Part shown: one piece after another, positions 1-43,520 of the stretch
Layout: each line of letters starts with the position of its first letter
Numbering within the stretch: position 1 is the stretch's first letter
Origin: a virus
Strand: one strand, 5' to 3'
DNA: 43,520 bases
Virus record (IMG/VR): IMGVR_UViG_3300013307_000026
Location: 1 to 43,520 of that record
Made by a program: the position numbers and the translations under genes
Notes under the pieces: model-generated
What the model was told of the DNA's origin: nothing
Databases searched by the model: none
The model's input: the letters and a program-made list of their open reading frames with translations, nothing else

Positions 1-68
1 GTCTGGGCAGGGTCTGGCGCCTGGTCTGGGCGCCTGGTCTGGGCATGCTGGCGCCTGGTCTGGCGCTC
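1..68. repeat. Left-end direct repeats (14-mer, three exact copies)
   Basis: The 14-mer GGCGCCTGGTCTGG occurs exactly at 16-29, 29-42 and 50-63, with partial copies of CCTGGTC on either side. No convincing gene lies in 1-399. The function is unknown: an iteron-like protein binding site, part of a genome-end or packaging region, or a replication element are all possible. Confidence 0.7.
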
Positions 69-165
69 ACCTGGTCACGTGGTTACTGGTCTGATCGGGT
101 GAGCGGGGACGGGAGATATTGCAGCGGCCCGAAACGCGGCGCGACTAGGGGCGGAGGTGCCGCGA

Positions 166-307
166 CACGTGTGAGGAATGAGACCAGTGAAGCGGCCTCG
201 AGCCGACACGCCGTGGTCTTAATCGTTAAGGCTCGAGGTCTGGTTGAGGGTGTCACGTGTGAGGCGCAACAAGTCTTATCGCATTGCTAGGGCTCACACG
301 TGTGAGG
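166..307. promoter_or_regulatory. Three spaced copies of CACGTGTGAGG
   Basis: CACGTGTGAGG occurs at 166-176, 254-264 and 297-307. The last copy lies in a perfect 14-bp palindrome, CTCACACGTGTGAG (293-306). The spacings are 88 and 43 bp, near multiples of four helical turns. All copies lie upstream of the first gene (400), so they look like operator or iteron sites. The binding protein is unknown. Confidence 0.55.
196..238. promoter_or_regulatory. Nested inverted repeat
   Basis: CCTCGAGCC (196-204) and GGCTCGAGG (230-238) form 9-bp arms. Inside lies a second palindrome, CTTAATCGTTAAG (218-230), one of the few A+T-rich patches in the left end. It could be a cruciform, an operator or a weak terminator. 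Nothing in the sequence decides between these. Confidence 0.5.
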
Positions 308-399
308 GTTCGGCCGGTGACGAGTGTTGGCAGCGCAGCACTCCGGATCTGGACGTGCTGCCGGGGAGGTCGGCCCGATCACCGGCACGCGGAGGAATC

Positions 400-981
400 A
401 TGTCTCGCTCACTCACTCGCTCACCGCTGACCAGGTTGGGCATCCGGCCCGCTAGCGTCCGGTCCCGCCTGATCGCTCTGGCCGACGCCGCTACTGCTGA
501 CGAGTGGGCCGCCGGCCGGTCCTGGTATGCGGGTTACCAGCGGGTCGCGATGGAACTGGGCGCCATCTCAGGTACCTCCGCCAGCCATGGCGCGGCACTC
601 ATCGCGGCGACGTCACCCCGTACGCGGTGGTCCGCCAACCTGGCCATGGCCAGGGGTGTTGCCATGGGTGACGCTCACGTGCCAGGCCTGAAGCGCAACG
701 TTGCCACGGCACGGCGTGCGCTGACCCTGGCGGATCCGGCGGAGGTCTTCCGTGGCCCTAAGACACGGGCATTCCACGCGAACCTGTCAGGCGATGAGTC
801 GGCCGTGACGCTCGATATTTGGATGTGCCGGGCGATGGGTGTCACCCCTGCGACCCTGGCCCGCGTCGGGGTGTATGAGGCACTGGCCGACATCGTCCGC
901 AATCTGGCCGCCCGCTATGACGTCACCCCTGCCCAGTTTCAGGCCGTGGTGTGGGTCCAGATTCGCGGGGCCGCTGCCTGA
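400..981 (+). CDS. HhH-GPD-like phage protein (193 aa)
   Basis: The start is the ATG at 400 because GGAGG lies just upstream (391-395); the open frame runs further 5' without another ribosome site. The C-terminal half reads FRGPKTRAFHANL, then a short helix and VTLDIWMCRAMG. This resembles the helix-hairpin-helix plus (V/L)D.(H/W)..R pattern of HhH-GPD base-excision glycosylases, in which the Asp is catalytic. It could therefore be a small DNA-binding or glycosylase-derived protein; it is shorter than classical glycosylases and no iron-sulphur cysteines are seen. It is the first gene after the repeat-rich left end and lacks the GAGAGGACACC box of its neighbours, so it may belong to a separate transcription unit. 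The glycosylase link is inference from motif shape only. Confidence 0.75.
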   Translation: MSRSLTRSPLTRLGIRPASVRSRLIALADAATADEWAAGRSWYAGYQRVAMELGAISGTSASHGAALIAATSPRTRWSANLAMARGVAMGDAHVPGLKRNVATARRALTLADPAEVFRGPKTRAFHANLSGDESAVTLDIWMCRAMGVTPATLARVGVYEALADIVRNLAARYDVTPAQFQAVVWVQIRGAAA

Positions 982-1053
982 TCAGGCCTGACCGCGAACG
1001 CATCGCCTGACCCGGCCGGATCGCCCGGCCGGACACCCTGAGAGGACACCCTG

Positions 1054-1203
1054 ATGGACACACTGCACCTCATCGCTTGGCTAGTCATCCTGGTCGGCAC
1101 CCTGGCCGCCATCGCTGCCTACGTCTACACCGCCCACAACGGGCCGCGCTGGGCGCACGAGCGCGACGCCCGCCTGGCCGCCACCCACACCCCGATCGCC
1201 TGA
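1054..1203 (+). CDS. Small single-pass membrane protein (49 aa)
   Basis: The ATG at 1054 follows a GAGAGGACACC box at 1040. Residues about 5-25 form one hydrophobic segment (LIAWLVILVGTLAAIAAYVY); the rest is a short polar tail rich in Arg and His. The stop TGA (1201-1203) is part of the box of the next gene. The function is unknown; small membrane peptides in phage early regions sometimes alter host envelope or superinfection, but nothing here shows that. Confidence 0.7.
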   Translation: MDTLHLIAWLVILVGTLAAIAAYVYTAHNGPRWAHERDARLAATHTPIA

Positions 1204-1216
1204 GAGGACACCCACC

Positions 1217-1576
1217 ATGATCGCCACCACCACCCGCGCGGCTGCCATTGCTGCCACCCTGACCGCTTCACCCGACGGGGCCACCGTGCCCGTCGACGCA
1301 TCCGCCACCGTGCCCGCCACGGGCTACGTCGTCGCCGATGCCCGCCACGGTGTCACCCTGGAGCGCCTAGACGCTGACCAGGTAGAGCGCTGGGTGCTCT
1401 CCAACCTGGACGCCACGCCCTACCTGGGTATCTGGGCAGACTCCGCCACGGGCCTCGTCTACCTGGACACGGTCGAGATCCTGCCTGACCGCGCCGACGC
1501 CATGGCCCGGGCCGCCACCCTGGGCGAGATCGCCATCTGGGATCTGGGCGCATCCGCTGAGATCCGTTGTGCCTGA
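1217..1576 (+). CDS. Hypothetical phage protein (119 aa)
   Basis: The start follows the box at 1202 with CACC between box and ATG. The N-terminus (about 35 residues) is Ala/Thr-rich and low in complexity. The rest is a compact acidic region (VTLERLDADQVERWVLSNLD, then YLGIWADSATGLVYLDTVEI) that looks like a small globular domain. No signal peptide is convincing and no family is recognised. Its stop is followed by the first GTATAC palindrome, so it is the last gene of the first unit. Confidence 0.7.
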   Translation: MIATTTRAAAIAATLTASPDGATVPVDASATVPATGYVVADARHGVTLERLDADQVERWVLSNLDATPYLGIWADSATGLVYLDTVEILPDRADAMARAATLGEIAIWDLGASAEIRCA

Positions 1577-1579
1577 CCG

Positions 1580-1589
1580 GTGTATACAC
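1580..1589 (+). promoter_or_regulatory. GTGTATACAC palindrome, promoter/operator P1
   Basis: A perfect 10-bp palindrome holding the -10-like hexamer TATACA (1582-1587), immediately after the stop of the 119-aa gene and about 18 nt before the next start box. It is the most divergent of seven related sites and has no clear -35 element. Confidence 0.5.
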
Positions 1590-1622
1590 GTACACACCCC
1601 GCCACCTGAGAGGACGCCCGCC

Positions 1623-1814
1623 ATGCTCACACCGAACGATGACCACCCGAACGACGTCGACACCGACCCGGCCGACCCGGCCGTGATCGCCTGGGATGCG
1701 GACGCCGCCGCCCGCCAGGCCCGCCACAACGACCGCGTACGGGCCGCCCGTGACGCCGCCACCGATGACCCGTGGGCCTGGTCCGCCACGGTCGCCACCA
1801 CCACCACCCGCTGA
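1623..1814 (+). CDS. Small acidic hypothetical protein (63 aa)
   Basis: The ATG at 1623 follows the variant box GAGAGGACGCC (1608). The frame extends upstream across the P1 palindrome, but the box and the promoter make 1623 the likely start. The product begins with an Asp/Asn/Pro-rich stretch, then a charged helix (AARQARHNDRVRAARDAA), and ends Thr-rich. No family is recognised. Its stop overlaps the next box. Confidence 0.65.
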   Translation: MLTPNDDHPNDVDTDPADPAVIAWDADAAARQARHNDRVRAARDAATDDPWAWSATVATTTTR

Positions 1815-1826
1815 GAGGACACCACC

Positions 1827-2147
1827 ATGAGCACCACCCGCACCGCCCTGGCCGCCCTGGCCGCCACCCTGGCCGCCGCTGCAGCCTCCGCCACCATCGG
1901 CCTGGCCGCCATGCCAGCGCATGCCACGCCCGACGCCTGGCAGCCCGCCACCCGCACCGTGGCACCCGCCACGCCGCCCACCATGACCGCCACCCAGGTT
2001 GAGGGATGGCGCCTGTATCGGAGCGAGATCAGCCCCAACGACGGGTGCTGGCTCGACTTCACGTCGTCGTTCCTGGGCCTCGACTACGCCGACGCCTACG
2101 CCAACACCCCGCTCCGCCTGGCCCCGTACGCCGACGCCTGCAACTGA
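1827..2147 (+). CDS. Predicted secreted protein (106 aa)
   Basis: The start follows the box at 1813. The N-terminus is a classic signal peptide: positively charged start (R5), a long Ala/Leu core (residues about 7-28) and an AHA-T cleavage site near residue 33. The mature part of about 73 residues has two Cys (in NDGCWLDF and at the penultimate position) that could form a disulphide outside the membrane. A secreted or envelope protein made from an early-type phage unit might change the host surface, for instance in superinfection exclusion, but that is inference. No family is recognised. Confidence 0.75.
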   Translation: MSTTRTALAALAATLAAAAASATIGLAAMPAHATPDAWQPATRTVAPATPPTMTATQVEGWRLYRSEISPNDGCWLDFTSSFLGLDYADAYANTPLRLAPYADACN

Positions 2148-2176
2148 CCACCCAACCCACCCGAGGAGACACCGCC

Positions 2177-2491
2177 ATGCTCTACCTGAACACCCACGAG
2201 ATCGCCACCTACGCCGTCAACTCCGACCCCGAGCGCCTGCCCAACCTGCACCGGGCGGCCGACACCCTCGCCAACCTGGCCCAGTGGGCCGACGAGAACA
2301 GCGACGGCTGGGCCTACTGGCCCAAGCCATGCCGGGCGGCTGCCAGCCTGCAGCGCCTGCTCATCCGCCCCGAGCACAACGGGTACGACGCCGTCGACTG
2401 CGACGCTGCCACCCTGGCCGCCGCCCTGCGCCCCGTGAAGGCATTTCTCACCCGCCAGGGCGTCGATCACGACGCCATCATCTCCGCCTGA
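2177..2491 (+). CDS. Hypothetical phage protein (104 aa)
   Basis: The start at 2177 follows the variant box GAGGAGACACC (2163); the upstream in-frame extension overlaps the previous gene and is rejected. The product is a mainly helical small domain with regular Leu/Ala spacing (LHRAADTLANLAQWADEN) and a central YWPKPCRAAASLQ segment. No transmembrane segment or metal site is seen and no family is recognised. Confidence 0.7.
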   Translation: MLYLNTHEIATYAVNSDPERLPNLHRAADTLANLAQWADENSDGWAYWPKPCRAAASLQRLLIRPEHNGYDAVDCDAATLAAALRPVKAFLTRQGVDHDAIISA

Positions 2492-2530
2492 CCACCCACC
2501 CACCCAGCACCACGAGAGGACACCACCACC

Positions 2531-2962
2531 ATGAACGTCAGCGCCTACGTCCAGCACCGCCGCCAGTGGGACCAGGTCTGGAGCCTGGCCGCCGACCCGG
2601 TCGCCGCCATCCACCAGGCCGCCACCTTCGCCAGCCCGGAAGACCTGGCCCGCCTCGAGCAGGCCCTGGCCAACCTGAACCGTCGGCCCGTCGTCGGCGA
2701 GCCCGCCACCTACCACATCGGCTCCGACCGCTACGCCGCCCGCGTCGTCTGGGTCAGCCCGTCCGGCCACCAGTGCCGCGTCGCCATCGGTGGCGGTGAG
2801 CCTGGTGACGGCACCCTGTTCACCCGTCGCCAGTGCCGGGTCCAGATGCCCGTCTGGGCCGCCAGCACCAGCGCCCCCGGCATCCGCTACGTGATGGCGG
2901 GCGGCAACTACGGCACCGTCACCTTCGGCCACGCCGAGGACTACCGCGACCCGTCGTTCTGA
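2531..2962 (+). CDS. Conserved phage protein ending YRDPSF (143 aa)
   Basis: The start follows the box at 2514. After a helical N-terminus (about 60 residues) comes a beta-rich domain, TYHIGSDRYAARVVWVSPSG, then FTRRQCRV and a C-terminal YRDPSF. The SDRYA, FTRR and Y.DPSF signature resembles a small, widespread phage family of unknown function. No catalytic residues are evident. A strong hairpin (2970-2995) follows the stop and probably ends this unit. Confidence 0.75.
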   Translation: MNVSAYVQHRRQWDQVWSLAADPVAAIHQAATFASPEDLARLEQALANLNRRPVVGEPATYHIGSDRYAARVVWVSPSGHQCRVAIGGGEPGDGTLFTRRQCRVQMPVWAASTSAPGIRYVMAGGNYGTVTFGHAEDYRDPSF

Positions 2963-2969
2963 CCACCCC

Positions 2970-2995
2970 GGCCCGGGGCGCCATCGCCCCGGGCC
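2970..2995 (+). terminator. Hairpin, 11-bp perfect stem
   Basis: GGCCCGGGGCG (2970-2980) and CGCCCCGGGCC (2985-2995) flank a CCAT loop just after a stop codon. There is no U-tract, as is common for actinobacterial terminators. It may attenuate rather than stop transcription, because the next gene has no visible promoter of its own. Confidence 0.65.
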
Positions 2996-3042
2996 ACCAC
3001 CCACCACCCACCAGCACCACCCACGAGAGGACACCACCCGAC

Positions 3043-3549
3043 ATGACTCACTCCACCATCACCCAGACCCCGGCCGAGCACGCCGCCATCGCCGCCACCC
3101 ACGCCGCACTGATGACCGTCAACAGCGTCGAAGCATGGGCGCCCAGCACCCACCTGTTCGGCGACCTCGAGCACGTCCTGATCGCCATGTTCCGCGACAC
3201 CTACCCCGACCGTGACATCGACGCTCACGCCTGGCTCACCGACCTGCATGACGGCGTCACCCCGGCCGACGCTGAGCAGCGCATGCTGGTCCGCCACGGC
3301 ATCGGCACCGTGATGTCGGGCGACCGCCAGCACTGGATCGAGACCGGCGAGCACGTCACCCACGCGTTCGAAGTCGACAGCCAGGACGAGGGCGGCCCCG
3401 ACGAGGCGCACGCCGCGTTCTGCTCCTGCGGCTGGCGCTGTGAGTGGCAGCACGCCGACACCACCGGCCCGAACTACACCGGCAGCGACGCCTACGACGC
3501 AGCCCGCAGCGAGGGCGACCTGCACCTGGAGCAGGTGCTCGAAGCCTGA
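3043..3549 (+). CDS. Cys-rich hypothetical phage protein (168 aa)
   Basis: The start at 3043 follows the box at 3025; the longer upstream frame runs through the hairpin and is rejected. The C-terminal third holds a C-x-C-x3-C cluster (FCSCGWRCEW) followed by A..A...GD.H, resembling small metal-binding modules seen in many actinophage proteins. The N-terminal part is helical and acidic. The function is unknown. It is the only gene between two strong hairpins. Confidence 0.7.
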   Translation: MTHSTITQTPAEHAAIAATHAALMTVNSVEAWAPSTHLFGDLEHVLIAMFRDTYPDRDIDAHAWLTDLHDGVTPADAEQRMLVRHGIGTVMSGDRQHWIETGEHVTHAFEVDSQDEGGPDEAHAAFCSCGWRCEWQHADTTGPNYTGSDAYDAARSEGDLHLEQVLEA

Positions 3550-3555
3550 TCCCAC

Positions 3556-3584
3556 GGTTGGGCCCGGACCGACCGGGCCCAACC
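3556..3584 (+). terminator. Hairpin, 12-bp perfect stem
   Basis: GGTTGGGCCCGG (3556-3567) and CCGGGCCCAACC (3573-3584) with a 5-nt loop, a few bases after a stop codon and 34 nt before promoter P2. This is the clearest terminator in the window. Confidence 0.8.
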
Positions 3585-3617
3585 CTCAACCCGAGGTCCA
3601 GGGTATTTGGACCGCGT

Positions 3618-3627
3618 GAGTATACTC
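3618..3627 (+). promoter_or_regulatory. GAGTATACTC palindrome, promoter/operator P2
   Basis: A perfect 10-bp palindrome containing TATACT (3621-3626), directly downstream of a strong terminator and 22 nt before the next start box. This placement makes a promoter very likely. No good -35 hexamer lies 16-18 nt upstream, so either an activator or an unusual promoter class is implied. Confidence 0.7.
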
Positions 3628-3661
3628 GTCTCAGTACCACCCACCGCCGAGAGGACACCCC

Positions 3662-4171
3662 ATGCACACCACCACCCACCCCGCCAGCCCGAAGGCCATC
3701 GGCTACGCCCGCGCCCTGCTGGAGACCCGCCAGGTACCCGAGGCCTGGCTGCCCGCCGCCGAGGACGCCCTCACCCAGGGCGACGCCCGTCGGGTGTCCA
3801 CCCTGATCGACGCCCTCAAGCCCCTGCCCTGGAAGGCCCTGCCCGACGTCATCGGTAAGGCGCTTGACGTCCCGGCCGGGCGCTACGCCGTCGCCACCGA
3901 GGCAGGCCCGCTCGGGTTCTACCGGGTCAGCCGCCCCACCGAGGGGCGCTGGGCAGGGCGCACGTTCGTCACCGTCCAGGCCTCCGACGACGAGCACCCG
4001 GTGCGGGGCCTGGCTGCCACCGCCGTGCTCGGCAAGATCGCCGCCGACCCCGAGGGTGCGAGCACCACCTACGGCCGCGAGTTGGGCGTCTGCGGAGTCT
4101 GCGGCCGCACCCTCACCGACGAGGCAAGCAGGGCCGCCGGCATCGGCCCCGTCTGCGCCGCCAAGTTCTGA
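3662..4171 (+). CDS. Phage protein with C-terminal zinc-ribbon (DUF6011-like, 169 aa)
   Basis: First gene after promoter P2, with the box at 3649. The N-terminal third (KAIGYARALLETRQVPEAW) is a helical domain and the middle is beta-rich (GRYAVATEAGPLGFYRV). The last 30 residues carry C-x2-C-GRTLTD, then a Ser and GIGPVCAAKF, the pattern of the DUF6011 zinc-binding family common in actinophages and actinobacteria. The four metal ligands are probably the two Cys of CGVC and the C-terminal Cys plus one other residue. The role is not known; nucleic-acid binding is plausible. A strong hairpin follows. Confidence 0.8.
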   Translation: MHTTTHPASPKAIGYARALLETRQVPEAWLPAAEDALTQGDARRVSTLIDALKPLPWKALPDVIGKALDVPAGRYAVATEAGPLGFYRVSRPTEGRWAGRTFVTVQASDDEHPVRGLAATAVLGKIAADPEGASTTYGRELGVCGVCGRTLTDEASRAAGIGPVCAAKF

Positions 4172-4178
4172 CCACCCC

Positions 4179-4203
4179 GGCCGGGGGCGCCCAGCCCCCG
4201 GCC
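4179..4203 (+). terminator. Hairpin, 10-bp perfect stem
   Basis: GGCCGGGGGC (4179-4188) and GCCCCCGGCC (4194-4203) with a 5-nt loop, 8 nt after the zinc-ribbon gene. There is no U-tract. The next gene starts 27 nt later with only a start box, so this may be a partial terminator or an mRNA-stabilising stem. Confidence 0.6.
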
Positions 4204-4230
4204 ACCCACCCGCACGAGAGGACACCCACC

Positions 4231-4533
4231 ATGACCATCGCCGAAGCCGTCACCGAGCACGAGGCCTGGGCCGCCGACCGCGCGTCCATCCTCGAGGAGG
4301 AGTCCGAGACCGGCTACCTGGACGTCAACGGCATCCAGGCCAGCGACGACGCCGCCGTCGAGGGGTACATCGCCCTCGCTGGCCTGCTCGCCGCCCCCCT
4401 CGCCGCCATCGACTCCGAACTGGACCGCTGGCAGGCGATCGCCGACCACCCCGGCAGCAGCGGCGCGGCCAAGACCGTGGCCCACGCCTCCGTCGTCGCC
4501 ATCAAGCGGCTGCGCTCCAGGATCGAGGCCTGA
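4231..4533 (+). CDS. Hypothetical helical protein (100 aa)
   Basis: The start follows the box at 4216. The product is acidic and alpha-helical throughout (DRASILEEESETGYLDVNG, then IALAGLLAAPLAAIDSELDRW), ending in a basic helix. The central Leu/Ala run is too interrupted for a sure membrane segment. No family is recognised. The next gene starts 1 nt after its stop (TGACATG), so the two are translationally coupled. Confidence 0.7.
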   Translation: MTIAEAVTEHEAWAADRASILEEESETGYLDVNGIQASDDAAVEGYIALAGLLAAPLAAIDSELDRWQAIADHPGSSGAAKTVAHASVVAIKRLRSRIEA

Positions 4534-4534
4534 C

Positions 4535-4765
4535 ATGCCGCTCGCCCGCACCCAGCGCGTCGCCCACATCATCGACAACGACGACGTCGCCCTCACCTAC
4601 TGCGGCCTGATGCTCGCCGTCCCGGCCGACCCGACCGACACCGCCGCCATCCGGGTGCTGACCAGCGCCGGACCCGCCGAGAGCGACTACGCCATCTTCG
4701 ACGACGTCGAGATCCCGCACAACGACTGGCCCTGCATCGCCTGCCACGACCGCTACAACCGCTGA
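4535..4765 (+). CDS. Hypothetical protein with C-terminal CxxC (76 aa)
   Basis: The ATG sits 1 nt after the preceding TGA and has no box of its own, so translation is probably by re-initiation. The product looks beta-rich (VALTYCGLMLAVPADPTD) and ends with PCIACHDRYNR, half of a zinc ribbon; with C23 and the nearby His it could bind one metal. No family is recognised. Its stop lies in the next start box. Confidence 0.65.
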   Translation: MPLARTQRVAHIIDNDDVALTYCGLMLAVPADPTDTAAIRVLTSAGPAESDYAIFDDVEIPHNDWPCIACHDRYNR

Positions 4766-4776
4766 GAGGACCCGCC

Positions 4777-5241
4777 ATGCAGACCATCACCACCCACCAC
4801 GGCCACGGCGTCGACCGCGCCACCCTCACCGTCGACGCCCACCCCGACCCGACCACGGGCCGCACCTACTGGGCCTGGCAGACCCACTTCACCCGGACCG
4901 CCGGCCTCGCCTGGCGCGGCACGGCCGACTACTCCGAGGAGGCCCTCGCCGCCGCCTTCGCTGTCGCCACCGACGAGGTCGACTGCGAGCGCTGCTTCGC
5001 CCCGCTCGAGGACGTCACCCGCTCCGCCGACATCGACGGGCTCCAGCCCAAGTACACCGTCGACGACCAGCCCTACCTGTCCGGCCTGCGGCTCGCCACC
5101 CGGGCCGAGATCCAGGACTACTACGAGACCTACGGCCTGGCCAGCGAGGGCACCATCAACGACTGGCTGCGTCAGATCGACGCGTCGACCGCCATCCTGG
5201 CCCGCCACCTGCGGGACACCGACCCGCAGCGCCAGCCGTGA
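4777..5241 (+). CDS. Hypothetical phage protein (154 aa)
   Basis: The start follows a variant box (GAGAGGACCCG, 4764). The N-terminal half looks like a beta-rich domain (HGVDRATLTVDAHPDPTTG...YWAWQTHFTRT). A C-x2-C (DCERCFAP) lies near residue 70, and the C-terminal half is helical with LRLATRAEIQDYYETYG. No family or enzyme motif is recognised. Its stop overlaps the start of a 25-residue membrane peptide (GTGA). Confidence 0.7.
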   Translation: MQTITTHHGHGVDRATLTVDAHPDPTTGRTYWAWQTHFTRTAGLAWRGTADYSEEALAAAFAVATDEVDCERCFAPLEDVTRSADIDGLQPKYTVDDQPYLSGLRLATRAEIQDYYETYGLASEGTINDWLRQIDASTAILARHLRDTDPQRQP

Positions 5242-5315
5242 GGGCGCGCGACTGGCTGGCCGCCATCGCCCTGGTCGTCACCGCCTGGCTGGCCTGCACC
5301 CTGTTCCTAGCCTGA
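5238..5315 (+). CDS. 25-residue membrane peptide
   Basis: A GTG start overlaps the preceding stop (GTGA, 5238-5241), the same coupling used many times in this window. The product is a short basic N-terminus (RARDW) followed by about 18 hydrophobic residues (LAAIALVVTAWLACTLFLA). It ends 4 nt before promoter P3. The tight overlap and the pure transmembrane composition support translation, but so short a frame may be chance. No function can be assigned. Confidence 0.5.
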   Translation: MRARDWLAAIALVVTAWLACTLFLA

Positions 5316-5319
5316 ACCT

Positions 5320-5329
5320 GTGTATACTC
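5320..5329 (+). promoter_or_regulatory. GTGTATACTC element, promoter/operator P3
   Basis: TATACT at 5323-5328, 14 nt before the start box of the next gene. Identical to P4 and to the - strand site P7. A -35 is only weakly suggested (CTGTTC at 5301-5306, 16-nt spacer). Confidence 0.7.
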
Positions 5330-5358
5330 ATCCCACACCCACCGAGAGGACACCCACC

Positions 5359-5772
5359 ATGTACCCACCCGAGCCCCGCGCCCACGGCGTCGTCACCCTG
5401 ACCCTGCTCGACCTCGACGCGCTCAGCACCCAGGCCCTGGAGGCCTGGCGCCGCGAGCGTCCCGACACCAACTACATCCGGATGGAGCCGGGCTTCGCCC
5501 CGTACGCCGCCACCGAGCACGACGGCACGCTGTACGTCATCTGCAACGAGGGCGTGGGCTGGGAGGTCACCGACACCAACCCCCTGCCGCTCGACCTGTA
5601 CGGCCGCGCCGAGCACTCGTTCAGCATGGCGCCCAACATGCGCGCCACCCTGTCCCCCGACGAGGTGCGGTCCCTGATGACCGGCGACACCGTCGACCTG
5701 GCCGACCACGTCCGCCGGTTCGGCGACCGGCTCGAGGTCAACTTCGAGACCTGGCTGGGACGGCTGTCATGA
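5359..5772 (+). CDS. Hypothetical phage protein (137 aa)
   Basis: First gene after P3, with the box at 5344. The frame is open upstream to 5320, but that part would overlap the promoter. The product is a mixed alpha/beta protein with a YAATEHDGTLYVICNEG strand pair and a helical acidic C-terminus (LSPDEVRSLMTGDTVDLADH). No motif is recognised. The next gene overlaps by 4 nt (ATGA). Confidence 0.7.
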   Translation: MYPPEPRAHGVVTLTLLDLDALSTQALEAWRRERPDTNYIRMEPGFAPYAATEHDGTLYVICNEGVGWEVTDTNPLPLDLYGRAEHSFSMAPNMRATLSPDEVRSLMTGDTVDLADHVRRFGDRLEVNFETWLGRLS

Positions 5773-5975
5773 CCCCGGCCGAGCACCGCCAGATCTCCCT
5801 GGACGCGGGCCACGACGGCTCGTTCTACACCGTCGCCGACCTGCACCGGGTCGAAGGCGCCCGGCTCGCCAGGCTCCGAGGCTCCGGGGCCAGCGGCACC
5901 CACGGCGACCGCCGCACCAAGCGACTCCGCGATCGGGGCTCGCGCAAGCGGGCCGCCATCCGCGACCAGCACTGA
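5769..5975 (+). CDS. Small basic protein (68 aa)
   Basis: The ATGA overlap with the preceding gene gives the start. The first 30 residues are acidic and polar; the last 30 are strongly basic (GDRRTKRLRDRGSRKRAAI), as expected for a protein that binds nucleic acid. No fold or family is recognised. Confidence 0.6.
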   Translation: MTPAEHRQISLDAGHDGSFYTVADLHRVEGARLARLRGSGASGTHGDRRTKRLRDRGSRKRAAIRDQH

Positions 5976-6005
5976 CCACCCCGCACCATCGAGAGGACAC
6001 CCACC

Positions 6006-6302
6006 ATGAGCACCACCAACAACGACGTCCGCTGGATCGTCATCAACGCTGGCACCCGCCAGCGCAGCGAGATCCAGGCCTACCTGTACGACCGGACCAC
6101 CATCGTCCAGTCCTACAACGACGGCCACGGGGACGTGCACATCGCCGTCACGCTCGACCCCACCTCGAGCCCCGACGCCACGTTCCTGGCCAGGTACCAG
6201 GCCGAGCGGCTCATGTCCGGCTGGATCGGCGCCACCGTGTGCGAGACGTTCACCGAGGCTGTCGCCGAGGCGTTCCGCGTGCTGGAGAGGGCGCGTGCGT
6301 GA
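6006..6302 (+). CDS. Hypothetical phage protein (98 aa)
   Basis: The start follows the box at 5991. A small alpha/beta protein beginning with a beta strand (VRWIVINAG) and ending in a helix (FTEAVAEAFRVLERARA). No signal peptide or metal site. The stop and the next start share a base (TGATG at 6300-6304), so the two are coupled. No family recognised. Confidence 0.7.
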   Translation: MSTTNNDVRWIVINAGTRQRSEIQAYLYDRTTIVQSYNDGHGDVHIAVTLDPTSSPDATFLARYQAERLMSGWIGATVCETFTEAVAEAFRVLERARA

Positions 6303-6586
6303 TGCCGTTCTCCAAGCGCGTCATCCAGAACCCCGGAGCCCGGGTCGAGATCGAGTACCGGGCCATGCCCACCTACGTCCTCAACGCCGGCGGCTGGGAC
6401 CACCAGCGGGTCGAGGTCACCCGGCACGAGTGCACCTACCCCGTCACCAGCCGGGGCGTGCAGTGGAAGAAGGGCACCGAGGAGGCGGAGACGTTCACCA
6501 TCGCGCGGGCCGACATCCCCGAACTGATCTCCGCCCTCGCCTCCTACCTGGCCGACTTCACCATGACCGAACTGGAGGAAGGATGA
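6302..6586 (+). CDS. Hypothetical phage protein (94 aa)
   Basis: The ATG at 6302 shares a base with the preceding stop. The product is beta-rich (GARVEIEYRAMPTYVLNAG) with a C-terminal helix (DIPELISALASYLADFTMTEL). No catalytic motif is seen. An ATGA overlap links it to the membrane peptide at 6583, forming a four-gene coupled run (6006-6904). Confidence 0.7.
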   Translation: MPFSKRVIQNPGARVEIEYRAMPTYVLNAGGWDHQRVEVTRHECTYPVTSRGVQWKKGTEEAETFTIARADIPELISALASYLADFTMTELEEG

Positions 6587-6678
6587 AGCAGCGCAGCAGC
6601 GACGACATCGCCGTGCTGGTCACCGTCATCGCCATCGTCATCGTTCTCCTGATCCACGGCGCCGGGCTGGCGGGCTGA
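6583..6678 (+). CDS. 31-residue membrane peptide
   Basis: The ATGA overlap and an upstream GGAGGAAGG (6574-6582) decide the start. The peptide has a charged N-terminus (KQRSSDD) and then about 20 hydrophobic residues (AVLVTVIAIVIVLLIHG). With a good ribosome site and coupling on both sides it is more convincing than the 25-residue peptide at 5238. Function unknown. Confidence 0.65.
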   Translation: MKQRSSDDIAVLVTVIAIVIVLLIHGAGLAG

Positions 6679-6679
6679 C

Positions 6680-6904
6680 ATGATCCAGCCACCCGGCAAC
6701 ACGCCCCGGCCACCGGCCCTGTACTGCACCGCCTGCGGGGCCACCGCCACCGCCTGCACGTGCGAACCAGGGCTGCGGCACCTGGCTCCCATCCCGGCCC
6801 AGCCACGCTCGGTCATCGGCACCACCCTGCTGGTCCTGCTGACCGTCCTGGTGATCGCCCCGATCCTGCTGATCGCCGGCTGCCAGGCCCTGTTCGGGTC
6901 CTGA
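6680..6904 (+). CDS. Zinc-ribbon plus transmembrane protein (74 aa)
   Basis: The ATG is 1 nt after the preceding stop (TGACATG). The N-terminal half has C-x2-C and C-x-C (YCTACGATATACTCEPG), a probable zinc ribbon. The C-terminal half is one transmembrane helix (about residues 47-69) ending near a Cys. The ribbon would then lie on one face of the membrane. This layout recurs in phage accessory membrane proteins of unknown role. Confidence 0.7.
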   Translation: MIQPPGNTPRPPALYCTACGATATACTCEPGLRHLAPIPAQPRSVIGTTLLVLLTVLVIAPILLIAGCQALFGS

Positions 6905-6912
6905 CCCGACGC

Positions 6913-6922
6913 GTGTATACTC
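6913..6922 (+). promoter_or_regulatory. GTGTATACTC element, promoter/operator P4
   Basis: TATACT at 6916-6921, 9 nt after a stop codon and 16 nt before a start box. The sequence is identical to P3. The possible -35 (TTCGGG, 6893-6898) is poor. Confidence 0.7.
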
Positions 6923-6951
6923 ATCTCATGACCAACCGAGAGGACACCCCG

Positions 6952-7206
6952 ATGGACCACTACCTGGCCGACGCGGTCAAGTCGCAGATCGACGACCTGC
7001 CCACCGACCTCATCGCCGAGGTCGCCGCCTATGCCATCGCCGTGCTGCGTCACCGGGCCGAGGAGTACAGCGCCGTGGCCGCCAGCCGGGCGCTGGCTGC
7101 CACCATCGACGTGGCCCTGGCCGAGGAGCCCGGCATCCCGGACCCCGACGACGACGGGCGTGGCGAGATCGAGCACGTGATCGACGGCCTGCGGGGGCGT
7201 GACTGA
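6952..7206 (+). CDS. Hypothetical helical protein (84 aa)
   Basis: The start at 6952 follows the box at 6938. An in-frame ATG at 6928 lies before the box and is less likely. The product is helical and acidic (DLPTDLIAEVAAYAIAVLRHRAEEY), with a Pro-Asp loop (GIPDPDDDGRG). No membrane segment. Its stop shares a base with the next start (TGATG). Confidence 0.7.
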   Translation: MDHYLADAVKSQIDDLPTDLIAEVAAYAIAVLRHRAEEYSAVAASRALAATIDVALAEEPGIPDPDDDGRGEIEHVIDGLRGRD

Positions 7207-7367
7207 TGCCTAGCAAGTTCCGCTACTGCCGCCACTGCGGAGCCCTGCTCAAGTGGAACCCAGACATCGGGGGCTGGCAGGCCATGCCAGGCGGGGAGTA
7301 CGGCGCGTTCGAGTGCGTGCAACGCTTCGGCGCCGGGCACGAACCCCGAGAGGAGACACGTTCATGA
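7206..7367 (+). CDS. Zinc-ribbon miniprotein (53 aa)
   Basis: The start shares a base with the preceding stop; the end overlaps the next start by ATGA (7364-7367). The product begins FRYCRHCGALLKW, a C-x2-C knuckle, with a third Cys in FECVQR and His in GAGHEP, so one zinc could be bound. The GAGAGGAGACACG box of the next gene lies inside its 3' end. It probably binds nucleic acid or a protein partner; this is inference from size and the knuckle. Confidence 0.65.
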   Translation: MPSKFRYCRHCGALLKWNPDIGGWQAMPGGEYGAFECVQRFGAGHEPREETRS

Positions 7368-7603
7368 CCGACGACCTGGCCGCAGGGGCCACCCTGTACG
7401 AACTGGTCCAGGACGCCGCCACACCCGAGCCCGCCATCGCGACAGCGATCTCCGGCGCCAGCCTGCCGGTGCTGCGGATCGCGCACTCCCTGCTGTACGA
7501 CGAGATGCTGCGGACCGACGACGTGCTGCCCCGGCCCGGCACCACGATCCGGCGCCAGATGGTGCTCACCGAGATCCGGCGAAGGGAGATCCAGCCCACC
7601 TGA
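7364..7603 (+). CDS. Hypothetical helical protein (79 aa)
   Basis: The start is set by the variant box at 7348 and the ATGA overlap. The product is an all-helical acidic protein (LYELVQDAATPEPAIATAI, then LRIAHSLLYDEML) with a basic C-terminal helix (RRQMVLTEIRRREIQ). No family recognised. It is the last gene before promoter P5. Confidence 0.65.
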   Translation: MTDDLAAGATLYELVQDAATPEPAIATAISGASLPVLRIAHSLLYDEMLRTDDVLPRPGTTIRRQMVLTEIRRREIQPT

Positions 7604-7621
7604 GAAAAGACGGGCCACCCA

Positions 7622-7650
7622 TTGAACAACGGCCCATCCTGCGTATACTC
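7622..7650 (+). promoter_or_regulatory. Promoter P5: TTGAAC-16-TATACT
   Basis: The best sigma-70-type promoter in the window: -35 TTGAAC (7622-7627), a 16-nt spacer and -10 TATACT (7644-7649) within GCGTATACTC (7641-7650). The start box of the DUF932 gene follows at 7680. Of the seven related sites only this one has a clear -35. Confidence 0.8.
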
Positions 7651-7693
7651 GTACTCACACCCATCCAGTAGTACCCACCGAGAGGACACCACA

Positions 7694-8731
7694 ATGCACG
7701 AGATCACCGAGACCGACGGAATGTTCAGCGTTCGCCAGGAGACCTGGCACGGGCTGGGCACGGTGCTCACCGACTACCCCACGGTCGAGGAGGCGAAGCA
7801 GATCGCCCACCCGTGGGAGCCCGTGTCGGAGCCCATCTACCGGGCGGTGCCGACGTTCGTCGAAGAGCAGGTGATGGACGGCAGTGGCAACTGGGTCACA
7901 GAGACCCGGCCGACGGTCCACTACGTCGAGGTCACCGACTCCGTGCTCAACGCCCGGTCCGACAACGGCGCCAGCCTGGGTGTCGTCGGCAAGGGCTTCA
8001 CCCCGGTCAGCAACCAGGAGATGTACGACATCGCCGAGGCCATCGAGGGCGGCGACAAGGGCAGCGTGATGCTCGAGACCGGCGGCTCGCTCGCCGGCGG
8101 CCGCAAGGTGTGGCTGCTGCTCCGGCTGCGTGAGCCGATCGCCATCAAGGGTGACCCGCACGGGGAGTCCATCGCCTACTACGCGCTGCAGAACCAGCAC
8201 GACGGCGGTGGCGCGTTCCGTGGCCAGGGCACCAACGTCCGGATCGTCTGCGCCAACACCAGCCGGGCGGCCGACCTGGATGCGGAGGCGCGGGGCACCG
8301 AGTTCGTGTTCCGCCACACCTCCGGCATCACGCAGCGGATCGAGGAGGCCCGCGACGCCCTCGCCGGGTGGCGCGAGTCGATCCAGCAGTGGCGGCTGGC
8401 GAACGAGTCGCTGATCGCGACCCGGGTGACCACCGCCCAGGCCGAGGTGTTCATCGAGGAGTTCATCCCGATGCCGGCGGCTCGCGCGGTCTCGGACCGG
8501 GTGGTGGAGAACGTGCTCACCGGCCGCGCCGAACTGCGGGCCATCCTGGACGGCCCGACCTGCGAGGGGATCGACCACACCGCCTACGGCCTGGTCCAGG
8601 CGGCGAGTGAGTACCACCAGCATGTGCGTGCGGCCCGCTCGGCGGAGTCCCGGTTCAAGCGGGCCTACCTGGAGCCGCAGCGGATCCTGACCGACGCGGT
8701 CGAGATCGCCCGCCAGGTCGCGCTGGTCTGA
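7694..8731 (+). CDS. DUF932 family protein (345 aa)
   Basis: The start follows the box at 7680, behind the strongest promoter in the left arm, which suggests high or early expression. The N-terminus (MFSVRQETWHGLGTVLTD) and the core (GVVGKGFTPVSNQEMYDIAEAI; VRIVCANTSRAAD) match the DUF932 phage/plasmid-like family, which is widespread on plasmids and phages. The usual length is 300-400 aa, so it appears complete. Its biochemical role is not established. It is the largest gene of the left arm and the last before a 362-nt noncoding gap. Confidence 0.9.
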   Translation: MHEITETDGMFSVRQETWHGLGTVLTDYPTVEEAKQIAHPWEPVSEPIYRAVPTFVEEQVMDGSGNWVTETRPTVHYVEVTDSVLNARSDNGASLGVVGKGFTPVSNQEMYDIAEAIEGGDKGSVMLETGGSLAGGRKVWLLLRLREPIAIKGDPHGESIAYYALQNQHDGGGAFRGQGTNVRIVCANTSRAADLDAEARGTEFVFRHTSGITQRIEEARDALAGWRESIQQWRLANESLIATRVTTAQAEVFIEEFIPMPAARAVSDRVVENVLTGRAELRAILDGPTCEGIDHTAYGLVQAASEYHQHVRAARSAESRFKRAYLEPQRILTDAVEIARQVALV

Positions 8732-8736
8732 CTCGT

Positions 8737-8770
8737 CGGGCTGCCCCACCGCTCCGCCGAGTGCAGCCCG
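8737..8770 (+). terminator. Weak hairpin after the DUF932 gene
   Basis: CGGGCTGC (8737-8744) and GCAGCCCG (8763-8770) pair over an 18-nt loop, 6 nt after the stop. A second, stronger stem (8821-8857) lies downstream; together they probably end transcription from P5. Confidence 0.45.
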
Positions 8771-8820
8771 CCGCGATAGATCCCCGGGTGCGGCGGCACC
8801 TGGGGAACCCAAGGTCATGG

Positions 8821-8857
8821 AGGCCAGGCGTCGGATCAGGGGGGCGTCGCCTGGCCT
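8821..8857. terminator. Hairpin, 10-bp stem, in noncoding gap
   Basis: AGGCCAGGCG (8821-8830) and CGCCTGGCCT (8848-8857) with a 17-nt loop. It lies in the gene-free stretch 8732-9093, which also holds two ACCT-G-tract repeats (8880-8892 and 8902-8914) and a CCCCGCG/CGCGGGG inverted repeat (8927-8934, 8956-8963). Confidence 0.55.
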
Positions 8858-9032
8858 TCATTCCACTCTGAAGTCGCCACCTCGGGGGGGTTGAGGCGGC
8901 GACCTGGGGGGTTGCTATCAATTCTCACCCCGCGCGCAGGGAATGGACAGCCGCACGCGGGGTATCTCAGGACCAACACAAGATCCTCCATATCCACCGG
9001 TTGTATCCGGCTCGAAACGAAAGATAGTTGCG

Positions 9033-9075
9033 GCTGACACCCTTGTCAGCGACACTTTCATCAGGGTTATCCACA
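9033..9075. promoter_or_regulatory. Hairpin and DnaA-box region
   Basis: GCTGACA (9033-9039) and TGTCAGC (9044-9050) form a 7-bp stem with a CCCT loop. Sixteen bases further is TTATCCACA (9067-9075), a perfect DnaA box. TTGTCA (9043-9048) could also serve as a -35 for the gene at 9094. The stretch 8970-9080 is distinctly richer in A+T than its surroundings. A replication origin or a regulatory region are both possible. Confidence 0.5.
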
Positions 9076-9093
9076 GTGGTTGGGGAAAGGGAG

Positions 9094-9354
9094 ATGGCTA
9101 CCGCCAGCGAAATGCGAGCGCTGCTCGCGACGTCGTGCCCGTGGTGCTCGGCATCACCTGGAGAAAAGTGCCGCGTCCGGCGCGGCAAGCAGTTCGTCCC
9201 CGTCACCACCCTCGACGGCGAGAGCCACGACGCACGCTGGCAGGCGGCCCTCGGCCGGGGCGCCAAGGTGCTCGGCGAGGCGGACATCCTGAAGAGCCAG
9301 CGAGTGCAGGCCCTGGCGGCCAGCGGGCGACCCCGGGTCGAACGCCCCTGGTGA
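9094..9354 (+). CDS. Zinc-binding phage protein (86 aa)
   Basis: The ATG at 9094 follows GGGAAAGGGAG; longer in-frame starts would overlap the DnaA-box region. Residues about 17-45 read CPWCSASPGEKC, then a basic stretch and SHDARW. This C-x2-C-x8-C...H..R pattern is a small zinc module common in actinophage and actinobacterial proteins, likely for nucleic-acid binding. The rest is basic and helical. It lies alone with one small membrane gene between the noncoding gap and the convergent tail-gene block. Confidence 0.75.
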   Translation: MATASEMRALLATSCPWCSASPGEKCRVRRGKQFVPVTTLDGESHDARWQAALGRGAKVLGEADILKSQRVQALAASGRPRVERPW

Positions 9355-9368
9355 GATACGGTCCCGGC

Positions 9369-9563
9369 ATGGAGGACCGGAGGCTGTCCCACCAGGCGCA
9401 GACCGACCAGGATCTCGCCGCGCTGCGTGACGACATCGACCTGCTGACCTACAAGATCGCGCACCTCGAGGCCGAGAACCGCGCACTGAAGTGGCTGGTG
9501 TCCATCGCCTACCTGCTGGCCTTCGTGCTGCCGATCGCCGCCTACTACGCGGCGATCAGGTGA
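9369..9563 (+). CDS. Coiled-coil plus membrane-anchor protein (64 aa)
   Basis: The ATG at 9369 lacks a strong ribosome site (only a weak CCGG stretch upstream), but the product is sensible: a polar heptad-like helix (about residues 10-38, DLAALRDDIDLLTYKIAHLEAENRALKW) and one transmembrane helix (SIAYLLAFVLPIAAYYAAI). This layout resembles small phage holin-partner or membrane-tethering proteins. Its stop is only 3 nt from the stop of the convergent gene at 9567, with no terminator between. Confidence 0.65.
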   Translation: MEDRRLSHQAQTDQDLAALRDDIDLLTYKIAHLEAENRALKWLVSIAYLLAFVLPIAAYYAAIR

Positions 9564-9566
9564 GGG

Positions 9567-9653
9567 TCAGGACAGCACGCTGATCAGGACGAAGATCAAG
9601 ATGATGAGCACGATCACGAGGATCGCGATGCTGATTGCCCGCTCTGGTGCCAT
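9567..9653 (-). CDS. 28-residue membrane peptide
   Basis: ATG at 9653, preceded on the - strand by CGGAGGTCTGACCCA, a good ribosome site. After MAPERA the peptide is almost wholly Ile/Leu/Val. It is the last gene of the long structural transcript, downstream of the tail fibres, a position in which small hydrophobic proteins are common in actinophages. A role as a holin or anti-holin is possible but not shown. Confidence 0.6.
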   Translation of the reverse strand: MAPERAISIAILVIVLIILIFVLISVLS

Positions 9654-9691
9654 TGGGTCAGACCTCCGGTGTCTCCTGGTTCTATACCCGG

Positions 9692-9988
9692 TTACGGCGC
9701 CGGCGTCTCGGGCGGCGGCTCGGCGGCCCTGATCTGCTGCACCGCTGCCAGGATCTGGGCGTCCCCGATCACGGACGGGTCGCGGCCAGGGTTGGGCACA
9801 CTGTTCGCCAGGGCGGAGGCGTAGGCGTCGCCGAAGCCCGGCTGTGCGGCCATGTCCCAGGCATGCTCGGTCGCCCACAGGGTGGGGTCAACACCCTCCC
9901 CGAGTGGTGTCTCGGTTGCATAGCAGGCAGCGACCCGATTGAGGAAGTCGGTGTCCAGCCTCAGCAGGGCGACATCGTAGAAGGCCAT
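9692..9988 (-). CDS. Small tail-region protein (98 aa)
   Basis: The start at 9988 (MAFYDVALLRLD) lies behind GAGGAAGTC, 7 nt after the fibre stop. Longer frames overlap the fibre gene and are rejected. The protein is helical in its first 80 residues (DFLNRVAACYATETPLGEG... WDMAAQPGFGDAYASALANS), with a Pro/Glu-rich end. Small proteins of this kind lie after the fibre genes of many actinophages; the function is unknown, perhaps fibre assembly. Confidence 0.7.
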   Translation of the reverse strand: MAFYDVALLRLDTDFLNRVAACYATETPLGEGVDPTLWATEHAWDMAAQPGFGDAYASALANSVPNPGRDPSVIGDAQILAAVQQIRAAEPPPETPAP

Positions 9989-9995
9989 GACTTCC

Positions 9996-11633
9996 TCACT
10001 CGTATCGGATCGGGGCGATGCCCATGTGGTTGTACCTAGCGAGGATCGTCCCGCCACCCGATGCGCCCCGGGTGATGGCGATACCGAAGACGACGGTGCC
10101 ACCGGCTGGAATCCAGGCCTTGCCCATGCCCATCATTCCCTTGTAGAAGGTCGCACCTGCCACCGATCCGACCTGGGTGTCCTCCCGGGCTGCGAACGTC
10201 GGGATGCCGACGGCGGGTGATCCGCTGACGGTGAGGTACTCGTAGTAGACCGCAGTGTTCGCACTCAAGCCGGTCCCCTGCACCCAGCCCTGGCAGAAGA
10301 CATCGACCAGCATCCGCCTCGTCTGGTGAGGGTTGACGATGGTGGCTCTGACCGCCGTCGGTGTCTCCGTGGGTCGAGATGTCCCGACAATCGTCTGGTC
10401 GGCAGAGACGTAGGCGTCGACGATATCCGGCAGTGCCGGATCGGCAACCCCACGCCACGGTCCCCAACCGGCACCCGGCGAGCCGTAGTAGGCCCGCTGG
10501 TAGGTGGCATTGCCCTGGACCGAAGCACCCGCCTCGGCGTAGGTGGTGTAGCGCTGCCAGACCATGTTGCCGATGTCAGTGGACCCGACCTCCAGCATTC
10601 CCGCGTACGGCACCGGGTAGTTCGTGCCCGCCGCCGCCTCGGCGTTCTGCTGCTGCGCGTACTGCCCGGGCCGGGTGTAGGTGTTCAGGTTCGCCGCGTT
10701 CGGAATCTCCGACATCGCCACGTAGACAGTCAGCCAGCCCGACCATCCACCGGCATCACTGGCGGCATAGCGATACATGACATCCGCTGCGGCGTTGCGA
10801 TACCACCACTGCTGCGTTTGGCCGTTGGTTGACCCCGACCCCGAGGCCTCCATCCGCTTGATGGTGTGGACAGTCCCGAAGTTGCCGCCCGGCCAGCCGG
10901 TGACGTTCTCTGCTCCGACGCTCATGATCGAGGCGCCCATCGGGTAAGCCGAAGGCGCTGCGTTGGCATCCAGCGACCGCCACAGCACCTGAGGACGAGC
11001 CCGCAACTTGCCCGTGGTGTCGAGGTAGATCTCGTTGCCGAAGTCCTGCACGACAGCAGGGAATGGTGGGGTCGACAGCGGGGCCGTCCCGAAGGTGCCC
11101 GAAGTCAACGCCTTCAACGGGTTACCCGACGAGCCGTCGCCACCGATGCCATTGCTGGCACTGACTGTGCCCGGTGGCACCGCAGCGGGGGTCTTGAACT
11201 CCCAGTGGTCAGTCACCCAGGTCGGCACCTGCCCGTTCGTCGGGGCACCCTCCGGGTCGTTGACATCGGACAGGCTGGTCAGCGGGATGGATGGCTTCTT
11301 GAAGTCCCAGGTCCCCGTCGCTGCAGCGAACACCAGGCTGTCCCCATTGACCGGGACATCGGCCGGGGTGACGTTGGTCAACTCCTCGACCGCCACCTTC
11401 GCATCAGCGAAGACCGTCAACGGTGAGACCGTCGACCCCTCACCCTGCTGGGTGAACTCGACCGTGGTGCTCGGCTGGAACGACAGGATGCCCGCCACGT
11501 CGATCGCCGATCCGTCAACGGTGAACGTCCACGGATCGGTCGACGAGCCGTCGCCGGCGATGTTGACGCCGACCGAGTTATCGACGTCGACGTTGCATGA
11601 GCAGGTACCGGCTCCGCAAGAACACCTGGGCAT
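9996..11633 (-). CDS. Tail fibre / minor tail protein (545 aa)
   Basis: The N-terminus (MPRCSCGAGTCSCNV) is Cys-rich and followed by a GVNIAGDGSSTDPWTF stretch, the usual opening of actinophage host-contact fibres. It shares this and a WVTDHWEFKTPAAVPPG segment with the gene upstream (11637-12575). The middle has YTRPGQY and WGPWRGV motifs seen in fibre repeats. The C-terminal 110 residues look like a jelly-roll or receptor-binding tip (TFYKGMMGMGKAWIPAGG). It starts 3 nt after the preceding stop. Its role is likely adsorption to the host cell wall. Confidence 0.8.
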   Translation of the reverse strand: MPRCSCGAGTCSCNVDVDNSVGVNIAGDGSSTDPWTFTVDGSAIDVAGILSFQPSTTVEFTQQGEGSTVSPLTVFADAKVAVEELTNVTPADVPVNGDSLVFAAATGTWDFKKPSIPLTSLSDVNDPEGAPTNGQVPTWVTDHWEFKTPAAVPPGTVSASNGIGGDGSSGNPLKALTSGTFGTAPLSTPPFPAVVQDFGNEIYLDTTGKLRARPQVLWRSLDANAAPSAYPMGASIMSVGAENVTGWPGGNFGTVHTIKRMEASGSGSTNGQTQQWWYRNAAADVMYRYAASDAGGWSGWLTVYVAMSEIPNAANLNTYTRPGQYAQQQNAEAAAGTNYPVPYAGMLEVGSTDIGNMVWQRYTTYAEAGASVQGNATYQRAYYGSPGAGWGPWRGVADPALPDIVDAYVSADQTIVGTSRPTETPTAVRATIVNPHQTRRMLVDVFCQGWVQGTGLSANTAVYYEYLTVSGSPAVGIPTFAAREDTQVGSVAGATFYKGMMGMGKAWIPAGGTVVFGIAITRGASGGGTILARYNHMGIAPIRYE

Positions 11634-11636
11634 GGG

Positions 11637-12575
11637 CTACGCCGAGAGCAGGTTGGCGATGGAACCGATCGGCAGGCTGGCTTCCATCCCCTGCCCGGTG
11701 AGGTAGATCATGTCGAAGCCCAGGTGCTGGTTCTGCGGGATCGACCAGTTCGGCACCGTCGAGGTGAGGAAGACCGCCTTGTCGGCACGCAGTGTCCAGT
11801 TGCACATCGGGCCAGTGCCGGACTGGTTGCCGATCGCTGTCGCGCCGGAGTACACCGTCGGCAACTGCGCCGACAAGGTGGCAACCTGGATGTTGCCGAT
11901 GTCGCCCTGAGCCTGGCCCGACAAGGCCGTCCCGGTCCTGGTGATCTCGGCGCTGATGAACACGATCGGGCCCCACCGGCCGCAGATGGTCTGGGTGATC
12001 GCCCAGCCAGACGTCGGTGTCATCTGCACGAAGTGGGCGTTCGTCGCATACTGCAGGGCGTACGGCTTCGCGCGGAGTTGGCCGTTGCTGTCCAGGTAGA
12101 CCGGCACACCGGTCGTGGAGTCCGTCGGCCACGGCGGAGACAGCATCCTGCCCTGGCCCCAGATGCCGGACACGCTGGCCTTGATCGGGGCGCCGGCCGA
12201 ACCATCACCGGTGATGCCGCCACCCACGTTGATCGCACCAGGCGGGGCAGCAGCCGGGGTCTTGAACTCCCAGTGGTCGGTGGTCCAGACCGGCACCTCG
12301 CCCTCGGCCGGGCCGGTCGGGTCGTTGACGTCGGCCAGTTCGTCCATGTTGACCACCGCATTCGCGGCCACCTGGAACGGGGCAACGGTGGTGCCCGAGC
12401 CGGTGACGGCGAACTCGACGGTCGGGGTCGAGATGAACTGGACGGTGCCCTCGATGTCACCCGTCGCGTCGATGACGTAGGGGTCTGTCTGTGAGCCGGA
12501 CCCCGAGATGGCGATCCCGTTGCCCTCCTGCAACTTGCACGAGCAGGTCGAACCAGAGCAGTTACATCTCGCCAT
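11637..12575 (-). CDS. Short tail fibre paralogue (312 aa)
   Basis: The N-terminal domain is clearly paralogous to that of the 545-aa fibre: MARCNCSGSTCSC, then GNGIAISGSGSQTDPYVI, and the shared WTTDHWEFKTPAAAPPG. The C-terminal half differs (LRAKPYALQYATNAHFVQM, WAITQTICGRWGPIVFIS), looking like a different beta-sandwich tip. The two genes could give alternative or combined receptor binding. The start ATG follows GGAAAGCGGTGCCTG. The 74-nt gap upstream (12576-12649) shows no obvious promoter. Confidence 0.8.
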   Translation of the reverse strand: MARCNCSGSTCSCKLQEGNGIAISGSGSQTDPYVIDATGDIEGTVQFISTPTVEFAVTGSGTTVAPFQVAANAVVNMDELADVNDPTGPAEGEVPVWTTDHWEFKTPAAAPPGAINVGGGITGDGSAGAPIKASVSGIWGQGRMLSPPWPTDSTTGVPVYLDSNGQLRAKPYALQYATNAHFVQMTPTSGWAITQTICGRWGPIVFISAEITRTGTALSGQAQGDIGNIQVATLSAQLPTVYSGATAIGNQSGTGPMCNWTLRADKAVFLTSTVPNWSIPQNQHLGFDMIYLTGQGMEASLPIGSIANLLSA

Positions 12576-12649
12576 CAGGCACCGCTTTCCATCGGTCTTG
12601 GCCCCACCGTCGGCGCGGCGGCCGTTCTACTGCGGTCAGTCTCGCAGAC

Positions 12650-12877
12650 TCAGGCGTAACCGTGAAGATCAGAAGCGTCCCCGGTGTCATCGGGGCCGAC
12701 ATCGAAGTCCGCGCTGATCATGTCCTCGGAGATCTCCGAGTCCACGCGCCGGAAGTGGCGGGGCTGGTACGGCATCTGGTTCTGCAGCCGGCGTGACCTG
12801 GCCTCGACCCGCTTCGCCCGGCGTTCCCGGTAGGCGAAGTCCTGCTCCTCGTTGATCGGACGCAGCGAATCAGACAC
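12650..12877 (-). CDS. Small charged tail-module protein (75 aa)
   Basis: The GTG at 12877 follows GAGGAGGACGAGC and overlaps the end of the tail-hub gene by 8 nt (GTGTCTGA). The product is a basic helix (FAYRERRAKRVEARSRRLQNQ) followed by an acidic tail. It resembles no named family. Tight coupling between the tail hub and the fibres suggests a small assembly factor or collar component. Confidence 0.65.
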   Translation of the reverse strand: MSDSLRPINEEQDFAYRERRAKRVEARSRRLQNQMPYQPRHFRRVDSEISEDMISADFDVGPDDTGDASDLHGYA

Positions 12878-14954
12878 CGTGCTCGTCCTCCTCGAGGCTG
12901 CGGGTCGGCTGCAGGTCCGGGGACAGACTGGCGCCGGCCCGGTACGGGTCGTCCGTCGCCAGTATGCCGAGGTTGATGTCGGACGCCGAGATGGTCCCGT
13001 CGTCGTCGGGGTCAGCCTCCCAGACCTGGCCGCCGGTCAAGGTGATGGTGACCTTCTCGCCCTCCTCGTCGTAGATCACCTTCAGGTTGGTCAGCGACGT
13101 GTCTGCCCGTGCGCCCCGGCATGTGGCTGTGGTCTGCACCGGCACGGTCGTGCCCGCCACCAGTTCCTCGATGGTGACCGGGGCTGTCGCCGCCAGCGGT
13201 GAGTCCTGCGGGACGTCGACCAGCAGCGGCGCCGGGTAGGCCTTCTTTGCCTTCGCCAGCGCCTCCTTCTCCATCGCCTCACGGTTCTGGGACTGGGTGT
13301 CCTCGAGCGTCTCGATGATCCCGTAGTAGGCCGGTTCGAGGGCACTGCCGTAGGGATCCATCCGGTCCCGGTATTCAGCGGCGTCGGTCGGCTGCGGATA
13401 CGACCCGCCAAAGTCGTTGGCCCACATGTGCCGTGACCGGGACGAGTTGACCGCACCGTCCCAGGTGAAGGTGTGGTCGGCAGTGTCGGTCGTGCTGCCG
13501 TCGAACCAGGCTTCCTTGCGGCCACGGAAGAACGCGAACTTGTCGAACTGGAAACCGAGCGCGGCCGAGTCCCACTTGATCTTGGTGTCCCGGTAGACCT
13601 CGGCGTACGCGATCTTCGTGCCCTTCGGTACCGTGCCCTGCACGAACAGCAGACTGGTCGTGTTCGCCTTCAAGGTGATCGGTGGGCCCTCCTCGAACGA
13701 GCGGTCATCCTCCTCATCGGTAGCGAAGTCGCCCTTGAACCGGATCCCCAACCTGGCCTTCGTCGACCCGATCGGGCGGACGTACAAGATCGCCGAGATC
13801 AACTCGCCCTCGCTGACCGAGATCCGCTGGCCGCCCATGTCCATCACGATCTCGGTCTGGGTGTAGTCCGACAGCGCCGCGTTGTACTGCGAGGAGGCCT
13901 TGCTGGCGACCTTCCGCTCCGCCTCCCAGTTCTTCAGGTCGTTCTCGTAGGCGTCCTTCGCCTCGTGGTACTTGTCCTTGCGGGCGTCCCAGGTGGCGGC
14001 GGAGTCGGAGCCTTTCTTACCCAGGTGCGGGGCCTTCGGCCGGGCCCGCATCTTGCCAGGCTTCTGCGGGGGGTGGGCCATCACCTGCCCGGCGAACTTC
14101 CCGGCGCCCCAGGTGGCCGACACCCGGGTCAGGTCGAAGCCGGAGATGACGTTCGGCGCGTCCTTGCTGATCACCTGCTTGCCGGTGTACCCGGCGGTGT
14201 TGATCTCCAGGCTCGGGTTGGTCGAATAGTTGATCACGGTCGGCTCGAGCACCACCTGCTTGCGGTTGGCGGCGCCGAACGTGTCGTTGCCTGCCACCAC
14301 CACCCGGGTCGCCAGCGACACCCCGTCCTCGATCACCGTCACATCGGCCTGCAGATCCTGCGCCGAGCGGAGCAGCGGCGTCTGCCCGATCTGTTTCGAA
14401 CTCGGCCACAAGATGATCCGCCGGCCCAGCGCGGTGAACGCCAGCCCCGCATCGACCATGTCCTGCAAGGCGTCGAAGTAGTAGTTCTCACCCCGGTTCC
14501 AGGCGCAGGTGAAGACGTCGCTGCTGCGGCGGGTCGATGAGGTCACGAAGTGCTGGATGTTCGCGTCGTCGTAGGTCAGGGCGGCGGAGACCAGCGCGGC
14601 CGCCTCGTCCACCACGTTGCCGGTGTGGAACCGGCCACGGTTGACTCGTCGGGCCAGATAGAACAGCACATCCTTGGCGTTCACGGTGACCGTGGTCGGG
14701 GTGTACTCGACCCGGGTGATCGGCCCCTCCCAGACCCGCAGGTCGTCGCGATACAGCACCAGTTCGTGATGCATCGAACGGATGTCGCCGAGGAAGTCGC
14801 AGCCACACTTCTCCACCGAGACGGTGACGAGCGCGGAGGAGATGTCGTTCTTCGCCCGCTCCCACCGGCCCTCGATGACGCCGTCGAACTTGCCGAGCCG
14901 GAACCGCCCACCCCTGGTGTAGAGGTAGGCGGTCAGGTCTCCGCAGCCAAGCAC
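12870..14954 (-). CDS. Tail hub / minor tail protein (694 aa)
   Basis: The GTG at 14954 lies 1 nt after the preceding stop. The N-terminal 240 residues (KFDGVIEGRWERAKNDISSALVTV ... LVLYRDDLRVWEGPITRVEYTP) match the tail-hub or Tal-like proteins of siphoviruses. At about residue 243 a carbohydrate-binding-type domain begins (NYSTNPSLEINTAGY). It is interrupted by a Lys/Glu-rich coil (residues about 295-365), then resumes (RISVSEGELISAILYVRPIG). The C-terminus is mixed and acidic. It probably forms the baseplate hub and contacts the cell wall. The position after the distal tail protein fits. Confidence 0.8.
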   Translation of the reverse strand: MLGCGDLTAYLYTRGGRFRLGKFDGVIEGRWERAKNDISSALVTVSVEKCGCDFLGDIRSMHHELVLYRDDLRVWEGPITRVEYTPTTVTVNAKDVLFYLARRVNRGRFHTGNVVDEAAALVSAALTYDDANIQHFVTSSTRRSSDVFTCAWNRGENYYFDALQDMVDAGLAFTALGRRIILWPSSKQIGQTPLLRSAQDLQADVTVIEDGVSLATRVVVAGNDTFGAANRKQVVLEPTVINYSTNPSLEINTAGYTGKQVISKDAPNVISGFDLTRVSATWGAGKFAGQVMAHPPQKPGKMRARPKAPHLGKKGSDSAATWDARKDKYHEAKDAYENDLKNWEAERKVASKASSQYNAALSDYTQTEIVMDMGGQRISVSEGELISAILYVRPIGSTKARLGIRFKGDFATDEEDDRSFEEGPPITLKANTTSLLFVQGTVPKGTKIAYAEVYRDTKIKWDSAALGFQFDKFAFFRGRKEAWFDGSTTDTADHTFTWDGAVNSSRSRHMWANDFGGSYPQPTDAAEYRDRMDPYGSALEPAYYGIIETLEDTQSQNREAMEKEALAKAKKAYPAPLLVDVPQDSPLAATAPVTIEELVAGTTVPVQTTATCRGARADTSLTNLKVIYDEEGEKVTITLTGGQVWEADPDDDGTISASDINLGILATDDPYRAGASLSPDLQPTRSLEEDEHGV

Positions 14955-14955
14955 C

Positions 14956-17900
14956 TCAGCCCGTCGCTGTCCGCATCGAGACGTCCACCCACAGTTCGCC
15001 GTCGCTGTCCGGCGGGTCCGGCGGGTTCTCCGGGATGCCGATGTCGGGGAAGCGCGGGTTGTCGACGACCACCAGGTAGCCCATGTTGCAGAGCAGGGCC
15101 GGGAAGTCGAACGGCCCCCCGTTCGGGCCGCGCACCGAGGCGGCGGTGCTGATGTCCTGGTTCGCCCCGGCCACCCGGGTGGTGACCTGGCGGGTCACCC
15201 CGTTGATCGTCATCACCGCGTTCTTGGGCAGGTAGGTGACGGTGAACTCCTCGCAGTAGTCGCAGTTCTCGATCCCGACATAGCCGTCCCCGGTCGGGTC
15301 GGGGTAGATCCGGACCCGGATGCCACGCTTCACCTTGGCGTCGTTGGCGAGCACCACATTGAGAGTGCCCTCGTCGTTGCTGGGCGCGTAGGAGGCGGGC
15401 ACCGAGATGACGGTGCGGTCGTACCGCCCCGGTGCGACCAGGCAGGTCTCGGTGATCGACGGGACCGCCGGCGGGGTGATGTAGCCGGGGCAGCGGGGGT
15501 CGGAGAGTTGCGCCACGAAGGCATGGATCTGGCCGCTGCCCTTGTCGGCACAGGCGGTCTCGGACGCCCGCACCTCGCCGTAGTTGCCGGACGCGACACC
15601 GGTGGCCAGGAACCCCACCTTCTGGCCGACGGTGCTCGGCTGCCCGTCAGCGGTCCAGACCCGCTTCGCCAGGACTTTCTCTGGACCGTAGACGAAGGGG
15701 TTGCCGACAAACATGGTCCACTCGACCTTGAGCGCGTACTCCCCGCAGTTGAAGACGATCTTCTCCACCACCGTCGGGCCGGAGGTGGTGGTCACGTCCA
15801 GGTAGGAGCGCATCAGGTTCTCCGCGCACTCCTCCGGTGTCGTGTAGCGGGTATGCCGGATGCTCGGCTGGACGATGAACGGTGCGGCACCGGGCGCGGT
15901 GTCGACCAGCAGCACCGGGATCCAGTCACCCCACGCCAGGTCGGCCACGACCCGCACCGGATCCAGACCGTGCACGGTGACCGGTGTCCCGTACCAGACG
16001 AAGCCGCCGGTCTCGGCGCTCTTCGCGGCCGGCACCAGCCGCACCTCACCGGACACGGTTGACACGTTCCAGAGGAACGTCGACTCCTCGGCGCACTCCT
16101 GCACCGGGGCGTCCAGTTCCGGCTGGGAACCGATCGGGGTGAGGGTCGAGGTGGACAGTCCCGGCTGGCCGGTCCAGTCGTACCGGACCAGGCTCGAGTC
16201 GCGGGTGTCGCCGTCGAAGAAGCCACGCCCGGCCGCCTTGAGCCCGATGTACATGGCGGCCGCGTCGACATAGACCCCGGTCCCGGCCGCCGGTCCACCG
16301 CCACCGTCGGCGTCGGGTCGGACCACGGTCGTCACGACCTTGACCGTCATCGTGGCCGACAACTGTTCGGAGGTCGAGGCGTTCGCCGCGCCCGTCCAGC
16401 GGTAGGAGTAGGGCGCTGCAGTCGGCGTCGTGCCGTCGAAGTAGGTCGGGTCGGTCGAGGTCGACAGTTTCGCCCGGTCGTACCAGACCTTCTCGCCCAG
16501 TGTTGCCGTGCCAGCAGTCAGGTCGACGATGACCCGCAGCCGAGCGCTGTTCATCCCGACAGGGACGGTCCCGGTGACGGCGATCCGGTTCACCGCACCC
16601 GCGACGGTGGAGTCGACCAGTGTCAGCGTCGGCCCGCTCGAGGTGGTCACCCCGTCGAAGTATTGGATGAAGGCACGCACGCGCCGACCGGCGAGTTCAG
16701 TCTTCACATCGACCGAGAAGGTAATGCTCGACCCGGCGACAGCGGGGGCATAGGCCGGGGTGGTAGCCGAGAGGGCAAGTGCGCTGACGGTTGCGTCGAG
16801 CGTGCTGGCGCGGACCGTTAGCGCCGACCGGGTGCCGCTGATCGGGGCAGCCGTGTCGAGGGTGACCGGATAGGCGGTGCCGCTGACCGCGTTCCAGCCG
16901 GTCAGTGCACCGCCCTCCAAGGCCGGGTTTGTCGCAAGGTTCGTCGCAACCGCTACCGGGGTGATCGCTGGGGCGTTCGTGGAGACCCGGCTGTTGCTGT
17001 AAGACCCGGCCCGGATCTCCACCAGCGTGCCGTTCACCGAGGCAGCCACGGCGCCGGCAGCATTCAAGAACTGCAGCGTGGTCTGCACCCCGATATTGGC
17101 GTCCCGTGCCCCGATCGTGGCCACCCAGTCGACGACCTGACCGGCCGTCACCGGGAAAGTCTGGGTCGGGCCGAACGTCAGGTTCTGTCCCGGACCGGGC
17201 ACCTTCAACCCCGACCCGTCCAGGGCAACCGACGAACCGTTGACCACGACCGGCCCAGCGGTGACCGCCTCGACGGTTGGGTTGGCTGCCGTGCCTATGC
17301 CGGACGCCGACAGGGTGACCTTGGTGCCGTCGACCACAGCGCTCGCGGCCACCGCCTCCGTCAGTGTGGCACCGGCCGTGACCAGCCCGGACCAGAAGCC
17401 GACCCGCGAACCCCACTTGTCGTCGACCCTGAGCAGTGAGCCCTGCGCCACCTGCCAGCCGGAGGCGTCCACCTCGAACGACGGATTGGTGACCAGGTTC
17501 GTGACCACCCCGACCGGCAGTTCGACCGGGGTGAAGCGGCCGCCGTCGGTCGGCGGGTTGAAGATGATCGCCTCCCACAGCCCGGAGACGGTGCGCCAGC
17601 CCGGGTCGGTGGTCTCGACATCCTCGACGACGTACTCGCCCTCCACAGGCGTCTCGTCCAGGCTGCCGGGGCAGCAGATGAACATGCACGCCTCGTCGCC
17701 GGAGCAGGCGCCAGCCGCTCCCTGCAGACGGGGCCCCGAGCAGGACGTGCCGCCGAGCACCGTGCTCAGCCAGGACAGTCCCGACTCGACCGAGCACCCG
17801 GTCTTGCCGACCAGCAACGCGGTGACGGCGATCGTCCGCCCGGCGTAGCGGACCCGGGACGCGACCCCGCCGTCGGTCGACAGTTCGGTCGTGGCCACGG

Positions 17901-18171
17901 TGCGGGTGCTGCCGGAGGCACCGGTAATTTCGAGCGGGATGATCCCGGCGAAGTCCCACGAGTCCGGGTTGCCGGTCTCCACCCAAGGCGCATCGTCCAG
18001 CATCGGACTCGCATACGGGGCGTCGTCGCCCAGCATCTCCGGCAGCAGGTCACAGTCTTCACAGACCTCGATCTGGGCCCCGCTCGGTGCGTAGCCGGCG
18101 GCGACGTACGCCTTGGTGCGGGCGACGTTGATGACCTCGTCGCCCGCAAAAGAGAGGTACCCCTCGAACAT
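14956..18171 (-). CDS. Distal tail protein with inserted carbohydrate-binding domains (1071 aa)
   Basis: The ATG at 18171 is 4 nt after the tape-measure stop. Residues 1-220 and about 690-1071 look like the two halves of an actinophage minor tail (Dit-like) protein: GRTIAVTALLVGKTG and PVTVHGLDPVRVVADLAWGD. Between them lie at least two jelly-roll carbohydrate-binding segments, starting NLVTNPSFEVDASGW (about 225) and NLATNPALEGGALTGW (about 411). A short YFDGTTPTAAPYSYRWTG segment (about 585) follows. Cys pairs are frequent (CEDCD, CPGS, CDYCEE). It probably forms the tail-tip ring and holds cell-wall-binding modules. An alternative is a Tal-type fibre. The size is at the upper end for the family because of the insertions. 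Confidence 0.8.
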   Translation of the reverse strand: MFEGYLSFAGDEVINVARTKAYVAAGYAPSGAQIEVCEDCDLLPEMLGDDAPYASPMLDDAPWVETGNPDSWDFAGIIPLEITGASGSTRTVATTELSTDGGVASRVRYAGRTIAVTALLVGKTGCSVESGLSWLSTVLGGTSCSGPRLQGAAGACSGDEACMFICCPGSLDETPVEGEYVVEDVETTDPGWRTVSGLWEAIIFNPPTDGGRFTPVELPVGVVTNLVTNPSFEVDASGWQVAQGSLLRVDDKWGSRVGFWSGLVTAGATLTEAVAASAVVDGTKVTLSASGIGTAANPTVEAVTAGPVVVNGSSVALDGSGLKVPGPGQNLTFGPTQTFPVTAGQVVDWVATIGARDANIGVQTTLQFLNAAGAVAASVNGTLVEIRAGSYSNSRVSTNAPAITPVAVATNLATNPALEGGALTGWNAVSGTAYPVTLDTAAPISGTRSALTVRASTLDATVSALALSATTPAYAPAVAGSSITFSVDVKTELAGRRVRAFIQYFDGVTTSSGPTLTLVDSTVAGAVNRIAVTGTVPVGMNSARLRVIVDLTAGTATLGEKVWYDRAKLSTSTDPTYFDGTTPTAAPYSYRWTGAANASTSEQLSATMTVKVVTTVVRPDADGGGGPAAGTGVYVDAAAMYIGLKAAGRGFFDGDTRDSSLVRYDWTGQPGLSTSTLTPIGSQPELDAPVQECAEESTFLWNVSTVSGEVRLVPAAKSAETGGFVWYGTPVTVHGLDPVRVVADLAWGDWIPVLLVDTAPGAAPFIVQPSIRHTRYTTPEECAENLMRSYLDVTTTSGPTVVEKIVFNCGEYALKVEWTMFVGNPFVYGPEKVLAKRVWTADGQPSTVGQKVGFLATGVASGNYGEVRASETACADKGSGQIHAFVAQLSDPRCPGYITPPAVPSITETCLVAPGRYDRTVISVPASYAPSNDEGTLNVVLANDAKVKRGIRVRIYPDPTGDGYVGIENCDYCEEFTVTYLPKNAVMTINGVTRQVTTRVAGANQDISTAASVRGPNGGPFDFPALLCNMGYLVVVDNPRFPDIGIPENPPDPPDSDGELWVDVSMRTATG

Positions 18172-18175
18172 CTGC

Positions 18176-21100
18176 TCACACCGTCCTTACCAGGGCCAGC
18201 CGGTTGGCCACGGCCATCGCCGCCGCCTCCGGATCACCGGTCGGCAGCATGATGTTCTGCACCACCTCCGGTCCACCACCCATCCCTCGACTGACGGCGA
18301 CCGCCTGCAACAGGCGGGCCACTGCCGGGTCCAGGGTCTGGCTGGGGCGCAGCGGGACTACAGCCTCCGGGCCAGCCTCACCAATGATCCGGCGCTCCGG
18401 ACCATTGGTGATGTGGATGCCGGCCGCCGTCTTCTTGTCCGGGGTGAAGCCGCCCAGCGGCTGGGCCACCACGCCCTTCGCTGCCACCTTGTCGTAGACC
18501 ACCCTCACGTGCACCACCGGCGACGGCAGGGCCGGGAACGCGGGCAGCGGGGCATACCCGGTCCCGACAGTGACCTTCGGATGAGGCAGGGCCGGGAATC
18601 TCGGCAGCGGGTTGTATCCGGTGGCGATGTTCACCTTCGGCCTGGGCAGGGTGGGGAACGGTGGCAGGTTGCCGTAGCCGACCGGAACCGTGACCTTGCC
18701 CGCCATCCCGACCAGCGTGCCGTTGAGCCCGATGAAACCCGTCGTGTTCGGCACCACCTGCACGGTGATCGGCGGCAGGTTCGGCGACGTCCCACCGCCG
18801 GACAGACCGCGAATGAGTTTGTTCTTCAGACCTTCGATCCCACTGTCGGTCACAGTCGGTTCGAACTCGATCACCGGCGGTGTCTGGGTCGGGTGCGACC
18901 AGGGTGGCTCTCCGTCCGGCGCGGTCGCCCACACCCAGCCGATCTCCACCGGCGCCCCCTGGTTGGGGTTGGACCAGGGCGGTTGACCAGGGGCTGCCGT
19001 CTTCCACTTCCAAGGGATCTCCGGCTCCGCCCCGGTGTTGGGGGGCAACTGGCTCGGAGACGACCAGGGTGGCTGGTTCGGGTCGGGGTTCGTCTTCCAC
19101 GTCCACGGCACATCGGCCACAGGCTTGGTCGGCACCAGGCCCGGCTGGGACCAGGGCGGCCCACCCATCGGGTTGTGCTCCCACTCCCACGGCACATTCG
19201 GTGGGGCGTTCTCGGCGCCGGTGAAGCCAGGCTGCGACCAGGGCGGCTGGCCGGCGGGCGCGTCGTTCCACTCCCAGTCGATGCTCGGCGTGGCCCCGTT
19301 GTTCGGCGGCAGTTGGTCCGGGTGCGACCAGGGACCACCGACGTCGCCGGTCGGCAGGGTCTTCCAGTTCCAGTCGACGAGCACTGGACCGGTCGGGTTG
19401 AGGTTGTTCTGGTTCGGGTCCGACCACGGCGGGGCACCGGTCGGCGACTGAGCCCAGGTCCAGTCGATGTTCGGGGCGTTCGGCACGCCCTGGTTCGGGT
19501 TCGACCAGGGCGGCGTGCCTTCGGCTTGCTGGGCGTACTGCCAGTCGACTTCGGCAATACCGCCCACGTTGGTCTGACGGCCTGGCTGGCTGCCCCACGG
19601 CGGCGGCTTCGACGGGTCGGTGGCGTAGGACCAGTTGATCGGCGGGACACCGGTTGTCGTGCCGCCGGCCTGGCCTTGGGTCTGCGCCCATGGCCGGGTC
19701 AGGTTCGACGGGTTCGGCTCGAAGTCCCACGGGACGGTGACCTGCTGCTCGCCCAACAACAACGACGGCAGCACCCCATGCTTCGGCGGGACAAAGTCGA
19801 CCGGCACGTCGACCGGCGGGATCGGCTCTTCCCGGAACCAGGCTGCGATCACCTGCGCAGCCGAGCCCTGCGGTGCGAAGGCGCCGACCAGACCCTTGCC
19901 CTGGGCTCCGAGCGAGTCGGCCAACTGCTTCCCGAGGTTCTGGACGGAATCCAGCAGGGCGCTGCCCTTGAGGTTGATGTCGGACAGGGTGTTGATCGCC
20001 CCGGCGACATCGAGCACGGCCGACTTGAGACTGTCGAAGTCCGCCTTCGACTGGGCGATGAAGTCCTTGATCGCGCCGGCGTTGGCCGGGTCGCGGAGCG
20101 CCTTCGCCCACCGCTCGATCTGGCCCTGCAAGTCACCCAGGATGTCGGGCCGGTTCTTCCCGGCACCGGTCCAGTTGGCGAAGAACGCCGAGATCAGGCC
20201 GCCGCTGCTGCCCAGCAAGGCACGGATCTTGCCGATGTTGACCCGGGCGGCGATGAAGAAGTCCTCGAGCGGGGACCGGCCACCCTTACCGGGGGTGGTG
20301 ATCTCGGTCGTCCAGTCCTGGAACCCCTGGGTCAGTTTGACCAGGGCGCCGCCGAGCCCCTCGGCGTTCTTCTTGCCGCCGGTGAACAGGTTCAACAGCC
20401 CGCCAGCGGTGTTGCCGGCGGCCTTGCTCAGATCCTCCAGCACCACCTTCGACTGGGAGAAGATCGAGTTGAGGGCAGCGATGCCCTTGGCTGAGCGGGC
20501 CCACTGCAGGAACGAGATGGCGGTGTCGTTGACGACATCGGCGATCCCACCCAGCCCCTTCGCCAGCACCGGCAGCACCTGGGTGGCGGTCTTGCGCAAC
20601 TCGTCGCCCAGGCCTTCGAACAGGTGCTGCTGGACGGTGCGGGTGAACTCCTTCCACGGGCCCTGGAGCCTGACCGATGCCTTGACGAAGTCGCGGGCCG
20701 ACACCGCCAGCCCGCTGAGTGCCCTGTCCTGGGCCTGGATGGCCCGGGTAATCGCCAACTGCTGAGCCTTGGTCTTCTTGCCCTCGACGGCCTGCAGTTT
20801 CTGGACCTTGGCCACCGCCTTGAAGGCGTTGCCGAGCCCCTGGACGCCGACCGCGACGGCAGCCACCCCGGTGCCGATCGCCACCAGCCCGCTGCCCGCG
20901 AACCCGGCTATGCCGAGCGCAGCCGAACCGAGGTCGACCGCCAGCCCGGCGACAGCGACCCCCAGCGCCTCGACATAGGGCAGCGCCTGGACGACGGCCG
21001 CAACGAGCAGGCCCACCTTGGCGGTGAGGAACTTCAGCACCACACCGGTCGCGCCGAACTTGGAGTTGGTGATCCGCAGACCGTCGGTGGCGCCAGAGGA

Positions 21101-21523
21101 GATGCCCTTGGCCACGTTCTGCCCGGCGATGGTGGCCGAGTTCCGCAGCGTGGCCGGGTTGAGCCTCACCGGGATGTTGATCGCGTTGCTCTGGATCCGC
21201 TGACGCAGTGCCGCGATCTTGGCCGAGACACCCGCCGTGTCGACGTCGGCGTCGAACGAGATCTTGCCGCCGGCGGTGCGGAGCGCCCGGGCCTCCGCCT
21301 TCACCTTCCTCGAGTCCAGCGTGCCGGTGAACTCGATCTTGGCGGCGCGGCTGGCTGCTGCCGCTGCGGCCTTGACCTTCTCGGTCAGGCCCTTCTTGTC
21401 GAGATCGATCTTGAGGGTGATCTTGGCGCCGGCGGCCGCCCGGTCGGCGATCTCCCGGATCTCCCGGAACAGGCCTGAGCCGTCGGCATGGACCTCGATC
21501 CACGCATCACCAACCTGGGGCAT
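18176..21523 (-). CDS. Tape measure protein (1115 aa)
   Basis: The start (MPQVGDAWIEVHADGSG) follows GGGAGGGGGTGAG. Residues 1-160 are helical and charged, 165-235 hydrophobic (VGLLVAAVVQALPYVEALGV), 240-580 mostly helical. Residues about 595-886 hold ten Trp-rich units (W.W, G.PPWS.P.Q), 950-1007 three LP.FP.LP.P.V units, and the end carries the conserved IIGEAGPEAVVPLRP. The last motif, the size and the position after the tail assembly chaperone identify a tape measure, which sets tail length and guides DNA entry. At about 0.15 nm per residue the tail would be near 165 nm. The Trp repeat is not something I know from other tape measures. Confidence 0.92.
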   Translation of the reverse strand: MPQVGDAWIEVHADGSGLFREIREIADRAAAGAKITLKIDLDKKGLTEKVKAAAAAASRAAKIEFTGTLDSRKVKAEARALRTAGGKISFDADVDTAGVSAKIAALRQRIQSNAINIPVRLNPATLRNSATIAGQNVAKGISSGATDGLRITNSKFGATGVVLKFLTAKVGLLVAAVVQALPYVEALGVAVAGLAVDLGSAALGIAGFAGSGLVAIGTGVAAVAVGVQGLGNAFKAVAKVQKLQAVEGKKTKAQQLAITRAIQAQDRALSGLAVSARDFVKASVRLQGPWKEFTRTVQQHLFEGLGDELRKTATQVLPVLAKGLGGIADVVNDTAISFLQWARSAKGIAALNSIFSQSKVVLEDLSKAAGNTAGGLLNLFTGGKKNAEGLGGALVKLTQGFQDWTTEITTPGKGGRSPLEDFFIAARVNIGKIRALLGSSGGLISAFFANWTGAGKNRPDILGDLQGQIERWAKALRDPANAGAIKDFIAQSKADFDSLKSAVLDVAGAINTLSDINLKGSALLDSVQNLGKQLADSLGAQGKGLVGAFAPQGSAAQVIAAWFREEPIPPVDVPVDFVPPKHGVLPSLLLGEQQVTVPWDFEPNPSNLTRPWAQTQGQAGGTTTGVPPINWSYATDPSKPPPWGSQPGRQTNVGGIAEVDWQYAQQAEGTPPWSNPNQGVPNAPNIDWTWAQSPTGAPPWSDPNQNNLNPTGPVLVDWNWKTLPTGDVGGPWSHPDQLPPNNGATPSIDWEWNDAPAGQPPWSQPGFTGAENAPPNVPWEWEHNPMGGPPWSQPGLVPTKPVADVPWTWKTNPDPNQPPWSSPSQLPPNTGAEPEIPWKWKTAAPGQPPWSNPNQGAPVEIGWVWATAPDGEPPWSHPTQTPPVIEFEPTVTDSGIEGLKNKLIRGLSGGGTSPNLPPITVQVVPNTTGFIGLNGTLVGMAGKVTVPVGYGNLPPFPTLPRPKVNIATGYNPLPRFPALPHPKVTVGTGYAPLPAFPALPSPVVHVRVVYDKVAAKGVVAQPLGGFTPDKKTAAGIHITNGPERRIIGEAGPEAVVPLRPSQTLDPAVARLLQAVAVSRGMGGGPEVVQNIMLPTGDPEAAAMAVANRLALVRTV
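18505..18672 (-). repeat. Three LP.FP.LP.P repeats inside the tape measure
   Basis: On the - strand the protein reads LPPFPTLPRPKV, LPRFPALPHPKV and LPAFPALPSPVV, separated by IATGYNP and VGTGYAP linkers, in units of about 20 residues. They lie between the Trp repeats and the conserved C-terminus. They look like a regular extended or PPII-type structure. Confidence 0.75.
18866..19741 (-). repeat. Ten Trp/Pro-rich repeats inside the tape measure
   Basis: Ten tandem units of 25-33 residues follow the pattern (V/I)xWxW, about 5-8 residues, (G)xPPWSxPxQ, and a Pro/Asn spacer. Examples are IDWTWAQSPTGAPPWSDPNQ and IPWKWKTAAPGQPPWSNPNQ. The units differ at the DNA level, so this is not recent slippage; it is maintained at the protein level. 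Confidence 0.9.
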
Positions 21524-21526
21524 GGC

Positions 21527-22140
21527 TCACCCCCTCCCGGTCTTCTGCGCAACCTGCTGATGGGTGGCGAAGAACGCGCCGAACGACGCGGCCTCGGCCG
21601 GGTCGGGTGCCCGTCGCACCTCGGGTGTCGTTGCTGCCGGCTGGGCGGGTGGCCGGTTCCAGCGCTGCTTCACTGCCTCGAACTTCGTGGGCTCCATCCG
21701 CTGGGCGGCCCAGACCTCGAAGGCGTTCAGGAAGCGGTCGACACCGAGTTGTCTGGCGTCAACTCCTTGGAGGGTGAGAGTGCCGTCGAACGCGACCCAG
21801 TTCGCCTTCGCGGTTGCGGCGGCGGCGAGGGCCGCCCAGTAGGGCGGTTCGTGAACTCCTCGATCACCCAGTTCAAGATGGGCACCACGTTGTCCACGTC
21901 GAAGTCGTCGTCCGGGTCGTCGAGCCGGGCCTGGATGTGATCCCTGGACTCCGGCAGCAGAGCCTCGTCCATGAAGCGGAGCGTGCCCTTGATGGCGTCG
22001 ACCCCGTCCATCTCCATGGTGTCGGTCAGGCCGATGAACGAGACCGACTTCGGTTTGCGGGCGAACAGTCGGATGCCGTCGAGGTGGAACTCGACAGTCT
22101 CCAGCCGATCGGTGCTCGGTTCGGTGGTGAACTCCTGCAT
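21527..22140 (-). CDS. Tail assembly chaperone, long -1 frameshift product (about 204 aa)
   Basis: The first 100 codons are shared with the short form. Around 21841-21846 the reading frame probably shifts by -1, so that NRP in frame 0 is followed by YWAALAAAA and the frame continues to the stop at 21527. The downstream part (NWVAFDGTLTLQGVDARQL, RFLNAFEVWAAQRMEPTKF, RWNRPPAQP) has strongly biased G/C third positions and resembles the second half of actinophage chaperones, whereas the frame-0 continuation is low-complexity Pro/Arg/Ser. Position directly before the tape measure is the family rule. A 6-bp hairpin (CCGCCC-TACT-GGGCGG on the - strand) spans the site. No canonical heptamer is seen; slippage of C-CCT is the best candidate. 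Confidence 0.65.
21727..22140 (-). CDS. Tail assembly chaperone, short product (137 aa)
   Basis: The ATG at 22140 follows GAGGAGGAAC. Residues 1-97 (VEFHLDGIRLFARKPKSVSF, MDEALLPESRDHIQARLDDP, VVPILNWVIEEFTNRPTG) have the compact alpha/beta pattern of lambda gpG-type chaperones, with the usual EEFT.RPTGRP just before the shift. The last 37 residues are disordered. In siphoviruses the short form is made in excess and binds the tape measure during tail assembly. The 49-nt gap upstream (22141-22189) holds one of the four GCTAGC elements. Confidence 0.8.
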   Translation of the reverse strand: MQEFTTEPSTDRLETVEFHLDGIRLFARKPKSVSFIGLTDTMEMDGVDAIKGTLRFMDEALLPESRDHIQARLDDPDDDFDVDNVVPILNWVIEEFTNRPTGRPSPPPQPRRRTGSRSTALSPSKELTPDNSVSTAS

Positions 22141-22180
22141 GTTCCTCCTCGGGGGCCCCGTGGAGCGTAACGCTGTCTGC

Positions 22181-22186
22181 TAGCAA
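22181..22186 (-). promoter_or_regulatory. GCTAGC element before the chaperone gene
   Basis: Minus strand reads GACCTTTGCTAGCAGAC in the 49-nt gap before the tail assembly chaperone. One of four intergenic copies in the late operon (others at 29385-29390, 34229-34234 and 37802-37807). Confidence 0.4.
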
Positions 22187-22189
22187 AGG

Positions 22190-22582
22190 TCACCCCCCGC
22201 CACCGACGACGGCGTTCATGGCGTTCCGCAGCCAGGGCTGGCTGGGCCCGCCCGGGTGGTTGACCTTGGGTCCTCGGAACTCGACGCCGCGCGACTCCCA
22301 CCAGAACCGCAGCATCGGTGCCCGGCGGGCCCTGATCTGGTGCGGCCCGGTGCCCTCGTGGACGTAGAAGGCGTACGGCGCCCGGTTGGAGATCTTGAAG
22401 GTGGGGAAGACGCCCCAGGTGAAGTCCGGCCCGTCATGGCTGGCCTCGAGTTGGCCGGTATCGATCGGGCAGGTGCTGCGGGCGATGCCCATCACCTCGT
22501 CGGCGAGCGGGGGCATCCGGATCAAGGACGCCTCGACGAAGGCGTCATGGACTTTGTCCGGGTAGATGACGACGTAGTTCAC
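22190..22582 (-). CDS. Tail completion / connector protein (130 aa)
   Basis: The GTG start overlaps the preceding stop (GTGA). The sequence has the pattern of HK97 gp10-like tail-terminator or connector proteins: an N-terminal helix, CPIDTGQLEASHDG (the DTG.L motif), then YAFYVHEGTGPHQIRARRAPMLRFWW and a C-terminal GGPSQPWLRNAM. The VHEGTG.H and PFL/PWLR-like end are hallmarks. It is expected to cap the tail tube and join it to the head. The order adaptor, connector, completion, chaperone agrees. Confidence 0.8.
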   Translation of the reverse strand: MNYVVIYPDKVHDAFVEASLIRMPPLADEVMGIARSTCPIDTGQLEASHDGPDFTWGVFPTFKISNRAPYAFYVHEGTGPHQIRARRAPMLRFWWESRGVEFRGPKVNHPGGPSQPWLRNAMNAVVGGGG

Positions 22583-23139
22583 TGGACCAGCCGGATCGTG
22601 AAGAAGCAGTAGCCGCCGACACAGTTGCCTTGCGGGCCCATCGGGAGGTACCGCTCGAACAGGAACTCGCGCCGCTTGTCGTAGGGGAAGCAGCAGTTCA
22701 GGGCCCTGACCATGGCGGCGTAGTCACCCATCTGGATCCGGGCCGCCTCGTGCTGGTCGATGTCGGACGGCGGGTTGCCTTCGGAGTCCATCCCAGCCAT
22801 GCACCGGGTCACACCCATCTGGACCCGGTGGGACAGCAACGGCACGCAGCGAGCCACGTTCAGCGCGGTGCGGGAGTAGATCGAGTTGAAGACCGAGGAT
22901 CCAACGAAGGACTGGTCGAGCCGAACCCAGGCCATCCCGCAGCCCTTGTCCGCGTCGGAGCAGTCGCAGAAGTCCATCGCGACCTGGTCACCGGGTACGA
23001 CGGAGCAGAAGCAGGGGATGCCGCCGGGGGAGCGGTCCAGTTCGGTGCACAGGCAGGCCAGTGCCGACTCCAGGATCGGCAGCACGGCTAGGTCTTCGAT
23101 GAAGTTCGCCGGCACCAGCGGCAGGGCGTCGGTACTCAC
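22579..23139 (-). CDS. Head-tail connector protein (186 aa)
   Basis: The GTG start overlaps the preceding stop (GTGA). The product is Cys-rich (CLCTELDRSPGGIPCFCSVVP; FCDCSDADKGCGMAWVRL) with helical ends. Its place between the adaptor and the gp10-like protein is that of the head-tail stopper or neck protein in actinophages, and VLPILESALACLCTELDRS resembles the start of such proteins. The family match is by context more than sequence. The many Cys may bind metal or form disulphides in the virion. Confidence 0.6.
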   Translation of the reverse strand: MSTDALPLVPANFIEDLAVLPILESALACLCTELDRSPGGIPCFCSVVPGDQVAMDFCDCSDADKGCGMAWVRLDQSFVGSSVFNSIYSRTALNVARCVPLLSHRVQMGVTRCMAGMDSEGNPPSDIDQHEAARIQMGDYAAMVRALNCCFPYDKRREFLFERYLPMGPQGNCVGGYCFFTIRLVQ

Positions 23140-23936
23140 GAAGACACCCAGGTGGTGACCCGCCCTCGCTTGGTGTCGGGGCTGAAGATCCGGGACGGGG
23201 CGGCCAGGCCGTGCGGGTTGATCCGCCGGACGTAGCCGTCGACCTCACGGATCCCGGTCAGCCCACCCGGGAACGGGTTCTGGGCGAGGTTCAGGGTGAC
23301 ACCCTGTCGCACGACCTGGGTGACGTTCGCCGGCAGCCGGCACTTGCCGGTGCCGCACGCGGCCTTGGCGTACTCACAGGCCAGCACACCGAGCGCATGC
23401 TGGCCCCAGGCGTCCAGCGCCAGGCCCGGGGTGTAGGTCACAGAGAAGGTGTTCGGCTGGTCGGTGTCGACCGTCATGTCCTGGCACAGCGGCCAGCAGT
23501 CGCCGTCGGTGCGGACCAGCCGGTTGCCGTTGTCCACCCGGTAGGCGGTCGGGTCGACGACGACACCGTCCTGGCGGACCTCCTCGACCGACGCGACCTC
23601 GCCGGGCAGCCGGACCTCGCAGACCTGGGTGCAGTCGCAGTCGTCGACACCGCAGCCGCAGCCGATGTTGTACCACTGGCCCTCGATCACTGTCGGGCCG
23701 AGGTTGCTGCCCGCCCATTCGCTGCTGGCGCCGACCGGGTAGGTCCGCCAGGTCGCCAGGCCTGGGCAGCCCTTCCGGCAGGGGCGGAGGGTGACCGGGC
23801 AGTTGGCGGTGCGGTAGCCGGTCAGCATCCGCAGCGTCTCCTGCGCCATCAGCAGCGCAAGGTCTTGCTGCGCGGTGTCGTAGCCGCTGTCCCAGTCGGG
23901 GCAGCAGGTCAGGTCGGCCTCCAGACAACTCGGCAC
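23136..23936 (-). CDS. Head-to-tail adaptor (266 aa)
   Basis: The GTG at 23936 follows AGGAGGATGATCT. An N-terminal helical pair (DLALLMAQETLRMLTGYRTANCPVTLRPC), a Cys-rich beta insertion (WYNIGCGCGVDDCDC, CEVRLPGEVASVEEVRQDG) and a C-terminal helical part (GLALDAWGQHALGVLACEYAKAACG) match the gp6-like adaptor of actinophages. It would form the ring below the portal. The stop overlaps the next start by 4 nt. Confidence 0.75.
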   Translation of the reverse strand: MPSCLEADLTCCPDWDSGYDTAQQDLALLMAQETLRMLTGYRTANCPVTLRPCRKGCPGLATWRTYPVGASSEWAGSNLGPTVIEGQWYNIGCGCGVDDCDCTQVCEVRLPGEVASVEEVRQDGVVVDPTAYRVDNGNRLVRTDGDCWPLCQDMTVDTDQPNTFSVTYTPGLALDAWGQHALGVLACEYAKAACGTGKCRLPANVTQVVRQGVTLNLAQNPFPGGLTGIREVDGYVRRINPHGLAAPSRIFSPDTKRGRVTTWVSS

Positions 23937-23948
23937 AAGATCATCCTC

Positions 23949-25556
23949 CTACGGTGCGGCGCTGACGGTCGGGACCGCAGCAGTGGAGGCGACCTGCACA
24001 CCGTCGGCGCCCTTGGTGATGGCGCTGGCGTACATCTCCCGGCTGGTGGCGATGTGCCCGATGATCTTCTTGCCTGACGGTGTGGCCTGCGCCTTGATCG
24101 CTGTCCAGGCGGTTGTCGAAGCGTTGATGTCCATGCCGAGGATCGTCCACGCCGCGCACCAGGTGGTGAAGGAGGCGTTGGTGGTGTCGGCCTCGTAGGC
24201 GTAGCCCCACGACTGGTAGCCGTGGTCCTTGGCGGCGTTGGCCAGCGACATCGAGTCGATGAAGCCCTTGATGATGATGTGGTCCTTGGGGTACGGCGCG
24301 AGCAGCGCCCAGAACTCGTCACGCGGCGAGCCACCGGTGAGCCAGGCGTACTTCGGGTCGACCATCACGACATGGGTGTTGGCCCAGTCGGCCAGGAAGG
24401 TGTCGAAGCGGTAGTAGTCCTGCGGGATGTTGTCCAGCGCCAGCAGGTTCTTGAAGCCTTGCACCTGGGCCCACGTCATCGCCGAGGCCGCCGGCTGTCC
24501 GGTCGTCTTCGAGGTCCGGTTGATGTCCTCATCGTGCAGCCCGAACCAGACCCCGTCGGAGGTCCGCGCCACCGAGTACTCGAGCACGCTGTAGCCCCGG
24601 GCGTCGGACTGCAGGTAGGCGTTCTTGCTCATCTCCGCATAGGTCACGCTGTTGCCCCGGTGGGCGGAGGTGACACCAGGCTTCGCCAACGCGGCGGCGA
24701 CGTTGGCGAACCGGTGGTTGACCGAGCCACGCAGCGCGACCGATTCCGCGATTCCTGATGTGCCACCGGCCAGGGTCGCGTCTGCTTTCAAACCCTGGCC
24801 GGTGTTCACCGCTGCGCTGTACAGGTACAGCGACGTGCGGGCGTTGGCCAGCACTGTGTCGGTCACTGCACTGGCCCGCAGGGTGAAACCGGGGGGCGGG
24901 GTCTGCATGGTGTCCACCACGTTGGCGCTGTGCTCGTGGTGGATGCCGTAGAACTGCAGCGCCGGCAGGGTGTCCAGGGTGTACGGGTCGGTGTACTTGT
25001 GCGGGCTGGTGCCGAGCCCGGAGAAGTTGTCGTAGAAGCCCGACTGGGCATCCTTGCCGACACCCTTCAACACCATGATCGTGCCGATGTTGCGGCCGGT
25101 GGTGCTGCGGCCGAAGGTGTACGACGACGGCTCCTGGGTCAGGTCGACGATCGGCTTGAGGAAGAAACCGGAGTCCCGGTCGGCACTGTTCGCCACGAAC
25201 AACGGACCGAACCGTCCCCAGCCGGGGCAGGACCAGTCGACGCCGGCCTGGACCTGGGCCCGGATCCAGACCAGCAGCCAGTCACCGACGACCAGCCCGG
25301 CCGGCTTGGCGAAGGTCAGCGTCGTCCCGGTCAGGGTGAAGGCCGACACCGGCGTGCCGGAGATCGTCGGGGCGGCGTTGACCGTGACCGGCTCAGCGTC
25401 GGTGCCGCCGGACAGGCCGGTGACCACGATGCTGTACGAGCCCGGGGCGGCGTAGGTGTGCTGCTTGCCGGTGAAGGACCACGCCTGCGCGTTGCCCGTC
25501 ACCGGCACCTGCTCTGCTGCCGTCCCGTCGCCCCAGTTGACCGTCGCCTGACTCAT
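23949..25556 (-). CDS. PKD-domain glycerophosphodiesterase-like virion protein (535 aa)
   Basis: ATG behind GAAGGAGCGCG. Residues 1-62 form a PKD/Ig-like domain (VNWGDGTAAEQVPV, HTYAAPGSYSIVVTG) and 63-290 a beta-rich jelly roll. Residues 295-535 are a glycerophosphodiester phosphodiesterase barrel: H299-R-G, E326, and H341-D342 in TSDGVWFGLHDEDINRTS. The usual E-x-D metal pair reads E-Y-S, so one acid is replaced by Ser. GDPD enzymes cut glycerol-phosphate diesters, so a plausible target is wall or membrane teichoic acid or lipoteichoic polymer. It lies between the tail tube and the head-tail adaptor, so it is probably a virion part. Activity is uncertain because of the altered ligand. Confidence 0.8.
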   Translation of the reverse strand: MSQATVNWGDGTAAEQVPVTGNAQAWSFTGKQHTYAAPGSYSIVVTGLSGGTDAEPVTVNAAPTISGTPVSAFTLTGTTLTFAKPAGLVVGDWLLVWIRAQVQAGVDWSCPGWGRFGPLFVANSADRDSGFFLKPIVDLTQEPSSYTFGRSTTGRNIGTIMVLKGVGKDAQSGFYDNFSGLGTSPHKYTDPYTLDTLPALQFYGIHHEHSANVVDTMQTPPPGFTLRASAVTDTVLANARTSLYLYSAAVNTGQGLKADATLAGGTSGIAESVALRGSVNHRFANVAAALAKPGVTSAHRGNSVTYAEMSKNAYLQSDARGYSVLEYSVARTSDGVWFGLHDEDINRTSKTTGQPAASAMTWAQVQGFKNLLALDNIPQDYYRFDTFLADWANTHVVMVDPKYAWLTGGSPRDEFWALLAPYPKDHIIIKGFIDSMSLANAAKDHGYQSWGYAYEADTTNASFTTWCAAWTILGMDINASTTAWTAIKAQATPSGKKIIGHIATSREMYASAITKGADGVQVASTAAVPTVSAAP

Positions 25557-25594
25557 CGCGCTCCTTCACTCAACTGGAGCCAAGGCTCCTCCCT

Positions 25595-26509
25595 TTACGC
25601 AGCGGCTCCCTTGACCCACTTGGTGCCGTCCCAGTGCGCCTTGGTGCCGTCCTGGAGTTCGACGTACTGTCCGGTGGTCCAGGCCGTGGTCGGGCTGGCG
25701 GTGATGCCTTCCAGACCGGCGAGATCCTCCGGCGCGTTGGTGTTGGCTGGGCTGAACGTGCCCGGGGTGCCAGCGGTGGCGCTGGTGGCGTCCTCGATGA
25801 ACCCGCAGCCGCAGCCCGGGGTCGGCGGTGCGACGTAGGTGACCTGCACGTGCAGGTGGTCCTTGCTGTCGATCGGGGTGGTGAGAGGGCCAGGCTGGCC
25901 CTGGTCGTCGAGGGTGACGTCGTACAGACCGACGCCCCAGCCGGAGCCATCCTTGGTGACTGCGCCCTGGACCACGAAGGAGACCGCGTCGTTCTCGATC
26001 GTGAAGTCGCCGAACACACCGCCCTGCAGGAACGGGAAGAGGATGTAGCCCGAAGGCATCTCCGCCTCTGGGATCGGCTGACCCTGGTCGTCGACCGGGC
26101 AGGTGACGCCGGGCACCGAGGACCACACCTCGAGCGCGAAGCCCGCGTCGCAGCCGCTCTTGCCGGTGTTCACCCGGAAACCGATGCCCTCACCGGTCGC
26201 CGGGTCCTGCACCGAGTCCTGACCGGTGACCAGAGCGAACAGGTCCGGGTCCACGTTGCAGAACGTCATGTTGACGCCGTAGCCGGTCAGCGTCGGGCAC
26301 GGGGTCTGGCTGACGCAGACCTTGCCCGACGCGTTGGTGACGCTGATCGCGTCGCCCTCGTCGATGTTGGCGGTGACCTCGACGCTGACGAAGCCATCGG
26401 AGGTCACTTGCTGGCACGACACGTCGGTTGCATCCGGTCGTCCACAGCCGTCGAGGCGGGTGACCCGCATGACCCGACCGCCCACCAGTGGGAAGCACTG
26501 ATTCGCCAC
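25595..26509 (-). CDS. Probable major tail tube protein (304 aa)
   Basis: The GTG at 26509 follows AGGAGTAGATC. The core (VNMTFCNVDPDLFALVTGQ, IGFRVNTGKSGCDAGFALEVW, YILFPFLQGGVFGDFTIEN) resembles tail tube proteins of actinophages; the C-terminus (PPTPGCGCGFIEDATSATAG ... YVELQDGTKAHWDGTKWV) is an added Ig-like or decoration module. The position three genes after the capsid would also suit a capsid decoration protein, and the presence of GDPD and head-tail genes between it and the chaperone is unusual for a tube. Tube is preferred because of the sequence pattern. Confidence 0.6.
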   Translation of the reverse strand: MANQCFPLVGGRVMRVTRLDGCGRPDATDVSCQQVTSDGFVSVEVTANIDEGDAISVTNASGKVCVSQTPCPTLTGYGVNMTFCNVDPDLFALVTGQDSVQDPATGEGIGFRVNTGKSGCDAGFALEVWSSVPGVTCPVDDQGQPIPEAEMPSGYILFPFLQGGVFGDFTIENDAVSFVVQGAVTKDGSGWGVGLYDVTLDDQGQPGPLTTPIDSKDHLHVQVTYVAPPTPGCGCGFIEDATSATAGTPGTFSPANTNAPEDLAGLEGITASPTTAWTTGQYVELQDGTKAHWDGTKWVKGAAA

Positions 26510-26540
26510 GATCTACTCCTGTTCCTGCGGTTCGGTCATG

Positions 26541-26744
26541 TCAGAACACCGCGCTCTCGCCCGCCCAAGCAGGGACGGACATTCGTTCCAACTCATCGGC
26601 CACCTCGTTCGGGACGATGAAGCCGGAGTCTGTGGTGCGCACCTGTAGCAGCGGTAAGCCGAGGGTGTCGCAGGCGGCCAGAATCTTCTGGGCCTTCTCC
26701 GAGGAGTGCCCGTCGATGTAGGTCTCGCCGAGATTGAGGATCAT
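26541..26744 (-). CDS. Small head-region protein (67 aa)
   Basis: The start shares a base with the preceding stop (TGATG at 26742-26746); a longer in-frame start at 26777 would overlap the upstream gene. The product is alpha/beta (MILNLGETYIDGHSSEKAQK ... LGLPLLQVRTTDSGFIVP) and ends with VADELERM. No family recognised; the position between a capsid-associated protein and the tail tube suggests a minor head or connector role. Confidence 0.65.
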   Translation of the reverse strand: MILNLGETYIDGHSSEKAQKILAACDTLGLPLLQVRTTDSGFIVPNEVADELERMSVPAWAGESAVF

Positions 26745-27538
26745 CAAATCGGCCCACCACTTCCACCGCAGGCACACATCTGGAAGACGGACTTGTAGAG
26801 GAAGCAGTCGACGAGTGCGGCATAGGCCCGTTCAACGAGCATGAAGTAGTCGTTCGTTGCCTGGTCGAAAACTGGCCCGCTGACGACGAGTGGTGAACGG
26901 TGCAGCGAGACCCCGCCGGTCGCCCAGACGTCGACATCGACGTCGCCGGTCGCGTAGTTGCCGATCACCACCGGGTTGCCGGACACGGTCTCCAGCCGGT
27001 CACCGAACCGGCTCACCAGACCGGCACGGATCGCCTCCTCACCGCCCCGCATCGGCAGGTGGATGATGATCTGCCCGCCGAACTCCTTAGCCGCAGTCTC
27101 CTCGAGCACCCCGATGGCCGCCGCGACACCGCCCTCATTGGGGATCGTGATCGTGCCCCCCGGGTCGAGAATCAACTGGCCGAACCCGGACTCGACCGCC
27201 GACTGCTCGGCCGCGAGGAAGCGGGTCTGGGTTGCCTCCGACGTCGTACCGTAGCGACCCACCGTCTTGCAGGTCTCGTACATGTAGGTCATCCACGGGT
27301 CGCCGGTGATGTCGCTGTACCAGGACCGGGGTGTCTTGCCGGTGACCTGCGTCGGGTCGCAGACGATCGTGCCCATCGTCGGAGCCGAGCACTGCTCACC
27401 CTCAGCGGTCAGGCCGCCCTGCATCCAGTGCGCGTCGGTGTCGTCGATGACCTCGGCCACCGAGAACAGCCCGAACCGGCGCGGCACCCGGGGTGGTGCC
27501 GCGACGGTCTGACGGGCTTCGGCTATCGCCACGCTCAT
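26744..27538 (-). CDS. Capsid-associated structural protein (264 aa)
   Basis: ATG behind AGGAGAGGGG, 45 nt after the capsid stop. The N-terminal 50 residues are extended; the core has beta strands and helices (SAVESGFGQLILDPGGTI, AIGVLEETAAKEFGGQIIIH, SGNPVVIGNYATGDVDVDVW) with a Cys-rich end (FQMCACGGSGG). In related actinophages the gene after the capsid is a structural protein of the head or neck, so this role is inferred. No enzyme motif seen. Confidence 0.65.
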   Translation of the reverse strand: MSVAIAEARQTVAAPPRVPRRFGLFSVAEVIDDTDAHWMQGGLTAEGEQCSAPTMGTIVCDPTQVTGKTPRSWYSDITGDPWMTYMYETCKTVGRYGTTSEATQTRFLAAEQSAVESGFGQLILDPGGTITIPNEGGVAAAIGVLEETAAKEFGGQIIIHLPMRGGEEAIRAGLVSRFGDRLETVSGNPVVIGNYATGDVDVDVWATGGVSLHRSPLVVSGPVFDQATNDYFMLVERAYAALVDCFLYKSVFQMCACGGSGGPI

Positions 27539-27583
27539 CTGTTCACCCCTCTCCTGTCAGGTGGAGCCATCGAGGAAGGGCAC

Positions 27584-29242
27584 TTACGCGTCGAGACCCG
27601 GCAGGATGCAGGCCGTGACGTCACCACCGGTGGAACCGAGGATGCAGGTCGGGACCTGGACGAGGCAGGCGTCGTAGCAGCGGTTGGCGACCAGGAAGCC
27701 GGACTCGGCGAACGCAGCGGTGTACATGTTCTGCTGGATGTTCGTCGAGTCATAGATCGCGTCGAGGCTGATCACGTCGGCGACGCCCTTGACGAAGGCG
27801 CCGGCCGGGTAGATCAGGGCCTGGATGTTGGCCGGGGGTGCGGCCACACAGCCGAGCGCGGCGGTGTTCACCACCAGGGCCTGCCAGTCGTAGACGTACT
27901 GGACGGCCAACCCGCGTGCCGAGAAGTGGGCCGCGAGTTCGGCATCGGAGACGGCGGCGGTCTGTCCCTTGCGGAGACCGAGGTCAGCCTTCAGCACCTG
28001 CTTCGCCCAGAACGGGAGGATGACCTCCATCGACAGGTTCAGCGGGGCGCGGTACTTGTACTTCTGGCTGGTCGCCACCCACTCCAGTCCGGTGAGCAGA
28101 TCGAAGCCGGAACCTGCGCCATTGCTGAGGGTCTGCGCGGCGCCGGCGGTGGCGACCATCCGGTTGATCACCTCGGCCGACTCCTTGTGGGCCTGGGCGA
28201 CAAGGGTGCCCTCGATCCAGCGCCGGACCAGTTCCGGGTAGCCGGCGTTGGTCAGGATCGGGGCCTTGACGCAGATGCCGGAGACGTCGAGGCGGACCTC
28301 GTCGAACGGCGGGCAGGCAATCTCCACGCAGGGCTTCGGGGTTCCGGCGATGGCCTGCGCCTCGGTCTGGAAGAAGCCGGCGTTGGCGTAGATGTCGGAA
28401 AACGCGGGGCCACGGGTGAAGCGGATGCCGCCCCGGGTGATGGTGATCTCCGGCAGGCTGATCAGCCCGTCCATCGACTCCGTCACACACAGGTCGTAGA
28501 GCGTCTCACTCGGTGCGCACCAACCACCGGAGGCGGTCAGTGAGCCGCCGGGAAGCCGGGACTCCTGGGCCGCCTTCTCGAACAGTTCGAACGGGTCGAC
28601 GTCCCGGTTCTTGTCGGAGAGTTCCTCGTCGTAGGGGCGCTCGATCGTGGCGACACCGGACCGGATGTAGGTCTCCGGCATGTACGTGCGGGGCAGTGCT
28701 CCGGCGCGGGCGGAGAATGCCTTGGTCAGGCCGTAGACGTCCTCGATCTGCGAGCCGGACGCGAAGCCTGGCACGTCGGCGGCCGCCAGGATCGTGGCGT
28801 TGGTGGTCTTCGGTCGGACGACCGGCGCCCGTCGGGTGTTGCGCACGCTGGGCACGCTGGCGGTAATCACTGGGCCGGTCACGGCTGCCTCCTGGGTGGG
28901 CTCTGGCGGAGCGTCACCGGAGTCTTCGTCGGCGTCCTCTTCCTTGTCCTCGTCGTCGTCACCCTCAGGCTCCGGCGTTTCGGTGGAGAGGGTGACCAGA
29001 GCGGCGGCCGCAGCAGCACGCTCCCGGCGGGCCTGCGCGGCGGTGACACGCGCGGCGGCCTCGGTGCGGATGGTCTGGATGGCCCCGGCCAGGGTCTCCA
29101 TGTCGGCGACGTTGGTGTCGGTCAGGGTGTCGGGGTCGATCTTGGTGACCTCGTCGAACGCCTGGACCGCTTCCGCCTCCAGGGTCGCGAGTTCGGCGAC
29201 GCTCAGTGCCGACAGTGATTCGGGAAGCGCGAAGGTTGCCAC
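27584..29242 (-). CDS. Major capsid protein with N-terminal scaffold-like domain (552 aa)
   Basis: The GTG at 29242 follows GAGGAAGGCTCAC; the frame is open further 5' without a ribosome site. Residues 1-95 are a coiled, Ala/Glu-rich helix, about 95-125 a very acidic linker (GDDDEDKEEDADEDSGD), and from about 170 an HK97-type capsid fold (GSQIEDVYGLTKAFSARAG, LPEITITRGGIRFTRGP, SRGLAVQYVYDWQALVV-type segments). The N-terminal part is probably a fused scaffold (delta domain) removed by the protease of the fusion protein upstream. The C-terminal Cys-rich tail (CYDACLVQVPTCILG) is typical of some actinophages. The 150-nt leader has a direct repeat. Confidence 0.9.
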   Translation of the reverse strand: MATFALPESLSALSVAELATLEAEAVQAFDEVTKIDPDTLTDTNVADMETLAGAIQTIRTEAAARVTAAQARRERAAAAAALVTLSTETPEPEGDDDEDKEEDADEDSGDAPPEPTQEAAVTGPVITASVPSVRNTRRAPVVRPKTTNATILAAADVPGFASGSQIEDVYGLTKAFSARAGALPRTYMPETYIRSGVATIERPYDEELSDKNRDVDPFELFEKAAQESRLPGGSLTASGGWCAPSETLYDLCVTESMDGLISLPEITITRGGIRFTRGPAFSDIYANAGFFQTEAQAIAGTPKPCVEIACPPFDEVRLDVSGICVKAPILTNAGYPELVRRWIEGTLVAQAHKESAEVINRMVATAGAAQTLSNGAGSGFDLLTGLEWVATSQKYKYRAPLNLSMEVILPFWAKQVLKADLGLRKGQTAAVSDAELAAHFSARGLAVQYVYDWQALVVNTAALGCVAAPPANIQALIYPAGAFVKGVADVISLDAIYDSTNIQQNMYTAAFAESGFLVANRCYDACLVQVPTCILGSTGGDVTACILPGLDA

Positions 29243-29274
29243 GGTGAGCCTTCCTCGGAGTGATGAGAATCGAG

Positions 29275-29337
29275 GTCGGCCGAGAAATGCCAGCACCTTC
29301 TAAGAGCACGACGAGTCGGCCCGCACTGCCAGCACCC
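29275..29337. repeat. Imperfect 22-23-nt direct repeat before the capsid gene
   Basis: GTCGGCC, 6-7 variable bases, then TGCCAGCACC occurs at 29275-29297 and 29315-29337 with a 40-bp period. Both lie in the noncoding leader of the capsid gene (29243-29392). It may be a regulatory protein site or an mRNA structure that raises capsid expression. Confidence 0.55.
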
Positions 29338-29384
29338 GTCGCTTCGGGACACTAGCCCCGCCGCAACGCCCCGCGCTACAAGAT

Positions 29385-29390
29385 CGCTAG
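29385..29390 (-). promoter_or_regulatory. GCTAGC element before the capsid gene
   Basis: Minus strand reads AAAGTAGTGCTAGCGATC, overlapping the stop of the 56-aa gene. It shares GTGCTAGCGAT exactly with the copy before the portal gene. The rest of the 150-nt leader holds the direct repeat at 29275-29337. Confidence 0.4.
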
Positions 29391-29392
29391 CA

Positions 29393-29563
29393 CTACTTTC
29401 CGGCGGCGGTCATCTGCGAGCGGGGGACGGCACGCAGCATGCCGCCCTTGGCCCGGCGGATCTCGGCCTGAGCCTCGGCTGTGGTGTCGAAGTACTTGAC
29501 CGTGCCGTCCTTCAACTTCACCGAGTAAGCGACGTTGTTCTTACCTCCGCAAGCGCAGCCCAT
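29393..29563 (-). CDS. Small capsid-region protein (56 aa)
   Basis: ATG 1 nt after the fusion-protein stop (TGAGATG), with GAGAGG as ribosome site. The sequence starts MGCACGGKNN, then VAYSVKLKDGTVKYFDTTAEA and a basic end. A C-x-C start followed by a short beta meander is typical of a small protein found before the capsid gene in many actinophages. Role unknown; perhaps a head accessory. Confidence 0.75.
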   Translation of the reverse strand: MGCACGGKNNVAYSVKLKDGTVKYFDTTAEAQAEIRRAKGGMLRAVPRSQMTAAGK

Positions 29564-29564
29564 C

Positions 29565-32426
29565 TCAACCTCTCCCATGCACGAGTTCGCGGGCGGCCGC
29601 AGCGCGGGAGGCCGGGTCACGCCCGACGGACGCAGCCAGCCGGCGCGCCTTCTCCAGCCGTACCTCCCGATCATGAATGTTCCTCATCGCCCTTTCCACG
29701 GCGGCCACGATCGCATCGTCCGGCACGTCACGGTGAGTCACCACACCGGAGGCGACCAGGGCGGTCTGGCGCTGGTTGCTGACATGGCTGGCGGTGCGCG
29801 GGATCGGGAACCCGGGCACGTTCACGGCGAGGGCGGCGACGAGTTCCATCGAGCCGCCGATGCGGCGCCAGTCACCGCTGAGCGCAGCCGCTCGGAGACT
29901 GTCGACGGCGGCGGTGGGCAGGTTGGGGCGGAGCCGGCCCGCGAGCCAGATGCCGTGGTCGTCATCACCGGCTGCCACGTCGGCGACGACCGTTCCGGTG
30001 TCGTCGTAGTGCTCGATAGCCGGACCAGCCGCCAGCGCCGCGTCGGCGTGCCCGGTGCCGAGGGTGATGTGCCCGACGGCGACAGCGGCTCCGTCATCGG
30101 TCAGCACTTCTCCCGTCCGGAAGTAGGCGTAGGCGGCACGGCTCTGGGGTGGTGTGATGCACTGTCCGGAGAACCCGATGTGACACGTCCCCCACCCGGC
30201 CAGGTGTCCGAAGATCTTACCGTCGGCGGTGATCGTCAGCGGTGTCAGGCTGGACAGCATCGGGTCGGCGTAGTCGTTCAGCGCACCGGAGGCTGTCAGC
30301 CCGCAGCCGCACGGCTCGGTGATCGAGACGCCCTCGGTGTAGTCCATGGTCTCGGCGGAATTGCCGCGACCGGGGCCGGGCCAGTGGCCGACGGCGTCCT
30401 TGTGGAGTTTCGCACACAGACCGGACAGCATCCGCTTCTCGACGTACTTGCCGAGCAGGGCACGGCAACGGTTGAAGTCGCCAGGCACACCCCAGCCGAT
30501 CTTGGCCGCCCCTTCGCCGTGGGTCCAGTAGTCATGCAGCACGCGCGGCATGTGGCCGGGGATTCCGGCGTCGGGCTGGCCACCGACAAACTCGTCGTCG
30601 AGGCCGAGCACCTTGTCGGTCATCGCCATGAGCCCCATCGCAACTTCGGCGGCGGCAGCGGCGAGCACGTCCGGCGGTTCCTCACCGAGGGCCTTGTACG
30701 CACCGCGCAGTTTCGACTTGGCCGATGACTTCGCCTCCGCCGGCGCGTCTACCTGGTTGAACCGGGCGGCGGCCGCGTGCACACCATTGCGGTTCAGCGT
30801 GCCGCTGGGCTCGCGGATCGGCAGCCCGTAGCGGGACTTCCCTTCGCCGGCGGACTCGCCCTTGTCGAGCACGCAGGCCCGCTTCCACTGCTCGTCGGAG
30901 TAGTCGGCCTGAGTGAAGTCCGACCACGGCTTGTCGCTGACGTTCTCGAACGCAAGCCTGGTCTGACCGGCATACTCCGGCTGCTCGGTCTGGGCGGCGT
31001 CAACGGTCTGCACCCCCCAGTCCTCCGGCGGCGGGCCGAGCGCGACGAACGCCTCCTGGAATGCGGGGATGCTGACCAGGGTGGCGCCGGAGATCCGGCC
31101 GTCGGTGATCACCATCACCGGGGACTCATCGCCGGCTGCGAGCGGGTCGGCGAGGTCGATCGGGTTGCCGCTGGAGTCCTCGAAGGTGAAGTCGGCCTCG
31201 TCGACGTCGACACTCACCCCGCGCAACATCTCGGTGCCGATCTGGCGGATCGCTTCGTCGGCGTTGTCGCTGGTATCGAACACACCCCAGGCCCGGATCA
31301 GGTTCTCGGCCCGCTGCATGCCCTGGATGTTGGCGACCCGGACCGCACCATCATGACCTTCGGCGGTGGCATCTTGATACATCAGCGGCAGCGGAAGGTC
31401 CCGATGCCGCAGCGAACCCTCGGCGAACTTGCGCCGGTCGCCCGACATCTTGCCCTCCGGGGCGAGCACGCCATGCCAGGGCACGGTCACCGGCTCGAGA
31501 TTGGCGGCCGCCTCTTCCTCCGTGATCGCCTCTTGCTCGGTGATCGTGTCGGTCATCGCGTCCTCCGTCGTTTCGCCATCGTCATCTTCGTTGGTTAAAA
31601 TCCCGCCCGGGGGACCGGCAGCGACGCGGCCGCCGAGCAGGATGCGCACGGTGCAGCGGCAGTTCACTGTTAGTTCGGGGGGAGCCTTCTGGTCGCCGGG
31701 TTGCATCATCTGCACCCCGGCAACCGTGAATGGCCGAGTCAGTGAACGCCGCTGCCCGTGCACATCTGCGTGGGCAGCGCGAACCTTGTCGTCCTTCTCC
31801 GTCATCCAGGTCTTGAAGATCCGGTTCCGCTTGATGCCGTTGTCCTTGGCATACTTCCGAGCAGCCTGCATCCGACCGGCGTTGATCGCGGCGGCTGTCT
31901 CGGTCGCGGCAATCACCGCAGCACGGCCGAGCCAGTTGTTGCCGCCACGCTCCGCGAACACCCGGTCGATGCGGGCAGCCATCTGCTCAGGCGTCTCGCC
32001 GCCCTTGATCGCCTGCGAGAGTTCTCGCCGGATGTCAGCAAAGATGTGGTCCGCCACACCGGTCAGCCGGTTGGTGACGGTCTTGACGTACGCGGCCGCA
32101 TTCTCGCGGGCGTCGTCGGTGGTCTTCTTGGTGGCGAACGTCAGCCCGTCCTCGAGCGCTGCCTGCTGCTCAAACTGCGCCATTTGCCAGTCGTAGGCCC
32201 TGGCGTACACCTCGGCCAGTGCCGGCAGCAGATGCGACTGCAGCGCGTCCTGCCAGATCTCACCGTCGTGGTGGGCCTCGGCCTCGGCCAGGTTGCCGTC
32301 CCGGGCGGCGGCGCGGAGATCCTTGGCGAGCACGTTGACCTGTTCGAGCGCGGCCCGGGTGACGTCGGCCTCCTCGAGCAGGAGCAGATCGTCGTCCTCC
32401 TTGCGCCACTGGTCCTCTTCAGACAT
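29565..32426 (-). CDS. MuF-protease fusion protein (953 aa)
   Basis: The ATG overlaps the portal stop by 8 nt (ATGTCTGA). Residues 1-265 are a MuF-type minor head domain ending HADVHGQRRSL...CRCTVRIL. Then comes an acidic linker (NEDDDGETTED) and, from 291, a prohead-protease-like domain (about 310-465: LMYQDATAEGHDGAVRVANI, H358; LRGVSVDVDEADF, S405; GATLVSIPAF). About 530-600 is a KSRYGLPIREPSG...NRNGVHAAAARFNQ module, and 640-953 a conserved actinophage capsid-maturation-protease tail (GTCHIGFSGQC, YFRTGEVLTDDG, AHYDDTG-like). H358 and S405 are candidate catalytic residues by analogy with S78 proteases. An internal GGAGG-ATG at 31556 could give the protease part alone. The function is head assembly and maturation. 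Confidence 0.85.
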   Translation of the reverse strand: MSEEDQWRKEDDDLLLLEEADVTRAALEQVNVLAKDLRAAARDGNLAEAEAHHDGEIWQDALQSHLLPALAEVYARAYDWQMAQFEQQAALEDGLTFATKKTTDDARENAAAYVKTVTNRLTGVADHIFADIRRELSQAIKGGETPEQMAARIDRVFAERGGNNWLGRAAVIAATETAAAINAGRMQAARKYAKDNGIKRNRIFKTWMTEKDDKVRAAHADVHGQRRSLTRPFTVAGVQMMQPGDQKAPPELTVNCRCTVRILLGGRVAAGPPGGILTNEDDDGETTEDAMTDTITEQEAITEEEAAANLEPVTVPWHGVLAPEGKMSGDRRKFAEGSLRHRDLPLPLMYQDATAEGHDGAVRVANIQGMQRAENLIRAWGVFDTSDNADEAIRQIGTEMLRGVSVDVDEADFTFEDSSGNPIDLADPLAAGDESPVMVITDGRISGATLVSIPAFQEAFVALGPPPEDWGVQTVDAAQTEQPEYAGQTRLAFENVSDKPWSDFTQADYSDEQWKRACVLDKGESAGEGKSRYGLPIREPSGTLNRNGVHAAAARFNQVDAPAEAKSSAKSKLRGAYKALGEEPPDVLAAAAAEVAMGLMAMTDKVLGLDDEFVGGQPDAGIPGHMPRVLHDYWTHGEGAAKIGWGVPGDFNRCRALLGKYVEKRMLSGLCAKLHKDAVGHWPGPGRGNSAETMDYTEGVSITEPCGCGLTASGALNDYADPMLSSLTPLTITADGKIFGHLAGWGTCHIGFSGQCITPPQSRAAYAYFRTGEVLTDDGAAVAVGHITLGTGHADAALAAGPAIEHYDDTGTVVADVAAGDDDHGIWLAGRLRPNLPTAAVDSLRAAALSGDWRRIGGSMELVAALAVNVPGFPIPRTASHVSNQRQTALVASGVVTHRDVPDDAIVAAVERAMRNIHDREVRLEKARRLAASVGRDPASRAAAARELVHGRG
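31554..31566 (-). promoter_or_regulatory. Candidate internal translation start in the fusion gene
   Basis: On the - strand GGAGGACGCG is followed by an in-frame ATG (first base 31556, codon 291 of the fusion). It falls exactly at the linker between the MuF and protease domains, with a ribosome site of normal strength. A separate protease of about 663 residues could be made from it. Confidence 0.55.
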
Positions 32427-34161
32427 GGGTCAGTACCTTCACGTCGAACAGGTAATCCCGCAGTGCCTCCGGACAGTGCTCGAACTCCCCGGTCAGCACG
32501 CTGCGGGTGTAGCCGTCGAGTTGGGTCTCCAGCCAGTCCGGTGAGACCGACAGCACCTCCGCCAGCCGGGGCACATTGGCCCAGGCGCCCTGCAGGCCCT
32601 GGCTGCACTCGGTATCGGAACAGGAGCGGGTCTGTTTGCTGCGCCGGTTGAGCCGGTTGTTCGCCCGTTCCAGCGCCCGCAGCACCACCATCTCCACAGC
32701 CACCAGCGCGGCGGCCGCGCGGGACTGGTCCTCCTGCGGCAGGTTCCGGTCCCGGCCGGTCGGCGGTTCGACCTGCGGCGGCGGCACCGGCTGATACCGG
32801 TTGCCGACATCCTCCGGCGCGATGTCGAGTCCGAGGGCGCGGACCGCGCCGGCGGCCAGGTCGGAGTTGGCCAGCGCCAACTTCAACAGCAGCATCGTCT
32901 TCTGCTCGTCGTCGTTGGGTCTGTCGGAGTCCTCGAAGCCGGTCTCGCGGCGCAGCGCGTCCGGCGACAACTGGCCCCGGTCGTAGAGTTCGATCGCCTC
33001 CTGCGCGTGGTTGGGGCGGACCCGCAGGTCGGCGGTGTCCCAGCCGACGGTGGTGCCGTAGTCGATCTCGCCGGCCGCCTCGAGCACCGGCCACAGCCAC
33101 TTCTGGGTGAACGCGTCGCAGACCAGTTCCATCAACGGCTCGACATGGATCTTGATCGCCGACTCGTCGATCTGCCAGGCCGACCAGTGGTTGGCGTTGC
33201 CGGTGCCGAGCATGATCTCCGGCGGCAGGTCCATGCCGAGCGCAGTCCGCTTGATACCTTCTTCGCGCAGGCTCTGGGACTGGGCGTCGAACGGGGTGGA
33301 GAAGGTGATGTGCTGCGCCGTGGACAACAAGGCACCGGGGGCTCGGACGACCAGCGGCACCACGGCAGCCGCCGACTCCCGGTCCTCGATCGGGGTCATC
33401 ATCGCCTCGAGCAGCGCGTCGAAGAACGGGTCCTGCGCGTTCGCCGGGTCCTCACCCTCCTTCGGTGGGGAGACGAACGACATCTCACTGGGCAGCAGGA
33501 GAAGGCCCGCACCCGCGAGCCGCGAGTCGATGTCGGCGGCGACCCGTTTCGTCAGCGCCTGGATCTCCCGCAAGATCGGCAGGACCGCTCGGACTGACGA
33601 GTCGGCCTCCACCCACTTTCGCGGGTGCGGACGCCAGACCCGGATGACGAGGCAGTTCTTCTTCAACTCCCGCTTGCCGTCACCCCGGTTCACCGACCAG
33701 GTCTCCGAGCCGGTGGTGTTGGTGACCTCCTCGGTGGAGCACACCATCCAGGCATCGGGCAGGTCGCCGGATTGGGGCTCGGCCACCAGGTACGCCTCAC
33801 CCGGCACGGTCAGGTGGATGCCGAGCGCCTCCAGCATCTGGGACTGGCCGGACTCCCCCCCGAACAACCCCGCCAGGGCGTCGACCGCGAGCCCCTCCTT
33901 GAGCGTGGAGGAGCCCTCGGAGTCCTTGTGTTTGATCACCAGCCGGATCCGGGACAGCGCGTTCCCGATCCAGTTCGCGGCGGCGCGGAGTTCACCGATC
34001 GAGTCGTAGAAAGCCCAGGCCTCGGACTGCCAGGCCTGCAGGCCACGCTTCTTGGTGAAGGCCGACGAGCCGTCCCGGGTCACGCTGGCGGCGGAGGCTA
34101 CGAGCGAGTTGGCCGGCTCCGTCTCTGGGGGCGCGGGCGGCTGCGCGGTTTTCCTCGGCAT
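32419..34161 (-). CDS. Portal protein (580 aa)
   Basis: The ATG at 34161 follows AGGGGAG; a longer frame exists but lacks a ribosome site. The N-terminal 200 residues (WAFYDSIGELRAAANWIGNA, ALGIHLTVPGEAYLV, VCSTEEVTNTTGSETW), the central DLPPEIMLGTGNANHWSAW and the following HVEPLMELVCDAFTQKWLWP are characteristic of actinophage portal proteins. The C-terminus is Arg/Glu-rich and helical. It forms the dodecameric ring through which DNA enters and leaves the head. The terminase, which usually precedes it, is not here; lysis and accessory genes lie upstream instead. Confidence 0.9.
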   Translation of the reverse strand: MPRKTAQPPAPPETEPANSLVASAASVTRDGSSAFTKKRGLQAWQSEAWAFYDSIGELRAAANWIGNALSRIRLVIKHKDSEGSSTLKEGLAVDALAGLFGGESGQSQMLEALGIHLTVPGEAYLVAEPQSGDLPDAWMVCSTEEVTNTTGSETWSVNRGDGKRELKKNCLVIRVWRPHPRKWVEADSSVRAVLPILREIQALTKRVAADIDSRLAGAGLLLLPSEMSFVSPPKEGEDPANAQDPFFDALLEAMMTPIEDRESAAAVVPLVVRAPGALLSTAQHITFSTPFDAQSQSLREEGIKRTALGMDLPPEIMLGTGNANHWSAWQIDESAIKIHVEPLMELVCDAFTQKWLWPVLEAAGEIDYGTTVGWDTADLRVRPNHAQEAIELYDRGQLSPDALRRETGFEDSDRPNDDEQKTMLLLKLALANSDLAAGAVRALGLDIAPEDVGNRYQPVPPPQVEPPTGRDRNLPQEDQSRAAAALVAVEMVVLRALERANNRLNRRSKQTRSCSDTECSQGLQGAWANVPRLAEVLSVSPDWLETQLDGYTRSVLTGEFEHCPEALRDYLFDVKVLTHV

Positions 34162-34228
34162 GAACTCCCCTGCTGCTTGAGGACTGTGCGTCACGCTAGA
34201 CCGGGTTGACACCGATAGTCACCAGCAT

Positions 34229-34234
34229 CGCTAG
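34229..34234 (-). promoter_or_regulatory. GCTAGC element before the portal gene
   Basis: The gap 34162-34246 separates the accessory and head genes. Minus strand reads CCCTTTTCCGTGCTAGCGATG, sharing GTGCTAGCGAT with the copy at 29385. It may mark a late promoter or an RNA-processing site. Confidence 0.45.
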
Positions 34235-34246
34235 CACGGAAAAGGG

Positions 34247-34600
34247 CTAGTCCTCGCCCGGACCCTCGTCGCGGTGGACAACCATGGCCACCACGTAGGA
34301 GGCGGCGAGCCATCCGTTGAACAGCCACCAGGCGGTACCGAACCAACCCTCGAGCCGACACAGCACAGCCCAGGCCCCGACGCCGAGCATCGCCCAGGGG
34401 CTGAAGCACCAGTGGCAGTTCAGCAGCAGGAACCAGCCTTGTCGCCGCTCGGTCTTCTGGGTCCAGTCCGTCCAACGGTCACGGACCCAGACGACCGGCG
34501 GCCACTGGTCAGCGGTGACCAGGCGTGTCAGGCGTCCGGCTGACAGGATGCCGACCACCACCGCAAGGATGAAGTACCCCCACGGCAGCCCGAATATCAC
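34247..34600 (-). CDS. DUF1360-like membrane protein (117 aa)
   Basis: The GTG at 34600 overlaps the preceding stop (GTGA). Hydrophobic segments lie at about 3-20 (LPWGYFILAVVVGILSAG), 60-78 (CWCF/CHWCFSPWAMLGVGAW) and 85-105 (WLFNGWLAASYVV). SAGRLTRLVTADQWPP and LLNCHWCFSPWAM resemble the DUF1360 phage membrane family (R.TRL...D, then C.WC..W). The role is unknown; a holin-type function is possible given the neighbouring lysis genes. Confidence 0.75.
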   Translation of the reverse strand: MIFGLPWGYFILAVVVGILSAGRLTRLVTADQWPPVVWVRDRWTDWTQKTERRQGWFLLLNCHWCFSPWAMLGVGAWAVLCRLEGWFGTAWWLFNGWLAASYVVAMVVHRDEGPGED

Positions 34601-35241
34601 TCCTCTGCGGAGGCGGTGACCGTGACCACCATGGTGGCGGTGGAGAGGGTGGCACCCTTCTGGTTCTTGATCGTGCCGACCATGGTCAAGGTGCCCGCCT
34701 GGGAGACGGTGAGCCGTGCGTCGACGTTGCCGTCCTGGCCGCCCTCGACGGTGAAGGTGGCGGTGAAGGTGCCGCCGGCTGGGATCGGCACGGTGATCCA
34801 GCCGGTGCCGGGACCGTTGAAGTCGAGTTGCTCCCACTTGATCGCGGTGGACGGGATGCCGGTGAAGACGACGGTCTGGGTGACGGTCAACGGGGTGTCG
34901 TCGGTGTTCTTCAGGCTGGTCGGGTACTGCTTGGCGACGGTGATCGGCATCGTCAGGGTCGCCGGCCAGGTCAGCACGATCTCCCCGCCGGTGCCTTCGG
35001 GGCCGCTGTCGAGGTAGCCGTCCTGGTGCTCCATGTCGTCGTTCGCGTCGCCGGTCTGCTCCTCCGGAGGGAGGGGCTTCTGCAGCGTCGGATCCCAGGC
35101 GACGGTGCCGCCGGGCGGAACGTAGGACGGGTCGCCGTGGTCGACGTAGCCCTGCTGATTGTCCCAGTCGTCCTGGGCGTCGAGGGTCTGCTGGTTCTTC
35201 GGGATGATCGTCTGAAGAGTGGGGGCCTCGGGCATGGTCAT
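34597..35241 (-). CDS. Ig-like virion accessory protein (214 aa)
   Basis: The ATG at 35241 overlaps the previous stop (ATGA); a second ATG two codons on has a better-spaced AGGAAGG. Residues 1-85 are acidic and extended (two copies of a DDxxxxQxGYxD motif: DWDNQQGYVDHG and DMEHQDGYLDSG). Residues 88-214 form a beta-sandwich (TLTMPITVAKQYPTSLKNTD, VPIPAGGTFTATFTVEGG). It could decorate the virion or bind cell-surface polymer. No family certain. Confidence 0.65.
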   Translation of the reverse strand: MTMPEAPTLQTIIPKNQQTLDAQDDWDNQQGYVDHGDPSYVPPGGTVAWDPTLQKPLPPEEQTGDANDDMEHQDGYLDSGPEGTGGEIVLTWPATLTMPITVAKQYPTSLKNTDDTPLTVTQTVVFTGIPSTAIKWEQLDFNGPGTGWITVPIPAGGTFTATFTVEGGQDGNVDARLTVSQAGTLTMVGTIKNQKGATLSTATMVVTVTASAEE

Positions 35242-35369
35242 CCTTCCTGTGGCTGGGGTGATGGCGCGTCGGGGCTGAGCGGTGTGTCGGGCTGGTTGGC
35301 GATGAGGTCGTCGCGGGCCTCGTCGATCTGAGCCTGCTGCTCCTCCGACTCCGGAGGGTTGACGGTCAT
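35238..35369 (-). CDS. Small acidic protein (43 aa)
   Basis: A 43-codon frame from ATG 35369 whose stop overlaps the next start (ATGA). The product is Glu/Gln/Pro-rich (PPESEEQQAQIDEARDDL), with no hydrophobic segment. Support is the coupling and the absence of any other gene there; the ribosome site is weak. Function unknown. Confidence 0.55.
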   Translation of the reverse strand: MTVNPPESEEQQAQIDEARDDLIANQPDTPLSPDAPSPQPQEG

Positions 35370-35379
35370 GGCGAGGACG

Positions 35380-35613
35380 CTACTCGTCTTCGGAGTCCTT
35401 CGGCTGATGAGCACTCTCGCCTGTGTGCCCGTGCACGACGAGCAGCACGATCCAGCCGCCGATCAGGATGGACCCGATGGTGAGCAGGGCTGTGGCGGCA
35501 TAGACCCGCTGTGTGTCGTCCCCGACCAGCGACAAGCCGACGGCAAAGCAGATGACCGCCCCGATCAGCAGGGGCCAGGATCGGAGCCACTGGAGCCAGG
35601 AGCGATCCTTCAC
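35380..35613 (-). CDS. Candidate holin, two transmembrane segments (77 aa)
   Basis: The GTG at 35613 follows ACAGGAGCCCC. The protein has two hydrophobic helices, about 9-28 (WPLLIGAVICFAVGLSLVG) and 37-58 (AATALLTIGSILIGGWIVLLVV), and a charged C-terminus (HQPKDSEDE). Size, topology and position directly after a muramidase fit a class II holin, which would let the enzyme reach the wall. This is inference from context. Confidence 0.7.
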   Translation of the reverse strand: MKDRSWLQWLRSWPLLIGAVICFAVGLSLVGDDTQRVYAATALLTIGSILIGGWIVLLVVHGHTGESAHQPKDSEDE

Positions 35614-35630
35614 AGGGGCTCCTGTCGGGG

Positions 35631-36263
35631 TCAGGCTCCGTAGTGGTGCTTCTCGATCTTGGTCAGGCCGAGTACACCATTCGAAGTATTGCCCCCGCCA
35701 CCCCCGCCGCCGGCCCAGGCCCTCATGTCGTCGCGGCTGTCGAACTTGGCTCGGTTCTTGTCGTAGGGGTTGTCGGTGTACTGCCACACCAGCCAGTCAT
35801 CGACACCGGGCTCACTGGCCGAGGTGTAGTGCGCGACCCACAAGCCGTCGAAGCGTTCCTTGTCGGAGCCGTTGAAGGTGGAGGCGTTGCAGTACAGCAG
35901 CACCTTGTGACCCGGCGCCTTGTTCCGGCACTCCTTGACGAAGTTGTCCCGGTCGGACTCGCTCGGCAGCCCGTCGTTGTTGGACTCCCAGTCGCAGACC
36001 AGGATCTCCCCGTCCCGCAGATCGGGGATGTGGTCGAGGAAGTACCTGGCCTGCTCCGCCCCTGTGCCGGAGGAATGGGAGGGCCAGAGGAAGTGGTACC
36101 AGCCGGTGACGAGCCCCTTGCTGCGAGCGGTGTCGGCGTGGTCGTTCCGCTCCGGGTCGACGATGCTCATCCCGAGCGTCGCCTTGATGATCATGAAGTC
36201 TTCGTTCGAGGCGGGCTCGTAGTTGGGCTGGTACTCGGAGACGTCGCAGCCGTAGATGGTCAC
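35631..36263 (-). CDS. GH25-type muramidase endolysin (210 aa)
   Basis: The GTG at 36263 overlaps the preceding stop (GTGA) with GAGGAG at proper spacing; an earlier GTG (36272) is too close to it. The GH25 signature is complete: D7 in GCDVSEYQ, MIIKATLG, VCDWES with D91 and E93, and LWVAHYTSASEPG...WQYTD. It should hydrolyse the MurNAc-GlcNAc bond of peptidoglycan. After a Gly-rich linker (185-193) the C-terminus carries GVLGLTKIEKHH (196-207), shared with two neighbours. No signal peptide, so a holin or virion delivery is needed. Confidence 0.9.
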   Translation of the reverse strand: MTIYGCDVSEYQPNYEPASNEDFMIIKATLGMSIVDPERNDHADTARSKGLVTGWYHFLWPSHSSGTGAEQARYFLDHIPDLRDGEILVCDWESNNDGLPSESDRDNFVKECRNKAPGHKVLLYCNASTFNGSDKERFDGLWVAHYTSASEPGVDDWLVWQYTDNPYDKNRAKFDSRDDMRAWAGGGGGGGNTSNGVLGLTKIEKHHYGA

Positions 36264-36709
36264 CCGGTCCACTCCTCGTCGGCGCCGAACTTGTCAACCT
36301 CATCCATCCCGAGCACACCGGATTCGGCGAGCCACTTCGGGATGATGATGCCCTTGGCGTAGCGGGTCGAGAACGAGCCGTACAGCCCGGACTCGAGCCG
36401 GACGTACCAGCGGTAGGTCTCGCCGAGTTTCAGTTCACCCAGCCAGATCGGCCACTGATAGAAGTCGTCCTCACCGCCGGGGAAGGTGTGGCTGGAGTAG
36501 CGGGTCTGGTCGTCGGCGCCGACCCGGTCCAACCACATGTCGAACTTCTTCGGGCCGTCGGAGTTCAGCCGCAGCCGTAGGTTGCCGGCGATCAGACCCC
36601 AGTCGTCCTCACCGCACTCGTCGACGGTGATCTCACCGAACGCCTTCGCCTTGGTCGGCTCCAGGTCGACCGAGTCGGTGAGTTTGCCCGAGTACCACGG
36701 GCTCGGCAT
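36260..36709 (-). CDS. Beta-rich protein with GVLG peptide (149 aa)
   Basis: The ATG at 36709 follows 1 nt after the preceding stop (TGACATG). Residues 1-125 are beta-strand rich (DDWGLIAGNLRLRLNSDG, KKFDMWLDRVGADDQTRY, YRWYVRLESGLYGSFST), consistent with a jelly-roll binding domain. The last 20 residues hold GVLGMDEVDK (131-140). It lies between two wall-degrading enzymes and may help bind them to the cell wall or virion. No family recognised. Confidence 0.7.
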   Translation of the reverse strand: MPSPWYSGKLTDSVDLEPTKAKAFGEITVDECGEDDWGLIAGNLRLRLNSDGPKKFDMWLDRVGADDQTRYSSHTFPGGEDDFYQWPIWLGELKLGETYRWYVRLESGLYGSFSTRYAKGIIIPKWLAESGVLGMDEVDKFGADEEWTG

Positions 36710-36710
36710 G

Positions 36711-37631
36711 TCAGTGCGCTACGCGAGCGGTGATGTCGGCGATCGTCATGGTCTTGCCCGACGGTGGCTTGCAGGCCAGCCGGAGCCGGCGCTTCACATC
36801 CTTCGACTTGTCCCCGCCCAGGTCGTTCACCCAGTGCAGGCCGCCGTAGGAGGAGCCGGAGGTCCCGATGGTCTCCGAGATCGGATAGGTGTACTCGGTC
36901 ACCGTCGGCTTGTTCGCGCTGGACACATCGTCGTCCTGCACAACCAGCCGGAACTGGGCCACGTCACCGACGGCGAGGTCACTGATCTGCCAGTGCACGG
37001 TGGCGACATAGAGGTCGCTCGGCCCGGTCAGCAGGGTGAGCCCGGTGTCGTCGTTGATCTGAAGGATCTGCCAGTCGCCGTTGTCCTTGATCTTCTGGTC
37101 CTTCGATGCGTGCTGCTTCTCGATGTCCGTCATCCCGAGCACCCCTCCGGTTGATCCGGTTGATCCGATGTACTTGTCATAGGCGTCCTGCCAGGTGATG
37201 TACGGAACGTCTGGCGACTGGTCCGGCCCGCCGTCGGCGAGCCCGTTCCTGCCGTTCTTGTAGTCGGTGACCTGATCGGCGGCCGCCCAGGACAGGTGCG
37301 AACAGCCGATCACGATGCCGTGGTTGTGGTCGTCGAAGTAGGAGTCCTCCGGGGAGCCACGCTGGTAGTCGGCCCAGCCGCACTCGCGCCAGATCTTCGT
37401 CTCGCCGTCGCCACCCTTGCGGTGATCCAGCGCTCCACCCTCGTCGTGTGTCCCACCACTGGCTGACACCGAGCCCGAGTAGCACCACTGGAAAGCGACG
37501 ACATGCTCCGAGGAACCGAGGTAACCCGCTGCCCGCAGTCGAGGCTCGACGATGTCCTCGAGGGACTGGATCATGCAGCCGCAGGCGTAGCCGCCGCGAT
37601 AGGACGTCTTGCCGTACGTCGACGGCGCCAT
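36711..37631 (-). CDS. M15-like peptidase with C-terminal binding domain (306 aa)
   Basis: The ATG shares a base with the preceding stop (TGATG). Residues 45-140 have the metal site of actinophage VanY/M15-type peptidases: SGGTHDEGGALD (H62, D69), then DDHNHGIVIG (H102, H104) and DYKNGRNGLADGGPD. Residues 163-174 are GVLGMTDIEKQH, and 185-306 form a beta-sandwich (LYVATVHWQISDLAVGD, FRLVVQDDD). It may cut peptide stems or side chains of peptidoglycan. With the GH25 enzyme it forms a two-enzyme wall-degrading pair. Other possible labels are a virion lysin or a wall-remodelling enzyme. Confidence 0.75.
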   Translation of the reverse strand: MAPSTYGKTSYRGGYACGCMIQSLEDIVEPRLRAAGYLGSSEHVVAFQWCYSGSVSASGGTHDEGGALDHRKGGDGETKIWRECGWADYQRGSPEDSYFDDHNHGIVIGCSHLSWAAADQVTDYKNGRNGLADGGPDQSPDVPYITWQDAYDKYIGSTGSTGGVLGMTDIEKQHASKDQKIKDNGDWQILQINDDTGLTLLTGPSDLYVATVHWQISDLAVGDVAQFRLVVQDDDVSSANKPTVTEYTYPISETIGTSGSSYGGLHWVNDLGGDKSKDVKRRLRLACKPPSGKTMTIADITARVAH

Positions 37632-37792
37632 CAGGACAGCCGCCGGCCCTCGACCACGTTCACCAGCACCTCGCCGCGTTGGGTTCCGCCGCGCTTCTCC
37701 GCCGCCGCCACCAACTCTTCGAACTTGGTCTTGGCTTCCTCGGCGCTCATCCGGTCCCGGCCGCTGGCTTTCTCATCGTCGCCACCCGCCAT
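37631..37792 (-). CDS. Small charged protein, first gene of late operon (53 aa)
   Basis: The stop shares a base with the next start (TGATG). The product is a charged helix (MSAEEAKTKFEELVAAAEKRG) with a polar start. ATG 37792 has no ribosome site. GCTAGC (37802-37807) lies 10 nt upstream; a TAGCCT -10 there would put the transcript start close to the ATG and make the message leaderless. An ATG at 37752 is an alternative. It may be the first gene of the lysis-structural transcript. Confidence 0.6.
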   Translation of the reverse strand: MAGGDDEKASGRDRMSAEEAKTKFEELVAAAEKRGGTQRGEVLVNVVEGRRLS

Positions 37793-37801
37793 GAGCCGGA
37801 G

Positions 37802-37807
37802 GCTAGC
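37802..37807 (-). promoter_or_regulatory. GCTAGC element before the late operon
   Basis: Minus strand reads CACCTTTCGGTGCTAGCCTC, in the 36-nt gap between divergent genes. It resembles the copy before the chaperone (GACCTTTGCTAGC). It is the candidate promoter region for the leftward lysis and structural genes. Confidence 0.45.
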
Positions 37808-37828
37808 ACCGAAAGGTGACAGCAGGCC

Positions 37829-38983
37829 ATGATGGGCGACATGACCGTTGACCCGTTCCAACTCCGCATCACCGTGACCGAGCGATGGAAGTTAGGGATC
37901 GAGGTCGACTCCGAAGGCACGACCTACACAGGGCAGGCTGAGTTGACTCCAGATCCAGACAGCAACAGCGGTGGCACGGCGGGCGAGTGGGACAACTGGG
38001 GCGAGACGTTCCCGGACGCGAGCACGACCGGACTGCGCAGCGACGACGACGACCCGGACCTGCCGGATTTCAATGACCCCGACACCACCGGTGACGTGGT
38101 GATCGGCGACGACGACGAGGTCACCGACAAGCGGATCTGGGGTCGGATCAAGTTCGCCGGCGAGGGGCGGATCGCACGCTGCGTCCTGAAGGGTCCGAAG
38201 AACATGCCGTCCGGCCAGACCGGGATCATCGATCTGAACGGCAAGCGGGGCGGGCTGGCCTGGATCGAGGACAACCTGTTCGATCCGCAGACACCGAACT
38301 TCCGCACCGACGGTGTCGTCGGCCACCAGTTCCGCGCCTACCGCAACCGCATCCATGGTGTCTGCGACGGCTTCGGCACGTTCAGCAAGAAGGAGTGGGC
38401 CTGGGATTCTCAGATCACCGAGAACGGCATCCAGGGCGATGTCGAGATGGGCGGCAACTGGGTCGAGTGGCTGATCTACAACTTCCCCGACGACACCCAT
38501 TCCGACGGCGGACACATCGACCCGTGGCAGCACCAGGGCTGCATCCTGGTCAAGGGCATCGGCAACCGCTGGTCCGGCTACGCCAAGGCGCAGTCCGGCT
38601 CGGACTCGAACCCGGACAAGCCGTGGCTGCTGACCGCGCCGAACAAGTGGGCGAACGGGGCCTGCACGATCATCCAGGACAACACCGGGGCCGGCCTCGA
38701 CAACACGGTGATCTCGACCTTGAACTGGTACGAGGGCGGTGTCTCCCACGCGAACCTGAAGAACGGCACCTACGAGTTCTCCTACAACCAGCACTCCGAC
38801 GATGTCGCGATCGGCCCATCCTCGGGCATGTCGGGCAGCAAGTTGTCCGGCTACTACATCAGGCCGCAGTCACGGTCGGGCTGTCACATCAAGGGCATCG
38901 ACACGAACCGCTGGTGGAAGGGTCCGCAGCAGGGCCAGTTGCTGACCGAGCCCCGGGACCAGGGCATCCACTACGACTCCTAG
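37829..38983 (+). CDS. Beta-helix-like protein, isolated + strand gene (384 aa)
   Basis: Start ATG 37829 (or 37832, 37841); ribosome sites are weak (CAGCAGG). Residues 1-110 are acidic (DSNSGGTAGEWDNWG, DDDDPDLPDFNDPDTTG). Residues 115-384 show repeating short strands (IARCVLKGP, GLAWIEDNLFD, RAYRNRIHG, DGGHIDPWQHQGCILVKGI), the layout of a right-handed parallel beta-helix like pectate lyases and tailspike enzymes. A polysaccharide-binding or -degrading virion protein is plausible. It is the only + strand gene between 9.6 and 43.5 kb and ends overlapping the stop of the - strand gene at 38980 by CTAG. It may have been inserted. Confidence 0.75.
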   Translation: MMGDMTVDPFQLRITVTERWKLGIEVDSEGTTYTGQAELTPDPDSNSGGTAGEWDNWGETFPDASTTGLRSDDDDPDLPDFNDPDTTGDVVIGDDDEVTDKRIWGRIKFAGEGRIARCVLKGPKNMPSGQTGIIDLNGKRGGLAWIEDNLFDPQTPNFRTDGVVGHQFRAYRNRIHGVCDGFGTFSKKEWAWDSQITENGIQGDVEMGGNWVEWLIYNFPDDTHSDGGHIDPWQHQGCILVKGIGNRWSGYAKAQSGSDSNPDKPWLLTAPNKWANGACTIIQDNTGAGLDNTVISTLNWYEGGVSHANLKNGTYEFSYNQHSDDVAIGPSSGMSGSKLSGYYIRPQSRSGCHIKGIDTNRWWKGPQQGQLLTEPRDQGIHYDS

Positions 38984-39156
38984 TCCTCCCAGTTGACCCG
39001 GGACATCTTGTGCCGGTGGTGGGTGTCCCAGCGGTCCTTCGCCTCCGTGCCGAGCCTCGCCAGCCCGGCGATGGCGAGCCCGGCGAGGATGACGAAGGCG
39101 ACGGTGCCTACGAAGTACGCCGCAAAGGTCAGCGCCCGCATTGCTTCCTCAATCAC
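38980..39156 (-). CDS. Small membrane protein (58 aa)
   Basis: The GTG at 39156 overlaps the preceding stop (GTGA) and has AGGAGGGG upstream. One transmembrane helix (about residues 9-32, FAAYFVGTVAFVILAGLAIAG) is followed by a basic tail (RWDTHHRHKMSRVN). Its stop interlocks with the stop of the convergent gene in a shared CTAG. Function unknown. Confidence 0.7.
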   Translation of the reverse strand: MIEEAMRALTFAAYFVGTVAFVILAGLAIAGLARLGTEAKDRWDTHHRHKMSRVNWED

Positions 39157-39383
39157 AGCCCCTCCTGGTAATGCTTGTTGCGGTGGTGGGAACCGCGCCC
39201 CTGTGCTGTCGCGAACCGTCGCCCGCAGATGCCGCACTGGAAGTGGTGGCCACCGGCGCATTCTCGGAACCAGCGCTCGCCGATAGCACCTGATCTGCCG
39301 CAGACCTTGCAGCGGACCCGGCCCCTCCTGTTCGTCGGCTCGAACACTTCAGTCGCCTCGAACACTTCAGTCATTTCGGACAC
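39153..39383 (-). CDS. C2H2-type zinc-finger protein (76 aa)
   Basis: The GTG is contiguous with the preceding stop (TGAGTG). After a short repeat (EVFEATEVFEPT) come CKVCGRSG and, at the end, CGICGRRFATAQGRGSHHRNKH: a C-x2-C-x11-12-H-x4-H finger of the C2H2 type. Such fingers are rare in bacteria but occur in actinophage small proteins. It probably binds DNA or RNA. Confidence 0.75.
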   Translation of the reverse strand: MSEMTEVFEATEVFEPTNRRGRVRCKVCGRSGAIGERWFRECAGGHHFQCGICGRRFATAQGRGSHHRNKHYQEGL

Positions 39384-39563
39384 TCAAACCGGGTCACCAT
39401 CCTTGGGTCGGCGGTAGGCCTGGATCAGGTCCTGGAGGGCGCGCATGAACTCATCCATCTCGGACCCGCACCGTCGGCAGAGGTACCTGGACGGGACCGA
39501 CTGCTGACCCCAAGCCCATTCGTGACCCCGGAGGAAGCAGATCGGATAGAGCAGCCGGCGCAT
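39384..39563 (-). CDS. Cys-rich small protein (59 aa)
   Basis: The start shares a base with the preceding stop (TGATG, 39561-39565). It has CFLRGHEW and CRRCGSEMDEF, so C-x4-H plus C-x2-C could bind a zinc. Similar miniproteins with the C..GH.W....C..C layout occur in many actinophages. Role unknown. Confidence 0.65.
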   Translation of the reverse strand: MRRLLYPICFLRGHEWAWGQQSVPSRYLCRRCGSEMDEFMRALQDLIQAYRRPKDGDPV

Positions 39564-39958
39564 CAGCGCGTCGCTTTCGCCAGTTCGCGATACCCCCGGC
39601 AGGCGTTGCGGCGGCTGACGAACACGCTGCGGCCAATGCCTTCGCAGTTGGTGCACTCACCGTCGATGTCGTCCGGGCCTCGGGTGACGCCGGCGCGGAC
39701 CTCGTGCATGCCGTGGCCACCGCAGCAGCCGCAGACTGGCTTGGCCCGGTCGAGGACCCGGATGTTGGTGATGAAGTTCCGGGCGTCGATGGTGAGTACG
39801 ACGATCCGGTTCTCGTGCTTGGCGCGGGTGACCTCGACGCCGACGTCGACGGGGAATGGCCCGTAGTCGGTGTCGAGGACCGGGCCGTCCCCGGTGTGGG
39901 TGAGGTACCGGGTCGAGGTGCGCAGGGTGCGTGCGGCGAAGTCGAAGTCGGCGGTCAT
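39563..39958 (-). CDS. Hypothetical protein with zinc knuckles (131 aa)
   Basis: The ATG at 39958 overlaps the preceding stop (ATGA) and follows AGGAGTGG. Residues 1-75 are beta-rich (YGPFPVDVGVEVTRAKHENR). Residues 80-118 hold two C-x2-C pairs (CGCCGGHGMHEV and CTNCEGIG), resembling one DnaJ-type CxxCxGxG zinc centre. It may bind protein or nucleic acid. Confidence 0.7.
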   Translation of the reverse strand: MTADFDFAARTLRTSTRYLTHTGDGPVLDTDYGPFPVDVGVEVTRAKHENRIVVLTIDARNFITNIRVLDRAKPVCGCCGGHGMHEVRAGVTRGPDDIDGECTNCEGIGRSVFVSRRNACRGYRELAKATR

Positions 39959-40257
39959 GTAAACCACTCCTGTCGAGCCATCGGGAGGACGTGCTCTTTC
40001 AAGGCGGCGCGGATCGTGACCTGGATCGGCGCCGGGATGTCGGCCCAGAGGATGTCGCCCGCGTTGTGGAGGACACCGATGGTGCCGTCCTTACGTCGGA
40101 CGGTTCCCCGGGCGCGGAGGTACCAACCGTTCCAGCCGGAGGTGAGGGTGATGTGCTCGACGACGATCGGGCTGCCCTTTGGTGGCTGGTAATCGAACCG
40201 TTCGTTGGGCTCGAGGAAGACGTCCACTTCACGCTGGACACTGGAACGGACGTTCAC
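39955..40257 (-). CDS. Hypothetical protein (100 aa)
   Basis: The GTG at 40257 follows AAGGGGGATCCG. The product is a beta-rich small domain (QREVDVFLEPNERFDYQPPKG, ITLTSGWNGWYLRARGTVRR) with a C-terminal helix (APIQVTIRAALKEHVLP). No motif recognised. Its stop overlaps the next start by 4 nt (ATGA). Confidence 0.65.
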   Translation of the reverse strand: MNVRSSVQREVDVFLEPNERFDYQPPKGSPIVVEHITLTSGWNGWYLRARGTVRRKDGTIGVLHNAGDILWADIPAPIQVTIRAALKEHVLPMARQEWFT

Positions 40258-40278
40258 CGGATCCCCCTTCTCAACGAC

Positions 40279-40677
40279 TCACGCTCCGTCATCCGGTAGT
40301 GGGTCCTCGCTGACCTCCAGGAAGCCCTCGTCCACCATCGCCTGCATCGCGTCACCCCAGTGCACGGTGATATCAGCCCACCCGGGCGGTCGGTCGTAGC
40401 GGTAGCCACCGATCCGATCCGCCGTCCTGGTCCGGCCAACCGGGTAGTGCCCGATCCTGGTTGACCCGCACCGGATGCACCTGATCCGGTGCACCCAGAT
40501 GCGTCGGCCATTTCTGTCCTGGCCGATGTAGAACGCCGCACCCAGCAGGTCCCACTGGCAGGTGCTCGCCTTGCACGCGAGGATCAGTGCTCGCGCGCTG
40601 GTCGCCCGTGCATCGGTCACTGCTGTTAAACGACGGCGTCGTTTCGTGTCGGGGGTTGCGTGTTTGGCCTGAGCCAT
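40279..40677 (-). CDS. Zinc-ribbon phage protein (132 aa)
   Basis: The ATG at 40677 directly follows the - strand box GAGAGGACACC (40680-40690) and promoter P6. A basic N-terminus (KRRRRLTAVTDAR) precedes C-x4-C (CKASTCQWDL) and C-x2-C (IRCIRCGSTR), then GGYRYDRPPGW. The pair of Cys motifs and YDRPPGW resemble a family of actinophage proteins of unknown role, probably nucleic-acid binding. Confidence 0.75.
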   Translation of the reverse strand: MAQAKHATPDTKRRRRLTAVTDARATSARALILACKASTCQWDLLGAAFYIGQDRNGRRIWVHRIRCIRCGSTRIGHYPVGRTRTADRIGGYRYDRPPGWADITVHWGDAMQAMVDEGFLEVSEDPLPDDGA

Positions 40678-40718
40678 TGGGTGTCCTCTCGGGTCGCAGT
40701 TCTCGGCGGGTCGTCGCT

Positions 40719-40728
40719 GAGTATACGC
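40719..40728 (-). promoter_or_regulatory. GCGTATACTC element, promoter/operator P6
   Basis: Minus strand GCGTATACTC, identical to P5. TATACT occupies 40725-40720 (reading leftward), 5 nt after the stop of the upstream gene and 30 nt before the start box of the 132-aa gene. No clear -35. Confidence 0.7.
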
Positions 40729-40732
40729 AGGC

Positions 40733-41239
40733 TCAGAGGTTGGGGCCGGTTACTCCGATGTCCAGCGGATCTTTCTTCAGTTCCATCCGCCGCTCATTCC
40801 TGGCATCCCAACAGGTGGGACACCAAGCATCCCGGATGACGTCCCGGACGATCGCCACCGTCTCACCGTCTCGGTTCGTGGACTGCCCGCGTTCCTCGGC
40901 CGTCCACTCGCGGGGCTGGTCGACGAAGCCGCGCATGCAGACACCGACGGCATGGGAGCAACGGCAGTTCCGGAAGGCGCAGGCCCGGTCGTCGTACATC
41001 CTGCGGCCGCGCTGGATCCGCTTCTGCTCCTCCTCGAAGGCGCCCCGGATCATCGACGGCTTGATCCAGTAGGAGCCGCCGTGGTCGTGGGCGTACATGA
41101 CGGCCCACTCCAGCGGGACGTTGGAGAGTTGGTCGGCCCAGACCTGGGACTGGTCGGCCAGCAGGTCGGGGGTGGTGTTGGGCCAGATGCCGAGACCGAC
41201 GCAGGTGTCGATCAGGGTCGAGGCCTCGAGGACGTTCAC
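40733..41239 (-). CDS. Possible helicase-loader-like protein (168 aa)
   Basis: The GTG at 41239 overlaps the preceding stop (GTGA) and follows GGGGAG. The N-terminus (LIDTCVGLGIWPNTTPDLL, VWADQLSNVPLEWAVMYAHD, WIKPSMIRGAFEEEQ) has the helical pattern W...L...P.E.A...A...P..I of G39P-like helicase loader/inhibitor domains. The C-terminus adds Cys-rich segments (CAFRNCRCSHAVGVC; WCPTCWDAR). Together with the upstream gene it may form a replication module. The assignment rests on pattern only. Confidence 0.6.
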   Translation of the reverse strand: MNVLEASTLIDTCVGLGIWPNTTPDLLADQSQVWADQLSNVPLEWAVMYAHDHGGSYWIKPSMIRGAFEEEQKRIQRGRRMYDDRACAFRNCRCSHAVGVCMRGFVDQPREWTAEERGQSTNRDGETVAIVRDVIRDAWCPTCWDARNERRMELKKDPLDIGVTGPNL

Positions 41240-41409
41240 CGACGGCACTCCCCGCATTCGGCAGCGAGTCCGGGGGCGTGCACGTGCGGCGGGTCGGGGT
41301 CGCGCTGGTCGGTCAGCCAGTGGGTGGCTGGTTCGCCGCTGTAACCGAGACGACAGCGGTGGTTGCAGCGTGGCCAGTGCACGCCGACCACGGTGTCGTC
41401 GGCAGTCAT
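41236..41409 (-). CDS. Cys/His-rich miniprotein (57 aa)
   Basis: ATG at 41409 overlaps the preceding stop (ATGA) and its stop overlaps the next start (GTGA). It holds CNHRC near residue 15-19 and a terminal CGEC, with several His. Coupling on both sides supports translation; a zinc-binding adaptor between the two replication-like genes is a possible role. Confidence 0.65.
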   Translation of the reverse strand: MTADDTVVGVHWPRCNHRCRLGYSGEPATHWLTDQRDPDPPHVHAPGLAAECGECRR

Positions 41410-41813
41410 AAGCCGATCTCCCGGATGGTCTCGCCCGGCATGGCGCCCTGCTGCAGCCGGGCGATCACGGCCTCCCGGGCTGACTGGGTGCCCTTCACCT
41501 GGACCAGGGAGCGGGGCTGCTCATCGGCCAGGAACGGGACGACGTCGAAGCGGCCGGCGCGGCCGGCGGCGAGGCAGGCCCGCCAGGCGGTGCGCCAGTC
41601 CTCGATGGTGTCGCAGTCCTTGGCGACGCTCCTGCAGATTCCGGCGACGCGGCGGACGAGGGCAGTGTGCGGGGGCTTGTCGGCCCGAGCCTTGGAGTAG
41701 CCGGCGCACCAGGCGGCGACGAGATCTCCGGCGGTGGGTTTGGGCTGTTCCTGCTCGACGGCGAGGAGGGCAGGCTGATCAGGGTTCTGTGCTCGGCGGG
41801 TCACCCTCGGCAT
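41406..41813 (-). CDS. Possible replication-associated protein (135 aa)
   Basis: ATG at 41813 (weak GGCAGG). The central part reads TAGDLVAAWCAGYSKARAD, ALVRRVAGICRSVAKDCDTI, DWRTAWRACLAAGR. This 'DLVAAW...' helical module is typical of the C-terminal part of actinophage and actinobacterial replication or HTH proteins. The N-terminal HTH is missing, so it is a stand-alone module or the family is different. It is the first gene of the P7 unit. Confidence 0.55.
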   Translation of the reverse strand: MPRVTRRAQNPDQPALLAVEQEQPKPTAGDLVAAWCAGYSKARADKPPHTALVRRVAGICRSVAKDCDTIEDWRTAWRACLAAGRAGRFDVVPFLADEQPRSLVQVKGTQSAREAVIARLQQGAMPGETIREIGL

Positions 41814-41891
41814 CCTGCCACTGTCTCGGGACCGGCGGGAGGGGGTTGACGTCTCTCAGCCGGGACCGTGTAGCGTCCTCAGAAGTTGATT

Positions 41892-41922
41892 GACCCCGGC
41901 ACCGTGAAAGCGGCCCGGGGTC
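41892..41922 (-). promoter_or_regulatory. Leader hairpin between P7 and its first gene
   Basis: GACCCCGG (41892-41899) and CCGGGGTC (41915-41922) form an 8-bp stem with a 15-nt loop in the 157-nt leader of the 135-aa gene. It could act as an attenuator. The rest of 41814-41968 shows no gene. Confidence 0.45.
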
Positions 41923-41968
41923 GGCCGGCGAGTATTCCTGGGCAGTTTACTCAAGCCGGTTGATGGAT

Positions 41969-41978
41969 GAGTATACAC
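41969..41978 (-). promoter_or_regulatory. GTGTATACTC element, promoter/operator P7
   Basis: Minus strand GTGTATACTC, identical to P3 and P4, at the left part of a 520-nt gene-free region (41814-42332). It would read leftward into the 135-aa gene. Unlike the others no GAGAGGACACC box follows it. Confidence 0.65.
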
Positions 41979-42037
41979 GCCTTGGGTCTGACAGTGCTCC
42001 CCCATTCCAGATGCACGGCGGGTGATTCCATCCCCCG

Positions 42038-42060
42038 AGCAGGAGAACCGCCCTCCTGCT
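42038..42060. terminator. Hairpin, 8-bp stem
   Basis: AGCAGGAG (42038-42045) and CTCCTGCT (42053-42060) with a 7-nt loop, in the gene-free region upstream of P7. It may stop leftward transcription from the right before P7. Confidence 0.5.
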
Positions 42061-42136
42061 GGCTCGTGAACGCGTCACGGGTCTATCAACGGATCAGCCT
42101 GCGGCCTTTCAGCCAGCGGGCCTGATGTGTTTCTCC

Positions 42137-42194
42137 GGCATGAAAATGATCTTGGTTTCCCGAGATCCCATGCAGGAGGGGGGAGGGGGGGAGG
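42137..42194. other. Palindrome and G-tract in noncoding region
   Basis: GATCT (42148-42152 area) and AGATC form a small stem inside GCATG/CATGC arms (about 42138-42172). Directly next come GG, A, six G, A, seven G, A, GG (42175-42194) on the + strand, which could fold into a G-quadruplex. No gene is seen in 41814-42332. Confidence 0.5.
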
Positions 42195-42279
42195 ATTTCT
42201 GTGCCTTCAGTCGATGCCCGCTAGGGCCCCTGGTCTTGATGGGTGACCACGGCCTGGGTGATGCTCTACTGTGGGTGGT

Positions 42280-42321
42280 CCCCGGGGCGGTCAAGGATGG
42301 GTGTCCTCTCCCGCCCCGGGG
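42280..42321 (-). terminator. Hairpin with a start-box sequence in its loop
   Basis: CCCCGGGGCGG (42280-42290) and CCGCCCCGGGG (42311-42321) form an 11-bp stem. The 20-nt loop on the - strand contains the full GAGAGGACACC box. No start codon follows at the usual distance. It lies 11 nt after the 104-aa gene, so it is placed as a terminator. Confidence 0.65.
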
Positions 42322-42332
42322 GATCCGGACGC

Positions 42333-42647
42333 TCAGCCGATCGCGAAGAATTTGCGTATCTCGCGAGTGCCGGCCAGCCCGCGTTGGGTCCCGATGTACC
42401 GGTCGTGGTCGGAGACGGTCTCCTGCCGGCCGTTTCGCCTCCTGGTGTAACTGGGCACGTAGGCGAACCTGGCCTTCTCCGTCCACCAGCCGCCGGATGG
42501 CTTGCAGAAGTAGAAGTCGCCGGTCTCGATCTCCCCCCGCCCCAGCGTCACTCCGAGCAGTGTCAGCCGCCACTCTCCCTCGCGGGTCAGGTGGATCTGG
42601 AGCAGGGTCCGCTCGCTGTCACGTCGGGGGCGTCTGGTCTCGGTCAT
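42333..42647 (-). CDS. Hypothetical protein (104 aa)
   Basis: The ATG at 42647 overlaps the preceding stop (ATGA). It is basic, with beta strands (LLQIHLTREGEWRLTLLGVT, GDFYFCKPSGGWWTEKARF) and a basic end (RYIGTQRGLAGTREIRKFF). Similar in style to small single-stranded nucleic-acid binding or DUF proteins, but no family is recognised. Confidence 0.65.
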   Translation of the reverse strand: MTETRRPRRDSERTLLQIHLTREGEWRLTLLGVTLGRGEIETGDFYFCKPSGGWWTEKARFAYVPSYTRRRNGRQETVSDHDRYIGTQRGLAGTREIRKFFAIG

Positions 42648-43057
42648 ACGGCGACCGGCTCGCACTCGGTGATGACTTCGGATGGCGACTTGCCGAGGTC
42701 GATGCCGCAGTTGATGGCATTGGCGACGACCCGGTTGCGGACTTTTTTGATCCTCCGATCGCTGGACAGGGCGAGCGCTCGCGCCAGCGAGACCGTCTCG
42801 GAGTACGCCTCCTGGCTAAGGCGCTGTGCCCAGAGCCCGGACTGCGTCTCGTCGGGATCGATACACCACTCAGACAGATGCCGCGCCTTGGTGGCGTAGA
42901 CCGGGATGCCTTTGTTGCGGAGGTGCTTCGCCGCGTCAGCCACATAGGTGCGATGACCGCCGAGGTCGGCGACCCGGTCGTGAAATGCGTTGGCGAACAT
43001 GGGGCCGTCTCGGAGTGCGACGACGATGGCTTCGGCGGTCTCCGTCAACTTGGTCAC
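42644..43057 (-). CDS. Winged-helix-like protein (137 aa)
   Basis: The GTG at 43057 overlaps the preceding stop (GTGA). The N-terminal 65 residues (AEAIVVALRDGPMFANAFHDRVADLGG, VADAAKHLRNKGIPVYATKA) have the helix-turn-helix and wing pattern used by phage regulators or replication proteins. The C-terminus is helical and basic (SSDRRIKKVRNRVVANAINCG). A DNA-binding role is inferred. Confidence 0.65.
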   Translation of the reverse strand: MTKLTETAEAIVVALRDGPMFANAFHDRVADLGGHRTYVADAAKHLRNKGIPVYATKARHLSEWCIDPDETQSGLWAQRLSQEAYSETVSLARALALSSDRRIKKVRNRVVANAINCGIDLGKSPSEVITECEPVAV

Positions 43058-43506
43058 TGCGTCAGCCCCTCGACCGTGTCCGGCACCTCGCCGTACAACG
43101 CGCTATTGAGGGCACCCAGAGTCTCGCCGAGCAGTTCTTCGAGGCGGCCGGCGGGAATCCCTCGTTGTTCGGCGTTGCGTCTGGCCCGCTGGATGTCGCC
43201 TCGCAGGTTGCCCATCCGGATCTTGATGCCGCTGACCTCGTGGTTCCAGTCAGTGATGTCGTCGCCTTCGAATGCTTGAACACCGGCCGGGTTGCCGCCG
43301 GCTTCGCGGATCACCTGGTCGTGGCGCTCCTGGGCGGCCTCTTCGAGCGCCTGTCGAGCCGCCTGCGCTGTGGCCGGGTCGGCCTTGATTGCAGCCCGCA
43401 ACGACTTGGGATTGGCGGCGATGTCGACGACCTTCGAGCCCTTCGGCATCCCAGCCTCTCGGCCCGCCTCCATCAGCCGGTCGCGACGTTCGGGGGTCAT
43501 AGACAC
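43054..43506 (-). CDS. Hypothetical helical protein, start uncertain (150 aa)
   Basis: Possible starts are GTG 43506 and ATG 43500; the frame is open to the window edge, so the true start may lie outside. The product is almost entirely charged helix (SLRAAIKADPATAQAARQALEEAAQERHDQV, LRGDIQRARRNAEQRG), likely a coiled coil. No motif is recognised. Its stop overlaps the next start by GTGA. Confidence 0.6.
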   Translation of the reverse strand: MSMTPERRDRLMEAGREAGMPKGSKVVDIAANPKSLRAAIKADPATAQAARQALEEAAQERHDQVIREAGGNPAGVQAFEGDDITDWNHEVSGIKIRMGNLRGDIQRARRNAEQRGIPAGRLEELLGETLGALNSALYGEVPDTVEGLTQ

Positions 43507-43520
43507 ATCCCGCTCACCAA

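What the first reader, a model, noticed from the sequence alone, without database searches (positions are those of the whole stretch)
1040..7690. Near-invariant GAGAGGACACC start box in both arms but not in structural genes
Eleven exact and four variant copies precede + strand starts, and two more exact copies lie on the - strand at 40680 and 42300. Only GAGAGGA can pair with 16S rRNA; the fixed ACACC must serve something else, such as an RNA-binding regulator, phage-specific initiation or homologous shuffling of gene cassettes. It resembles the start-associated sequences of cluster K mycobacteriophages but differs in sequence. None of the roughly 28 late genes uses it.
Basis: partly seen in the sequence, partly recalled or inferred. 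Interest (0 to 1): 0.7.

Follow-up and report, generated by a model that had tools for sequence, protein, structure and literature searches.

The report
Phage-wide repeated ribosome-binding start box
An uncultured actinobacterial phage puts the same 11-letter sequence in front of nearly every non-structural left-arm gene that must start translation on its own; it is a strong, exposed ribosome-binding site of the 'start-associated sequence' type known from a few other actinophages, but with a new sequence.

Summary
GAGAGGACACC occurs 13 times (chance 0.06): 11 on + before ATG codons, one on - before ATG 40677, and one orphan (42300) inside a hairpin. Four variants precede + starts. None of 26 late ORFs uses it, and actinobacterial chromosomes carry it at background (~0.5 per Mb). 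It is an SAS-like start box, as in cluster K (GGGATAGGAGCCC) and Microbacterium cluster EF (GGGAAAGGACCCC), with its own sequence.

New here: (i) between 1054 and 7694 all 14 separately starting genes carry it and only 1 of 8 coupled genes does (P=5e-5); Anaya (P=4e-8) and Kozie (P=8e-4) show the same bias. (ii) Box leaders are 81% A/C and far less structured than other starts (P=6e-6). (iii) The CACC tail is really fixed: 12/15, against 0/58 after GAGAGGA elsewhere. (iv) DUF932 homologues in three other lineages each carry their own phage's box, so box identity follows the genome, not the gene.

Best reading: a standardised, highly accessible ribosome-binding site for independent initiation. 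GAGAGGA pairs with 16S rRNA. Why CACC is letter-fixed is unproven; a lineage-specific factor is possible. New member of a known kind.

The parts
1040..1050 (+). box, exact; ATG 1054
1202..1212 (+). box, exact; ATG 1217; stop codon of the upstream gene overlaps its first bases
1582..1589 (+). promoter-like GTATACAC ahead of the 1608 box
1608..1618 (+). box variant GAGAGGACGCC; ATG 1623
1813..1823 (+). box, exact; ATG 1827
2163..2173 (+). box variant GAGGAGACACC; ATG 2177
2514..2524 (+). box, exact; ATG 2531
3025..3035 (+). box, exact; ATG 3043
3620..3627 (+). promoter-like GTATACTC ahead of the 3649 box
3649..3659 (+). box, exact; ATG 3662 (DUF6011 protein)
4216..4226 (+). box, exact; ATG 4231
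4764..4774 (+). box variant GAGAGGACCCG; ATG 4777
5322..5329 (+). promoter-like GTATACTC ahead of the 5344 box
5344..5354 (+). box, exact; ATG 5359
5991..6001 (+). box, exact; ATG 6006
6915..6922 (+). promoter-like GTATACTC ahead of the 6938 box
6938..6948 (+). box, exact; ATG 6952
7348..7358 (+). box variant GAGAGGAGACA; ATG 7364 (the only box at a coupled start)
7643..7650 (+). promoter-like GTATACTC ahead of the 7680 box
7680..7690 (+). box, exact; ATG 7694 (DUF932 gene)
7694..8731 (+). DUF932 gene; homologues in other phages carry those phages' own boxes
40680..40690 (-). box, exact; ATG 40677 on -
40719..40726 (-). promoter-like GTATACTC ahead of the 40680 box
41969..41976 (-). seventh GTATACTC, leftward, not followed by a box
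42280..42321 (-). hairpin CCCCGGGGCGG...CCGCCCCGGGG starting 11 nt after a stop codon (42333), enclosing the orphan box
42300..42310 (-). orphan box, exact, no ATG start; its AGGA is paired in the hairpin

Best explanation
The box is a phage-specific, standardised ribosome-binding site (an SAS-like element) placed in front of non-structural genes that must begin translation on their own. GAGAGGA forms a 7-bp duplex with the 3' end of 16S rRNA. It sits 6-11 nt (mostly 7-8) before an ATG in an A/C-rich, nearly structure-free leader, so 30S subunits load easily; genes whose start overlaps or abuts the previous stop use translational coupling and do not need it. Six boxes lie 15-30 nt behind a promoter-like TATACT, which would give short, open leaders. 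Shown by computation: copy number, position rule, pairing potential, leader openness, fixed tail, absence from late genes and hosts. Inferred: that it drives strong non-structural expression; that GTATACTC is the promoter; and that one motif per genome is kept by selection for a common initiation context, possibly with a lineage-specific factor reading the CACC tail.
For: 13 exact copies against 0.06 expected. 14/14 separate starts carry box or variant, 1/8 coupled starts do, Fisher 4.7e-5; same bias in Anaya (15/24 vs 0/34, P=4e-8) and Kozie (10/16 vs 4/31, P=8e-4). SD energies: box genes mean -9.8, late genes -7.7. Leader MFE median -8.4 vs -20.3 for late genes (P=6e-6), unpaired fraction 0.59 vs 0.44 (P=7e-5), leader composition 58% C and 23% A. 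GTATAC occurs seven times in the window, six of them upstream of a box. The same scan finds 12 copies here, 11-17 in Anaya, Pixie and TM4, 9 in AnnaSerena and 7 or fewer in the other phages surveyed except G053 (10) and Megan (8); capsid-based relatives reach at most 4. Published SAS elements have the same placement and gene class (PMC3203893, PMC7302621).
Against: A plain accessible SD explains the A/C character of the tail but not why 12 of 15 read exactly CACC while neighbouring letters vary. Box use in the right arm is one gene only. Start codons, the promoter and the 16S sequence are inferred, since the host is unknown and there is no expression data. I chose starts myself, which could favour ATGs behind boxes.
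Confidence: 0.75

Rival explanations
1. The box is also read by a trans-acting, lineage-specific factor (phage protein, or phage-altered ribosome or initiation factor) that recognises the purine part plus the fixed tail, making the box genes a translational regulon.
For: Tail fixed beyond composition (12/15 CACC, P=4e-16). Box identity follows the genome: DUF932 homologues (49-57% identical) carry GAGAGGACACC here, CCGAAAGGCA in Kozie, CACGAAAGGCAG in Megan and GAGAGGGAGAAACG in L191. Cluster K authors also leave open a host- or phage-encoded partner (PMC3203893).
Against: No candidate factor was identified. Every tail letter can be explained as A/C spacer apart from its fixed order. No experiment that I found in any SAS phage shows a partner.
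Confidence: 0.25
2. Boxes are boundary sequences at which gene cassettes recombine, and sameness is kept by shuffling among related phages.
For: Boxes mark genes with separate starts. Breakpoints between Kozie and MementoMori lie near boxes somewhat more than chance (4 of 38 edges, P=0.012).
Against: Anaya against Angelica: 2 of 24 edges, P=0.11. 11 bp is short for homologous recombination (general knowledge). DUF932 homologues carry the recipient genome's box, so the box does not travel with the gene.
Confidence: 0.12
3. Ordinary Shine-Dalgarno sites of this host lineage, similar by common optimum or recent duplication.
For: Strong SD complement with normal spacing.
Against: 0/58 CACC tails after GAGAGGA in other actinophages. 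Eighteen actinobacterial genomes carry the 11-mer about 0-1 times per Mb, close to its reversed control. 26 late ORFs of the same phage do not use it. Sequence information drops to 1.2 bits or less per position just outside the box, against recent block duplication.
Confidence: 0.1
4. The orphan copy at 42300 in a hairpin acts in trans: as a decoy if read leftward, or as an anti-box RNA if read rightward, tuning all box genes.
For: It is the only exact box not at a start, and it lies in one of about five perfect 11-bp stems; chance for one given site about 0.003. Anaya's single opposite-strand SAS copy also sits in a 6-bp GC hairpin loop within a non-coding stretch matched in 177 records.
Against: Post hoc. 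The hairpin follows a stop codon, where a terminator is expected. In other cluster K phages the loop is not kept complementary to SAS. No transcript known.
Confidence: 0.06

Closest known systems
Start-associated sequence (SAS) of cluster K mycobacteriophages (PMC3203893)
   Same: 11-19 near-identical copies, a few nt before ATG, non-structural genes only, SD core plus conserved C-rich tail without pairing to 16S, about half behind a promoter-containing element, occasional opposite-strand orphan
   Different: sequence GGGATAGGAGCCC against GAGAGGACACC; no 17-bp inverted repeat (ESAS) noticed here; unrelated structural genes; temperate mycobacteriophages
SAS of Microbacterium cluster EF phages, AnnaSerena (PMC7302621)
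   Same: GGGAAAGGACCCC at ribosome-binding positions, about ten copies, same GANAGGA + NNCC layout
   Different: sequence; upstream element centred on GTAGAG rather than GTATACTC
Start boxes of Microbacterium cluster EI and Megan (CCGAAAGGCA; ACGAAAGGCAG), found here
   Same: nearest DUF932 and capsid relatives among named phages; 7-11 copies, mostly at separate starts, DUF932 gene included
   Different: different letters and only 2-3 fixed bases after the purine core; not described as SAS in the passages read
Canonical Shine-Dalgarno site
   Same: pairs with the 16S 3' end at normal spacing
   Different: near-invariant including four letters that cannot pair

Membership tests
SAS-like start box (kind) | a dozen or so near-identical copies directly upstream of start codons | tested here: met
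   12 exact start-associated copies plus 4 variants
SAS-like start box (kind) | restricted to non-structural genes, one orientation within the operon | tested here: met
   none of 26 late ORFs; left arm all +
SAS-like start box (kind) | conservation extends beyond bases able to pair with 16S rRNA | tested here: met
   CACC 12/15, P=4e-16; tail adds only -0.6 kcal/mol
cluster K SAS | consensus GGGATAGGAGCCC | tested here: not met
   GAGAGGACACC
cluster K SAS | about half linked to an ESAS with SigA-like promoter and 17-bp imperfect inverted repeat | tested here: inconclusive
   6 boxes have promoter-like GTATACTC upstream; no 17-bp inverted repeat noticed there
cluster K SAS | carried by a cluster K phage | tested here: not met
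   no long nucleotide match to any phage record for 1-25000; capsid best hits at 37-46% identity, to other phages
cluster EF SAS | consensus GGGAAAGGACCCC | tested here: not met
Shine-Dalgarno site | complementarity to the 16S 3' tail at 5-11 nt from the start | tested here: met
   the host's own 16S is unknown, the general actinobacterial tail was used
Shine-Dalgarno site | needed for translation of the downstream gene | not testable with these tools
   needs reporters or ribosome profiling
recognition site of an RNA-binding regulator | a binding protein | not testable with these tools
   no candidate identified

The most novel reading that the evidence does not exclude
Actinophage lineages each run a private translational regulon: a genome-wide start box with its own spelling, read by a matching phage-encoded factor, with coupled genes following passively. 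Incoming genes are re-tagged with the resident box, as the DUF932 homologues suggest, and an orphan hairpin copy may act as a decoy.
Probability: 0.2. Interest if true: 0.75.

Novelty: new member of a known kind. Interest (0 to 1): 0.45.

Why it matters
Start-associated sequences have been known since 2011 without a function. This phage adds another sequence with the same layout. The work also gives two testable regularities: boxes mark independently initiated rather than coupled genes, and box spelling belongs to the genome rather than the gene. If a trans-acting partner exists, these would make it searchable by comparing phages with different boxes; if not, they argue that SAS are standardised accessible ribosome-binding sites, which would close a small open question.

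Tried and rejected
Host ribosome-binding consensus: rejected, about 0.5 copies per Mb in 18 actinobacterial genomes, close to the reversed control. Inheritance with the capsid lineage: 0 of 30 capsid-relative records carry the box and none of those surveyed has a comparable box. Same box elsewhere in IMG/VR: 50 further high-GC records carry exactly one copy, while G053 and G054 carry six; in G053 the box ends a longer repeated structured leader with a looser tail, so it is not homologous evidence. Promoter-plus-box pattern in IMG/VR found no relative. Anti-box RNA in cluster K: loop complementarity kept in Anaya, Angelica, Validus, Niklas and SgtBeansprout but lost in others. Rfam: nothing in the window. 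The first tail-protein query found nothing. No close relative with the same left arm was found, so conservation of the tail between close relatives could not be measured.
Full report
What is there. The window is a 43.5-kb virus record, 65-72% G+C by 2-kb window, with late genes on the minus strand (portal, MuF-like, major capsid, tail, tape measure, endolysin) between a rightward left arm of small genes and a leftward right arm. GAGAGGACACC is present 13 times against 0.06 expected: eleven before + strand ATGs, one before the minus-strand ATG 40677, and one at 42300 that has no ATG start. Four variants also precede + starts. The tiled late ORFs do not use it. I therefore confirm the observation, with the corrections that the 42300 copy is not start-associated, that the right arm has a single start-associated copy, and that the first left-arm gene (DUF7178, ATG at 400) has a plain GGAGGAA site.

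Is the tail real? After GAGAGGA the next four letters are CACC in 12 of 15 start-associated copies. With the local composition (53% C, 22% A) the chance is 4e-16. After 58 start-associated GAGAGGA sites in other actinophage sequences there is no CACC, and after 1758 AGGA sites there are 17. Outside the 11 letters information falls to 1.2 bits or less per position, so the copies are not recent block duplications.

Between 1054 and 7694 every gene with a start separated from the previous stop carries the box or a variant (14/14), while only one of eight genes that overlap or abut the previous gene does (Fisher 4.7e-5). Using published annotation, Anaya shows 15/24 against 0/34 (P=4e-8) and Kozie 10/16 against 4/31 (P=8e-4). 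Start boxes mark independent initiation; coupled genes are served by their neighbours.

Leaders. The 35 nt before box starts, without the core, are 81% A or C, against 48% for unboxed left-arm starts and 47% for late starts. Folding of -35 to +35 gives a median of -8.4 kcal/mol against -20.3 for late genes (P=6e-6), and the region around the start is more often unpaired (0.59 against 0.44, P=7e-5). The box is thus a strong SD in an open leader. GTATAC occurs seven times, always intergenic, and six lie with their TATACT 15-30 nt before a box, which suggests short transcripts starting just upstream. These promoters are inferred.

Relatives. Among 30 IMG/VR records with related capsids none has the box, and de novo scans of those surveyed find no comparable box (at most 4 copies of any SD-like 10-mer). 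The same scan recovers the known SAS of Anaya, Pixie, TM4 (11-17 copies) and AnnaSerena (9), so it works. Among named phages the nearest by DUF932 (54%), and related by capsid (about 37%), are Microbacterium cluster EI phages. Kozie of that group and Megan turn out to have their own boxes, CCGAAAGGCA and ACGAAAGGCAG, at 7-11 starts, the DUF932 gene included; L191, with a 57% identical DUF932 protein, has GAGAGGGAGAAACG at three starts including that gene. So the same gene carries a different box in each lineage, spelled like the other boxes of that genome. The paper on Microbacterium phages reports a different 30-bp intergenic repeat for cluster EI and, in the passages I read, no SAS there. 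Gordonia phage Ligma shows GAGAGGAACCCC at several starts, some behind a repeated TGAGCGGGACAGACCCGCC. Aligned, the three well-defined families read GATAGGAGCCC, GAAAGGACCCC and GAGAGGACACC: GANAGGA followed by two letters and CC.

How it most likely works. GAGAGGA recruits the 30S subunit, the A/C-rich leader keeps it exposed, and the spacing to ATG is normal. This explains position, gene class and most of the tail's character. What it leaves open is the exact spelling of the tail and its genome-wide uniformity. Either selection favours one proven context that is copied when genes are acquired, or a lineage-specific factor reads it. I give the ribosome-binding-site reading 0.75 and an additional factor 0.25 (the two overlap). 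Cassette recombination has weak support in analogous phages (P=0.012 and 0.11) and is contradicted by the DUF932 comparison.

The orphan copy. At 42280-42321 a perfect 11-bp stem starts 11 nt after a stop codon and encloses the box, whose AGGA is itself paired. It could be a terminator. Anaya's single opposite-strand SAS, noted by its authors as not obviously at a gene start, also lies in a small GC hairpin, inside a non-coding stretch matched in 177 mycobacteriophage records. But in several of those the loop no longer matches SAS, so I treat a trans-acting RNA as a low-probability idea.

Verdict. Real, non-random, functional-looking, and a new member of the SAS kind with a new spelling; not a member of the cluster K or EF families by sequence. 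The general rules (independent starts, genome-specific spelling) are the part of most interest.

Noticed in passing
G053 = IMGVR_UViG_3300025875_000028 (L244-L246), minus strand, e.g. 55553, 54641, 53682, 823, 390: Ten starts in an unrelated phage contig are preceded by a tRNA-like mini-element: a T-arm (GGTTCGAGYCC) on a short acceptor-like stem, then a second hairpin, then GACAGAGAGGA and ATG. Stem letters change on both sides between copies (GGGTG/CACCC, GCCGG/CCGGC, GCCCG/CGGGC). ARAGORN calls no tRNA and Rfam no match above threshold.
   Followed up: partly
L425:383-767 (Anaya 59682-60066) and homologues L426-L437: Mostly unannotated stretch near the right end, matched in 177 mycobacteriophage records, with a conserved TTGAC...CTTTTAGACT block and several hairpins, one loop being complementary to SAS in some members; looks like an undescribed structured RNA.
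   Followed up: partly
L423 (Gordonia phage Ligma), minus strand 41606, 37013, 36465, 20723, 14050: Repeated GAGAGGAACCCC/AACACC before starts, several behind TGAGCGGGACAGACCCGCC: apparently another SAS/ESAS-like pair.
   Followed up: partly
L419 (Kozie) 29382, 29813, 31332: A second start-box family, GAGATAGGA, in the rightmost gene group, beside the main CGAAAGGCA family.
   Followed up: no
window 166-303: Three copies of CACGTGTGAG, partly as palindromes, upstream of the DUF7178 gene: possible operators.
   Followed up: no
window 2001-6000: Strong strand bias, G-C skew about -0.19 and A-T skew about +0.19, not seen in late genes.
   Followed up: no
window 2970-2995, 3556-3584, 4175-4203: GC-rich hairpins just after stop codons in the left arm, terminator-like without a U run (the third by eye only).
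   Followed up: no
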